A DNA stretch of 64,000 bases from Parietichytrium sp. I65-24A (taxonomy: Eukaryota > Sar > Bigyra > Thraustochytrida > Thraustochytriidae): the NCBI GenBank assembly GCA_012862575.1, contig BLSF01000046.1, forward strand, positions 186,001 to 250,000, written 5' to 3'. A model generated the notes under the pieces. It was not told the DNA's origin, made no database searches, and saw only the letters and a program-made list of their open reading frames with translations. Every line of letters begins with the position of its first letter. Position 1 is the first letter of the stretch. A program made the translations under genes and the position numbers. Below are positions 1 to 64,000 of the stretch, piece by piece.

Positions 1-3000
1 GAGCCTGTAAACGCCACCCCAAGTCTTCATTTGTCAGAGAACCAGCTCCCCTTGCTCTTCCTCTCAGTTTTCTTTTCTTGACCGATAAATTCAAAACAAC
101 TTTATCGTTTTCTCCCATTTATCTTTCTTGTTCAATCAATCAATCAATCAATGAATTGAAACAAGGCACTCAGCTGCTTGTGATGTCAGAAGCCCGGTCT
201 GGACTCGACTGAGTGGGGTTCATCAGTTCAGATCTCAACTTTCGTAGGAAATTCATCACTCATGTTCTGGATTTGTAGCGATGCATTTAAATCGCACTCA
301 GAGTCTAGGAGAAAGCGACTGTGAGCAGACTAACGCAAGCTCCACCCAAAGGAGATCCCGTGACGCCGTTGATATATACAGACCTCGCGCAAGTGCGGGA
401 TGACGAGCCAAACCCGCAGCTCTCCACTCCAAGCAAAAGCTCGTCGCGCCAAAAATTTTATAGTGGCTAGAGTCCACATTTAAAAAATTCGATCAAGCCG
501 CAATCCTGGAGAGAAATTCTCGATCCTGAGCTGAAAGAATCCAATTCACAGTCGACCAAAACCTCGACCGAACTTCCGCGAAAAGAAAGTACTCAGCACA
601 CTTTACAGTCCTCATAGCCAACGCGACCAACTCGCGAGCACGAGAATCGCTACAGGGACAGCACTCGAAAACTCGGAAGTTTCTGCGCGTGCATGGGACA
701 ACTTGAACAGTGCAGCACCAGCACAATACAAGTTACTCAGTATTACTCTGTACCTGCGAACTCACAGTCCAACTGTTCATTTAAGACCAGCCTTCCATCC
801 TTCCCTGGAAGACAGTATGTTGAGCGTTTGGGACTGGATTTTAGTTGCAACACACACGTTCAACATCACATTCGCGGCAGAAGGAGAGATTTCGATTGCG
901 AGAGAGCTTATACAGAGCGCTGCGAACGAACAAATCTCTCGCGCCAAAGAGTCGTTCTTGCGAACGAGGTTGGTTTTGGCCGCAAGCCCCAACAGCAAGT
1001 GGACAATGGTAACACAGAAAGACTCTTTGGAAATGCAGAAAAGAATTCAGATTTCACTGAATCCACGGATTCACCTAGCAAAGAACTCACACAGAATTTC
1101 AAAATGTGCACCAAACAACAACAAACAAAACTATGAATCATGATTTTAATGTGCAAAGTTGCCAACTTTCAACCGGCCACAACCTGTTGTAGAAGTCTGA
1201 AAAGTGCACGCAAGCGTCTCTCTTCTTTCTCAGACAAAGTGATTATGACACAGCAGAAAGGAAGGTCAGCGTGCTGCGCTCGTGTTCCGCTAACAATGGG
1301 TTCTCACTTGTATCTGTGCATCTCTAAATCACTGTGCTTTCGAGTATGCAGCGAGGAGCCGAGTCGCGCCAGACTGCGACTATTGCATCGTAGCATGATG
1401 TTAGCGCAGCTTCCTAATGAAAAGTTGAGAAATTGAATGAAACTAACGAAACCAAGACTTTGTCCCCTTTAAAATTCAGAACAGAAGAGAATTTTTCTCT
1501 CACACTGTGAATTCTGACTACAATACTTATTTTCTAGGTTCGATGTTTTCGCGGTTCCAGGGCAAACGGAAGGGTGTTAAGACCACCTCCGCGCGCGATT
1601 CACTTCGCAGAAAAACTTTGTTGTTGAAAGAATTAGATTTGGATTTTTTCTCGGACGCATAAAATTTCTTGGAGCACAGCTGCAGGCTGTAGTAGCTTGA
1701 ATAGCTCTTGCCTTTTTCTTCCTCTCAGCTGTACTTGATTTCTTAATTTCCTAATTTGAAACAGCCCTAACCCAAGCAAAGAATCAAACAAAACTACCGC
1801 GCACACATTGAATCAGTCCAATTCTCACTGGAAGTTTTGACCAATTCCATCTTTTTAACTCATCGATTTATCGAGACCAAGTCACCGTCTATGACCGGCT
1901 CGAAAACAAGAGGCAATCTAGCTAGCTAGTACCTTATCAAAACCCTTCCCAGCCTAATGCAAGCTTACTGAGAGAACTGAGAGTGCACACTTTCACCCAC
2001 CCGCCTGGTGTTCAACTTTTAAAACGAAAGCAGTAATCGTAGCACGCGAGCTATGAGGAGCAGGAGAGCTGTGGGTCCCAGCGTCCTCTCAGGGCCTCGC
2101 CAAGCGGGGAGTCCCAGACTACAAAAGGGTGCTCTTGATGTGCTCAGCGAGGGAGCCGAGGGGAGCTGAGAGGGCGCTCCTCGCCCGCCTCTCAACTGCG
2201 AATTCTCCGCTTTGATTCTGTCGCCACCGAGAGCACACTTTGCTGATACACGATTCCAGGTCTCGTGAGTCTCGTGTCCAACTCTTGCAGCTTCCCCTAA
2301 GCGGTGAGAGTCACAGAAACAAGAAAACATGACAGCAATAGTTCCCCCAGGTGAAACTCAGAAGGCCTATATGGAGTCGGGTATCATGCGCGCCACTGCT
2401 GGGGTTCCAGGTATGCTTGTTGTTTTGTCCAGAATTCACTCATCCATTCCGAGTTCAGAGAAGAAAGAATACTTAATATTCCCCTTAGTGGGCTGGGACA
2501 TGGGTTAGTTTAACGTTGACTATGAATGTGTTTGAGAAAGTATATGCTCGATAGGAGTCTGTAACACTGATGCTGGCCGCGGAAACGAGTGTGAGGACAG
2601 TACATGGTGTGCAAAAGCCAGGAAGAGAGAAAAAAAATGGATTGAGAAATGCAATTCCCTTTTCAAAATTCAAGAAATCGAAATTCAGGACTAGAAAGTT
2701 CGAGTGTTCAGCGTTGGTACAGTACTGTAAGAAGCCGAAAAGCCCACAAAGGGTCTTCGAATATAGATAAAGCTTGCATCCATTTTGGTTCAGAACAGGC
2801 AAACGTTGTTAGACAAGCAACATGGTTTCATAAGAACTTCCAGTCGAGTGAGAAAGCACTCTCAAGGTTTCTATTGACAACGGAGCTAAAGCCATAGTCT
2901 TGTGTAGCGTTACAAAATCCACAACTTGGAAGGGCTAAACTTACGCCCTTCTAAACTTACTACTGAATCAGGACGTGTTTGTGTGGGGAATTACTAGAAG

Positions 3001-5801
3001 AGAAATTCGCGCCGGACCTTTTTCAGACTTCTTTTACTCTTCCTTTTGGATTTTGGATTTTTCTCTGAACCTGAATACGGAGAGGAGCGATCATCGTGCA
3101 TCGAAGATTTATTTTTCTAACTACTATTTGATTTTTACTGTCAACTGATCGAAAGTGATTTGAGATTGCTGCATTCTGCTTCAATTGTAAATGTGTTCAC
3201 TGAAGACAGACAGAGAGAGAGAGAGAGAGAGAGGAATGCTGGAATGCTTTTTGAGTCGAAAGTTCGCGACTCGAGTGTATTGTGACTGTGTCTTCTACCC
3301 GTCGGCACTGCGACAATGAGTACTCGAGTACGTGCACCCTCCCTTTCGCGCTGACTCCAGGAATTCCGCCGTTTCAAGAACGCCTTGCCATCAGAATTCA
3401 GAATGAATGAAAAAAGGGAGGCAAGCAGAGGCAGCGTAATTATGCAACCAATAGTAGCAGAGGCCCTCGTCTCAATCTCTCCATCATCTCTTTCCTATAC
3501 TAGCGAGCTAGTACCGGGAGCTAATTCATTCTTTTGATTCGGAGCAAACCTTGGGAAGGAAAGTCGAAGAAACTGTTGCGCTGCTCAAAACGCCGCATCA
3601 GTACTCGTTGTCAATAAGGAACACATTCGCTTTAATTTGCGATCCAGCAGAGTTGCAACAGAGAGCCACCAATGTGTGCGAAGTCTTCCATTCTTTCTTT
3701 ATTCTTTCCTTCCTTCTCAAAGGCTTTCAGGCTTTTCCCTCATCTGCGCCCTCTGTGCAACATGGAAAGTGAAATGGCCCAGAGGCAGGATCCAAGAGTC
3801 AACAAGGAATGATTTCTGCGCTGTAAGAGAGACAGACGCAAGAGGCTCGCGGGATCAATAGTGCTGTGCTGTAAAAGGCTCTGGGAGATACGAGAAGGGG
3901 TTAGACTTGAGGTGTGTTGTTTCAACTTGATTCTTTCGTGGAGGAAAAAAAGGGTTGTCGTGGCGGCTTTTCTTGTTGCAACCTCACCTCACTTTGTTTC
4001 AAAGTATGGAATTCATCATCACCACATGGCTACTCGGAGGCAATTTCCGCTCTACTTTGAGATACTTGGACAATGGATGAATCAATGAATGAACGGGAGA
4101 AGAGCCTACCTACCTTTCTTTCTTCTTTCTTCTCCTTTTGGGCGGGTAAAGGTTTCAGAGTGATTGATACGGGTATATTTTATTTTTTGTTTGCAGGGAA
4201 GAGAACAAAGGCAAAGATGCAGAGGAGCCGTCCAGCCCACTTTCCTCTTTCCGGTAGCACTCGCATGAATTTAAATCTTCCCTCTCTTTCTTTTCCCTTC
4301 TCTTTCTTTCCTCCCCCTTCCCTTTCCAATCAGTCGCATCTTCTCTTGCAAAACGTGGATTACCAACGCTGAACTGAAATCTGGTCAGAGTTATCAGCTC
4401 GAAAAAAGGGAAGGCAGAGTAGTGATTGTCTATGCTGCGGTAGCGCGAGTTGGAGAATGAAGAAAATTGATGTTTCACATACTTTTCCCTTCCCAGTCCT
4501 TCCAATGCGAAAGCTAGCTGGTAAGCCATCCCTCCCTTTTCTACCAACAGCCTAGCGAACACGCATCTGGAGAATCTGCAACCAAGTCGCAATAGCGTCC
4601 TATCTGTATGATATGTGAGGGTAGGAGTTGCTCCCCCCCACACAGCAGGCAAAACTCGCATCGCTACTTATAATTAGGCGCAGTCTTTAAGAGCCATTAC
4701 TTGTCTTGGGCCCTCCCACCTCCTTCTCTCTTCTCGAAGAGGAGTGTTTACGCTTTCAGTTGGTATCGCGGATTCAAGAGTTACTGGCTTCATGGTAGAA
4801 GCTCTAGGATCAAATGAAGGCAAGCGATATTTCGCTGGAGATCTCTTTCTGATTTCGTTTTCCCACAGCCTTGTTAATCTTGGTAGCAGAACAGTACTTC
4901 CTGTCCTTCCTCTCATCATGATTGTACACATTGTACCGGTACCCTGATTCACTTCGACCGGACGCTACCAACTATAGTTTCGACGGTAGCGTCGACTGAG
5001 TGAGAATTAGCTAAAGACGCAAGTTGATTTGCAACCACAGCTCTGAAGAGTAGTATGGTTTAAAGTAGCAACGGAGATAGAACTTTCGGCTCTTGATTGC
5101 TCAAAAGGATTGTGCTTCAATTCCTTCTCTCCTTCGTTCATTCAATGAACATTTACTCACTCCACGCAGAAACTTCTTCACAGCCAGAGCAAATTTAATC
5201 ACTGTTTGTAGCGAATTATTGCAGAATCAGCTTTTGCCAGAGTTCAGGGTAAACTTTGACGACTGCAAGATCTTTTCGGGGCGTGTGCTCCCTGAATTAA
5301 CAAGCCAAAATGAAAAATGAAAAATGAAAGATCGTTCTGCCTCTGACACGTTTGGCATCATTTGGCGCACTCTTTGCTCGCACATCGATGAGTTTCTTTC
5401 TTCTCAATGTTCCAGTTCAAACATTTCCAAGAAACTGCTCTGCTTCTTTCTTCCTGATTCTTCTGCTGGCCACTCGCCCCTCTTTACAACTTGACAGGTC
5501 CGGATGGTTTACGGCAATTCGCGTCTTCCTCTCTTTGTTTTCCTCAATGCGCATGATGCACATATAAATAAGAATTGTCCTCGTCCACCCGTCGCTGGAG
5601 CCTATCATAGCCTATCCCGCTCTTGGGGATCTCGTAAAACGTGGCATTGAAGAACTGTCGTCAGGATAGTCAGGATGCACACTGTCAGGATGGTGGACGA
5701 AGGAGCGAAGAGTGGACAGCAGCGCAGCAGGTCAACCCCAATGCGAGAGGGCCGATCAGGGAGAACGTTGAAACGTTTGACTGACAATCAGTGATCATCT
5801 C
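1..5801. other. Intergenic stretch without a recognisable gene
   Basis: Both strands were read. Open frames are short (mostly under 150 codons), often lack an ATG, and have biased Ser/Arg/Leu/Cys composition typical of chance frames. No protein family could be recognised. The DNA contains simple-sequence tracts and pyrimidine-rich runs. A frame at 703-1143 (+) and opposed frames at 4674-4952 have more natural composition, but they have no ATG at their 5' end or are matched by an equally open frame on the other strand, so I do not call them genes. Confidence 0.5.
3207..3233. repeat. GA dinucleotide microsatellite
   Basis: A run of alternating GA/AG follows a short CAGA lead-in. It is one of several purine or pyrimidine microsatellites in the intergenic DNA of this window. 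Confidence 0.9.
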
Positions 5802-5863
5802 TTTTTGATTTTTGATTTTTGATCTTTGATTTTTTGATTGATCTTTGATGATGATGATGAGGA
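5802..5863. repeat. Heptamer microsatellite TTTTTGA
   Basis: Three perfect 7-bp units (TTTTTGA) at 5802-5822 are followed by degenerate TCTTTGA and TTTTTTGA units and then a short GAT run. The 7-bp period recurs in other repeats of this window. Confidence 0.85.
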
Positions 5864-7733
5864 GGATTGACTGTGACTGTGAACTAATATTTCAATTGGC
5901 ACTCCCCAAGCAACGATCTCTTTCCTTCTCCCGCTTTTGGCATTTAGCGGGTCTTAAGAGTTACTTCCGCATGGCTCTCAGAATAAACTATAGTAGACGC
6001 GAGCTCTGACTAGGGCCTTCCTTTTACCGATATCGTACGAGATCTACCTCATTCGTGGGACTACTACTGAGATAAGCAATCTGCACTGAACTAATTCTCC
6101 GAATACGGGGGGCTAGAGGGACAGAGTAATGTCAATCAACACCAAACATCGCCAAACTCCAATTTAACAGCACAGAACAATCTCTACCATACTCAGTAGG
6201 AGTTTGTATTCTTTGCTTTAGTAGATTGATTGAAGAATTGAATTTTGAAAACTTTGGCTTTGACTGTGTACACGTACAAGTGCTAAAGCTGCTGCGTATT
6301 CCAACTAGAAGGGAGAATGGCTCTTTTCGTTGGCTCTGTTGCACAAGATCGGTGTTGTCATCTTCAGAACAAAGTTCGGAACTTGCGGCAATTCGCCCAA
6401 TTAGATTGGATCTTATCTAACGACTGGCCAATGGCACTCTGCACAAGGTGTCAGTCAGGAGTGTCGGCGCAGCAGGCTGTCTTTCCTTTGCGTTTCATTT
6501 CGCCATGAGAATGAAAATGAAAATGAAACATTGGGAACTTTCGGAGCATTGGGAACTTTGGGCGGCTGACGGATGTTGCACTCGTCCAAGTTGTTCAAGT
6601 GCAGCGTAGCAAAACCTACAAGTGTGGCCGGGATTCGGAATAAGTGTTGGAAACTTCAAGTACGGCTCACCAAGTGCTTTGCAGAAACAGAATAGTCCAA
6701 AGCGGGTGCAGAGGGGGTCGGAATGCCCTGCTTGGCTGCTTCCTTCACAACTCCACAGAGCTGTGCGCCAACTATCGCCAACTAGCGACTTGCTGCTGGC
6801 TGGCTGGCTCCAGTTCTAGCAGCTATAGAAGTTCCAGAATTTCTGGCTGGAAAATTTCTCTCACACTTTTGTCAATCGAAATTCGGAAGAATTCGAAAGA
6901 CGGAGAAAAGAAAAAAAATTTGGCACCGGTTTCCGCTGCGGCACATCTTAGTGCTGGTGTTATGAAGGACGTAGCGCTCCCCGTGTGGGCCTCGTTGGGC
7001 GGCGATTTTTGGGGGGTTTTGTTAATTAGTTTGTTCCTGGGTCTGATTCTTGTAACTTTTGCATCTTGTTTCACAGTCAGCTGAAATACCTTGAGATTTT
7101 TGAAATCAAGAAACCGGGACGGGCAATTTTCCCAGAGAAAATTTCATGTTACTTCCCCCTTTTCTTTTTTTTCTTTTCTCTTGCAACCGGCGTGCGTTGT
7201 CTGGCGAGAGTGACGGCGAGAGAAGGAGGTAACTGCCGCTCTCCTGAGAAACCATTCACGCGCTGACGCGCAGTTTTTCATTGCATTGGATCATTAATTG
7301 AAATAAAAAATGAAATGAATTACAGGATTCGTAGAAATAGAAAACGACCTCATCCCACATCCCATCGCCCGCTTCTCTCTGCTCTGCAGCTGCTCGGAGC
7401 TAAACCTGTAGTGGAACAAATCTCACAACTGTTTCTCGTTCGTTTCCAATGCAGCAGCGGCAGCGTTGTCGGGTCCGCCTCCGAGCGCTACTGGCTGTGT
7501 CGGAAGCACCGCAGCACGCTACTCGTGTATTCTCCCCTCAGCTTCTCCGCAAACAGCTGCGAGACGAAAGCGACATCGGCTGATCGTCGTCCGGTCTCAA
7601 GGTGCGGGGCCTGGGCCAAATTCCTTTGCGTGTCGTGTGGGAGCTGCGTCTTCCTAGTCGACTGCTGTGAACGCGCTGTGAGGGCTGAGCTGAGCCATGT
7701 GCTGCGGGCGGACTTTGGTGTGGTCAGAGAGAG

Positions 7734-7804
7734 AGTTTCTTTGCACTGTTGATTGATTGATGGATGGATGGATGATTGAAAAGTTTCTTTGCACTGTTGA
7801 TTGA
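7734..7804. repeat. 23-bp direct repeat flanking a GATG run
   Basis: The 23-mer beginning AGTTTCTTTGCACTG occurs identically at 7734-7756 and 7782-7804. A GATG-rich stretch separates the copies. It looks like a local slippage or duplication product. Confidence 0.85.
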
Positions 7805-10382
7805 AATTGATTGAAAAGTCTTTCGTTGACGAGCCGTGGCTCCTTCACTTGATTGAACAATGAGCGTGAACCATGAACAGAGAGAGAGAGAGAAAATGCA
7901 ATTGGGCCGGCCATACGTGCTGAGCATGAGCAGGTCGACCGCTGCACGCGCTGTTTCAACGTGATTTGATTAACAGTAAACGCGAAACGCCGTCGCTGAG
8001 ATCATCGCCGCGCGCTCCATCCATTGGCATACGCAGACCGCAGACTGCAGTTCTAAGAAGGTGAACGAGCTCTCTCGAAGGCTCGGGCTTGCTCTATCGG
8101 ACTTTTTCACCGCATACACCACACGTGCATCGTGCGCCGCCGACTGCGAGACAGGTGCAAATAAGATGGACAAGTTCCAAAATCATATTGTTTTGTATTC
8201 GAATTGATTTGTTTTTTTCTTGTTTTGTTTTGTTGTTCTCCGCCTCAAGAACGGGTCCGGAGCGGTGAAGAAGTCGCTTTTCTCTATGGCACACAGAGGG
8301 GTTCACCGAGGCTTCACGAAGGAGTTGTGGAAATCGACTTTCGCAATGCGTAAGCCTGGCGTAAGCGCAGGCGCAGCTCTCCAGCTCAAGGGAGGCGGGC
8401 GGCGCACGTTGGCATGAAGGAAATTTTGAGTAGACGTCTGCCCGCTAAATAATTGACTAACTTACTGTGCAGAATAAATTGCTGTTTGGTTGATGGGACT
8501 AAAGTAAGCGATTTGTTTTCAGGAATCAGTTAGTTCTCTTGACTGTTAACAGCAGCTTCTTCATTTCCTTCCCCTCAAGGGCAGAGGTGAGCTGACTGTG
8601 AAAGACCAAAACTTTGAAAGACAGGAGAGTAACGTCCGAGCGGAGAAAGAAAGACCCGCAAAGCTTTCACGAAGGCCCTAAGAAAACAATTGACAATAAA
8701 CTAGCTACTAGCTAAAGAGATGGATAGAGAGAGAGGTAGTGCCATCTGTGGTAACGTGCAGACCAGGTTCCTGTAATTCCTGTACCATCTATTTCGTGTG
8801 CCTCCCACACAGTTCCGCCTCCAGCTTGCTACCGGTTCCTTGGGGCACAGTATTACTTGGCTGGTTGGGACTGTTGGGACGATTGCTCTTTCTTCTCTTT
8901 CCAGACTTTTCATTGTGAATTTATTTTTTTTTTTTGTTCATTTTCGTTCGCGCTCATCAGAGTCTCTGACACAGCTTTTTGGTTCTGTACTGAGATGTAC
9001 GGACTGTGAGTACTGCGTCAAGGCAACTGGAATTGTCGTCAATAAGCTTAAATACAACCGATTCGGAAAATTATAAACCTTCCCTACCTTTCCCGCCCCG
9101 TACAAGATTGCATTCCGCAGCATTTTTTAATCGGTCTTGACTGTTTTGTTAATTTTTAAAACTTCTTAAAAAACAGGTGGAATGGAATGAAGTGGGGAAA
9201 ATGGGAAAGCAAGCCAACTACGATGCCATAGACCGAAAGCTGCTCACTACAAGATTTCGCCACCCAACAAGATCCTTTAAAGCGAGGGGGGCTTGTTGCC
9301 CTCAACCTTCCTCAGAAACGAAGGAAAGCTGCATCCCCTTCTTCAAGAGTCGGTTGGGGAGGGTGGGGAAGAAGAGAGGAAAGGAAGAGGAGGAAGGTGC
9401 CCCCCCCAGCGCGCCGCATTCTTTTCTCCAAGTTTCAGGTGAGCGATGTCGCCGTTGCAATACGTTGCAAAAGTCTTCATTCACCCTTGGCTAATTTATA
9501 ATTTACTCAGAATAATTAAAATGAAACTATGCAACAAACGGGCAAGAAGGTTGAAGTCGTACGTGGGCTCATGCAAATTGTAAAATTGTAAATTGCAAAT
9601 TGTGCGGATCGATTAGTTCGCTGCTCGTCTATTTCACTTTCACGCACCGCCAACTTGTAATGATGGGATGGCAGAGCTCTCTTTTCTTTCAACTCTCTTG
9701 TCTCGTTGTACTAAAAGCAAGTACCGGTATCTTGTGCTCCAAACTTTTGAACCAAACGTAAGAAGATTCATTCACTCCTTCTTGGAATCAATGAAATTGA
9801 TGAAATCCATCTTGAGCAGTCAAGAGACGCAAGTGTAAAAAGTAAACAGCACAATAGAAGAGATCCGTTCGCCTTTTTTGACTCACAGTCAGTCGAGGCT
9901 CGGACGCGGCAAGTCAGGTGACTGTAACCGCTGTCACGTCCCAGTCACAAGCTCATAAGAAACTTAGCCAAGCACAGTAGACGTGACTACAACGTGTGGT
10001 AAATTGACTCCACTTGACAGCTTTGTCCAGTGTTTCATTTGGCTCTGTTGGCTCGCTGTTAGTGTACTCTATTACGCTTTTCTGCAATATTGTATACCGA
10101 CGCCAGAAGCGTGACTGTGACCACCTGCAGCGCAGAGTGCTCAGTATACGTGTATCGGAGATATGCAGGAGGTTCAAATCTACGGTCAAATTTTTCGATT
10201 TGATAAAAAATTCAATAAACTAATTCTTAACAGTTGAGTTACAACCAGTAGCATAACAGCCATTTCCCCCAAAAATTGACGCGGTTTTGTCCCTGTGGCG
10301 CTTACGGAAAATCTATAAGCAGAAATAGCAGGCATCTTTCAGCAATGTGCAATGCACAAAGATCTAAAAGTTGAGAAAGAAA

Positions 10383-10410
10383 TTCAGAATTCAGAATTCA
10401 GAATTCAGAA
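10383..10410. repeat. TTCAGAA heptamer array, four perfect copies
   Basis: Four perfect TTCAGAA units lie head to tail. The same unit or its complement TTCTGAA recurs in short arrays elsewhere between genes: 21,446-21,459 (-), 35,170-35,190 (-), 35,917-35,930 (-), 41,447-41,460 (+) and 50,481-50,519 (mixed). Each unit is an imperfect palindrome (TTC-N-GAA), so an array can pair with itself. Confidence 0.95.
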
Positions 10411-12480
10411 AATGACGAGACAAACGCAGGTTGCCTATCTCCAACGAATAGCCGACCATACCCCTTCCCTCTCCCACTCCTCCTCCCTCTCACTGCCTTC
10501 CCACAGTGGCAAACTATTTTGGCGCACATGTTGTGCAATCGATGCAGTCGGCGGCTACCTGAAATTATAGCCCTAATTTGCGGCTCTGGTGACTTGCAAA
10601 GCGTCGATCGATCTCGAAGAATCGACAAATATCAACCAGCATTCGGAAGAGAACCACAACAAAGAGAGAACCACTCCACTGCGTTGAACGAAATCAAGAA
10701 AGACGCAAAAGAAGAAAGAAACAGCAAACGCTCTTCTTCTCAGGTAAAAAGATCGCCGCGCTCATTCTTTCGCGTTCTTTCTTTCTTTCTGCCCTTCTTT
10801 TCACGTTTCCCGAGTCAAGGAATGGAGGAGGAGAACGAAAACCGAATTTGCGAACTTGTGCAGTTTCTTTTCCCGCTCCCAGCCTGCACAAGTTGTAGCT
10901 TTCAAGGCTCGACTGAGGCATACTGAGGCGATTGATTGTGTGTGTGTGTGTGTGAGTGCGTTGGCTTTGGGCTGTCTGCAACAAGGAGAGCTTTTCCGCC
11001 TGCAACTCCACGCTTAAATTTGCAAGAGGCGCTGACTGGTATGGTACTCTACTTCGCTTGACTACTAATGTGCGTTTGTGTGCACAGTTCGTTCATGCCA
11101 AGCTCTCTCAAGCTGATCTGGAGGGACGGTGAGTTGGTGAAAGGGGAGACGGACAACGTCATGCTACGCTGTTTGTTGTTAGGATTCTAAGAATGAGTGC
11201 TGTTTGTTTCTCATTCATGAAATGAAATGTGTGGAAGAAAGGAAGAAAGAAAGCGTTTGAAACAGAGCATCTCCGCTCCTTTTCCTTTTCTCTTTTCTCT
11301 TTTTTCTTTTTTCTTTTGCACGTATTCGCGCTCGTAGTGATCTGCTTCTTCTTCCTCCTTGTCGCTTTTCGCTCCCGATCTTCGCGAACAGCTAGCCTGC
11401 GAGTGGCAGCAACGCTTTCCGCGCGAGGATTTCCCGCTGTGTTTCCTCAAAGTTGGAATGCAAATACCTTTTTGAACAATGAAAAATGAGAAATAAAAAT
11501 GCACCCGAGCACTCCTTCCTCCTGCCGTCTTTCCTCTTCCTTCTTGCTGTCTTTCGCGCTATTCAATGATTGAAATGAATCTTTTCACTGAGCTAGCGAG
11601 AGAATTCATAGTTAGAGTATAGGGAACCAAGTGGATCACAGTCGGCTCTCTTCTTTCCTTCCGTGTGCAACTTGTAGTGATGCGCCGGTACACCTGCCAA
11701 AGAGTGAGAAAAACGAATTCACTGTCTTGAGATCAAACACTGAAAATCTGAGAGCGGAAGAAGCGAGGCTGATCACAGAGAAGAGACAGAAGAAACAACT
11801 AAGAGAAGAAAGACGCAGAGAGCTTTCAAAACATTCGCTCCTGCACACAGGGAGGGGCTCTTCGAGAAGGATCGGCCACAAACGCAACAAAGTTTTCCTC
11901 CTTTCCCGCCTCTTCCTAACTGCAACGCATCTCCCCTCTACACAGTCGCGTCAGGTGATGTCTTTCGCAGTCTTTCGGTCATAGGTTGTTGCGTGGTCCT
12001 CCAGCAACTTACCGCTATTCCTCAAAATCATGGATCTTGCCGAGCGGCATGGGCGTCGGCTTTTCGCGAATGCACTCTCTTCTCGACGCACCTTTCTTCC
12101 CCTTCATCTTTCTTCCTTTCTTTTTTTTTTTTTTCGTCGTTGCACCTATCATACTCTCGGCTGCGGGAAAGAGTCTCTCCCAACTTGGGCCTTTCTTTAC
12201 ACTGTCTTCGAGTAACTCTTTCCGAAAAAATAAACAGAAATTTCTGAGAGCCCTTGAGCTGGCTACAAAGTGAGGCAAGCAAGAAGAAAGTAAGAAAGTT
12301 GAGCGAGTGAGAAGGAAAGAGGGGGCGAGCTTTCCGAGGCGCTGCTTTGGCCAGAGAAGAGCCGTCCAATCCTAAAAACTGCGACAACAAGATGGCAAAA
12401 TATTGAGTGCATCAGATTCATACCTTTTGATCAGAAGAGAGCTGGTCGCGCGCGATGAAGCCGGGTCTTTAAGCGCTTGG

Positions 12481-12821
12481 TAGTTTTTCTACATTCTCTG
12501 GGAACCGGACATAACCGGACTGTCTCCTTTTCCAAGCCTGGTCCTCCGGTTCTCCGGTTCTCGTCTTCTCTAGTTCTCGTGCTCTCTGCTTCTCTGCTTC
12601 TCTGGCTCGCGGTGAGAAAATGGGGACGAAGAACCAAGCTATCGCGAAAGCCTCGTAGTTCTTCCACATTTTCTGGGAACCGGACTGTCTCCTTTTCCCA
12701 AGCCTGGTTCTCTGGTTCTCTGGTTCTCCGGTTCTCGTCTTCTCTGGTTCTCGTGTTCTCTGCTTCACTGGTTCGCGGTGAGAAAATGGGGACGAAGAAC
12801 CAAGCTATCTCGAAAGCCTCG
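12481..12821. repeat. Tandem duplication of about 170 bp
   Basis: Copy 1 (12,481-12,655) and copy 2 (12,656-12,821) align end to end with a few substitutions and small indels. Each carries a GGAACCGGAC motif, a run of CTGGTTCTC-like units and the block GGTGAGAAAATGGGGACGAA. The length difference comes from the internal CTGGTTCTC microrepeat and a short insertion in copy 1. Long open frames run through both strands here, but they are a by-product of the periodic sequence. Confidence 0.9.
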
Positions 12822-13049
12822 TGGTCTCTTGGCCGCCGATACGACAAAGTGTTTTCAACACGTTCTTTCAGCGCGGGTCAAAGATGCTGCTGATTCGATG
12901 TGATTGACAACTTGCTCGGAAAAGCCCATCAATGATCATTGCGCGACTTGACCAAACGCGCACCCTTGCCTTCTCATGCTCGAAACACGCCAAGACTCCG
13001 AATGGCGCATGGACCTGGCAAACGTGAACGTGCATTAAGCAACCGCGCG

Positions 13050-14230
13050 TGACTTCGGGTTCGTTTCGAGGGCTAGGAGCGAAAGACGCTAGCCGATCTC
13101 CATGCGTGCTTTCTTTGAAGGTCGCGTCGGCATCAAAAGAAGCTTGGATAGGCTTGCCAGCATGGGGGCGGAGATGCCTGGTAGATGTGGTGTCGATGCG
13201 CTGTCTTTCTTATCGCCCTCAAGAGAGCCGACGTCGTGCGCGGCGACATCAAAGCTGCCAACACCGTTCCCGCGGACCTCCGCTAAAGCTTGAATGGTGC
13301 GCTCACCTCATTGACTGGGAGGAGCTTGCAATACGGAGGCGAGCCCGAAGTCAGCTTCTTTCCCCGGCTGCTTTTAGGTTCGTTCCAAAAAGAAAGTGGA
13401 AATCTACCTCCGCGCCGCCGCTATTTCGCTGCATCAGGGCGAAGACCGGGAAGCAATGGGTCAGATGGTGGTCTCCTGAAAATTTAGTTCGAAATGGAGG
13501 ATCTTCGACTGTGGTTGGCCCGAGGCCATTGACACACGCTCCTCGGATTACTTGCGCTGCTGGAGCTTCTGAGCGAATTGGGGATACTGGTTGATCTGAT
13601 ATTGGGCTTGGCGAGTACTTTGACATCATAGGGTTCGCTCTTGAGAGCATCCGCCACGCATCAACCCTTTTTGGCGTGCTCGCGAGTTAGCACTAGCGCT
13701 TGTTCCACAGACATATCTGCCGTCTTGATTTGACGCTCCTCGACTTGTGATTCGCCCTACCTTATAGCGTTTCGGAAAGCAGTGAAGGCAATGTGAATTC
13801 AAAGCATCTATCTCGCGCCTCGCGTACAAGATCTGAAAAGAGTGCAAAGCTGCTACATCTAAGGTGGACAACGAGGAGCACAGGAATCCACCAAGCTGAG
13901 CACTTCACCGACTGCGCCAAGCAAGCGAGGCGCATAGCCAATTAAAACCATGCGGGTGCACAATTTCAACAAGACTGGTGACAGACCCACAATTGTCAGT
14001 AGAATCTGAATGCGAATTGCAAATGCCCACCGCAGTCGGGACCCAGAGACACGAGGCGCCAAGTGTCGTTGTCGGCGTTTGTGTCGGTGTCGGCGTTGGC
14101 GTTGCTCTTCTTTGCGCATGAGCGGCAAGATGACACCAATAAACTTCCAGATTCACTAGCTAGCTTGGCAGTCCTTTCCGACTTTCTCTTCACCTGGTTT
14201 TCCAAACCTTCACCTTGCCCTGGCGTCACA
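13050..14230 (-). pseudogene. Degenerate coding-like patch, possibly a retroelement remnant
   Basis: This stretch looks richer in G+C than its surroundings. On the minus strand it holds short blocks of natural-looking protein sequence separated by stops and frame changes. Examples are a block near 13,650-13,760 (residues TADMSVEQALVLTREHAKKG) and one near 13,996-14,229 that ends NDTWRLVSLGPD. The segment LIGYAPRL near 13,950 and the NDTWRLV segment loosely recall Ty1/copia integrase-RT linker motifs, but the match is too short to rely on. There are no intact domains and no flanking LTRs that I can see. It may be a decayed gene of another kind, or chance. Confidence 0.22.
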
Positions 14231-15055
14231 TCTTCTTTACCTCGCTCTTCGTTCTGCCCATTCTGCGCGTTGCTTTCCTTCCTCTACATCCAATCCTTCA
14301 AGTCGCTCTTCTTGACTGTGAGTCTCGACTCTGACAAATCGGCAAAATTTTGCCCACACTTGGGCAATTTTATCCATTCAGCGTCCGCTACGCAATATAA
14401 TAAAAATCTACTAGAACCCTGGTGTATCCCCACAACTACTAAGAAAGCTAGCCCGTCGACCCCTCAAGTAAGGTTTGACCTCCTAATGCCACTACGGCAA
14501 TCCGCTAGAAAAAAATTGCCTCACTAATATCCCCGTCGCACGTTCTTAAGGTTTACACTAGATACACTAGGTGAGGCTCATCCGCTTCGAAATTGCCGTT
14601 CCCCTCAGTTGTACTCCCTCAGCAGTCAGTTGTCCTCAGAGTCCTCAGAGTCCTCAGAGTCCTTAGAGCGAGCGCTTGGGGCAAGAGACAGGTGTGGGGC
14701 GAATAACTTATCGAGCAATCGGAGTTTAGCTCTACGGTTGTCTCCTGCGTTGCAACTTGGTCAACAGGAACGAGCTGAGAGACTTGTGTTGAGGGCCGCG
14801 GCTGCTGCTAACTGGGGGTTTGACTGAAGCGGAAGATTGTAAAGTGGGGAATTCGCATTGGAAACGGGCTTGCAGTGTGTTCGGAGGCAGAGAGTGCAAC
14901 AGCTCGCGGCAAAAGAAGATCGTGCTGTTATTGTACACGGGCGGGGAGTTGTATACTCAGGGAATTTAGCAGTCCAAGTTGTGTTTTGTGTCTTGCTAGA
15001 TCTTTTGGGTACGGTCCTTGCGCGGGTGGCACTCGCGCATTGCAATCAGGCGAGA
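14231..15055. other. Upstream region of the P-loop ATPase gene
   Basis: No gene is seen. At 14,632-14,668 there is a short 9-bp tandem repeat (GTCCTCAGA, about four copies). The reading frame of the downstream gene stays open upstream to 14,858 but contains no ATG before 15,056, so 14,858-15,055 is probably 5' UTR. Confidence 0.5.
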
Positions 15056-17110
15056 ATGTCTGCGCCGCGGAAGGAGCAAATGGAAAGCCTGAGCTCGCAG
15101 GTGGAAGAAAATGAGGCGAGCATCGGCGGCGGATTTGCGCTTGGTGTTGGCGCCATTCTAGGGTCGCTCGTCGGCGCAGTCTCGTCTTTGGGAAAGCAAA
15201 CGCTGTGGGCATCTTTTGGGGGCGTGTCTGCGGTCTCCGGGGCGTACCTGCTGCGCAGAAGCCGATGGGCGCAGGTTCGGACGATGAAGTACAAGATGAG
15301 CAAGTGGAAGACCCAGAATGTGTCGTTGGAGAACGACATGCTACTCCGAAAGAAGAAGAAGAGGCTGCAAATCAAGGTCAACCGCGAAAACGAACTCGGT
15401 GTGCTCACTCACCAGTTCATAGATTCAAAGCCGACGATTGCTTTTTTGACAGGCCCAGAGGGGTCTGGGAAATCATGGGTTGCCGCCCAGGCTCTCAGGG
15501 CCGTCGATCACGTGCTGAGGGTAGATCTGCACAAGGAGCAGGTCAGCGGAGGCAGCATCGGGGCCACCGAGCTCCTTGAGCACCTTGTTCGAAAGTCGGG
15601 CTATTTTTACCCGACCACTATTCTCTCCGACCTTGGCATCGTGCAGCAACCACGGGACGCTAAGGGTCAACTCAATCGCAAAGAGGTCGAGCTTGCCCTC
15701 CACTATCTCGAGGTCGCCTTAATAGAGATTGTCCAGGAGACAGGGCAATTTCCATGCATTTTCATTGGTAAGTTTGTCCTTTGCTGCTTGGTACACCTCC
15801 TCCTCGCATTCTGACCCCCTCCTTGCGCGATACAGATGAGCTTCACTCGCTCAAGGAAAGTGCACTCAAATCAAATGACTTTACGGTAGGTTTCCTCGAC
15901 CTGATATCAAGGCTAAATGCGATGGCGAGTTCCTTACAGCTCTTTTCGAGTCGTCTGTGTGTCTAGCGATTTCTTCAATGGACGATGCACGTCACAGACA
16001 ACAACTTGTGCAACGTAGTGTAAGTTCCCATTTGCCTTTTTTTATCATGCCCGAGTAGCGACTTCACCTGTTCGTCCGCAAGGTAGCACTATAGACGGTG
16101 TAGCACCTTCACCCCTCGATCTCCTCTCTCACTCAACTAATGATACAAACGGTGTCTTGAAATTCGTGTTGTTGCTCTGCACAGCTTTGTGGGAAGGGAC
16201 ACTTCGCTTTACATGCTAGACCAAGAGCACCAGTCTTTGCGGCAGCGGAGGGTGCATTTCCCCATCGACTATCCATTAGTCACGCCGGAATCGATTAAGG
16301 TCGCCTTGCGCCACGCAGACGACGGCAAAGTATTCGACGGAGCAGAGGAGTCGAAATTGCTCTGTGAAACGTTTGGAGGGCAACTCCGCGACATCGAGAA
16401 GGCGATCGACTTTGTACGTTAAGACCCTTTCTTCATGACGACTTTTTGCATTCGCGCGCTGACCGGTTTCTTCTGGCGCGATAAATGTATAAATGCAGGC
16501 CGACAATGGCCTCTCTATTAGAGCGACGGTGAGCCGAATGGTCACAGAAACATCCCAATTTATTCAGGCTACTTCGCTGGAACCCATTCTGGCAGATATT
16601 TCCAAGACACACGACAGGAAAGTGATACGCGAAGCTTACAAGCGGTACCTACGATGTTGGAACATGATGTGCCTCTTTGCTGCGCTCGAGGGCACACCAA
16701 TGGTTCTCCAGGACAGGCTCTTGTACGAGGTCTTCGAAGAAGCTGGGCACGAGATCGACGAGTATGTGGAGTCTGGGATCCTGCGCTATTGCTGGCCGCC
16801 GCTAGGCTCCAATAAAACGCATGAGATTACCCTGACTCCGCTCTCACCACGCTTTCAAGGAGCATTTCGACAGTTGGTCAATAAGCCTGGGCTCAACAAA
16901 GTCGCACTGGACATTAAAAGAGAACTCGCAAAGCTCGATCTCGCAGAAGATCAAACAAGGTTTTCAGAACGTATTAACACGCTACAAATTGTGCAGTCAG
17001 TCATGGGCACTGGCAGCCGCGGGAGCGATCTACTTCGAGAAGAAACGTACGAAATTTACGAAAAGTTGCAGGCTAGCTGGAAGGATTATGACGAGCTCAT
17101 AGCCGACTAA
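15056..17110 (+). CDS. Membrane-anchored P-loop ATPase (AAA/archaeal-ATPase-like), five exons
   Basis: The spliced protein is 551 residues. Exons are 15,056-15,767, 15,836-15,885, 15,967-16,019, 16,185-16,413 and 16,499-17,110. All junctions are GT...AG and keep phase. The start is the first in-frame ATG. A glycine-rich hydrophobic segment (about residues 23-66) probably forms one or two membrane helices, followed by a basic, helical stretch. Walker A is GPEGSGKS at 133-140. Walker B (IFIDE, about 235-239) is created exactly across the first splice junction, which supports the model. A sensor-like strand (NVVFVGRD, about 270-277) follows. The C-terminal third is helical, like the winged-helix lid region of archaeal-type ATPases. 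The family is known for ATP-driven remodelling or for signalling switches. Which protein it acts on cannot be told, and a mitochondrial or ER membrane location is only an inference. Confidence 0.82.
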
Positions 17111-17604
17111 TAGACACCTTCAATCATGACAAGTTGTCCATACTTTCTTGAATCTTTGTTTTCGTCCTCTTTGCACTCCTCGTGTGGGAACAGAGCGTGC
17201 GCGCTCCTTGTTCTCAAGCTCGCAAAAGACCTTTTTGCACGTTGCAGACTAATTCGGTTCAGCACCTGAAGTTCTTGATTAGGGAAGCGGGAAAAATGAC
17301 AATGGGCATTCCACTCAAAGTCGGCAGCGACATAAAGGAAAGAAGAAGAAAAGTTCTTTTTTCATTTCGAGTATTAATTGATAGTAATGTAAATCGCGCA
17401 GCCATCCATACTTGCTCATTCCGTATAAGTTTCAGCACGTCACAACGTCGTTCCAAAAAAGACTACCTTAAAATTACTCTGTGCACTTCCACTCACAGAA
17501 ACTGCGAATCATCAACGCAGCGGGACACACAAAAAAAAGCTAATGGAATACGGTGTCATCTTGCCTTTTTTCGTCTCTCAACAAATTGACAACCTGTAGA
17601 CAGC
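17111..17604. other. Convergent intergenic spacer
   Basis: This is the 3'-to-3' spacer between the P-loop ATPase and the kinase gene. No ORF of note, RNA gene or repeat is visible. It presumably carries both 3' UTRs. Confidence 0.6.
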
Positions 17605-19806
17605 CTACTCCAGCCCCTGCGTGATGCCGTCTCTTATTTCGTAAGGGAATGGTGGACTCCAATCGCACTCTGGCACTTCCTCGTACTCGACAGGGTAATC
17701 GTCAAAGTTAGAGGTGTCTTCCGGAGAGCTGACCTTTGGCTTCAAAGGAGGCTCCAAGGTCCGGGCGTAGAGGCCATCCCAATCAAAGCCGCTGAACCAG
17801 CGATGCTTGATGATTCCTTGAATGCCCTCCTTCGTGTTTCCGAGGCGCTTGCTTTGGAATGGGTTCAAAAGGCGGCGAATGAGATCGCAGCAGTGTCGAG
17901 AAAAGTGCGATGGGAATTTGAGGTCCCCATCAAGAATCAGCTGGTATACGTCCATAGGGTCCTCTGCATAGAAAGGCACGTATCCTGCAGTCATTTCGTA
18001 CGTGAGGATACCAAGCGCCCAATAGTCGACGGCCTTGTCGTGTCCCTTAGAGAGAATGATTTCTGGGGCAAGATAGTCTGGGGTCCCGCAAAGAGTCCAC
18101 GTTCTGTCCTTGACAACCTTTGCAAGTCCAAAATCCACCACCTTAATATAGCCCTTGTCGTCAAGCATCAGATTTTCTGGCTTCAAGTCGCGATACACGA
18201 TGTCCTTCGAGTGCATGTGAGCAAACGCTTGTAGCACAATGCTAGAGTAGAATTTGGAAGCCTTTTCAACAAACCGACCAGCCTTGCGTAGGCAAGTGAA
18301 GAGCTCTCCTCCGAGGCAGAGCTCGAGAAGTAGGTAGACATACTTCTCGTCCCAATAGCTGTTGTAAAGCTTGAGCAAGAAAGGGTGGTCTATCATCGTC
18401 ATTACCTTGCGCTCGTCCACCACGTGGGCTTCCAGGCGATTTTCAACGATTTGAGATTTGTTCAGGCACTTGAGTGCGTATGTCTCGCCAGTATTCTTGT
18501 TCTTCACGATCTGAACCTTTCCAAATGCGCCTTGGCCAAGCACAATCTCGCGCTCGCTTCCTTGACGGCTCTTTGACGGAAATTTGCGCTCAAGATCCTC
18601 AAACTTGATCTCCTTGAGATACTTGTGCGCGAGAGCTTCGGACGTGTCTTCTTTCGTTTCCTCTGCTTTATCAGAGCCCGTTCGCGAGCGTAGCTCTTGA
18701 AGGGATCCAAGCAGGGTGACGAAGTCATTGCGGCCCATAGTCAAGCAGCCCACACGACTCTTTGCCGTGACGGTAGCAGCGCGCTTTTCTTCGGTAAGCA
18801 GAGCTTTATGGCCAAAGTAATCTCCCGCGCCACCCTTGCCCACGACACCCTCGTCCTTCTTGCTGTACTCGACCTCACCCCACTCGATGATGTAAAAGAT
18901 ATCTCCGATCTCTCCTTCGCGGATGATGACACTGCCCTCCTCGAACTCCTCTTCGTCCACGGCAGCTACAAGCCTGGAAAACTCTTGTTGGGTCAAGTTC
19001 TTGAGGTCTGGGACCTTCCTCAGGTATTCCTCAAACTGCGCCTTGCGAAGGATCTTGTGGTGCAGGTGGATGTTCCTGTAGTCTTGCCTATTGATGGCCC
19101 ACAATACGCAGTCCTGGCTCGCGCGGATCGTTGCGGCGCGAGGCTTGCTGTACATGAGTGCGAGCTCTCCAAAGCTCTGTCCCTCAGAGACCTGGCCGTA
19201 CTGCATTGGGGCCTGGCCAGCGCTCGGAGAGACGAGCACATCCAGCTTGCCGGACTCCACGACAAAGAACTTGTCTCCAACGTCGCCCTGGACGGTGGCA
19301 TCTTCGCCGGTCTTGAGCTCCACCTTGTAAAAGGCGTCCACGCACTCGTCCTTCTCCTCCTTGCGCAGTCCTTTGAACAACATGTTGGAGTCCACGCAAC
19401 TCCTGATAAGATCGCGCACGGTGTCCGGTTTGGGGACAACAATCCTTTCGTAGGACTCCGCGTCCTTGGCGTCGGTATTGTTGAGCTTATTCCATGCCTC
19501 CGCAGAGACCTCCTCACGGCGGTTGTTCTTCGTCGCAGGAGAGCCATTGAGCACCGAGGATGTCCTCATGTTGTTGTTGCCATCGATGATGGACGGCCGC
19601 AGCGGAGACCCGTTGCCGCCTTCCACTCGATTCGTCGGCGACGAAGCCACTTGCGCGCGCAGTTGCTGGATCTCCTTATTCGCAGAGTCCAGGTCCAGCG
19701 TCAGCTTGTGAATCTTCTCCGCTTGCTGCGCCATCAGCTTGGTCGTGTCCGGACCATCGCCGCCATTGCTCGCATTCCCGCCGTGTGTGCTGGCGGCGCC
19801 TCCCAT
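17605..19806 (-). CDS. Cyclic-nucleotide-dependent protein kinase, PKG architecture
   Basis: This is an intronless gene of 733 residues with an ATG start. In order: an N-terminal MGGAAST that fits an N-myristoylation signal; a leucine-rich coiled coil (about 22-53) suited to dimerisation; two cyclic-nucleotide-binding domains (about 143-255 and 262-380); and an AGC kinase domain (about 420-672). The kinase has all key residues: glycine loop GQGAFG 424-429, K446, E465, YRD 538-540, DFG 558-560, activation-loop T571 and APE 580-582. An AGC tail follows with FDDY at 701-704. The first phosphate-binding cassette is intact (FGELAL, R223). In the second (FGHKAL) the ribose-binding Glu is His333. 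Both cassettes read RAAT, not the RTAT typical of animal PKG, so cAMP may be the ligand. The fused regulatory and catalytic parts are PKG-like. The product is likely membrane-bound. Confidence 0.95.
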   Translation of the reverse strand: MGGAASTHGGNASNGGDGPDTTKLMAQQAEKIHKLTLDLDSANKEIQQLRAQVASSPTNRVEGGNGSPLRPSIIDGNNNMRTSSVLNGSPATKNNRREEVSAEAWNKLNNTDAKDAESYERIVVPKPDTVRDLIRSCVDSNMLFKGLRKEEKDECVDAFYKVELKTGEDATVQGDVGDKFFVVESGKLDVLVSPSAGQAPMQYGQVSEGQSFGELALMYSKPRAATIRASQDCVLWAINRQDYRNIHLHHKILRKAQFEEYLRKVPDLKNLTQQEFSRLVAAVDEEEFEEGSVIIREGEIGDIFYIIEWGEVEYSKKDEGVVGKGGAGDYFGHKALLTEEKRAATVTAKSRVGCLTMGRNDFVTLLGSLQELRSRTGSDKAEETKEDTSEALAHKYLKEIKFEDLERKFPSKSRQGSEREIVLGQGAFGKVQIVKNKNTGETYALKCLNKSQIVENRLEAHVVDERKVMTMIDHPFLLKLYNSYWDEKYVYLLLELCLGGELFTCLRKAGRFVEKASKFYSSIVLQAFAHMHSKDIVYRDLKPENLMLDDKGYIKVVDFGLAKVVKDRTWTLCGTPDYLAPEIILSKGHDKAVDYWALGILTYEMTAGYVPFYAEDPMDVYQLILDGDLKFPSHFSRHCCDLIRRLLNPFQSKRLGNTKEGIQGIIKHRWFSGFDWDGLYARTLEPPLKPKVSSPEDTSNFDDYPVEYEEVPECDWSPPFPYEIRDGITQGLE

Positions 19807-22800
19807 CTTGCCCGTCCGCCTCGCTAACTAACAAAAACACACCAAACAAACAACCCACGCTCCACAATTTTCACGACCCTCCACCTCTTCGGTATCAACG
19901 ATCGTTTCCTCCTGACAACACCTGCGCACTACCACTCAGAGCCGTCTGCTGCCTCTCCCGTCGACTCGCGTCGACCTGTTTGCCCGCCCGCGCTCTCTGA
20001 AACAGACACACAGACAGACTGACAGACTGACTGACAGAGAGACTGACTGACTGAGAAAGGCAAACGAACAGCAGAGGAACGAGCAGAGCAGTGAACGGAT
20101 CAAGTGAGTACGCAAGAGGACAGAGAGATACAGAGAGTGCCAACAAACATACAATCAGACAGTCAAACAATCAATCAGACAATCAATCAAACAAGGAAAC
20201 AATCACTACTCTGTTGTCTCTGTTGAACGAAAAGGACGAAAAGGAATGGAACGGATGGAATGTTGGATGTTGGATGAGCAGCGAGGAGAGAGACGACAGA
20301 GAGGAGGGCTGATGATTGCACAGATACGCCGCTTTTACCCAACGGCGCTAGGAAGGAAGGAGGGAGGGAGAGAGGGAGAGAGGGAGAGAGGGAGGTCGAC
20401 CATATGTGTGGCGAAAACCAACGTAGCGTCGTGGCAGTCGGGCCGTGGGGAAATGGAATTCACTTTTCATTAGTTAGAAAATGACGACAGAATGACTGAT
20501 GCAGAACGACGCAAGAGCAAGAGCAAGAGCTTGGCCGAGAAGAATGACCGTGCCGTGTACTAGGTCCATCTGCCGCGGAAGAAGGAGCCTTGAGGCGATT
20601 GAGCTTGACAATTGCACGAACGCTTTTTTCAACGGACTGACTGGACTTTGGTCTAGACTGCATTGGACTGGCAGGGAAGGAAGGCCGCGGATTGGCAGCT
20701 ACTAGAGATGGACTATCGACGGTCGAGATCGGATTGGCCGTGAGTGAGTTGCCAGTGGGAAAGAGGGGTATTTTCATACACTTTCACTTTCGGTCGCTCT
20801 TTTTCGCGTCCAGAATTGGGTTGGAATGGTTTTATTGTCGACAACAAAAGAATGGCCAATGGTTTTTTTACATTTCTCAACGTTCAAGATCCTCCGAAGC
20901 TCACTGTTTCGTCTATTGACCCCATCTGTGCATTTGTTCGTTACCGGAGACTGTTGTCGCCGATTGGAGTCCCTCTTGGTTGGCCGATTGGATATTCTAC
21001 GGTTTGAATTGAGAGTGGATAGTTGCGATGACGATGAAGAGCGATTGGAATGGCGACCGAATGAGTTTTCTAAAGAGGTTTAGCGGGTGTTGTCATTGTT
21101 TATCAACTTTCGATTTCAATCTGAGAGAAAAAACTGTAAATCATTCCGGAATTCACTTTTCGCTGCGTCGCATTCTGTCTTGATCAAGGAGAAAAAGTAC
21201 AAGCCACGTGCCTATTTTGGAGCTTTGTAATAGAAATGTAAAATGTATAAAACGAAATGCAGGGAATCTATAGCGCGAACTTGCAACACGGCAATTGGAC
21301 TCGCGCAACATTAAAAGCGCCGATATGATGAAACATAAGGCTGCACGGGTGCTGATGCTCGCACAACTTAAATGGCATAGGTCAGAGTTTGTGGGTGTTT
21401 ACTAGGTCCCGCCCGGTACATCCACGAAATGTCGATGCATCTGAATTCTGAATTCTGATAAATTCCGGAGAGGGGGAGATGCTTGCAATTAGCGCATTGG
21501 TCACGGTGAGCTCCATTTGAACGGCCTTCGACTCCGTGGCGACTAGAGCTGCCTTCGCTAGACACGTCACACCACGCGCTCAAGGTGGACACGGTATCTT
21601 TGTTCCGGCGAGCTGTGGGTAATGGGTTCCCCTCGCCTTTACTCAGTGCTTTTAACAGGGATTTCGCCCCTTTGAAGTACAATCGGAACTTCCTCCGGTC
21701 CTTATGTCTCTCCTTTTTTCGCCTTCTCAGGTCCTGGTCTCGAAGGCTTTATCTAACCATTGCTTGCTATAAAAATCTATCGCGCACCATTGCTCCAGAA
21801 ACCTCAAAAAGACATGAAGCACGAAGGAGGAATGTCCTAGTTGGATCCTGCTTTCGGGGTCCAGGAGGATTCTCCTTGTTTCTATTCAGAAGAGTATCCT
21901 CAAGAACACGTTCATGTCTTCAGGTCCTCATTTTGAGGTCTGCACGAAGCACTGTAAGCGTTTTCACGAATCACAAGCGCAGGAGTATGAAACAGACATT
22001 AAAAATATGGTTGAATCATGAGTGCGTGTGAGATTGGTGGTATCGTTTGGGGAGGCAGATGCTGCCTTCAACCACCATCTCTATGACAAGCTCCATCAAT
22101 CAAGAACTTGAGCACTTGCGGGGCGTCACACGATTATGATTCATACCTTTGTCAATGACAAAATTCAGAACCTTGACGTACATCGCCTGAGTATTTTTGG
22201 AACTCGTGATGGCTTGTGTCTTCAACCCCGCTTGTTGATCATTTTCCCGCGATAGTGTAACTCCACTCTTTCTACCACAGCTTTCACTGTTCTCTGTGAC
22301 CTGACCAGAAGATTGGCTGTGGTTTCTCTTGCTTTAAGTGACAGGCGCTTCGCGCGCCCAGTTTCGGCTTGTTTTTCCAATGCGGCTCGGCACACTCCCA
22401 AACCAAACAAACCAAAAACCAAGACGAACTTCACTTTTTTTCAAGCAGAGGTCCCCCAAGTGTCTCTCGCAGACTCTTCAGCTGCTCCTATACGTCCTCG
22501 AGGCTATTCGTGACTCTCTTCTTACTCCCAGCATCACTCCCAGTGAAGGATTTTGCAATATATCACACGCTTTGTCCTTTGCCGGGTTCACACATGTTCA
22601 CACAGTCAATTCATTGTCGGAGCCCAACTCGAAAACCCATTTCACTGTCAAAAAAAAGCACGAACAAAAATCGTCAAAGTTCAAAACTTTCTCCGGTGTC
22701 ATGACTCACAGTCAGCCAACGTCCCGAAAGTACAAAATGCAGCATGCGAGTCTCTGGCAAGAGGTCATCCCCTAACACCAGACCCCGAATCTTTCATCGT

Positions 22801-23963
22801 CAATCGCATACTTTATCGTCCTGGTCCGTTAACAGTGCACAACAACTCCTGGACTTTGCGAGCTCTTTCCCTACGCAATCCCCTGTAATCATTCACTATG
22901 CAACTGTAGGTAAAGCACCGGAGGACTAGCGTCAGATAGGAGAAACGAGAGAAACGAAATAGTGCTGGAGGAATGGAAACAGTGGAAATCGAGGAAATCG
23001 ATGGAAACCGGTTCCAGAAAAGCCTTTTTTTCCATCTCTGTTGTTCCTGATTGAAGTCCAAAATCAATCAAATAGTCAATTACCGGTAGTTGAGCAAAAC
23101 AATCAATAAATTGTTCGTTTGAAATGAAATTAATTATCATCATAAAATTAAAACTCACTGTCAGTACCATTAATCAAGAACAAGAATGAGTGAGAGTCCA
23201 AACAAAGCACTTGAAAATATTCAGTTGAAAGTAACATGTCGTTTGCAATCAAGCAAGCTTTGCTGCTTTTGTTTTTCAGAACTAATTGAGAACGAACAAA
23301 GTGCGAATTGGAGGCGCGTATGGTGCGCGGCTTTACGGTTCATGAGTCGCTCAAAGGCCAACTTTAGCACGTGCAAGTGGCCGGCTTTGACAATAGCGGC
23401 GGAGTAAAAGTTGAGGGTTTCTTCCGGGCCAGGAGACGAGGAATGCTGCAGGAAGTGAGCCGGCGAGTGAGTGAGTGAGCGGGAGATCCTTTCGCCCCTC
23501 AAGGCTTTGCAAAGTCTTTCTCGAGATCTTTCTTCACTGGACTAGGAAATCTGGCGATGAATAACAGGCGGGGGCCTGCAAGACTCTCGCACTCGTAGGA
23601 GTTCGACCCGTCTCGTTATCTGCGCTGTGAAGCTGTACACCCAGTTGTGCACGTCAGCCAGATCCGTGAGGTCTATTTGATTGACATTACATGGCAGACA
23701 GTGAGGTTCACTACGTTAGAACGAAACGCGTTCCGCTTTACCTAAAAGGAAACTTCTCTGCCGACTAATGCGTACGCGAACTCGGTGGGAGTCGGGACCA
23801 GGACACGGAGCCATCCGTAGCGGGGGCCTACGAGTCGTAGATGAGATGGGAAACGAGAGCAAACTCTGGAAAGCACAAGTGGATCGCCAGACAGACCCCT
23901 ATCTTTGGAACAGTATCGTTCGAACGGAGAGCAGAGCGCCGTTTCACACTCTGAACAAGGAAG
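19807..23963. other. Intergenic stretch upstream of the kinase and the claudin-like gene
   Basis: This is the shared 5' region of two divergent genes. Just upstream of the kinase start are CAGA/CTGA-type repeats (19,996-20,060) and an AATCAGACAATC-type run (20,150-20,200). Minus-strand frames at 21,368-21,682 and 22,222-22,434 have fairly natural composition, but they start without an ATG or carry stops between them, and I recognise no family. No RNA gene was found. Confidence 0.45.
20351..20395. repeat. Purine (GGA/GAG) microsatellite
   Basis: A run of GGAAGGAAGG-type units turns into GAGAGGGA repeats. It is strictly purine on the plus strand, about 550 bp upstream of the kinase start. Confidence 0.9.
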
Positions 23964-25221
23964 ATGTATCGAGGACGATTCACCCCGAGCAATATGGACC
24001 CTGCTCGCAAGAGCAAATGCGGGAGCCTCGGATGCGGGAGCTGCCTTTGTTTGGCGTTTGTCTTGGTGTTGTTCGCAACGGCCTCGCCATATTGGCTCTG
24101 GCAACAGTCTTTTTACACCAACTCGTACACGACTTCCACCACTTCAACAGGAACCTACGTGGTCTCTTCGGCAACAGGGCAGATCCGGTGCGGATGGTAC
24201 TCACAGTGCTACGTCCGAGAGCAGTGGAACGGGTTTCATGTTTTCAATGACACCGTTTGCTCCGGCGAATTTTATGACAAGGTCGGGCAGTACGGGTTCT
24301 GCGATGAGAAGGAAGGTACCTACTCGGTTCCAACCTCTATCAGGGCAATCCAGGGCCTGATGATTGTCTCTTGTAAGTTGATATCAGAACAGATTTTCTG
24401 GAGAAGGATATGCGAATAAATTAACACAGTGCGAGTTGTGATCCAGGCTTCATTTTGGGTCTTGCGAGCTTTGCAGCTTGCGTAGCACCAGTGCGAGGCG
24501 GCCCTGGAGCAGCAATCGCTGCCGCGGCGCTGTCCTTCTTGGCCATGTGCACGACACTAAGCGCAGTAAGTTCATTCCAAACATGGAGCGTTCGCTTCGC
24601 CCCTTCGTATCTCTGACATTTCTTTTTCCTTTTGCTCCTGATTTTCCGCTTCGTAGTTTGCAGTTGCTGCTTCTTTCAGTAAGTTTCGCGTCTCGGCGTG
24701 GACCTCGCCTGCAGGTCGTCGCGGACCGTTCATTGAATTCTAACAATTGACATTCGCAGGCTGGTACAGGCACTTGAACGGAGAAGGAGGCTACTTGCCT
24801 TACATCGTTGACGGTTCATGCGAGGGCGGCCAGTGTGCGGTCCTCAGCGACAACAGTTCGTCATTTTACTGGGGCCCGGGTTTTACCTCCACTGTGGTCG
24901 CATTTCTCATTACCTTGCTAGCGACAATCGCATTGGCTCTGTTGGCCAAGCGACTCAAGAGTAAGTCTCGGCTAGCCTGCGAAAAGAAGTCGTTTTCTGC
25001 CATTTAGTACTAACGAAACCTCTGTTTGTGTCTGCAACTCGAACGAACGCGACACTACATTGGCCCAATTTTCAGCCAACCAGAAGAGCGATATTGATGG
25101 AACCCGACAGCAACACCACCATCATCACCAACATCAGAATCCTTATCCGGGAGACAAGGGAAACGCCGCAGGGGCAAATCAATTTGACATTCCCGAGGCG
25201 ACCTACGTCGAGCGAGTGTAA
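23964..25221 (+). CDS. Claudin-like four-transmembrane protein, five exons
   Basis: The spliced product is 298 residues. Exons are 23,964-24,372, 24,447-24,565, 24,657-24,678 (22 nt), 24,760-24,960 and 25,076-25,221. All introns are GT...AG, four of four donors read GTAAGT, and phases match throughout. Four hydrophobic segments are visible: TM1 LCLAFVLVLFATA; TM2 around the first junction (FILGLASFAACVA); TM3 AAIAAAALSFLAM running across the microexon (FAVAASF); and TM4 VVAFLITLLATIALALLA. The first extracellular loop has a W...CGWYSQC pattern that resembles the claudin/PMP22 W-GLW-C-C signature. The cytosolic tail carries a His/Gln-rich patch (five His in a row). A second possible start ATG lies at 23,994. 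Claudin-superfamily proteins shape membranes or junctions; the role in a protist is unknown. Confidence 0.8.
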
Positions 25222-28200
25222 TTGTTTCTTTTCACTGTCATAGAAAACTTTCTCCAAATGCAATCGAAGCGCACTAGCACGAAATCAAGCTCACCGGACG
25301 CTATCTCTCCACGTTGCCGCAATTTACAAAGGCACGGACAAGTACGGCCCCCTAATGAGCAAAAGCAAACAACTAAATCTTTTGAAGTTATGCGACCTCT
25401 TTCAACTTTGAACCTTTCTTCCCCTTCGGGTGCCTTCAGGTGGACTTTTGGAACTCTGGTTGGACCCAATCTACCAATTTACAAGGTGAGTCTGACGGTT
25501 GTCCCGGACACCGGACCCGGCGCTCTGCAATGAATGATCACAGACTCTTGCCACTCTCTGCACTGCAATGTCATGTGCATCATGGAGAGATGCATCAAGT
25601 TGTGACTGAAGAGTTGTAATTGGGCGCGTGTGCGTGTGAATAGCCAGGTCGTCGCATTGCGCAACAGGTCTGCCCGACCTCACGGCTTCGAAATCTCTAC
25701 TGTGCCGGTCACGATGTCCTACTGCGTGGCATGCTCCAACACTTAACACACCCATGCCGTTCCAAATCTTGTTCCTAATCCACCGGGCATTTCTCCAAGT
25801 GACATCTGGAGCTCTTTCTTCCAAGTTTCATAAATACAACCCGGCCTTGTCACGTTACTCACAGTCAGTAGTACTGTACGCTTCTTCTCTCCTTCTTCTC
25901 CTTCTTCTTGGTACTCTTTTTCTTCCGTTTTTTCCCTGCTCTTTTCTCCCTCGCACATTAGCCCTCTCTTCCCATCCCTCCCTCTTCGCATCCTCCGCTC
26001 CAAGTTGCGTATAATTTGCACTCTCTTCTTGAGTGACCCTTGCTCAGGAGTGTGCAAAGCTATTGCGGACTACGGCCACGTGGCACCCATCACCTTCACC
26101 CTGTGCTCCTTCTTTTCCACACCTTCCAAAAGCACAGAACACAGAACACAGAGCATAGAGAGTACAGAGAGCGAGTCGATCTTTATCATAAGCTTTTAGC
26201 TCTCAACTCTTTCCAACTCAACCGATGGTCGATGGTCCATGGTCCATGGTTGATGGCTTGCTTTGGGACATGAATTCTGTCCATTATGAACGAAATGAAT
26301 GAATTTTTCGAAAGTTCACGGCCCAGCCATGCCCAGCCTGCCGGGAGTACGATGAGTACCTGAACGGCGTCCATCGCCGAGGGAGCAGATGGGAAAGAGC
26401 AAAGAGCAGAGATAAGTTACAAGCTGTGCCATTGCCAGATCACAGTGGACTTGTTTCGGCCTGGACTAGCAAAGTGGACTTGGGCTTTTCCCTACCATGT
26501 ACAGTTTCTCGATCTCAAAGTTCTTCCGCCATCCCAACGAACTTTAACTCAAAAGCAAAGCTACACGCACTCTGGCTCGACAACAGAATTGAAGTCGACT
26601 TCGACTTCGGCAGAGAAGGAGAAAAGAAAGATGCAGAGGATGCAGAGTGCCAAATTTCACCACAATAGCAATCAAGCCATATCAAGCCTAACCTTTTCAA
26701 AGACGGAATCGATAGCATCGGTCTTCTCAAAACAGGGACGAGTCGTGACAATAAGAGATTTCAGAATTCATACAACTCTCTTCGGAACGGTGAACGAACG
26801 CACCCCGACCACACTCAGCTTGCCAATGATCTGAGCCCGCAGCTCGAGAGTTACGAATTCAAAGAGGGCTGTGAGTCTCGGGAGCAGTCGATTCGATTTC
26901 TATGCAAAAGTGAGCCCAAGAGATGGACCGAATGAATAAAGGTAGTGGGTGGCGGTGCTTTTGTTAATGGATCCGAGGCAGTTCGACGGTCCGAAAAATG
27001 CTAGAAATGAAAGAGCTTGGGCAAATGAGTAGCCAATGGGAAGGCAGACTCACTGTCAACTTGAACGCGAAACGAGACTTGGCGCATTCGGGGAGCGAGG
27101 GTGGAGCGGTGTGGAAAGGGATGACGATTTATTTCGTCCAATTCCTTCCTCCTCGAGGTTGTTCATTGAATGCTCGAGTTACTGGAGGCAGATTTGCGAG
27201 AGCTGCGGAAGAGATGGGTCAAAGCAATCATAACTTTCAGTTAACAGTGAACGCGAAAGCGACGCGATGGCCAAAGCCAGAAGAGTGCTGAGTGCTTGAG
27301 TACTGACTGACCGTGCGAAGAGAAGGGCTTGCTCGCGAGAACACGTTGTGGGGCAGAAAATCTTGTCTTGGTTTCAGAGTGAGCATTTCAAATCTTTCTT
27401 CTCTTTATACAATTCTGTTGTAAAAAGCACTGAATACATCATTCTGATTCCCTCACCGACTGAAATGCGAAACAGCCAAGGCCAAATGCGCCGCTTTCAC
27501 CTTCGTATAGTTTTAGTATGTATCTTGTGGACGGTGACATCGGACGGTCAAGATGAGAAATGAAAAACGCCGCGCTCTCCTCTTACGGCTGACACACACA
27601 CACACGGCACACGCACGAGGGCGCTTACTGCCTGCTGTCTTCCATCCGAGTTGAAACGTCCAAGAATTTCGCTACAAGTTCAGCATTCGAGCAACGCAAG
27701 GCAACCCAAGCGTTCACAAGTCAGTATTCAGTCTGAGAAAGTCAGTATTTCAGATTTTCAGATTTTCAGATTTAGCATTCAGAAGAGCGAGCCATGCGTC
27801 AGGAGATCATGAGCATGAGAAGAATGAGTTTGACTTGGTTGACTGGCCGCACACTCTCCACACATCTAAAAACACACACGCACTGCCTGTACATACCGAC
27901 CAAGTTGTACCTAGGAGTACTGCACAGAGATACACAGAGCACGAGCCGGAGAGTGGCTCTCCAACCCATCTCCGGGTTCTATTCGTTTCAACTGACACCG
28001 GTAAGGCTGGTGACGCTTCGGTCATGATGCGGCGTTCAATCGCAGATGGTGCATTGTGGAGAGAGGGAGAGAGAGAGGGGATGGGAATGTAAGTCTGACC
28101 CTGCTTGTTACAATGTAGAGGTTCGATTTGATGATGATTTCATTGTGTGAGTGAAATTTGAAAAGAGAGGAAGAAGCCTTTGATTACGTTCGTCTGGACT

Positions 28201-30410
28201 GTCGCACAATGTCACACACCACAGAGCGCAAGGTGGTAATCCTTCACGCAGGGCCAACTGCTACCGTTCCAGCTGAAAGCGCTGTAGAGTCTGTTGGTCA
28301 AAGTCGCTTGGATTCATGATTTGGAAGGAGATGTAAATTCCGCAATACATGTCATCAAGCGATGAATCGATCGATCGATGTTCAGGAGAAGCTTGCAGCG
28401 CCGACAAACATTCGGCATTCAACAACTTTTCCAAATCAGGATCAAAAAGCACTCAATTTTTTCAAAAGGAATTTCGCGCAGCACTGCCAAAAACAGCAGA
28501 ATTCAGATTGACAATGAGAAAAGCAACTGCTAATAGATTTACCAACTTACCGGTCCGCGTAGCTGGAAAATGTGTGAAAGCAGCCATCATCGCAACTCTC
28601 GCAACCTGTCGCAAAGTTGCAAAACAATGCCAAGCCAAACCAAGCTAAACCAGCCAGTCTGAAATTCCGTAGTCCTAGACCTTCTGATCACATTGACTGC
28701 GAGCCCTGATGTATCGAAACCTGCGAACCATCTCGCATTTCTCGCATTCGCAGTACACGCCTTAACTTACTGCTTATTGTCGTTCCAAATTGCGGTTTCC
28801 TCTGTCAGTATTTGCAGTTCAGAATTCAGTGTGTGGATGGATAGTTACCGGTACGTGACCTCTTCTTGAGAAGGAGGCCTTCTAGATTCTGCAACTCTAT
28901 AATTCTTTCGGCTGTGAATTGTGAACTGTTTTTTCTTTCCTTTTTTGAAGGAATCACTGCCAAGCAAAGTAAGGAATGAGAAAATGAATGAATGAATGAC
29001 TCAACTTTCACTCACAAGTCAATTCGCTGTGAACGGCACGACCTCCCTCCTTCCGCTTTCTTCCGCTTTCCTACTGTTTTGTATAATAATACTCTATTGC
29101 AACCCTATGTGTATCTTGGGCGCACACATGCACACGCTACGAGAGTCTATGAGGTCCTTAGGGCAATGGCTGCCCACCCGGATACTACTGATTTCAATAT
29201 ATGGGGATAGCAGCACAATACAAAACCTTGCTCGACTACCCCTACGGTAGACGCAGTAGTACCTGACATCCCGTACATAGTACTTTTATATTGTGAGGTA
29301 GAGGTACCTTAATGCTTCTGGTTCTACTCTTGCTATGCCCACCAGACCCGGACTGATCCCCGCGGACCTTACTTCAGCTTATAGAGATCTTACACAAACT
29401 TCCTAATTGCACTTTAGGGAATCTGCTATAAGGTGTCTTATTCAAGCATCTATCCTGAAGCTTAATATAAGTCACGGGAAAATAGCATGGACCCCGCGGC
29501 ATAGAGGATTAGAGATACCGCTAGTTGTCAGGTATCTGGAAAAAATCCAAAATTCCAAATCAAATAAATACGGAGCGCAGAGAGCGAGCTGAGCAGAGAG
29601 ATGAGAGCAAGAGAAAGAAAGAAAGAAGAACAAGAAGCTACTGATATGATTATCCATGAATAGTTACCGAGTACCAGTACTCCTGCACTCGGAAAGAAAA
29701 CAAAGAAACAAACAAACAAACAAATAACTATTAATGTAATTTAAGACTTCAATTCCCCATAAGTTAGCAAAACAAACAAACCAAGAATCCACCAGCCAAA
29801 CAAAACCACCACTCTCTCTCTCTCTCTCTCACTCACTCAGTCACACATACACACGCCCGCCGACATAGCATCCACTAACCCCCATCCACACACACACACG
29901 AAACCCAAACCACACACTCCTCCTCTGTCAGAGACAGAGAGACAGACAGAGAGAGAAAGAGAGATAATTTAGAACAAGAACAAGAACAAGAAGAAGAAGA
30001 AGAGAAATTGCCGTACCAGCACTGATTGTGAGTACCTCCAGTGAGAGCGAGCGAGAGAGAGAGAGAGACAGAGAGAGAGAGCAAGAGAACTAGTAGCGAA
30101 GCAAAGCACTCCAAGCACTGTCCAGACTGTCCAGACTCCAAAAGCCACTCCGTCTCAGTGCGCCAGTGCATTTGCATTGCATGTCAGTGCATTTGCATGT
30201 CAGTGCATGTCAGCGCGCCAGTGTATCACAAACTCACACAACCAACTTGACGAGGCAGTCAGTCAGTCACTCAGTCACTCAGTCACTCAGTCAATCAGTC
30301 AATCAGACGTGGCGCAGACGGTGCTCGCAAAAAGGCTCAAAGGCTCAAAGGTTCAAAGTCTCAAAGTCTCAAAGGCAGCTGGAGCTGGTAGCTGGTAGCT
30401 GTTAGCAGAG
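25222..30410. other. Intergenic stretch upstream of the BMP-kelch receptor
   Basis: It begins with the 3' UTR of the claudin-like gene. No supported gene follows. Frames at 26,998-27,291 (+) and 28,349-28,648 (+) have acceptable composition but no family and no partner exons. Repeats include an 8-bp TTTTCAGA run (27,748-27,773), CT and GA runs (29,814-29,829 and 30,048-30,085) and those listed below. A stretch at 29,100-29,530 is rich in CTA/TAC-type trinucleotides and differs in texture from its neighbours. Confidence 0.45.
30255..30401. repeat. Cluster of 7-8 bp tandem repeats in a probable 5' UTR or promoter
   Basis: Three short arrays lie in a row just before the receptor start codon: a CAGTCACT-type run (30,255-30,306), an 8-bp AAGGCTCA-like array (about 30,331-30,375) and an AGCTGGT array (about 30,378-30,401). 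They end 10 bp before the ATG at 30,411, so if transcribed they sit in the 5' UTR. Confidence 0.85.
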
Positions 30411-33400
30411 ATGGGCGTGCGGTGGAGCGAGTTGGCGGCGTGCGCGCTGTGGGCATGGGTTTGCGCGAGCATGGCCGGAGTGGGCGAAGCGCAGTTCATG
30501 GGCGTGGTGGAGTGCGACGCGAATATCCTGGACAGCGGGTTCAATGAGATGTTGTACAACGGGTTCGAGGATGCCAAGGACAAGTTGAATGTGACGTATG
30601 TGCTGCCGGAGAAGAACGGACAGAGCGAATGCATCTCGGAGTGGTCCTACGGGAAGCTCAAGGCGCTGATAGAGACGAACAACGTGCAGCACATCATCAT
30701 GAACGGGGAGAACGCCGTCAATGAGCTGAGCAATCACATGACTCAGCTCAAGGCTGACTTTAGCACCCTCAAATTCACGTCCGTGGACTACACGCCGAAT
30801 GATTTCGACAGCACCTGGACGGATTGGCAGACGGTCACCTTCAGCGAAGAGGCCGTCGCATACGTGGTGGGGTACTTGGCTGGAAAGGTGTCAGAGAGCA
30901 AGGTGATCGGTGGGCTGTTTGGCGTGCCGTACAGCCCTCTCAAACGCTTCAGGAACGGGTTCGCGGCCGGCGTAGCAGCTTCGTGCCCCAACTGCGTCGT
31001 ACACTCGACGTACATGGGTAGCTTTGACAGCGAGAACGGTGGGGGCCTCTTTGCAAACTACACGGTCGGATCCCTCGGGGCAGATGTCGTCTTTGCAGCT
31101 GCTGGGAATGCAGGCCTCGGAGCTCTGCGGGGAGCCGCTGCGAACGGAGCGTACGTGATCGGTGTCGATACGGACCAGTACTCCTATTTTTCGGACAATT
31201 ACCCGGAGCTAAAAGAATACCTCATCACGTCGGCCTTGAAGCCGGTGGAGAAAGCGGTCTCGGAGGTCATCTCAGACCACTTGAAGGGGGAATTTCAAGG
31301 CGGCCAAGTCAAGCTCTTGAAGTCGGTTGCCATCGCGGACTGCCACGATGCGTGCACCAAAATCAGCGAACAGTACGTTGCTGCAAAGGCCATCGTGAGC
31401 AAGGTGCAGGACAGCGTGGAGTTTCTGCAGGTCGAGTACAGCACCGGAGCTTTCGCGCTCAGCAAGCTGTATGGCACCGACGCGGCTTTCGACAGCTGGA
31501 CTTCTCCAGTTGGGATCTACGGCCCAGTGCCAGACGCTGCCTCGAAAGCAGCAACGACAACCTTTGAGTTCTACGGTGACCGCACGATGTACTTCTTCGG
31601 TGGCACAACCGATGCAAAGGCTGACGGGTCCAACGAACTCTGGAGCTTTAATGTGGGCAGTGTGACCTGGGAGCAACATTTCAACTACGACTCGTCAGCT
31701 GTGCCTGGCGCCCGGTTCTCTGCTTCACTGGGGTCGATCGCGACGGACGATGGTATGTCCCTCGTACTTTTTGGGGGCCAGTCCGGCGGGGATCTCCTGG
31801 GAGATACCTGGGAATACACATTGCCAACCAAAGCCTTCCCTCTTGGAGAATGGAAGCAGATCTCCACTGCGACCCATCCATCTGCTCGCGCTAATCACGC
31901 CGCTGCGTCAGCGGGCGACAAGGTCTATGTCTTTGGGGGCCAGGACAATGCAGGCCGCCTGTTGAATGATATGCACGTCTACGCCTCGGGAGCTTGGACT
32001 GAGGTTTGCTCCTCCTGTCACGATGCTCTTGTAGGGCGGTCTTATCACACCCTCACACCTTCCGAGGACGGCAAATTCCTCTACCTTCACGGCGGCCTTG
32101 ATTCGTCCCAGGCCCCTCTCTCCGATCTCTGGAAATACAGCATTGACGAAGACTCCTGGACGCGCCTTGCGGACAACACGGTGAAGAGGAGCTCGCATCA
32201 GGCGATCATGGTAGACGTCGTCGCTCCGGTAGCTTCGGCTGCAGATGAGGACATCAAGGTCCAGACGGCCCTTGCTTTTGTGGGTGGTTCGTTTGCGTCA
32301 TCGGCAACTGACCGCGAGAAGCGAAGTGTCGCCTACTATTTCCTTGACATGGACGAGTGGGTCAGCGTCTACAGCTACGATCCCTCGGCAGAGGCTCAGA
32401 GCTGCACCTCGGACTCGAGCGCTGAGGTCGTGGATGGCTATGTCAACTACAGGCCGCGCATGTCTTTCGTCGCCTTTCCCGGTCCAGCTCAGGAAGATGT
32501 TTTAGACACCGAGAAGATCATCATCTTTGGAGGAAGAAACGCTGATGGTGAGCTCCAAACGCGCCTGGACGTGTTCCATCCTGCCACTAAGCCGTACGAA
32601 GAGAATCTGAATCAGGTGCCTCAAGGGGTCATGTACGGCCTTTTGGTACTCTTTATCATCAGCGGGTCCCTCTCTGTTTTGCTATTGGTCTGGAGTTGGC
32701 GCAGGAGGCGCCATACTGTACTGCGCTCTGCACAATTCCCGTTCCTCTTCATGGTCGCCATTGGTGTTCTCGTCTCCTCGTCGGCTATCGTCCCCATCCT
32801 CATCGATGACACCAATGACATCAACGGTTACGCAAAACTTGGGGAGTACAAGCCGGCCAACATGGGTTGCATGGCAAGCGTTTGGCTTTTCACGACTGGC
32901 TTTATCTTGTCGTTTGCGCCTCTCTTTGCAAAAATGTGGAGAGTGCACAAAATTTTCTCGGATACCAAGCTCCGCAAGATTAAGATTAGCAATGCGCAAC
33001 TCTTTGGAGTGTGCTTCGTGCTCATGGTTATAGAATTGGCGATGGTCACTGCGTGGCAAGTTGTGGACCCGATGACCTTCCAGCGTGTGACGAAGACCTA
33101 CAACGAGCTAGGAAATCCAAGTTCCTCAGTGGCGTACTGCACCAGTGAAAAGTCGTACATATTTGTGATCGCCATCCTGGCCTTCCACATCGCAATTCTG
33201 CTGTACGGCAACTTTCTCAGCTGGAAAGCTCGCAAAATCGATGTCCGCTTTCAAGAGTCTCGCGGTATTGCGATCACGTTGGTTGCCAACCTCCAAGTGC
33301 TCGCGCTTTCTGCCCCGGTGCTTGTAATTGTCGCAGAGATCCCCTTGGCGCGTGTCACCATCCTTTGTGGTGTCATTTTCTTGAACTCGATGTCCATTTT

Positions 33401-33689
33401 GGGATTCATCTTCTTGCCAAAGTACATGATGGTCCACTCTGGCAAATACGATCTCAATACGAGCACCAACCAAAACAGCAGCAGCATGGCTGGCGGAAAT
33501 CATTTCAACAGCTCCGAAGGTCATTCCAACCCTACGTACGACGAGTCCATCGCTACTTCATTCCATGCTGAATACTTCAAGTCCACCGATGTCCGCCCGC
33601 CAAAGTCTGCACCACCATCTGCTCCTGGAAGCTTCGACAGCTTTAGCAGCTCCTACAAAGACCACAAGGAGGACGACTTTTCCGTCTGA
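30411..33689 (+). CDS. BMP-domain, kelch, class C-like seven-TM receptor
   Basis: This is an intronless gene of 1,092 residues with an ATG start. A signal peptide covers about residues 1-28. Next comes a periplasmic-binding-type BMP/PnrA domain (about 29-345), marked by DVVFAAAGNAGLGALRGAA followed by GVDTDQY, the nucleoside-lipoprotein hallmark. A kelch region follows (about 380-720) with six repeats centred on FFGG, LFGG, VFGG, LHGG, FVGG and IFGG. Seven transmembrane helices (about 740-1010) match GABA-B/class C receptors, including the FLPK motif near residue 1000 at the end of TM7. The cytosolic tail is Ser-rich. BMP-7TM receptors are known in Dictyostelium (Grl family); the kelch block between ligand domain and membrane is the unusual part. 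It probably binds a small extracellular ligand and signals through G proteins; the ligand is unknown. Confidence 0.95.
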   Translation: MGVRWSELAACALWAWVCASMAGVGEAQFMGVVECDANILDSGFNEMLYNGFEDAKDKLNVTYVLPEKNGQSECISEWSYGKLKALIETNNVQHIIMNGENAVNELSNHMTQLKADFSTLKFTSVDYTPNDFDSTWTDWQTVTFSEEAVAYVVGYLAGKVSESKVIGGLFGVPYSPLKRFRNGFAAGVAASCPNCVVHSTYMGSFDSENGGGLFANYTVGSLGADVVFAAAGNAGLGALRGAAANGAYVIGVDTDQYSYFSDNYPELKEYLITSALKPVEKAVSEVISDHLKGEFQGGQVKLLKSVAIADCHDACTKISEQYVAAKAIVSKVQDSVEFLQVEYSTGAFALSKLYGTDAAFDSWTSPVGIYGPVPDAASKAATTTFEFYGDRTMYFFGGTTDAKADGSNELWSFNVGSVTWEQHFNYDSSAVPGARFSASLGSIATDDGMSLVLFGGQSGGDLLGDTWEYTLPTKAFPLGEWKQISTATHPSARANHAAASAGDKVYVFGGQDNAGRLLNDMHVYASGAWTEVCSSCHDALVGRSYHTLTPSEDGKFLYLHGGLDSSQAPLSDLWKYSIDEDSWTRLADNTVKRSSHQAIMVDVVAPVASAADEDIKVQTALAFVGGSFASSATDREKRSVAYYFLDMDEWVSVYSYDPSAEAQSCTSDSSAEVVDGYVNYRPRMSFVAFPGPAQEDVLDTEKIIIFGGRNADGELQTRLDVFHPATKPYEENLNQVPQGVMYGLLVLFIISGSLSVLLLVWSWRRRRHTVLRSAQFPFLFMVAIGVLVSSSAIVPILIDDTNDINGYAKLGEYKPANMGCMASVWLFTTGFILSFAPLFAKMWRVHKIFSDTKLRKIKISNAQLFGVCFVLMVIELAMVTAWQVVDPMTFQRVTKTYNELGNPSSSVAYCTSEKSYIFVIAILAFHIAILLYGNFLSWKARKIDVRFQESRGIAITLVANLQVLALSAPVLVIVAEIPLARVTILCGVIFLNSMSILGFIFLPKYMMVHSGKYDLNTSTNQNSSSMAGGNHFNSSEGHSNPTYDESIATSFHAEYFKSTDVRPPKSAPPSAPGSFDSFSSSYKDHKEDDFSV

Positions 33690-34259
33690 AACCTTGGCTG
33701 AACCCTGTCTCTCTTGTCTCTGCCACTGTCTACTTGTGATATTCTCTTGTAAATGTAATAGGCACGCACTGACCACCTTTTCGTGCCGAACAATTATATT
33801 ATGTATCGACGTGTTAGAAATGAACAAAGCTTTATGTTTTTCGCCGACGAGCGTCGTTCCCGTTTTAGCCTTAGTCTAAAGATTGAAATTGAAGGTTCCA
33901 GCAATCGTTCCATGTGCCCAAGTGTTGTTCCTTTCACTCGTAGATTCCTTTTCGCCAAGGTGCCTGGCTGCCTTTCTGCCTGTTGCCATTTCTCGAATGA
34001 GGAGACAGTGAGTTGACAAAGCGTTCAAACATCCTCCACAGTTGAAAACGAGATCCAAGGGCAAAAGAAATAACAATGGAGCGAAAGACAAACTTTAATG
34101 AATTCACTCAATACTCTTTGAGGGCCAAAACGTGGCGCATTCAGATTTGCAACATCGGTGTACTCGTGACGAATCAAGACAACATCAGAGCATTTGCGAA
34201 AGGCGCTGTTAAAGCAGTCTTTGAAACTTTCTTTCCCGGGACAAAGCGAGCGCGCGGCA
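33690..34259. other. Convergent intergenic spacer
   Basis: This is the 3'-to-3' spacer between the receptor and the TMEM107 gene. Only short chance frames are present. No RNA gene or repeat is visible. Confidence 0.6.
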
Positions 34260-34786
34260 TCAATAGGGTGTCGTTTTGAGAACGAAGATGTTGAGGATGA
34301 CTCCAAGCTCCACCAAGGCCGGCAGGAGGTTAAACAGGCCGCAAATTTTCCAATACGTTTCCGGGCTCCACGAATATAGAATAAACCAGCAAGTGTAGAT
34401 TGCGCCGAGGAAATGCAAACATGCCTGAACTAGATTTACGCTGCGAAAGAAAATTGACAGGCCCGCGAACATCCCCAAAAAGTCAAAGAAGAAGCATGCC
34501 GCCGAGACAATCCAAGCAGTCTGAAGCCCGGCAAGTGACGCTTCATAAGTCGCCGTCGTCGCTGACGAGCTCAAGTTGTCCAGCACGTTATCAGACTGAC
34601 CGCGATTTGCAAAATGCGAAATGAACAGTCCAGCCACGCATTCGTCAGCAGACCAGAACCGAAAGACAGTCGCCACGGCCGCAATCAACAACTCACCAGA
34701 TGATAATGTAACACCATCACGGCCAAAAAGTGTCCTGTCGTGATGGCAAACCTCCCAGGTATCAAGTACTCCTCCGCTTGCCCCAT
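34260..34786 (-). CDS. TMEM107: TMEM107 homologue (ciliary transition-zone membrane protein), two exons
   Basis: Exon 1 is 34,786-34,697 (30 codons, starting MGQAEEYLIPGRF) and exon 2 is 34,595-34,260. The 101-nt intron has a GTGAGT donor and a GTCAG acceptor in phase 0. The spliced product is 141 residues; human TMEM107 has 140. Four hydrophobic helices are present. From memory of the human protein, conserved landmarks are the N-terminal RF, the second-helix block ending FAGLSIFF (human FLSGVSMF), TYW in the third loop, and the C-terminal LPALVELGVIL...VLKTTPY (human LPAVTEMALF...GLKKKPF). The longer uninterrupted frame that reads through the intron has no ATG. TMEM107 belongs to the MKS module that controls membrane protein entry into cilia. 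Its presence implies a flagellated stage. Confidence 0.88.
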
Positions 34787-36166
34787 CTTTCTTTCCACAG
34801 CTGCAACGCAGCTACCCAGTGGGCTCCCTCACGCTCTCACAATTCAACACGCCCCCAATACCGCTCGCGCAGACGAGCCCAGTATTTGACAGTGCCTCCA
34901 AGGAAACAGAAGAGGCAAGCGAATCGCGTGCACGGCCCGCACCCTCCAGTTCAACGAAAGCTTCGAGAGGCAAAATCCTCCGGGAAACTACACTGACTCG
35001 CTCCAACTCCAAGGTCGTCTTCTGCAATGAGACCTCCAAAGCAACGTGTGAAAACGTCTATCCTTGAGCCTCCCCTGAGCGCCCTCTCCGTCTCCAGCGC
35101 GTACGCTACAATGGTGCTCGGTGCGGGAAACACTTGCTCTACTACGAATTGAGAATCATCAAACCAAAGTTCTGAATTCTGAACTCTGAAGAAGAAGAGT
35201 TGATTGTTCCAACTTGTAAATGAAAAAGAGTATACAAAGTATGAACGAACAATCCCTCGGACAGCTCTGAAACAAAACAGATTAAACGAATGAACGAATG
35301 AACGAATCAACGAATCAACTCTTTATGCCTTTCTTTGTACAAAACAGCCATTTATCATTGACTCATGAATGCGAAGGACTCGCTGTTTGACCGTGCGAAA
35401 ACCTTTCCTCTTCTTCCCTTTCTGCGTTTACATCCATACTTTGAGCCTCGCCTTACTCGCCCGCCAGCGACAACTATAACACCACGTCCATTCAAGAAAA
35501 TTCAAGAATCCGTCGCGTAGGCCCATACACTGAATATAGTAGAACCCTCGCTGTAAGATCACTTATCCACGCTTAATGTGGAAATGACCGTTGAAGCCGT
35601 TATGAGTAAGGCAAACTTGAACTTTGTTCAATGAAAAGAGAGAAAGAAAATGGAGACGAAGAGGCGAAAGTGTGACTTGCAAGTTGAGAACCTTGTCGAG
35701 TTGAACCTGAATGAAAGCGAACTTCGGCTTTGGACGTAATGCATGGTCCAAGTCTTCCAAATGGTTTGGATGTATGGTTTGGCGTTTTGAGTTTGGAACA
35801 ACTCGGAACTCAGAATTCAGAATTCTGACGATTTTGAACGGAGATGAATGGTCCGAGACTTCGAAATGGTTTTTGCTGCTTGCAGCAGCTCTGCGGCCTT
35901 TTGAGTTAGTTTGAAGTTCTGAATTCTGAACCGTGAACTTTGGTGATTGATTGAGAGGACGTCGAGAGCGTTCGGACGCAAGTGTGGTTAGCATTTTCAG
36001 GGAATTGCTTTCTGCTGTGATTGCAACGGATGACGGAGTAGCTTTGGCATCGACAGTACTCAAGAGGGCGGCGAGTCTGTAGATTAGCCCGCGCTGCAGA
36101 GGGGAAGAGACCTCGTTCCAACCGGCAGCCCACACCCTTTTCCCCCAAACCGGGACAAGTTCGCAG
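34787..36166. other. Upstream region of TMEM107 and the ARM-like gene
   Basis: This is the shared 5' region of two divergent genes. It contains TTCTGAA arrays (35,170-35,190 and 35,917-35,930), an 8-bp CGAATGAA run (35,286-35,320) and a diverged duplication near 35,742-35,932. A plus-strand frame at 35,950-36,078 with helical composition may be an upstream exon of the ARM-like gene. Confidence 0.5.
35742..35932. repeat. Diverged direct duplication of about 90-100 bp
   Basis: Copy A starts at 35,742 and copy B at 35,846. Their first 29 nt match with about six differences (ATGCATGGTCCAAGTCTTCC against ATGAATGGTCCGAGACTTCG). Both copies then run through a TTTTGAGTT stretch into TTCAGAA or TTCTGAA units. 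Confidence 0.65.
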
Positions 36167-37846
36167 CAGGTGGCCTCAACCCGTGAGGGCGACGCGAATC
36201 ATCTTGTAGCGGAAGCAGCTCCAGGCGAGACCTACTGCGTAGTCATCGAAGGAAGGCTCGGCGATGGCCTTGCCGGTATGGGCGGGGCAGTGACCAAGAT
36301 CTGGGAAGATTTCCTGGAGAAGAAGGACGTCGTGGTGCAATTGATTGGAAGCATCGACAAGGACCGAGACGATGGCGCAGTTGGCCCGCACCTTGACCTC
36401 ATGCACAAGTTGCTCAGCAGACCAATGTCGGAGAACGTGCGAATTGCGCACAAAAGGGCTTGCGCGGAAGTGCAGCCCACTCTGCTGTCAATACTGGTCC
36501 ATATATTAAAGGGCAAGCAATCAGAGCTGGTGCTGCGTTCCGCTTGTAGAGTGAGCGCTGACCTAGCTCTAGAAGAAAAGAATGCGCTTCTGATGCGAGA
36601 AATGCAATTCTCCCGAGAACTTTTGCAGATGGCGAGGGAGTTCTATGACGATGAGTTTATCATGGAAGACGTTCAGAATACTTTGCGGAACTGCAGACAG
36701 ACACTGACACAAATCGGAACAAGACTGATTCGGGATGCTTTAGAAAATTCACATCTATTAGCCCCAATTTACGACGCGATGAGATACCAGCCTCGGAACT
36801 TGAGTCTTCATGAGATGGCAGTTGACGCTCTTCTCTCGATCTGCATCGATCCGGAGAAAGGTGCACAGGTGCTCGAAATTGGTATGAAACCCATTTTGGA
36901 ATCTTTCCATCGGTTTCGGCACGAAGTTGAACTCCACACCAAGTGGCTGACGGTGTTCACCCTCCTGGCAAAGTCCTCGAGCGAAGTTAGCGGGTTGTTG
37001 GGGAGAGGCGGGGTCATATCCGTCATTGCCTCGACTCTGAATGACCTCGGCGAATTTGACCAGCGTCAGTTGCAGCAAGCGATTTGGGCCCTCAACGAGC
37101 TAGCAAAGTTTAATCGAAACAAAATACGCTGCGCCAAGCAAGCTCGGATTGGTCTGGTGCTCCGGAGAGCAGTGCGAGTATACGAAGAGTTAGCGCCACC
37201 AGTTCTGACAGAGTCTCATGCTCCATCAGAGCAATATGATGACCCAAACGACGGCGCTCTGCCGGAGAAATCCTGTCCGGAGAAGACACCAACACATGTA
37301 GACAACCCATGCAATCAAGCCGAGGCGGTTAGCGAGCAGCATGATGTTGTCCAGGCCAGAGATGATGACCTTACGAATGACGCTTCACAAATTGAGAATC
37401 GCTTTTCGGAGGCGCAGCCTCAAGCGACCTTAACTGAAGCGGAAATGCGTTCAATCATGGAGACGCACGACGCGGAGGAACGCGAGTCAGTCGCCCAAGC
37501 GGCAATGGAAAAGAAAAAGATGAAGCGTAGAGAGGCACGCCGGCGCGCAGGCCTAGTTATCCCGTTGAAACTCCGACGAATGATGAAAGAAAGCGAAGAG
37601 AGCGGCCAAGCGGAAGAAGACTTGTTTAATTCAGCATCCGCAGAACTCAAAACCGAGAACGAGGAGGACGAGGACGAGGAGGAGGACCGCTTCCAATTAG
37701 CCACCGTGGACTCCTTTTCTTCCCAAAAAGAATTAGATGAAATTCTTCTTGACTTTCAGAAAAATGGGGACCGCAAAATGCGCGAACTACATGCCAAATT
37801 GGACGCAAAACGAGAGCATGCGGCGCGCTTCAAACACGCGTATTAA
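36167..37846 (+). CDS. ARM-repeat-like helical protein, 5' end unresolved
   Basis: The frame is open from 36,083 to the stop at 37,846 and the last 559 or so codons look coding. The first in-frame ATG is at 36,278. The codons before it (EGDANHLVAEAAPGETYCVVIEG) look coding as well, so an upstream exon is likely. TTCGCAG just before 36,167 is a possible acceptor, and a helical frame at 35,950-36,078 ending before GTAGAT is a possible preceding exon. The first 330 residues are paired amphipathic helices in ARM/HEAT style (for example LVLRSACRVSADLAL and QQAIWALNELAKF). The last 220 are acidic and low-complexity, ending in a charged helix (KRREARRRAG...RELHAKLDAKREHAARF). I do not recognise the family. 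A scaffold role, cytosolic or flagellar, is a guess. Confidence 0.75.
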   Translation, partial: QVASTREGDANHLVAEAAPGETYCVVIEGRLGDGLAGMGGAVTKIWEDFLEKKDVVVQLIGSIDKDRDDGAVGPHLDLMHKLLSRPMSENVRIAHKRACAEVQPTLLSILVHILKGKQSELVLRSACRVSADLALEEKNALLMREMQFSRELLQMAREFYDDEFIMEDVQNTLRNCRQTLTQIGTRLIRDALENSHLLAPIYDAMRYQPRNLSLHEMAVDALLSICIDPEKGAQVLEIGMKPILESFHRFRHEVELHTKWLTVFTLLAKSSSEVSGLLGRGGVISVIASTLNDLGEFDQRQLQQAIWALNELAKFNRNKIRCAKQARIGLVLRRAVRVYEELAPPVLTESHAPSEQYDDPNDGALPEKSCPEKTPTHVDNPCNQAEAVSEQHDVVQARDDDLTNDASQIENRFSEAQPQATLTEAEMRSIMETHDAEERESVAQAAMEKKKMKRREARRRAGLVIPLKLRRMMKESEESGQAEEDLFNSASAELKTENEEDEDEEEDRFQLATVDSFSSQKELDEILLDFQKNGDRKMRELHAKLDAKREHAARFKHAY

Positions 37847-37975
37847 TTGAGCTTGGTCTTCTGAATCGGAATCCGATGGCCCCTTCCTTAGCGGAACAAA
37901 ATTTCAAGCTCTCTGCCGATGGGTTTCAAGGAGGTTCTTTTTCAATTGGAACGTTTGTCTTCGAATCCTGCCCAA

Positions 37976-38315
37976 TCACTCATTTGAGGATTTAACAAGC
38001 ACCAAGACATCTCGGCACATGATGTTACTGGCTTTGATGTGCCCAATAGTTTTCAGGTTGGAATTGATTCCAAGAGCGCTCTCGTATCGCAAAGCCATCG
38101 ACCAGGTCCCACTGAAGATGCCCAAGAAGTGGGTTCCAGGTTTCACCAATTTCCTGCCCATGCCGTATCGTATCAGCGTCTCTTCCCTGCAGTAAAACAT
38201 ACAATGACTATTTATTACGCTCAGACATTCAGGCCGATGCATCTTCTCTGCATCCTCTTTAAGCGCTTTGCTTTTTTCTCCTCTTCAAAAGTACATACCG
38301 GTAACCCATCTTCAT
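37976..38315 (-). CDS. Small protein of unknown function, probably two exons
   Basis: In the spliced model exon 1 is 38,315-38,299 (17 nt, MKMGY plus two bases) and exon 2 is 38,186-37,976. The 112-nt intron has a GTATGT donor and a TTTTACTGCAG acceptor; phase is kept and the product is 75 residues. The core (RYGMGRKLVKPGTHFLGIF, then SGTWSMALRYESALGINSN) has natural composition and a mildly hydrophobic centre. An intronless alternative of 88 residues starts at the ATG at 38,242, but its first 18 residues (MHRPECLSVINSHCMFYC) look like intron translation. It lies tail to tail with the ARM-like gene, 129 bp away. I do not recognise it; a small mitochondrial subunit is possible. Confidence 0.5.
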
Positions 38316-38626
38316 TTCTCTTATTGCTTCAAGCGGTACACACTCTTTGGGACAGGTGTCGTCACGATGGGACAGCTACGTTGTCCTAATCAAAGCTAGA
38401 GAACATGGTAACAAAGAAAGTGTGCGAAGAACTGGGCCACATTCCTCCAAGTTGTGTTTTTTGTATTTGTGATAAGGTAAGCAATCACAATCACTTTCTT
38501 TTCGCTTATAAGCTTACTGTTGTTCAACTAACTGTAAATGCAAATCCAAAATGAAAACGAGTGCGGGAGCGCTTCTCACATTCTTGCTCTTCGTGGTAGG
38601 TGGTGGGTGGTTGACGGCAAGGAGCC

Positions 38627-38720
38627 TTTGCATTTGCATTTGCATTTACATTTGCAATCACACTTGCATTTACATTTGCAATCACACTTGCATTTGCATT
38701 TGCAATACACTTGCATTTGC
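38627..38720. repeat. CATTTG minisatellite with a 24-bp higher-order unit
   Basis: Hexamer CATTTG/CATTTA units are organised into a 24-bp block (starts TTGCATTTACATTTGCAATC). The block is repeated identically at 38,640-38,663 and 38,664-38,687, with a third, shorter copy at 38,688-38,710. Confidence 0.9.
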
Positions 38721-40615
38721 GCCTGCCCACTGCGCTCGTCACGACCATCGTCATAAAAGGCTGGCCATTCCTTCCATCACAAACCCAAAGCCTCTCCGGC
38801 GCTAACAGTCCATCACTTTCCAAGAAGCGCAGGCTGGGGCATGTTGCCGAAACGAAGAGCCCCCGAAAGACACGGTGAGAGAGAGAGATACTAGTAAAAG
38901 GAGGAGATCATTTCACCAACAACTTACTCGGACTCACATGTCAGTATGAAAAAGACGGACACGTGCGCTCACGTTCAGTACTCGCACTGGCTGCCTGCAT
39001 TCACAGTATTCACAGCCGACGGTCAAGAGTCTGCCATGTAAGGATTTGTAAGCGCTGCGGAGGCAGGGAGGGAGTGAGAGGTGAGAAAGGTGGCTGAGAT
39101 GGCGGGAATACGCACCGTCGACACTGAATGCGTGCGGCAGTAGTGTGCACCGTGCTCTAGCTAGTGGAGAGAGAGGCCCAGCTACAGTGTTACTCACAGT
39201 CAGTACTCAACACGCAAGGTTCAACGCTGGCGTTTGCGCTGCGCAACGTCCTGGCTTCCTCCGTGCTCAAATTGAAATGGTTGGTTGGCTCGCACGACGA
39301 GGGAACTCGGCAACTCAGGTAACTCAGCTTGTACAGTAGTGAGTCTTCGGAATCTCTGTCAGGAGAGCTCACACGCCAACGGGAAAGTTCTCACATGGTC
39401 ATCAACTGTTCAGTGTTGACTTGTTCATATTTTGGCCTCAGCTTTGCCATTCGATCATATTCGATCGCTATCTCTCCCTTCTTCTGAGCCCTGGTCTCGG
39501 CCGCCTTCATGCATCTTCATGCGAACGAGTGCCAAGTGCTGTGCTTTGTACTTGAAAGTTGAATGGTGCGAATGTCGCGGAGAGCGACCGGTCCCGTTGA
39601 CACGGCAGGATGCAGTGCTTCGGCATGCTTCGGCACAGAATAACAAACTTAAAATCGAAGTCCTCTTCAACTCTTCAAGTTACCGCAAACAAAAATGTCC
39701 GGCGGCAGATGGCGGAAAGAATGCACGACGAGTACAGTGAATCAATCGTCAACAAAACGAGTCGCCCACTACAACAAGTTGCGGTGAAAGAGCGCGTGGG
39801 CATCTAATTTACAGCGCCCCTATTTGGTATCATCGATCCAAATCCTTTGAATTGAACTTGTCAACTCAGATAGTCGTGGGGCGGCCTTGCACTGCATGAC
39901 ACCAACAGAGAGGTCAAGAGTGGCGCTTAATTCACAGTTAGGAAAAGTTGAGTCTAATTGAAGCTATCAGTAAAAGCCTTTTTCAATCGTTCGCCTAGTC
40001 TAAAGAAAGATGAGATGAGGCAAAAGAGGAAGACATCAGAGCTCGTCAACGACTGACTGCTACAGAGTACTCACTTCACGTTCTTTTCCCAATCACGATT
40101 CGATAATTCAATCGCCAATTCACTGTAAATTAAGCGTACAAACGTTATCTTGTCATGCAACAAAATAAATGGTAAAAAGGACAGCGAAGAAAAGAAGGAA
40201 CGCAACACTTCTTTCTTCGCACCCAAATTCTAAGTCTCAGTATCGAGATTCTCACTCTCCTTTCGCGCTTTCCAGGGCCCCAGCCCTTACCATCGATCTA
40301 ATCTTTTCTATAAGATACGAATCGTCCCACGGGATACCTGACACGTCCGATGGGTCCTGACAGGGCCCTCATGACTATCGTAAATGTTAGGATCAAAAGA
40401 AACCGAACCTCTTCTTTCTCCCGGCGGTTGAGGTAGGCCTTCATAGGGACAGATATAGGGATACCAATCCTATAACCTGTCTATGTTTATCATTATTGGT
40501 TTAGCGTAGCACTACCGTATCCCGTGGTAGTACCTCTCTCCACTGTGCTAAGAATTGGTTGGGGGTAATTATCTGAATATATAGGGACTGAACTAGTCCG
40601 AGTTGTGTTTGCTAG

Positions 40616-40873
40616 CGAGGTGTGCGGAAAGTGAGACGAGATGAGAAAAGGGCGGCAGGAGAACACTACCATACTCTAATCAGGCGCCTAGCGAACGGAG
40701 GGCTCGTGAAAGAAGAAAGAGAAATGCTATTGGAGCTATTGGGAAGAAGAAGAAAAAGCAAAGAAGCAATTTGGGCGCATTGGGAACGCTCTTATTGTCT
40801 CGAGATTTACAGTCAATTAATGAGTTACTCGATTCCAAAAGCATCCGAAAAAGCATTGGCTTACAACATCTGA
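40616..40873 (+). other. Coding-like open frame, possible terminal exon or remnant
   Basis: An 83-codon frame ends at 40,873. It has highly charged, helical composition (blocks EKRAAGEHYHTLIRRLANGG and KEEREMLLELLGRRRKSKEA). It has no ATG near its 5' end but follows TTTGCTAG, a possible splice acceptor. No upstream exon with matching phase could be found and no family was recognised. It may be a gene remnant or chance. Confidence 0.2.
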
Positions 40874-41128
40874 CTTCTGATTTCTGAATTCTGACTTGTG
40901 CAAATATAAACCAAACGAATGGCAACGAATGGCAATCCGCCATAGCTCTGGACTCTCTGGACCGCTGAATATTCTGAATTCTGATTCTGAATTCTGACAA
41001 AATAGAGAGACCTAGCGAATCGCACAACGCTGGCTTCGGCGGAACGCCCAACGTCCAACGTCCAAATCGGCACACATAACCATTCCAATAATCACGGCCT
41101 ACGGAAGCACCGAGTCTTTCGGACTGCT

Positions 41129-41165
41129 TCCTTCCTTTCTTTCTTTCTTTCTTTCTTTCTTTTCT
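41129..41165. repeat. TTTC tetranucleotide microsatellite
   Basis: A pyrimidine run of CTTC units passes into at least six TTTC units. A similar run occurs at 42,157-42,196. Confidence 0.9.
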
Positions 41166-42688
41166 TCTTCGTAGCTTCCGTGCCAGTCCAAGAGCACAAG
41201 AGCACGCACACCTTGAGTCCAGATCGATTGATCGACCGATCAGTTCCGGTCTCGCACATCACGATCACTAGCTTCAATGTATTTCCAAATCAAAGGCAAA
41301 ATAGAGAGTAGAAAGTAGAGAGTTCAAAATTAGCACAAGCCAGCCAGGCAAGCCAAGGAGACGTTTGATGCATGCGGACCATCATGATGATCGCGATGAT
41401 CATCTGACTCCTGAACTTCTTATTTCTAGTTTCTTGCTGTTTGTTGTTCAGAATTCAGAATTAAGAGAGAGGAAGCGGGAGAGAAATAGAGAGAGCGGCC
41501 GGTCCCTCGTTGTGACATTGCGTCGTGAGTACCTACTACACATCCATCACCTGCTCCCACTCTTCACTCATCTTCACTCCTCAAACTCCTCAAGCTCTAA
41601 ACCAGAGGCACGGCGACACACAGAGAGACCGAGAAACCAAAAGACAGAGAGAGAAACAGAAACAGAGCGATTGTGCGAGAGAAAGTCGGGTCGTAGCATA
41701 CGAAACCCGTCTAAGAAGCGCGGAGCGGTGGTACTGACAGTACTGACTTTGAGTTCAGATTAGACAGATTAGACAGAGTTGACAGAGTTGACAGAGTAGA
41801 CACTGGGCCGGTCGATGAGAAAGAAGGAGGGCAACTTGAAGAAGGAAAGAAGGAAACGAGGAAACGAGTAAGGGTTTGAGTATTGCAGGACGGCAGTGGG
41901 CTCATCTCATCGGGTCGCTTTGCAAGAGAAACATTTCGTTCGCATTGGGCTTTGGTGCTTTGGAACGAAGGAAGGAAAGAAGGAAAGAAGAAAGGAGGAA
42001 AGGAAGTTGCACTTGTGCCTGTGAGATAGATAGAGAGGGAGGGAGAGAAGACAAGGTTGGCCAGCAGAAGGAGGCAAAGAAAGAAGGAAGGAACGCTTCT
42101 TGAGTCGTCATTCTCTCCCAGCCGGAAGTCAGTCCGAGCGCTGTGGAAGAAGGGTGGTCGGTCTTTCTCTCTCTCTTTCTTTCTTTCTTTCTTTCCCGAG
42201 GCCACGTGGGAACAGAGTGCTCTGGGCTCTCACGAGTCTCACAAGTGAAAGCAAACGTAGACGTGGCAAGTGGCAAGTGGCAAGTGCCCCCTGCCCAACC
42301 TTAGCGTCTGTGCCCTACGAATCGGCGAAAAGGAGTGCCACGAGGCTGAGAAGGAGTTGGCTGAAACGAGCGTGAAACATTGTGGAGCACTCACTCGCTT
42401 TTCAGTCAACCTCAGGCGCAGCATCCGCTTGCTAATTCGATCGAAAGCATCAACATCTATCTCCCGAGCTGCGGGGCCTGTACTCTTTTGAGCAGCTTCG
42501 CGATCCGTTTGAGTCTCACCTCCCAGCTCAGGTCCGGACAGTGCACGGCTTTGTGGGCCGCAGTTGTGGCGCGCAGGCGTTCATTGAGACGCGGACGAGG
42601 TTGGTCGCAGTCTTGAAACAAACTTCATTTGCACGGTCAGCTGCCCAGGGCGATCGTCATGTAAAGTGGCACGAGGCGGCACAAAAAG

Positions 42689-45600
42689 ATGATAGAACGA
42701 GACAAGACGAAGACGCTGGCGGCGTTTTGCCCCAGGGAGGTGATCTACCACTTTGGCGAGAACAACTCGACACGCCTCACGGAGCCGCTCGTCATGGACC
42801 CCCACGAGTGCGTCGTGATGTGGATCGATATACACAAGTTCACCAGCCTAGGCGAGCGTCTCGCTGCGGACTCGCTCGGGCAGGCCATTTCTCAGTGCTT
42901 TGGAATCCTTATCCAAATTATTTCAGCCCACGGCGGGGACGTTCTAAAGTTTTGCGGTGACGCGCTACTGTGCTCGTTCCGCGATTCTCTCGGGGCGTAC
43001 GAAGATGAAGAGGATGGGCTCGATGCAGCCACCGTGGCGGCGTGCGCGTGCGCCCTTGAAATACAAAAGACAGAGTTTCGCGTCGAAGACGCACTCATGC
43101 AACTGAAAATTAGTATAGCTTTTGGCACCATGCATGCCATGTTAGTAGGGGGAACCAGAGACCGGTGGGAGTATCTCGTTGTTGGTGAGCCGTTGCAGCA
43201 GATCCGCGTCGCCGATGCACAATGCGACCCCGGGCAGGTCGTTCTTTCACATCAAGCTTTAAACAGACTTCTCCGAGCTGACCCACAGGCACAAGCGTGT
43301 GAAGCCAGGCCACACAACGTGCCCGTGCTAGGTCGTCGCGACACAGGTAGTAGCTTTGGTAGCACAAACTCACTCTTGAGCGCCTCAACGGCGTCCTTCA
43401 AAAGACATACTCATTCCCGCACGCACAGCGCGTTTTCCTCGCGGTCGAACCCAGCAAGTTTTTGTTCCGGCGCGACTGTACCAGATGCCTGCCCGAGTAT
43501 AGAAAGTAGTGGGCTGGACTGCAGAGAGACGCTTTCTGGGCTGCCTCCGCCGCTGTCCTCACCCGTGTCAGGATCTGGTGAAGACTTCCCAACGTCTCTG
43601 GATTCCTACACATCAATACTGAGCCCCCCGCTTGACTCTTTGGATTCTGCCCAGCTCAATCTTCCAAGAATCAGTAGCGGCTTTGTGGAGACATATGATC
43701 TTGAAACCTGCCAAAGTGCTACACAGGCTCCCATCGCTACTAAAAACATGACGCCGCGCTCCCCGTCCGTGGATAGCTGCTTATTGAGAAGACAGGATTC
43801 CTCACCGGTGCTCCCGTCTCCTGCTAGCTTGACGCCACCGCTGCAGCGAGCGAACAGCTTCGCGCACCAACGTCGTCCGAGATTTTCTAGGGCGAAGACT
43901 GATAGCACTTTGCCCCGTTGGAACCCCATCGAGGCCTCACTTTCTCGCAAACCAAGTGATCTTAGCGTCTCTGCCCCTTGCGATCCTGTCAATGTATTCC
44001 GTCTCATCTCGCTGGGCGAAAACTGTCGAGCTTTGACTGAAAGCAGATTACAAACTTCGTTGGACGCCTATTTGGATAATTTCGAGCAACCGCAAATTGA
44101 CACAGCCTCAATGTTGTCAGACTCTGCCCATCATCCGCTGGAGTCGTTTGTACCTTATCAGATCCGGAACAGGTTGTCGCAGCTGGATTCCATTTGCAAG
44201 AGTGACTACCGGTCTACTTTCTGGAACGACTCCGCATTCGCCGAGATGCGCTTCGTCACGGTGTTGTTTATTAAGATTCACTCAATCACAGAATTCAGCG
44301 TAACCCCGACTGAGAGCTCAGAGTTGTGCCATGATAATGTGAGCGACTATGAGCCTGAACAGGACGAGATGATTGGGTCAGACGTGGAGTGCAGCGCAAT
44401 ATACGAGAGTGCCTCTTTGTCGCACCGTTTTACAAGCCGATCAGATAAGTTCTCCAAGGACAAAGGACAAAAGCTGGCTGACGCCATTCACGAGTCCCTG
44501 GTGGTCATCGAGACGAACCTTTATAGGTACGGAGGCATGCTGCGGCAGATGACGTGCGACGACAAAGGCACCGTTGCAATTGGGGTATTTGGTGTTCCAG
44601 GCTCCTCGAGCTCGGCCCAATCAAATTTGCGCGCAGACGACGTTTCGTTCGCTGTCCTCTGTGCTCTCGAGATCTCCGACGGGCTCCGCAAACACGAGTA
44701 TGGTTTCGAGTCGTCCATTGGCGTTGCCACCGGCGAAGCATATTGCGGGATCATTGGATCCGAAACTCGGGCAGAGTACGCGATCGTTGGTGACACGGTG
44801 AATACCGCGGCTCGAATCATGGGCAAAGCCGATCCGAAGAACCCGTGTCGCGCGGTAGCTTGCGACTCCTTTACCAAACTGGAGTGCCAGGGCAGTTCAA
44901 TGATACAGTTTGACAACTATGAGGATCACGTCACAGTGAAGAATAAAGCTCTCTCTGTGGTTCTTCATTATCCGTTATTCCCAGAACAGCGGGTGCGTAG
45001 TGGCTCGGAAACTGTCCTTTTCGGCCAAAGTGTTGCCAAGTCAATCGTCGCGGACATTGCCTCCATGAGGCTTGCAGCCGTGCACGCAAATCAAGTTGTC
45101 CTCTTTCAGGGAAACCGAGGCGTGGGCAAAACCGCTATACTGGACTACATGATGGATCTCTCTCCTCAGCAAAGAAATTTGGGGACCTCGGCACTTCACC
45201 CGTCTACTTATAGCATTGCATGCTCGCGCGAAGTTTACGGGAGCAAAGCCGAGCGATTTGCTCCGCTCCGAGCGATGTACGCTCAAATGCTCTCTGTCGA
45301 CTCTGGTCGTGACAAGAATGGAAGCCTGGGATGGGTGACCAAGCTAACGACCTGCTTGTCCAAACGTGCAAGCAACTTGCTGCCTTACATCGAGCTGCTG
45401 AGCGACCTGTTTCCCGAGGCGCAAAGCGATTTCACAAAAGTTGTGTCTTCTCTTGGCGTATCAAGGGTTGAATATGGCAGTCAAATCGAGAGGCACGCGG
45501 CGCTGTGTTGTATCTTGGTGGCACTCTTCCAAATTTACCACCCTTTCAACCCTATTTTCTTGGCTATCGACGACGTCGACTACCTGCCAAAATCACTCTG

Positions 45601-46687
45601 GCCCTGGCTCGTTGTGCTGATTGCGACATGTTCCATGCGAGAGCACAGAAACCAGGACTTCTTCCCTGATTGTCACACAATTCCTTTGCTAAAGCAATTC
45701 AACAAGGCGAGCGATTCGGGAAGCAGCAAGCCTGGGAAGAGAGCCAGTCGTCCGTTGCTCTCTGTTGACACCCGCAAAGTTCCAATTTTTGAACCCGCTA
45801 TGATGCCAACATCGGCAGTGCACCGCACTGCCAGGCTCAGAAACGCCCGCTTTTCCGGTACTAGGCGACGGAGTTGCACTTCAGTTCCGGATCCTAACCT
45901 CTCGGTCCCGAGAATATCTCTGCTCGGCTCACCAAAAAACAACTCTCTGGGACCCTCTTCCTTTGGAGAAGACAAAGACAAGCGGTTACTGACCGACAGT
46001 GGAAAGATTCTTGGCGAGCACACAGCCGAAAAGGAACCGAAAACCTTCTGTTATCGGCGGCTCTCCAACTATGAAGTCGAGCCTGAATCGCTAGTTGAAA
46101 AACCTAGTTCGTGTCGAGCGGCGTACACGGCTGCCTGGCGACAAGAGGCTACGTTCAAAGCTCAATTTACCTCTTGGTTTGTGTCGGAGGATGAGGGCTT
46201 CAGTATCGAGGCTGTCAAGTATGCCTCAATATTTGGACTATACGAGTCAGGACCAAAGACTCTCTTGTCGGTTGTGATGACTGCGTCGAGCGAGATTCAG
46301 AACAACTTCCACAAATGCCTCGCGCTTCTCAAGCGCAATCACGGTATCGGCCGTGTCTCATTTCGACAAGTCCCTCTGCACCCACTAGACAGAGAGGCTT
46401 CGAATGCATATTTCGAGCATTGCATCCGAAAGACTCTGCCGGCTTGCGAAAGCATGCAGGCAGCGGCGTCTTTTGATTCTACCTTGCTCTCCAAAGTCCA
46501 CGAGTTTACGCGTGGGATCCCAACCATTATCAAGCTCTTGGCAGAAAAAACTTTTCGAGAGGGCATCATATGCTTTCCTCTCGGTAAGCTCTGGTATGAT
46601 CCAGATGCCCTTGCGAGAGCGTTTGGTAGTCTGCAAAAAGACTACGCTTACGTATTCGATGAGAAGCTTGATTCCTTTTCTGTATAA
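42689..46687 (+). CDS. Soluble-adenylyl-cyclase-type cyclase with P-loop ATPase domain (ADCY10-like)
   Basis: This is an intronless gene of 1,332 residues with an ATG start. It makes a cyclic nucleotide, probably cAMP, in the cytosol. Cyclase domain C1 (about 40-190) has both metal-binding Asp (D47 in WIDIHKF, D91 in FCGDALL). A Ser/Pro-rich linker of about 290 residues follows. Domain C2 (about 519-770) has Lys in place of the first metal Asp (LFIKIH) but carries the transition-state Asn705 and Arg709 (VNTAAR), which C1 lacks. The two domains therefore form one composite active site, as in human sAC. A P-loop (GNRGVGKT, about 808-815) starts the ATPase domain typical of this family. K87 and R173 align with the bicarbonate-binding K95 and R176 of human sAC. 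The C-terminal TPR-rich part of the 1,610-residue human protein is missing or shortened. Purine-specifying positions in C2 are non-standard, so substrate choice is less certain. Confidence 0.92.
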   Translation: MIERDKTKTLAAFCPREVIYHFGENNSTRLTEPLVMDPHECVVMWIDIHKFTSLGERLAADSLGQAISQCFGILIQIISAHGGDVLKFCGDALLCSFRDSLGAYEDEEDGLDAATVAACACALEIQKTEFRVEDALMQLKISIAFGTMHAMLVGGTRDRWEYLVVGEPLQQIRVADAQCDPGQVVLSHQALNRLLRADPQAQACEARPHNVPVLGRRDTGSSFGSTNSLLSASTASFKRHTHSRTHSAFSSRSNPASFCSGATVPDACPSIESSGLDCRETLSGLPPPLSSPVSGSGEDFPTSLDSYTSILSPPLDSLDSAQLNLPRISSGFVETYDLETCQSATQAPIATKNMTPRSPSVDSCLLRRQDSSPVLPSPASLTPPLQRANSFAHQRRPRFSRAKTDSTLPRWNPIEASLSRKPSDLSVSAPCDPVNVFRLISLGENCRALTESRLQTSLDAYLDNFEQPQIDTASMLSDSAHHPLESFVPYQIRNRLSQLDSICKSDYRSTFWNDSAFAEMRFVTVLFIKIHSITEFSVTPTESSELCHDNVSDYEPEQDEMIGSDVECSAIYESASLSHRFTSRSDKFSKDKGQKLADAIHESLVVIETNLYRYGGMLRQMTCDDKGTVAIGVFGVPGSSSSAQSNLRADDVSFAVLCALEISDGLRKHEYGFESSIGVATGEAYCGIIGSETRAEYAIVGDTVNTAARIMGKADPKNPCRAVACDSFTKLECQGSSMIQFDNYEDHVTVKNKALSVVLHYPLFPEQRVRSGSETVLFGQSVAKSIVADIASMRLAAVHANQVVLFQGNRGVGKTAILDYMMDLSPQQRNLGTSALHPSTYSIACSREVYGSKAERFAPLRAMYAQMLSVDSGRDKNGSLGWVTKLTTCLSKRASNLLPYIELLSDLFPEAQSDFTKVVSSLGVSRVEYGSQIERHAALCCILVALFQIYHPFNPIFLAIDDVDYLPKSLWPWLVVLIATCSMREHRNQDFFPDCHTIPLLKQFNKASDSGSSKPGKRASRPLLSVDTRKVPIFEPAMMPTSAVHRTARLRNARFSGTRRRSCTSVPDPNLSVPRISLLGSPKNNSLGPSSFGEDKDKRLLTDSGKILGEHTAEKEPKTFCYRRLSNYEVEPESLVEKPSSCRAAYTAAWRQEATFKAQFTSWFVSEDEGFSIEAVKYASIFGLYESGPKTLLSVVMTASSEIQNNFHKCLALLKRNHGIGRVSFRQVPLHPLDREASNAYFEHCIRKTLPACESMQAAASFDSTLLSKVHEFTRGIPTIIKLLAEKTFREGIICFPLGKLWYDPDALARAFGSLQKDYAYVFDEKLDSFSV

Positions 46688-48402
46688 ACTTCCTGTACCT
46701 TTTTAGAATGAATTTGTCAAACATTTATGTGTCGCTCTCAAACTGTTTATTCAGACAATGTGTCGAACCCACCTTCAAGCAAAACCAGTGTCCAGTCACC
46801 AGAAGTGTCAAGGCAAGGGATTTAATCGAGGCGTCGTGGGTTCCCTCGACTACGCGGGAACAATTGCACTGAGATAGACTGTTTCCTTGTGGCCAAATTC
46901 AGTATAGACAATCTGGAGAAGCATTCCCAATCTCTCAGCTAAGATTTCTTTCTTCAGGACCAGTAGTGCTTTCGTGAAAACACAAGTTTTGAAGAGGAAC
47001 AAGCACGCAAGATATTTTTCATGATAGAGTCTCGATGACATTTGGCTATTTATTTACCTTCTCTTTTCAACTTTACTGTCAATGTCTATGCGATGCATGG
47101 CAGCTCTCGGAATCGAAGAATGCGAAACTATGACCGCTACGGCTGTGCTGCGCCGCGAAGTCTAGACAAGTCTGTCACGCGAGGAGCGAGGTGAAAATAT
47201 CTCGCATGACGGGGCCTTGTATCCAATAAATACTCTTGGTATACACACTGGTTGAAACCACTCGCGACCGCGATGGGGCTTGAGCAGCCAGCCAATGATG
47301 ACCTGAGTAGGCCCGATACTCGATGTTGCACTCAGACTCGGGCGGAAATATACCAACGGACACCTCTACGACCTTGACTTGACAGTACACTTCGTCTAAT
47401 GCGCATTGTAACAGCGTTTGATTCTGCAGAGCTCGATGACAACGCTTGTTGGCAAAACACCGAAGCCCAGACTCCTCAGGTATCGGGCCAATGTCGTGAT
47501 GGCCATGATGAAGCTCCTTCTGCCTCGATGCATTTAGACTGGAATCCATGGCAGTCGTCTAATGCATCAAAGTGCACGATGACATGACAGCACTGCAGAG
47601 TCTCGTTCGAACCTGGCGCCCAACCAAAGAATCCGGGCCAAGGAGCACAAGGAGCGATCCGAACGGTTAGATTAGTCCAGTCTTAGTCTGTTGACAAAAA
47701 AAACTGACCCTATGAGCACCTATGAGTATCAGTTTGCTAACTTGGCAAATTACACTGCATTGCATTACACCCCACTCAGTCTCAGTCCGTGGTGAACGGT
47801 TGAGCTGGGCAGATTTAAGTTGACTGTGAATGACGTGATGTAAGAATTTGTATGTTAGCGCCGGCGCTGACAGCGCTGACAGCTGGCTGTGCCTGAGACT
47901 CGAGCACTACCGGTACTCTTCCTTCGTCTCAATCAAGTCGAAGTAGCCATACTCAATACTCAATTCTCCATACTGACTGTGAGTCAAGTCGGCAAACGAA
48001 CGAACGGTCATAATCGCTACGTCCATGTAGCTCACGCCAACGACACAGCTGGCTCAACACTGCTCTGCCATGCTCTGCCTTTCGCAGCTCTCTCACATGT
48101 CAATTCCAAGTGCAAGCTCCCGACTCACTCTGTACCATCACTACTCAATCGTCCAAATACGGCGTCCTGTGTCCTTTGTCCTGTGTCGTGTGCAAGTTGG
48201 CACCGAGAAATACCGGTGCGCTCGAAGGTTTCAAAAGGGAAGGACTCACCCAATCTAAAGGCTTCAGCCGCGCGGTAATCAGCTGCGAAAAGTGAGTCGC
48301 GACTGGTGCATAGGTCGTTCGTTCATTGTGTTCATTCGCTCGTCTGTTCACGGGGAGCGCAGCGGCCGGCGTTGAGTGAGGGCTGCGGTGGCTCGGGTCG
48401 CG
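46688..48402. other. Intergenic stretch between the cyclase and the GPR180-like gene
   Basis: No firmly supported gene. A 63-codon minus-strand ORF (46,850-47,041) is listed separately. At 47,100-47,650 the minus strand has natural-looking protein blocks in shifting frames (for example QQALSSSSAESNAV near 47,430), faintly like a copia RNase H segment, which suggests decayed coding DNA. The start region of the next gene (48,300-48,402) is probably its 5' UTR. Confidence 0.4.
46850..47041 (-). CDS. Possible small ORF or terminal exon, unknown
   Basis: An ATG-initiated frame of 63 codons with natural composition: a hydrophobic helix (KYLACLFLFKTCVFTKALLV) followed by an amphipathic one (EILAERLGMLLQIVYTEFG). 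It is tail to tail with the cyclase, 162 bp away. No family is recognised. It could also be the last exon of a longer gene, but I could not phase an upstream exon. Weak call. Confidence 0.25.
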   Translation of the reverse strand: MSSRLYHEKYLACLFLFKTCVFTKALLVLKKEILAERLGMLLQIVYTEFGHKETVYLSAIVPA

Positions 48403-50061
48403 ATGGGCTGCGCTCGTGCAAAGTGGAGCGCCGTGCTCGTTGCTGTGCTGAGCGTGTGTGGAGTAAATGGAGGCATCTCGAAGGGGCGATACCGCGGGTC
48501 GGAGTCGTGGAAGTACCTCGACCGGTTCTGCTTTGCTGACGGCAACGGATTCATGGTTGCAGAATTTCTCTTCCCAAAGAATGCGACGCCAGCCCTTATG
48601 GCGTATTTCATGGAAAGCGGGGCCGAGAATGAGTTTTCCACGTGGGAGGAGGTCTACAGCGGGACCATGTCGTGCGTTGAACGCTACGAGTATGCTCAAT
48701 TGACCTCCGGAACAACGTATGATTTGACACTGCCTAAATACTTGCAAGCCGAAGTGGTCGTAGACGGAGTGGAAATGAAGCTTGCAAGGGTGCGCACGAA
48801 TGTGCTCACGTCACGTAATCGATGGTTTTTCTTCGCGATAGGTAACTGCGACTCGACGTGCGACTCCAAGTATTGCGAGGGAAGCCTTGATGTGTACTGG
48901 GGATTCAACTTTACGAATGGGGATGGTTCGGACATGTACTTTGGCAGCGATCAGTCTGGCATGTTAGCTATCTGCGTGACATTTTTCGTTTTGTACTTGG
49001 GTTTGTCGCTGTATTCATTTTACGTGAAGAAGGTTCTGCAGAACGCTCGCAAAAACCATTTCACTGTTAGCTTGCTCATCGGCTCAATCGTGTTGACCCT
49101 CGTGCGTCTCTTCGGGAAGATGATTGAGCTTTTATTGTACAAAAGCGACGGAATCGTGCGAGAGGGGTGGAACAGCTTTGCGATTTCATTTGCTGCTCTC
49201 GCTGAGTTTCAGCTTATTCTGATGATCATGCTCATCCTGAAAGGGTGGACCATCGTTCGGCGGAAGCTATCTGCGAATGGCAGAATGCGCATTGCGGTAT
49301 ATATCATGTTGTATATCACAGTTTATGCCACCTGCCACATCTACTACGCCAATGGCGTCGACGATGCACTTGTCGTGTACGTGTATGACACTGTCTGGGG
49401 CTACTTGATGATTTCCTTCCGAGTTGTCTTATTTATCTGGGCGGTGCGAGCCCGATACCTGACCGTTCAGAGGTACAATGCGAAGAAGGGCTTTTACAAT
49501 AAATTCACCATGTTCGTGTCGGTGTGGATCTTGTCCCTCCCTGTATATGTGGCAGTCAACAAGCTCGTTGATGAATTTATGCGCGCAAAGATCATCTTTG
49601 GGATGGAGATGGGCATTCTTTTCCTGACGCACACAGTCCTCATCATGATGTACAACCCGAATTCTATCCTCTTTGGATCCAGCTTCCCTTTCCACGCGAC
49701 AACTAGCGCTATGCTGCAAAGCAAAGGCAGTGCGAAAGGACAGCTCACCTCTGGAATCACCGATGCCCATCTTCGTCAGGCGTCGGAAATCAGCCGAAAG
49801 ATTAAGCAAGGCATTCAGGTTCTCCAGACGTTCTCAGGAGACCTCGCAAGCTTCCTCACCGAGATCGATCCCGCGGAAACGGACTTGATCGAAAAAGACG
49901 AGGACCTTCCTGCAGCTAACAGCAGCAAGGTAGTTTCATCGTCCAGCGCAAGTCAAGTTTTCGCGCGGAATCGAAGCAAGAAACCTCGGAACATAATCCC
50001 GAAAGCGTCGCAAGACGAGGCCGCGAAAGCACCATCTGTCGAGAAAGGCGGCCAGCCCTAG
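48403..50061 (+). CDS. Seven-TM protein of the GPR180/TMEM145 (GOST) family
   Basis: The protein is 552 residues from the first ATG (48,403); the frame stays open further upstream only from a GTG. A cleavable signal peptide is clear (about residues 1-23). A lumenal beta-rich domain of about 160 residues contains paired cysteines (CDSTCDSKYC), as in the GOLD-like domain of this superfamily. Seven helices follow, from SGMLAICVTFFVLYLGL to MEMGILFLTHTVLIMMYNPN, with the YNP end typical of intimal-thickness-related receptors (Pfam GpcrRhopsn4). The cytosolic tail is Ser/Lys-rich. Relatives (GPR180, TMEM145, and more distantly TMEM87, GPR107 and Wntless) act mostly in Golgi and secretory trafficking rather than as classical GPCRs, so a trafficking role is most likely. 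TMEM145 and GPR180 cannot be told apart by eye. Confidence 0.85.
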   Translation: MGCARAKWSAVLVAVLSVCGVNGGISKGRYRGSESWKYLDRFCFADGNGFMVAEFLFPKNATPALMAYFMESGAENEFSTWEEVYSGTMSCVERYEYAQLTSGTTYDLTLPKYLQAEVVVDGVEMKLARVRTNVLTSRNRWFFFAIGNCDSTCDSKYCEGSLDVYWGFNFTNGDGSDMYFGSDQSGMLAICVTFFVLYLGLSLYSFYVKKVLQNARKNHFTVSLLIGSIVLTLVRLFGKMIELLLYKSDGIVREGWNSFAISFAALAEFQLILMIMLILKGWTIVRRKLSANGRMRIAVYIMLYITVYATCHIYYANGVDDALVVYVYDTVWGYLMISFRVVLFIWAVRARYLTVQRYNAKKGFYNKFTMFVSVWILSLPVYVAVNKLVDEFMRAKIIFGMEMGILFLTHTVLIMMYNPNSILFGSSFPFHATTSAMLQSKGSAKGQLTSGITDAHLRQASEISRKIKQGIQVLQTFSGDLASFLTEIDPAETDLIEKDEDLPAANSSKVVSSSSASQVFARNRSKKPRNIIPKASQDEAAKAPSVEKGGQP

Positions 50062-51127
50062 TGCTCCCAATTTCCAAAATTTTCAAAAGACCCACGCAGC
50101 CTTAGTGTCAATAATGTCAAAGATGTCAAAGATGTCAGTGATGTCAAAGATGTCAAAGATGTCAAAGATGTCAATGATGTCAATGATGTCAACGATGTCA
50201 ATGATTTCAATGATGTCAAAGATGTCAATGATGTCAACTATGTTAATGATTTCAATGATTTCAATGATGTCGACGATGTCAATGATGCCATGACGCCCTC
50301 TGCTCTCAAACTCGTAACTCGTTCTCTTTTCAGTGCACTCCAACCATCACAAGCGAAATCGCGTCCTGAACGGATACATCGATCGACTTCAACTTCGTTT
50401 GGGCTACAGTACAGTCGCTGGCACTTTGCACTTTCGAGATTCGCAGTGTTGATGGCAAGGGGCGCAATTTGCAAGATTTGCTGAATTCTGAATAATGAAT
50501 TTCTGAACTCTGAATTCTGCGAGTTGACGTTCTTGTGCCGGAAATAATTAATTTCTTTCGGATATAACAATAAGCTGTCTTTGAACATGAGTATACAAAG
50601 TTTAACCGTTTCACAGGCAGAACCAACATTGAAGAGGGTGAGAGTTAGACAGCAGACAGACGTACCGGTACTCGAGTACCATGGTACTGAGTATACATAC
50701 ATACAGAGAAGAGAAAAAGATGAGCTGTAAAATAGGCAACAGAGCAATGATGGGCAATGACTCCAGTTACTAGCGCCGGCTACTAGAACCTCTCAATTTC
50801 GCTAACAGTGGCAACCAAAGTACAATATTGAGGTACGCTTTCTGTAGAGTCTAGAAGGCGCTATCTACTAATAGCCCGTGGCCAATTCTAACTACGAAAT
50901 ACTGAAGAACGCTTAAAAGTGTGCGGTGCAAACGGCGTAACCATAAATCACCTAATACTGGTACTAGTTCTTCTCGACAAACACACACACACAAAGACAT
51001 ACACCCAGACACACACTCACACTCTCTTTCTCTCTCTCGCGCGCACCCGCAAGAACCGAAGAACCGAAGAACCGCGTCCTCCCCCGCGGAACCGAGAGGC
51101 AGAACCTATCCCCCGCGAAGAACCGAG
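50062..51127. other. Intergenic stretch with a minisatellite
   Basis: It contains the 9-bp array at 50,114-50,291, a cluster of TTCTGAA units (50,481-50,519) and a CA/CT-rich tract just before the TPR gene (50,980-51,040). No gene is seen. The TPR reading frame stays open back to 50,921 without an ATG, so the last 200 bp are probably 5' UTR. Confidence 0.55.
50114..50291. repeat. 9-bp minisatellite ATGTCAANG, about 20 copies
   Basis: Units alternate between ATGTCAAAG and ATGTCAATG with occasional ATTTCAATG. Because the unit is a multiple of three, both strands are open across the array (MSK/MSM repeats on plus, DII/DIF repeats on minus). It starts about 50 bp after the stop of the GPR180-like gene, probably in its 3' UTR. 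Confidence 0.93.
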
Positions 51128-52102
51128 ATGGCTCCACCGTCCGTCCCCGGCGAGGCCGACGCTCGTCTCGCTCTCTACGTCGCCGTAGCCCGCCGCGCAA
51201 CTTCCGCGCCCATCCCCACACCGGCTCCCTCCGCGCCTCCAACTCCCGCGCCGGCTCCCCCCGCGCCTCAGACTTCCGCGCCGGCTCCCGGGCGCGCAGG
51301 GCGCGCAGGTGCGGGCGGGTCGGAGGCTGCGGCAGACCCCGAACGCGGGCAGGCGCGGAAGCGGCTGTTCGAGCAGAGCGCGGAGGAGCGCGCGGAGAGC
51401 TCGCGCGCGCACCGCTTGCGTGGCGCGGAGCTGTTCGCGCGGAGCAGTGCGCGGGACGGAGCAGGGGAAGAGGAGGCGGCTGCCGCGCGAGAGTTCGAGC
51501 TGGCCGCGGTGTACGCGCGGCACATGCCCGCGGAGGCACCGGAGCGCGCGGCGCTGCTGGTCGCGGCGCTGCAGAACCTGGCGCTGGCGCGGCTGCGCGA
51601 GGGCGACGCGCGCGCGGCGGAGGACGCGGCGGAGGAGGCGCTGCAGATCGCCGCGAACAAAGGGGAGAAAGGGGAGGCGGGGACCGCCAAGCCGCTGTTC
51701 CTGCGCGGCAAGGCGCGCCGCGCGCGCGGCAGCCTCGCGCTGGCGGCGGAGGACCTCGCGCTGGCGGCGAGGCTGCAGCCGCGCAGCAAGGAGGTGCGAG
51801 CGGAGCTGGAAAGACTGCGCGAGGACATGGCCGCGCAGCGCAAGGGGACGCGCGACATGTTCAAAGGCGTCCTGGCGCAGCAGACCCGCGCGGAGAATGT
51901 GAGCATGATCGTGCCGGAGGGAACCAATGGCGGCAACAGCCCGGTCGGGAGCGCAGTGGAGAAGCCCGTGGGGAAACCTGTGGAGAAGCCTGTGGAGAAG
52001 ATTTCCGGACGAGGCTGGAAGGCGACAGACGTGGCAGTGGGAGTGGGCGTGCTAGCTGGCCTGGCCGCGGTGGCAGCCATGGTGCTGGCGCGCAGGTCGT
52101 AG
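51128..52102 (+). CDS. Tail-anchored TPR protein, GC-rich
   Basis: The protein is 324 residues from the first ATG (51,128); longer versions of the frame lack an ATG. An Ala/Pro-rich N-terminal linker (about 25-75) leads to two or three TPR-like helix pairs (about 90-225), clearest at LVAALQNLALARLREGDARA and at the ARRARGSLALAAEDLALAAR pair that follows. This arrangement resembles the C-terminal TPR part of FKBP-type immunophilins, but no PPIase domain is present. After a PVEKPV linker, the last residues form one hydrophobic helix ending ARRS, a tail anchor for the ER or outer mitochondrial membrane. A chaperone-docking role (Hsp90/Hsp70 tails) is inferred from the TPR type. The G+C content is far above that of the neighbours. 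Confidence 0.8.
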   Translation: MAPPSVPGEADARLALYVAVARRATSAPIPTPAPSAPPTPAPAPPAPQTSAPAPGRAGRAGAGGSEAAADPERGQARKRLFEQSAEERAESSRAHRLRGAELFARSSARDGAGEEEAAAAREFELAAVYARHMPAEAPERAALLVAALQNLALARLREGDARAAEDAAEEALQIAANKGEKGEAGTAKPLFLRGKARRARGSLALAAEDLALAARLQPRSKEVRAELERLREDMAAQRKGTRDMFKGVLAQQTRAENVSMIVPEGTNGGNSPVGSAVEKPVGKPVEKPVEKISGRGWKATDVAVGVGVLAGLAAVAAMVLARRS

Positions 52103-52471
52103 TATGCTGTGGTTTGTGCCTGCGCTCAATCAACGGCGGCAGGCCGGCGATGCAGCGAATGAGGAGGAAGGACATGGTGTTGAAGAGCCGGAGCAACACT
52201 CGATTTGCGATGCTATCCTCCTCTCGAATCTGCGAAGGTCTCTTTGTTGATGTTCCAACATTTTGTTTTTTGGTTCTGAATTCATTCATGAGCAAACGTT
52301 GTGAAGGACGTGGTAGTCAGACGGAAAGGGGGAAGGAAGGAAACGGATTCAAGAGACACTCTGCCGTTTATTTTACATTTACTCAGTAGTGAACACCTGC
52401 TTTCGAAAAGTGCTTTTAGTATAGCGTCATATAAAAGAATGCGAAGGTTTGATAATAGAGAGACGCTGCGA
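52103..52471. other. Convergent intergenic spacer
   Basis: This is the 3'-to-3' spacer between the TPR gene and the coiled-coil gene. No gene or clear repeat is visible. Confidence 0.65.
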
Positions 52472-52500
52472 TCACTGCTTTTTCACCTTGGGCAGGAAAC

Positions 52501-52532
<32 letters not shown>

Positions 52533-55500
52533 TGTTGCTTGCCCCGCGACAGCTGCTTTGACTTCTTGCCTTCCTTCGGACTAGGTCGCGGCAGAGAACT
52601 CATGGACTTGGACCGCGGAACGGAGCCGTCCCCGGTCTTGGACTCTGCCTCGCTCTTGAAGGCATAACTCGTGCCGTTCTTTGGTGTGGCCCCCTTGGGG
52701 ACGGGGAGTCGCAGCTCGTTGACGTTCATGATTGTGCGCCGCCGGCTATCCTCAACTTCGTCGCTCGCATATTTTGGCGAGTCATGTTTGGCCCGCCTGG
52801 CTTCTAAGAACTTGGCGGTGCTCAGAATTGACGCCTCGGTTGGTGTCACAGGCTCGCTTGAAGATTGCTGATCCTGAGAGCGCGGAGCCAAGCTCAACGC
52901 ACCGAACCGCTCGCGGTACAGCTCGTCTTCCAAGGATGTGAAAGCTTGCTTGGGGCTGCGCTCTTCAAGAGGTGGCTTCTCATCGTCAATCTGATCCGGG
53001 ATTGTTGGACCAAAGTCGAAGTACTCGATCTCGCTTGCATCTGACGTTTTGCTTTGCGCGCTGGCGACCCTGTTGTTGCCAGCAGCTGATCTGGTCTCCA
53101 TGCTTGTAATAGAATGGGAGAATGCGCTCTTCATCGTCGGAGAACTTCTGGAAGAAGTTACATCTTCGTCCTCCTCTTGATGCACAATGGCCACTGGTGG
53201 AGTGAAACCGCGAGGGCCAAACGTCTGGGTGCTACCTAGCTTTCGCCGCAGCTCCTCTACCTGCCGAGAGTATTCTTGCTCCACACGGCTCAATCGTTCC
53301 TGGAACTGCTCTTTGGCTGACTCATAGCCATCTTGTTCAGCTTTTAACAGCTTCTCCTCCATATCCTGGCCGCTGGATACCACCGTGGAAGCGGAGGTCG
53401 CCATCGTCATCCGAAGCTTCTTATGGTCACTCTCCAATTTGCGCTTTGCAGCCACCAAATCCTTTTGCGCATTCAGGACCCGCTCGTGCTCCGTGGAGAC
53501 CTCCTCAAGTGACGCCTTCGTCTCCTCCAGATCTGCACTCAGATCCTTGATCTTCTTCTGGAATACATCCCGCTCCTGTTCCATTTGGGAGCAAAGCCGC
53601 GCTGCTTGATTTGCCTGATCCCTAGACTCCTCAAGCTCGCGCTGCAAGTCACTTTGCCCTTGACTTGATTGGTCGCGAAGCATGCCTATCGTTCTGTTGG
53701 CAGAATCAGTGAAGCGTGCGTGCTCTAGCTGCATTTCCTCTGCCTTGCGCTCCATAGTCCGAACGTCCTCTTCTTTGCGAGCTAGATCTGACTGCAATGC
53801 CTGAACCTGGCGCATGGCATTTGCTAACTTGATCTCAAACTCGCTCTGTGCCCATTCCTTCTCTTGAGTCAGGACCGTTACCTGACGTTTCGTCGTCTGG
53901 TGAGCCTCTAATTCGGCACGGAGCTTGCTTCTCAAGTCCGACTCACTTTCTTGTTGCGTGTTTCTAGCTTCATAAAGCGCCTGGTTCTGTGCCTGCAGCT
54001 CTTCCTCGAGCTGATTCTTAGCCTGCTCTGTAATCCCGAGCTTCTTCTCAAGGCTCTGCATTAGTTTGCCAAGGTTTTCAAAATCCAAAGTTAGTGTGTC
54101 AAAAGAAGCGGATTTCTCCTCAAGCTCCTGCAACACCTTAATGCCATGCTTTTGAGCAGATTCCAAATTGCCTTGTAGACGGTCAACTTCTTGAGTCTTT
54201 CTCTCAACCTCCATGTTTGCCGCCTTGAGTTTGCGCTTTGATTCGTTCGACTCATCGAGTTTCGCATTCGAGATCTGCATCAACTCCTCGCGAAGCTGTG
54301 AAATAGTCGTGTCTTTCTCTTCTGCGCGGGTTTTCATCTCCTCCGCAAACTCGGTCATGCTTTTCTTCGCCGTCGAACGTAGACTTTCAAGCTCGTCCTT
54401 TGCGGAGCGCAGTTCTTGTGAAGCACGCTGGAGGCTAAGCTCGCTGCTTTGAAGTGCTGAACGGGTTTCCTCGGCTTCACTCTGTAGCTTCGCTTCACGG
54501 GCTCGGAAGGATCGCTCAACATCGGCCCGCTCCGCTCGAGCAGCAGCAAACTCTCGATTTAGCTCTCCGTACTCTTCCTTGCGACGGTTAATCTCGTTCT
54601 TGAGAAGTCGAGAGTGCTCTTGCTCCGCAGTGAATCGCTCGATAATCTGTTGTTTAGCCAGTTCCATATCTCGAACAATTTGAGCTTGGCGCTCGCTCTC
54701 TGTATGAGACGTTCGCGCCTTGCGCTCCATTGCTTCTACTTGCTCCGTAAGCGAGCGCTCGCGGAGTTTAGCTTCCTCCAGCTCCTGAGTCAGTGCTGTT
54801 GTTCGCGCTTCCCTTGCCTCGATGTCGCCCAGAAAATCGTTTGCTTCCTTCTCGTGAGCCTCCTGTGCCGCCTGGTACTTGTTCTGAAGTTCGGTAAAGT
54901 TAGCGCTTTGCTCCGTATGGGCTGCCTCCAGAGCAGTTTTCTCGCTCTCGGCAGCTCGAAGCTGGCTCTCAAGCTTCTCTACCTGTTGGCTCAAGTCTTC
55001 CGCGTGTTTGCTGAACGTGGTGATATTCTCGGCTGCTTCTTTCTTTGCAAGCTTGAGCTCCAGACGCAACGCTTCGATCTGGCCCAAGGTGTCGCGTCGG
55101 CTATTGACGTGCTCATCAAGCTCACCTTGCAAAGATTCAATTCTCTCCTCTGCTTCCACCTCAACAGCGCGAGCCTCCTGCTTGAGACGTACGATCTCTG
55201 ACTGCAACTTCTCATTAGTGAGCTCCATCTGCTTGATGGAATCCTCAGCTAGGCTCTGACGATTCGAGGTCTGCATGACTTCTTCATTGAGTTTTTTGCA
55301 GTCTTCAATCAGATCATGCTTCTCCTCTTCCAAAGTCTTGACGTGCTTTCGAAGCCTTTCAATTTCATCTCGGAGCTTCTGGGAGTCTCTCACGAAACCG
55401 TTTTCGTTCACCGTGATTTGGTGCTTAGCTTCCAAAAGAGCGCGCTGGAGTTCTTCTTTACCGGCCTCCATTTCACTCCTCGCTTTGGCGCCAGACACCT

Positions 55501-57709
55501 CCAACATCTGGTACTTCTCCTTCAATTGCTCCTTCTCAGCAAGTGTGGACTCATGCTTGGATTCCCACCGCTTGAGATCACTCTGCAGCTGCGAGATTTG
55601 AGACTCCATTTTCTCGTGCTCTTCTTTAGCTGCACGAAGAAAGGCGACTTTGTACTCTTGCGCCTGCCGGGCTTCATCCCGAGCAGCGGTTTTCGAGTCG
55701 TTGAGCGCTTTATTTAGATCCGCAACTTCTTTGGAGTGTGTCGCCAACATCTGCTCGAGTTTCGTTTGGTATTGCTCTTCAAGACTCTTCGTCCAGGCCT
55801 CTCGCTGGGACTCCGTGTTAGATTTTAAATGCTTGCATTCCTTTTCGAGCTCCCCGATTTTGTCTTGCATCTCTCGAACGTAAGCCAACTGGCTTGCTTT
55901 TCGGTCTTCCTCTTCTTTGATGCGCTGGTCAAGCTTCTTTTTCGCTTCGTCAAACTTCATGACATCTTCAAGATGTTTATCTTGGACTTGTCTCATTGCT
56001 GTTCGCATCTTCTCAACCTGTTCGTCGCAGGTGCGTTTCATCTTGACCACTTCTTGTTGAGCAGAGTCCACTTGAGCTTTGGAAGAAGACTCGACGTGTT
56101 TGGTTTGCTCAACCTGACTCTTCAAAGAAGAGATGAGTATGTCCTTTTGTTCACGTTCAGCAGAAAAATTTTCCTTGATGGCTAACAGTTGCTCCTCAAG
56201 CTGCTTCACCTTGCTCGAGGCCTCTCCTTTGGATGTCTGAAGGCGCGTCTGTGCCTCGTCCTTCTCTCGGAGCGTCGCTTCCACCTTAGACTCCATCTCC
56301 TTGGCTTTCTCCTTGAAGGCAGAGCTCTCTCTTCTCAGAAGCTCAACCTCATCCTTCAGCTTCCAATTCTCTTCTGAGAGCTTTGAGACGTGTCGGTCCA
56401 TATCTTCGCGCTCCTCCCCGGTGCGAGAAATTTGGGTCTCCAGAAATATGACCTTCTCTTTCAGACGATCTCGCTCTTCAGAAGCTTTTGGGTCCATCTT
56501 GTCCATCATTTCGGTCTTCTTTTCCAGCCGCTTCTGCAGCCGCTCTACCTGTAGCTCTTTCTCCACGAGCTGTTTATTTTGGGTCTCAAAGCCCTGTTTG
56601 AGCGTGCGCTCGCGCTCTTGGGTCTCCTTGAGCGCCTTGAGCGCAGATTTGCGAGATTCCTCCAGTTCACGAACTACTTTGCCGGCGGTTTCTTTATGCG
56701 TTGCCAGGTCCTCTTCAAGCTTGCTGGAGGATTTTCTCCCCACAGAGACTTCTTCCTGGAGCTTTTGCACTTGCCTGATGAGCTTCACCTCCCGGTCCTT
56801 AATCTCTTCGTTCTGCTGCGTTAGGAACTCGATGTCTCGCTGAGCCTTGTCCAGCTCCTTCACTTTTGATTGCAGCGCGTTGACAGAGTCGCCGCTCTCA
56901 TGCTGCAGCTGAGCAATGCCTTTCCACAACTGCTCGAATATTTCATTCTTGCGGCCCATCGACTCGGACACCATGCTCGCTGACTCGAGCTCGTCGTCGC
57001 ACCCATTTGGGTCCAGAGAGAACACTGAGCTTGCGCCGGACACCGAGCTTCGCTCTTGCCGAACGCCTTGCCGCCTTGAATTCGAAGATGCTTTGCTACG
57101 AGCCGAGTCCAAGTGACGGCTCATCCTTATGGATCTGGACGAGTTCGGAGGCGTCTCCGGTCCCTGCGAATTAGAGTTGGCAATTTGCGACCGTTGGCGG
57201 CGACGAGCTTGACCCTCAGCTGATGGCTTTTGCATGCGCGACTTGTTGGCCCCGGGCAGAAACGCGTCCACCAATTTACTCAGCTTTTCTCTCTCCGTCA
57301 GTCTCTTCCCATGGCGCCCTTCATCGCCCGACTGCTCAGCGGCATCCGAAGCAGTCGGCGTTGACGATTTGCCCCCTCGTTTGCCTTTGATGGTCGAGGA
57401 CTTGGAGTTTCCGTTCCGAAACTCCGATGGCACCTTAGACTTTGTCCGCCGCGCCTTGCAGATCTCCCCGCTATGTTGGTCCTCGTCCTCGTCCTCTTCG
57501 CGAATCACGCTGCCATCGTACCTCTCCTCATCGTCGGAGCCGAGCATTCCGCCGTGGAAGCTGGACTGTTGACCAACCTGGTCCAGCTCATCTTCACAGG
57601 AGCTCCCATCCTCCCCATCCTCCGAGCTGCTGGAAGATGGCACTTCCATCGCCATCATGGCCCCGACGCGCTCCGACTGGCGCCTCTTGCTGCCCACCCG
57701 GCTCGCCAT
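52472..57709 (-). CDS. Giant coiled-coil protein with C-terminal polyglutamine
   Basis: This is an intronless gene of 1,745 residues. The start is the ATG at 57,709; three codons of open frame upstream begin with GTG. The first 240 residues are disordered, acidic and Ser-rich (SSSSSEDGEDG, then many SR/SN runs). About 250-1480 is almost unbroken heptad coiled coil, dense in Glu, Lys, Leu, Gln and Arg. The remaining C-terminus is disordered and ends in 11 Gln encoded by a nearly pure CAG run (52,505-52,537) and a basic tip (KRFLPKVKKQ). No motor, GRIP or other globular domain is visible. Such architecture suits a golgin, a centrosomal or basal-body scaffold, or a cortical tether; sequence alone does not choose. 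General coiled-coil similarity to myosin tails is not evidence of kinship. Confidence 0.88.
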
Positions 57710-59036
57710 TCCGCCCACTCACCAACTAACAGAGCTCCTGCTTCTAGTCTGCGAGAGTTAAACGGACGAGAAGGCTCGCTGCTCTGCCCAGCGGCGAGTT
57801 GCAGTCTCTCGAAGAGCTCAGCGACTGCGGTCCGTTGCTTTGCTTTGCTTTGTGCGGCCAGCGAAGGAGAGAATGAGAGAATGGGAGAATGGGAGAATGG
57901 GAGAATGGGAGAAGGAGAGAAGGAGCGGCGACGATGGTCTTTGCCAAGTGGCAAGGGGGAAAGTGGCAAGTGGCAAGTGGCAAAGTAATGTCAATGCGCA
58001 ACTTTTTCTATGGCTACTAGGAGCGACCATGAACATATGTGCTTAGTATGCAAATGGCAAGTGCAAGTGCAATGTAATATGAATTGGCGGGCAGCAAACG
58101 TTCCTTCCTTCCTTCTTTATTTCCTTTCTTGCGCCACGGCGCCTCGCTTTCGAATGGAGCGTCAACTCCACGCATCTTTTCTACAGTCCGCGTTCGACAG
58201 GCAACATGAAACGGGGATTGATTGACTGAATGGTAGAAAAACAAAAGATGAAAGAGAAAGTGCACGAGCACACGGCTTCTCTCGTGTAAATAGTTGGCGC
58301 AAGGCGGAGACGACTCGTGCGAGTACGCGGGGCTTTTCGAACACGCGCGCAACGCAGTCGGAACGTTGAACGTTCAATTCTTTACATGGTTAACTTCAAT
58401 TCAAAATCGAAGAAGCTATTTTGAAAAGTATTTCACTGGTCAGCAAACTAACATGCTCGTTGTTAGTCTCACAATCGAAACTCTCGACCTTTCGTCAACT
58501 TGTGAAAGCTATTGTAACTCCAAAATGAAATGGAATTCACAGTTAATAATATGACCGAGTGACCGTGACCGTGACCGTCCGTAACGTAACGGATCCCTCG
58601 ACTCAGAGGTTCTACCATCCAGCTAGTCAGCCATCTACAAGTGGAAAGTCAGGTACTGTTACTGTGAAGCCTTGAGCTGTGAGGACAGGTTTCAGGTTTC
58701 GAGTTTTCAGGATGAAAGGACGCATGGACTCAAGATGACTCAAGAGATGATGGTTGTGTTGGCTCATGCAGTCTAGCTTGCTCTAGCCTAGTGTGGATGG
58801 CTTGCTTTGAAAAAGCCGCTCTTGGCATCGCAGACGAAGAGGCAAAACATTGCCCATTGCTCACTGTCAGTTGTGAAAAGACTCTTTTTTTATATTTACA
58901 ATTGTAAAGAGCTCGAAGCGCGCGAGATCTTGACGAAAAGGGAAAGATACTTCCCAGTATAACGCTCCACGAACGAGTAAAGACGGTTATTTACAAAAAG
59001 TGCAGTGGCGCTCGAGAGAGTGCGAGAGATAAAAAA
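57710..59036. other. Intergenic stretch with short tandem repeats
   Basis: No gene is seen. It has a GAGAATGG run (57,863-57,915), AAGTGGC heptamers (57,946-57,981) and a GTGACC run (58,560-58,590). Confidence 0.6.
57946..57981. repeat. AAGTGGC heptamer repeat
   Basis: One unit at 57,946-57,952 and three perfect head-to-tail units at 57,961-57,981. The same unit appears at 42,261-42,288, about 15 kb away. Confidence 0.85.
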
Positions 59037-60419
59037 TCAAAAGATCGTGACACTAGCAATGTGGCCGCTCTTCATGACTTCGAAAACACAACCTTCATGG
59101 GCGTAAAGATATGTCGCCCCGAATGGATTCGCTACAACTCCCGAGTCGTGGATCATCGGCCGGCCGCACGGGCCCAAGAGGGATTCTACTTCGCCCCATT
59201 TCATGTGGGGTTTGACGATGACGACATCCTCAGCCGCAGCACTCTGTTCAGGGTCACCAGCATCCGAGGTACGCTGCGACTCCGAAGTAAAGATGATGCG
59301 AAATTCGCATTTATTGTATTGCGAAAATTCGTAGTGGCCAGGAACGTTGGTATGTACAATGACTTTCTTCAATCTGTGCGTGATCCCGTCAATCAGCAAG
59401 TCAAAGCCAAGCCCAAAGTAGTTGTAGAAATAGTCCGATGGCTGAAAGCACGCTTGAGGATCGCGTTCCGCCACTCTAGCGACGACGGGCACTTGCTCCG
59501 GGGCGTCGCTGTCAGAGTCTGTATCACGTGGGCTCTGCACGACCAGACTGTACTGCCTCGACTTTTTAGGCTTTGAATCCGGCGTGGCGGGGCCAGGATT
59601 TGGATCGCTTGAGTGAATTCTCATACGGTTATCTTGTCGAAAGTAAATACGTGCTGGCTCTCCGAGCTCGCTCAGAATGTCTTGCACCGAAGACCCAATT
59701 TGAAAGCTCCGGTGGCGACCAAGAAGTTGGATGGATGGAGGAGCACTCTTGCCATCTCGAGTAAAATTGAAGCAGACTTCGTCCAAGTACGAGGGAGTAA
59801 GGGTCGTTAAGGTGATGTCTGGGCTGACCGTCGCGTCCAGAGAGCTCAACGCGGCGTTGGACACCGTTGTCACCACTACCGCATTGCGTTCATCGTAGCC
59901 ACTATACACCATCATTCTGTCCACCAACGGGGAGCCTCCGCCGTCTGGGAGCTCCAACGGAAGTTCTTGCCCGCTCGTGTATTTTTCGCGGTACTTTTCA
60001 GGGATTGAAAACATGAAGCTGATACCCTTGTAGCGCAAAAAGTACTTTTCAAGCTCTGGCTCGAAAGACCCTGGATACGTCGGGCCAAAGAGGCGGTACA
60101 GCTCAAGAAACGTAGACCGCTTCTGCGCAGCAGTGCCAAACGCAGACCCGGAGTACATGAAGGCAAGTTTTGAAGTGTCAAAGACGTCGATCATGACCAG
60201 CTTTTGTGTCATGGGCTCAAACCGCAGATGCAAGCCAAAGTCCTCCACCTTGAGCACAATCTCTCGCATCAGTGGCCTCTTCTGCGAGTACATCACGTCC
60301 ACGCGCGGCCTAAGCGGCACGAAATTTTTCCGAAGCAACTCCAGGGCGTCGTTCACACCCATGCCCAGAACAAAACATCCCAGTCTCTCGCCTGGCACAA
60401 CTTCCATGGACTGCGACAT
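59037..60419 (-). CDS. PHAF1: PHAF1 / UPF0183 family protein (phagophore assembly factor)
   Basis: The protein is 460 residues from the ATG at 60,419 (MSQSMEVVPGERLGCF). The frame extends 46 codons upstream, but that DNA is GATGGATC-type repeat, and the family starts just before the LEVVP-like motif. Landmarks shared with human C16orf70/PHAF1, from memory: LGM followed by a helix; SGxxFGTAAQ; LFGPTYPG (human FGATHPG); the block near residue 245 with SSVQDILSELGEPARIYF (human SCQDVLSMLGSPHKVFY) and KMxIHS; DYFYNYFGLGFDLLIDG; KKVIVHTNVPGHYEFSQY; NPFG; and the C-terminal FEVMKSGHIASVTIF. The human protein goes to forming autophagosomes with BCAS3. An insert rich in Ser/Asp/Pro separates two conserved blocks. 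The family match is strong; the autophagy role in this organism is inferred. Confidence 0.93.
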   Translation of the reverse strand: MSQSMEVVPGERLGCFVLGMGVNDALELLRKNFVPLRPRVDVMYSQKRPLMREIVLKVEDFGLHLRFEPMTQKLVMIDVFDTSKLAFMYSGSAFGTAAQKRSTFLELYRLFGPTYPGSFEPELEKYFLRYKGISFMFSIPEKYREKYTSGQELPLELPDGGGSPLVDRMMVYSGYDERNAVVVTTVSNAALSSLDATVSPDITLTTLTPSYLDEVCFNFTRDGKSAPPSIQLLGRHRSFQIGSSVQDILSELGEPARIYFRQDNRMRIHSSDPNPGPATPDSKPKKSRQYSLVVQSPRDTDSDSDAPEQVPVVARVAERDPQACFQPSDYFYNYFGLGFDLLIDGITHRLKKVIVHTNVPGHYEFSQYNKCEFRIIFTSESQRTSDAGDPEQSAAAEDVVIVKPHMKWGEVESLLGPCGRPMIHDSGVVANPFGATYLYAHEGCVFEVMKSGHIASVTIF

Positions 60420-61818
60420 CCCTACACAACTTCTTGATTCAACTTGTATACCAAAACCCCTTTCCGCCCACTTCATCAACTGGATGGATCGATCGATCGA
60501 TGATGAATAGATGATGAATCGATGGATAGATGGATAGATCACACACACAATATACAACAGGATCTCCTTTCTCGCAAGTCTCTCACACCAACGTATCGCT
60601 TATCACTTCCAGTTGCCCACGCCTGCTCTCCGTGCTGTTTCCCCGACAACTATAGAAGTTATTACCCTTATTCTATCGGTAAATTACGTTTGCCGTCCTC
60701 GCGGACACTCTTCTCTCTCTTGCGTTTTGGTTTTGGACTTGCTCACTCTCCATCGCTTATTGTTTATACTATTCGAACTCTACTGTGGTGCGTTAATAAT
60801 TGTCGTAGGTGAAGAGTAGTGCAATTTCGGCTTCACTGCGGTAGGAGGTGTTATACAATGCTAATTGTAATTATGGGGGTTGGTAGGTTGGATAGGCTTT
60901 TGGTGTTCTAGGGGATTGTGGTAGGTGGGGTGGAGGAGGAAATTTCCCGGTTCAGTAGAGACTGGCTATGATAGATTCAACCTTCAACCTTCAACATTCA
61001 TTGAACAACAATCAACATTCAACCTTCAACCTTCAACCTTCAACCTTCAACCTTCAACCTTCAACCTTCAACCTTCAACCTTCAACCTTCAACCTTCAAC
61101 CTTCAACCTTCAACCACATTTTTTAATTAAACATTCAACATTCACGTTGGAAGTGTTTGGGGTTCGAAATGCGATGGGCTCTCGATGTGCCGAGGAATAC
61201 CAGAGTAGAGAAGACACACTTTGCTGCCTTTTGCGTCGAGTATTTGAGATGGTTTTTTGACTTGCTTGGGCATGGAATAGTGAAAGGGAACTGCAAATCA
61301 GAGGCGGCTTGAGATTGGCGCTGAAAGCGAAGCAGGTGACAAAGGCGACTTTTGGGTCTTCATTCTTCCGTTCATTCCTTCGATCTATCATTCATTCATT
61401 CATTCATTCACCGGATCAATCTCAATCAGTTCCGTTGTTGTCTGAAGCAATGCTGGGAATTTCATATGCTCCCGGAAGAAGCTCCAAGCGCTGAGTTTTA
61501 AGAGTTGATGATAAATCGTGTGCCGCGTTCGAGCTAGAACTGACAGGGGTTTTCGAATTGCTTACTATGTAAAGAGATCTCCTTTCGGTTAGAGGGGTTC
61601 GTTCTCCGACTACAACACAGTGCGAATGGCGACAGTAGGATCGGGATTGGTTCAATCCAATCACAACTGGCAAACATTTTAAAATTATGGAGACGAGGGT
61701 GAAAAATCGGTGTCAATGATGAGTTTCGGATTAAATCGATTCGCTGACGGAGCACCAGCGTGCGTGTTATAAAAAATGTTCGTGAGTGACGGGAGGAGGG
61801 GCAAAGACAACATTCTTC
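60420..61818. other. Intergenic stretch with a large heptamer array
   Basis: The 5' side of PHAF1 has a GATGGATA/GATC simple repeat (60,484-60,540). It also holds the CAACCTT array and an ATTC run (61,389-61,411). No gene could be recognised before 61,819. Confidence 0.55.
60978..61110. repeat. CAACCTT heptamer minisatellite
   Basis: Thirteen perfect CAACCTT units run from 61,020 to 61,110. They are preceded by three related units at 60,978-60,998 and one CAACATT at 61,013-61,019. The unit is 7 bp like a telomere repeat, but the sequence is not the known stramenopile or plant TTTAGGG, and it lies between ordinary genes. Confidence 0.95.
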
Positions 61819-61989
61819 ATGAAGAGCAGGTTCGCCGCGGAGATCTACAAGGCGAAGCCTTTCTTCAGTTCTATGGATGATTTGCTGGCCGTGCTGATCA
61901 ATTTCCCCGGCCACTTGCCCAAATTTCTGGCTTTGGGTAGACTATGCGAGAACGGCGAGGAAAGTGACATACCGCTCTCCTTCATCTAA
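61819..61989 (+). CDS. Possible small protein or terminal exon, unknown
   Basis: An ATG-initiated frame of 56 codons (MKSRFAAEIYKAKPFFSSMD, then a hydrophobic helix LLAVLINFPGHLPKFLALG). The composition is natural and the frame stays open for 11 codons upstream. Its stop codon TAA (61,987-61,989) overlaps the RPB5 stop codon on the other strand. It could be a free-standing small protein or the last exon of a gene with exons further left. No family is recognised. Confidence 0.35.
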   Translation: MKSRFAAEIYKAKPFFSSMDDLLAVLINFPGHLPKFLALGRLCENGEESDIPLSFI

Positions 61990-62726
61990 AAGACGATACG
62001 GTACGTCACATAGCGGCCTGCTGTCTCACTAGACCGGATAATTTTCACAACATCACCACGATGAAGTCCAAAGTACCTGGTAATTGGATCTGTGATAAAC
62101 ATGCGCGGAAGCTGCGAGTCCTTGAGTTTGTAACGGAGCATGAGCTGCTTCTTTTCGTCTGGCGAAAGCACCTCGTGTTTTGGAACAAGCTCATGCTCAG
62201 TGATGTCGATCAACAGTTCTGACTCTTTGAAGACCTCGAACATGTAGGTTGGTTGTGCCTCCAAGATAGCCTTCTTAGCAAAAGGGGACAGATCTTGTTC
62301 GACGACCAAGATGGCGCGGCGCACTTCCTGCGCCGAGCACCGCTGTGCATAACTTCCCAAGACTTTTACTGTGATCCGGCAATATTACACGAGGCAACAC
62401 ATAAACGTCAGTCTGCGAGCACTGCGCAACTCAAAAAGAAAGGAGAATGAAGTATCAACGACCCCAAACTTACCATCAACTTTGGTCTCCGGGAAGAACG
62501 CAAAGATTTTCTCGGTGGCATCATTGAAGTTGAAAACCAGCAGCAGCATTTTGGTCTTGTCCACGGGATAGCCAAACCGCTGCTTAAACTCATCAAAAGA
62601 GATTTCAATCTCGCTCTGCGGGATCAAATACCTCCTGTTCTGCAGCATTTTAAGCAGTGTCTTGCGCACTCGGTAGAGCCTGTACGCCTGCTTCATGTCC
62701 TTATCTGCCTCATTCATGTTCTCCAT
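61986..62726 (-). CDS. RPB5: RNA polymerase subunit RPB5 (shared by Pol I, II and III), two exons
   Basis: Exon 1 is 62,726-62,474 and exon 2 is 62,368-61,986. The 105-nt intron has a GTAAGT donor and an ACAG acceptor in phase 1. The spliced product is 211 residues; human RPB5 has 210. The start is the first ATG (62,726). The N-terminal jaw domain shows YRLYRVRKTLLKMLQNRRYL and FAFFPE. The splice junction restores the conserved KVxxKVLGSYAQRC strand, followed by AILVVEQDLSPFAKKAI. The C-terminal assembly domain, homologous to archaeal RpoH/bacteriophage-like RPB5-C, contains LLIDITEHELVPKHEVLS, LPRMFITDPITRYFGLHRGD and SETAGRYVTYRIV, all diagnostic. Confidence 0.96.
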
Positions 62727-63724
62727 CTTGCCCACGTCTATCTCTTTCTCTCTTTCTCCCTTTCTCGATCCTAACTTTGCTGCGCAAATGAATTGGGCTG
62801 TATTATTATTATTGCTCCTCGGACGATATCATATGATATGATATGATATTCCTCGCACAGCGCACAGCGGGTGCCCTCTACTCCCCGCCCGTCCCTCCGC
62901 TACACTCGCCGACACGTTTCGGGAACCCTTTTCGCGCCCCTCTCACGCCCGCAAATGCCCGCAAATGCCCGATGCCTGCCCCCCACACTTGCAATTTCGC
63001 CGAGAATGCACGCGCGAGTTTTGCCGATGCACGCCTCTGTGTTCACCGCTTGTTCTGCGCAACTGCGGCCAGTGAAAGCCACTCGCTGGCAGACTACGAA
63101 AAGTCAGGCATATTCAATACTGGTCAATACTATTCAATAGTTTATGGTAGGAGGTTAGGTAGGGTAAATCGTAGTAAACTAAACACATGTGTTTAGCCGG
63201 GCCAGTGCTTGTGCTTATCCATTTTGTGCTTCTCGTGGGCTGTTTTTGATGGATGATGGACGATGGACGATGGACGATGGACGATGGACGATGGGGTTTT
63301 GTCTTTTCGTGCACTGGTAATTCATCATGGTTCACGTGTTTCCAAGGTTTGAATTGTTTGGTGGTTTTAGCTTTTTGTTTTTACAGTGTGTTTGAAAGTG
63401 CCTTGGGATTTAGACTTGCTGGAAGATTATCAGGTTTGGAAAGGAGGGAAAGGCAATATTTTCGTGTTCGAATCTCCCCCGTTCCCGGCAGCAAATTTGG
63501 AGAAGAGAAGCAAAACGAGAAGGAATGTGAGAGATAATTCTGTTTTGCGTTTCAATTGCATCGGGTCGTAAGGATGGTACCATGCAAGCGAGACAGCAAG
63601 AACTTGAACACAACGTGGACTTTCACGATGGTGGAGAATGCCTTTTCGATTCTTTTTAAACTAAAATGGTCCTTATGTACGCACAGTGACTGCTTGCATG
63701 CTGGGTATGGAGAAACCAAAGCGA
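62727..63724. other. Intergenic stretch between RPB5 and threonine synthase
   Basis: It contains a CATATGATATG run (62,828-62,850) and the GATGGAC array. Short plus-strand frames near 63,386-63,571 and 63,556-63,750 lack family features. Confidence 0.5.
63248..63296. repeat. GATGGAC heptamer repeat
   Basis: Five perfect GATGGAC units (63,255-63,289) are flanked by GATGGAT and GATGGGG variants, seven units in all. Confidence 0.93.
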
Positions 63725-64000
63725 TCAAGCCAAGAGGTCCCTTCCTTTAAGAATCTGTGTGATTTCTGCCTTCACATCCTTAGTGGTGGCAGGAACCACG
63801 ACCTTGCGAGTTTCCATGGTTTTAAGCGCTTCCAGGGCAGGAGGAAATTTGCAGGCTTCAAGCTTGTCGTTTCCAATCGCTTTCGCTACAGCGTCAGTAA
63901 ACTTTCCCCAGTGTGCACAGGCAAGGCAGACGACAGGGCTAGAGGAGAGCTCGGGCTTGAGCTTTTCTGCAACACCAACTCCGATAGCAGAGTGAGGGTC
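63725..64000 (-). CDS. Threonine synthase, C-terminal part only (runs off the window)
   Basis: The last 91 codons of a minus-strand gene whose 5' part lies beyond the window edge; no start is visible. The residues DPHSAIGVGVAEKL and VVCLACAHWGKFTDAVAKAI match the threonine synthase C-terminus (family pattern DPHTAVG, then TAHPAKF near the end). A typical short helical tail ends at the TGA at 63,725-63,727. The enzyme is PLP-dependent and converts O-phosphohomoserine to threonine. The fungal/bacterial long-form type is suggested by the motif wording. Confidence 0.85.
   Translation of the reverse strand, partial: DPHSAIGVGVAEKLKPELSSSPVVCLACAHWGKFTDAVAKAIGNDKLEACKFPPALEALKTMETRKVVVPATTKDVKAEITQILKGRDLLA

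Follow-up and report, generated by a model that had tools for sequence, protein, structure and literature searches.

A candidate class C receptor gene joining a bacterial-type Bmp flytrap, a predicted kelch propeller and a 7TM domain in Parietichytrium sp. I65-24A

A gene encoding a Bmp flytrap domain, a six-bladed kelch propeller (as predicted) and a class C seven-transmembrane (7TM) domain in one reading frame was identified in the window, the whole 64,000-nucleotide stretch of Parietichytrium sp. I65-24A DNA that was analyzed. The chances appear about evenly balanced that its product is a class C GPCR for a nucleoside-like extracellular ligand, in which the flytrap would sense, the propeller relay and the 7TM domain signal. 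The features of the gene are as follows.

30411..33689, + strand: class C receptor gene of Bmp-kelch-7TM architecture, a single frame of 1092 aa plus stop, with paralogs
30411..30491, + strand: signal peptide, about residues 1-27, with a hydrophobic stretch at 7-26 (from sequence reading)
30492..31340, + strand: Bmp/PnrA flytrap domain, residues 28-310 (Pfam, PDB profile matches and fold match)
30540..31241, + strand: span of the putative nucleoside-pocket residues F44, F180, F205, D253 and K277 (alignment and spacing)
31341..31484, + strand: linker, residues 311-358, with a conserved Cys pair CHxxC (C311, C315) at its start (sequence)
31494..32588, + strand: six-bladed kelch propeller, residues 362-726 (Pfam, predicted structure and fold search)
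32616..33440, + strand: GABA-B-like 7TM domain of class C, residues 736-1010 (Pfam 7tm_3 and PDB match)
33441..33686, + strand: cytoplasmic tail, residues 1011-1092, unconserved (0 of 82 residues invariant among the five intact paralogs)

The frame opens with an ATG at 30411 and closes with a stop codon at 33687-33689, and the 1092 codons between hold no interior stop. Bmp, kelch and 7tm_3 each match in this same frame well above the curated Pfam cut-offs, which bears out the sequence-only reading that a signal peptide, a BMP domain, kelch repeats and a 7TM domain are fused in one uninterrupted frame.

The Pfam 7tm_3 match covers residues 741-1004 (E 1.2e-39, 136.9 bits against a cut-off of 33.5), and the top PDB sequence match of the 7TM domain is GABA-B subunit 2 (9jqx_B, 9.1e-25). 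Seven membrane helices, from 735 to 1009, were grouped by hand from the helix list of a full-length model, which was built from eight rows and is poor (pLDDT 56.1; blocks of the 7TM part at 39-75 pLDDT); the kelch part of this model nonetheless matched KLHDC2 at Z 31.4. A hydropathy scan is consistent with seven helices, but merges the final two. Residues C820, C910, F1001, P1003 and K1004 are invariant in 5/5 intact paralogs; C820 and C910 are the TM3-ECL2 cysteine pair, and F.PK is the motif closing TM7, both motifs of class C GPCRs. Judged from its sequence, then, the window protein belongs with the class C (family 3) GPCRs, having the 7tm_3 match, the Cys pair with F.PK and an N-terminal flytrap. 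It had been read as having seven helices ending in FLPK, and both helices and motif (1001-1004) are there, but the protein itself does not end at this point and runs on for 88 residues.

Kelch models of Pfam match with a best E of 1.2e-34 over a best stretch of 391-601 and over a second stretch, and the ATRN-LZTR1 propeller model of Pfam also matches above cut-off. The six FGG-type repeats reported earlier were recovered as six motifs between residues 398 and 708, with ends at 398, 456, 510, 562, 626 and 708. Structure prediction of the ectodomain gave pLDDT 84.6 and pTM 0.85, with model confidence below 50 at linker residues 336-348. Closure of the repeats into a propeller, which had been proposed as a check by structure prediction, was returned by the model: residues 362-726 form six predicted blades and match LZTR1 at Z 32.8 in a fold search of the ectodomain model. 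Blade 6 comprises three C-terminal strands and the N-terminal strand 362-364 (SWT), the latter placed by reading, so that six four-stranded blades closing into a propeller is a statement by prediction only. Kelch chains fill most of the 50 matches listed in each fold search. The propellers of LZTR1, KLHDC2 and attractin have the six-bladed fold in common with the predicted one (Z 31-33). Of these proteins, LZTR1 and KLHDC2 act as adaptors inside the cell, and attractin crosses the membrane with a single helix and is not known to carry a 7TM domain.

The flytrap would close on a nucleoside, and the propeller, if stiff, would convey this movement to TM1. It would do so from the site at which mGluRs carry a cysteine-rich domain between flytrap and 7TM domain; GABA-B receptors lack this piece. 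The 7TM domain would in turn switch on one of the heterotrimeric G proteins of the cell. The genome has 24 G-alpha matches; in ten of them a single stop-free frame covers most of the model, and in an eleventh the frame contains two stops. The propeller may bind a second ligand. The dual-input receptor of the sequence-only reading, whose propeller binds a ligand of its own (a surface protein, glycan or matrix) while the Bmp pocket takes a small molecule and both tune the 7TM domain, appears fairly unlikely, although peptide or protein binding is seen for many structurally known kelch propellers (KLHDC2, LZTR1, KLHL12, Keap1) and further modules, possibly surface-binding, occur in some relatives from this genome. 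Among eight relatives scanned there, five have ANF_receptor, one has Laminin_G_3 with Cadherin_4, and another has Cadherin_4 (2/8 with such modules). Against this reading, the 47 kelch residues invariant among the five intact paralogs read mostly as residues needed for the fold, namely GG pairs, Trp, Arg/His and Cys, and the kelch part of the C85 tandem array is on the whole homogenized, which does not suggest ligand-driven diversification. It is no less likely that the propeller serves as a relay or spacer, placed where mGluRs have their cysteine-rich domain, than that it provides a second input.

In the relay reading the ligand would bind the flytrap. Pfam Bmp matches residues 35-300 (E 5.4e-37, 127.8 bits against a cut-off of 24.1), and the BMP/PnrA peptide quoted in the sequence-only reading is present in the protein. 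A PDB search with a profile of the eight kelch-type Bmp domains of the genome returned Lbp (1.5e-44) and TmpC/PnrA (2.8e-41), and the Bmp part of the model matched, via fold search, Lbp-guanosine at Z 29.0 and BmpD-adenosine at Z 28.5, the rmsd of the structural alignment being 4.3-4.5. The pocket residues of BmpA, of which Asp225 and Lys242 engage the ribose (PMC13325309, in part), were used as reference. Residues F44, F180, F205, D253 and K277 of the window protein correspond to BmpA F27, F151, F176, D225 and K242 by alignment and spacing, with no ligand placed in the model, and the predicted pocket thus has the aromatic sandwich together with the ribose Asp and Lys.

The Asp and Lys are retained in 8/8 kelch-type loci and in 25/25 bacterial rows, and the three Phe positions are aromatic in every one of these. 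The copy on C19 has Tyr in place of F44 and of D41 and Glu in place of D126; the four C85 copies have Tyr in place of F205 and Ala in place of V252. In the kelch-free Bmp-7TM receptors of the same genome, nine of 13 of which were tested, Asp and Lys are missing in 9/9, the F205 position is aromatic in 9/9, and F44 is replaced by Trp in 8/9 with a gap in one, the alignment at the pocket columns being less certain because these receptors are divergent. On its residues, the putative Bmp pocket of the window protein is that of nucleoside-binding proteins. Of the ligands suggested earlier, nucleosides are therefore supported, and steroid-like compounds are not.

A Bmp domain on a 7TM protein need not bind a nucleoside, since the reported roles of BMP-type Grl receptors in Dictyostelium involve folate, polyphosphate and a protein factor as well as a steroid pathway (PMC10445921, in part). 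It is nevertheless quite unlikely that the pocket holds another small molecule (for example a pterin, or folate as in GrlL). GrlL and GrlG bind folate (PMC10445921, in part) and both are listed with BMP (PMC1885808, in part), and the stretch around the pocket loop is variable among paralogs, but the ribose-engaging residues are kept in 8/8 kelch-type loci, and a ribose-free ligand would need neither.

The genome contains 22 Bmp matches, comprising eight Bmp-kelch-7TM loci, 13 Bmp-7TM loci without kelch and one fragment; with eight loci in one genome, a single odd fusion was rejected. Among the C85 tandem copies dN/dS is 0.12-0.32 for every region and pair computable, a value that partly reflects past selection, as three of the four copies are broken. 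The fusion is not due to chance, as the other intact paralogs (4/4) share the architecture in one frame and C85 dN/dS is low. That two genes or an assembly join were read as a single frame, or that the gene is decaying, is highly improbable, and two separate genes were rejected on the paralog sequences, because although three of the eight kelch-type loci are frame-broken (all on C85), the five intact loci, on five contigs, have the identical domain order in one frame each, the joints and the linker align across paralogs, C85 substitutions are purifying and the window gene has no stop in its 1092 codons. Of the two conditions that the sequence-only reading named as refuting the fusion, the presence of two genes was checked in part through these paralogs and a kelch part that is no propeller was checked by prediction; neither check refutes it.

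The Bmp tree was built from eight kelch-type rows and nine of the 13 kelch-free rows, together with the 25 bacterial rows (of 80) that remained after thinning at 70%. In it all eight Bmp domains of kelch type cluster as a single group (support 100/100), and both Bmp-7TM families fall with two bacterial rows on one side of a branch (95/94). A common origin of the two families is not rejected by the Bmp tree (p-AU 0.316) and is rejected by the 7TM tree (p-AU 0.0048). The latter has 60 rows (seven kelch-type, 13 kelch-free and 40 others), with the weaker of 82 matches omitted; the kelch-type locus L005 is absent because its 7TM frame is broken. The window's own 7TM domain groups weakly with the other kelch-type 7TM domains (78/35). 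That the Bmp domain was recently acquired from a sampled bacterium is not supported: of 540 bacterial loci, the best 80 are 26-37% identical over the best segment, and the kelch-type Bmp domains group together in the tree. A scan of IMG/VR with the Bmp alignment gave 78 pattern-matching stretches, 0 of which encode a relative.

Comparison with the Grl proteins of Dictyostelium, also drawn in the sequence-only reading, holds: most of them combine signal peptide, BMP domain and 7TM domain (PMC1885808, in part). In the BMP-type members, such as GrlJ and GrlL/fAR1, a single chain holds signal peptide, BMP and class C 7TM, as it does here (PMC1885808; PMC10445921; both in part). The ten BMP-positive proteins in the part of Table 1 concerned are 704-800 aa long, against 1092 aa here (PMC1885808, in part); the window protein has a predicted propeller between BMP and 7TM, and the word kelch is absent from the Grl paper (PMC1885808). 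Bmp-7TM receptors are thus already known from Dictyostelium; among the papers listed in a literature search, judged by title, abstract start and word counts, none is about a kelch-bearing 7TM receptor. The earlier interpretation is partly supported overall. Bacterial PnrA/TmpC, BmpA, BmpD and Lbp have the Bmp fold and the pocket residues in common with the window protein; they are solute-binding proteins with a described role in ABC transport (PMC7093131, PMC13325309; both in part), whereas here a eukaryotic 7TM protein has Bmp as its ligand domain. GABA-B and other class C GPCRs share the 7TM domain, the TM3-ECL2 Cys pair and a flytrap outside the membrane. Their flytrap is ANF_receptor, while that of the window protein is Bmp, with the kelch propeller inserted before the membrane.

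Should the pocket function in line with its residues, this small family of predicted cell-surface receptors would let the organism sense nucleosides through a class C GPCR with a bacterial-type flytrap, probably a mode of extracellular nucleoside sensing not yet described. Animal purinergic GPCRs are class A. Tentatively, and at clearly less than an even chance, the protein may represent a eukaryotic receptor for extracellular nucleosides of the flytrap (class C) type, in a class apart from the animal adenosine and P2Y receptors, in which the propeller stands in for the cysteine-rich relay found in mGluRs and might contribute a second input, protein or glycan. The kelch-free Bmp-7TM family provides an internal control; the nine members tested have neither the Asp nor the Lys for ribose in their pocket. 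The segment joining flytrap and 7TM can, on the predicted structure, be a beta-propeller, and the transfer of movement to the membrane in class C receptors is for this reason testable with a natural variant.

In the same genome no match to the PUFA synthase PfaA was above cut-off. The host genome is intron-poor. It has two TIM genes, one of which was read by eye and has no GAPDH fusion; the frame of the other is 256 aa.

The forward-strand frame at 30411-33689 is open from ATG through stop and encodes 1092 residues, with a hydrophobic N-terminal stretch (residues 7-26) and seven membrane helices toward the C terminus. The helices were taken from the helix list of the full-length model and grouped by the author; in a hydropathy scan the last two run together as one. 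Pfam matches above cut-off were as follows:

Residues 35-300, Bmp (E 5.4e-37)
Residues 391-601, strongest stretch of the kelch models (lowest E 1.2e-34)
Residues 741-1004, 7tm_3 (E 1.2e-39)

Reading of the frame, Pfam, the helix list and hydropathy bore out the coordinates and parts of the sequence-only reading, which had proposed a fusion of Bmp, six kelch repeats and a 7TM domain. The FLPK motif with which it ended the helices is present, but is not the protein end, since an 88-residue tail comes after it.

The assembly holding the window comprises 42.5 Mb in 172 contigs, and its gene content is of a eukaryotic kind. Profile matches in this genome, all lower bounds, numbered at least 22 for Bmp, 82 for 7tm_3 and 53 for Kelch_3. 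When positions were compared by eye, Kelch_3 and 7tm_3 fell at one locus solely where Bmp also matched, giving eight kelch-type loci: a tandem array of four on contig C85 and one locus each on C46 (the window), C5, C7 and C19. The window locus, L003, L007, L008 and L010 are single, intact frames, and in all five the Bmp, kelch and 7tm_3 matches exceed the Pfam cut-offs; the same in-frame TGA interrupts the kelch part of L004 and L006, and the 7TM part of L005 has a one-base gap. A further thirteen Bmp-7TM loci (L011-L023) are kelch-free: a Pfam scan of nine found kelch in none and a TIG match close to the N terminus in one, and the other four had no Kelch_3 match at their positions. The remaining Bmp match is the fragment L009, which lies on C7 some 12 kb away from that contig's complete receptor and contains a stretch resembling that gene's linker.

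Bmp-7TM receptors are already known from the Dictyostelium Grl family, in which most of the 17 proteins carry a BMP domain (PMC1885808, PMC10445921); unusual extra domains in GPCRs are likewise on record (PMC6033456, PMC12716839). The word "kelch" is absent from the main text of all four papers. A literature search by title, abstract start and word counts, with subscription papers mostly outside its reach, found no paper about a kelch-bearing 7TM receptor.

The top PDB sequence match of the window protein falls in the 7TM part (GABA-B subunit 2, 9jqx_B, 9.1e-25). C820 and C910 are consistent with a TM3-ECL2 disulphide and F1001, P1003 and K1004 with a class C TM7 end. Of 24 G-alpha matches in this genome, ten are stop-free single frames spanning most of the G-alpha model, as is one more but for two stops. 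A 7TM tree was built from 60 rows out of 82 matches (7 kelch-type, 13 kelch-free Bmp and 40 others). The kelch-type rows and 19 others form a fork of 26 rows, separate from the kelch-free Bmp group; forcing both Bmp-7TM groups together was rejected (p-AU 0.0048). In the Bmp tree their common origin was neither shown nor rejected (p-AU 0.316). Pfam, run on eight of the 19 fork neighbours, found ANF_receptor in five, Cadherin_4 in two and no ectodomain match in one. Support for the kelch-type group is weak (78/35) because the 7TM of the window protein falls outside the cluster formed by the other six (100/99). Among class C receptors, loci L149 and L152 each have more than one periplasmic-binding stretch, and L151 has Laminin_G_3 and Cadherin_4.

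The full-length model, built on eight rows, was weak (pLDDT 56.1, pTM 0.41). The ectodomain (residues 25-740) was modelled from 32 alignment rows: the window protein, seven pieces of six kelch-type loci (one each from L003, L005, L007, L008 and L010, two from L004) and 24 bacterial Bmp domains. This model reached pLDDT 84.6 and pTM 0.85, with low-confidence stretches at residues 336-348 and 657-679. Its kelch part matched LZTR1 9mf0_D (Z 32.8, rmsd 2.9, 297 residues) and KLHDC2 8ebl_A (Z 32.5), and its Bmp part guanosine-bound Lbp 7x0r_A (Z 29.0, rmsd 4.3, 301 residues) and adenosine-bound BmpD 6shu (Z 28.5, rmsd 4.5); Foldseek likewise ranked LZTR1 9mez_D (6.7e-19) and Lbp 7x0r_B (8.4e-18) high. 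Five blades of the predicted propeller are four-stranded, and blade 6 has three strands from the C-terminal end. Propellers usually close by a terminal strand completing the last blade. An invariant SWT strand at residues 362-364 is positioned to complete blade 6 and, on the author's reading of the strand list, would close it.

As described in PMC13325309, the ligand in BmpA and relatives sits among Phe27, Phe151, Phe176, Val224, Asp225 and Lys242, and binding by BmpA requires Phe27 and Phe176; adenosine is given as the BmpD ligand in PMC7093131. By alignment and spacing, the window counterparts are F44, F180, F205, V252, D253 and K277. D253 and K277 are retained in 8/8 kelch-type and 25/25 bacterial rows (from the best 80 of 540 bacterial loci, thinned at 70%). 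Among kelch-type loci the F180 position is Phe in all eight, F205 is Phe in four and Tyr in four, F44 is Phe in seven and Tyr in one, and Ala takes the place of V252 in all four C85 copies. In the kelch-free receptors aligned here, nine out of 13, Asn or His stands at the D253 position and Ile or Leu at K277, F180 is non-aromatic, F205 is aromatic (9/9) and F44 is Trp in eight and a gap in one. From this residue pattern, the pocket of the kelch-type receptors seems made for a nucleoside-like ligand. The nine kelch-free relatives, subject to the reliability of aligning such divergent rows, preserve some of the aromatic sandwich and lack the ribose contacts.

The other four intact kelch-type copies are 31-37% identical to that of the window; invariant residues across all five number 46/283 in Bmp, 47/368 in kelch, 54/275 in 7TM and 0/82 in the tail. 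In the C85 tandem array (L003-L006) the Bmp part has diverged and the kelch part is near-identical on the whole, the fraction of differing synonymous sites being 0.25-0.81 in Bmp, 0.01-0.21 in kelch and 0.13-0.45 in 7TM. Given this lower synonymous difference, gene conversion seems to have homogenised the kelch part, the Bmp part having mostly stayed separate. The mosaic is not clean: mid-Bmp of L004 and L006 is also alike, and mid-kelch of L003 differs from L004 and L005. The dN/dS ratio was 0.12-0.32 in all computable regions and pairs of C85 copies, which excludes three synonymously saturated Bmp pairs with L003 and three identical pairs, undefined, in the region just before TM1; since three of the four copies are broken, it partly records past selection.

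Observed for the receptor are its parts and their order, predicted folds, pocket residues and purifying substitution. It would be secreted to the cell surface, where the Bmp flytrap may close upon a nucleoside; the propeller, followed by the short segment 727-735, could transmit this movement to TM1, and a G protein would then be activated. In mGluRs a cysteine-rich domain occupies the position held here by the propeller; GABA-B receptors are without such a domain (PMC12716839). The propeller may be a relay, or a binding module as well, as in the dual-input receptor of the sequence-only reading.

Other genes in the window include:

17605-19806, reverse strand, PKG-like 733-aa kinase with two cyclic-nucleotide-binding stretches
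42689-46687, forward strand, 1332-aa frame containing a pair of class III cyclase stretches, its domain arrangement resembling that of soluble adenylyl cyclase
48376-50061, forward strand, GPR180/TMEM145-type 7TM protein with the N-terminal domain of that type, the second 7TM protein of the window
59037-60557, reverse strand, homologue of PHAF1 (phagosome assembly factor 1; 7.2e-96)
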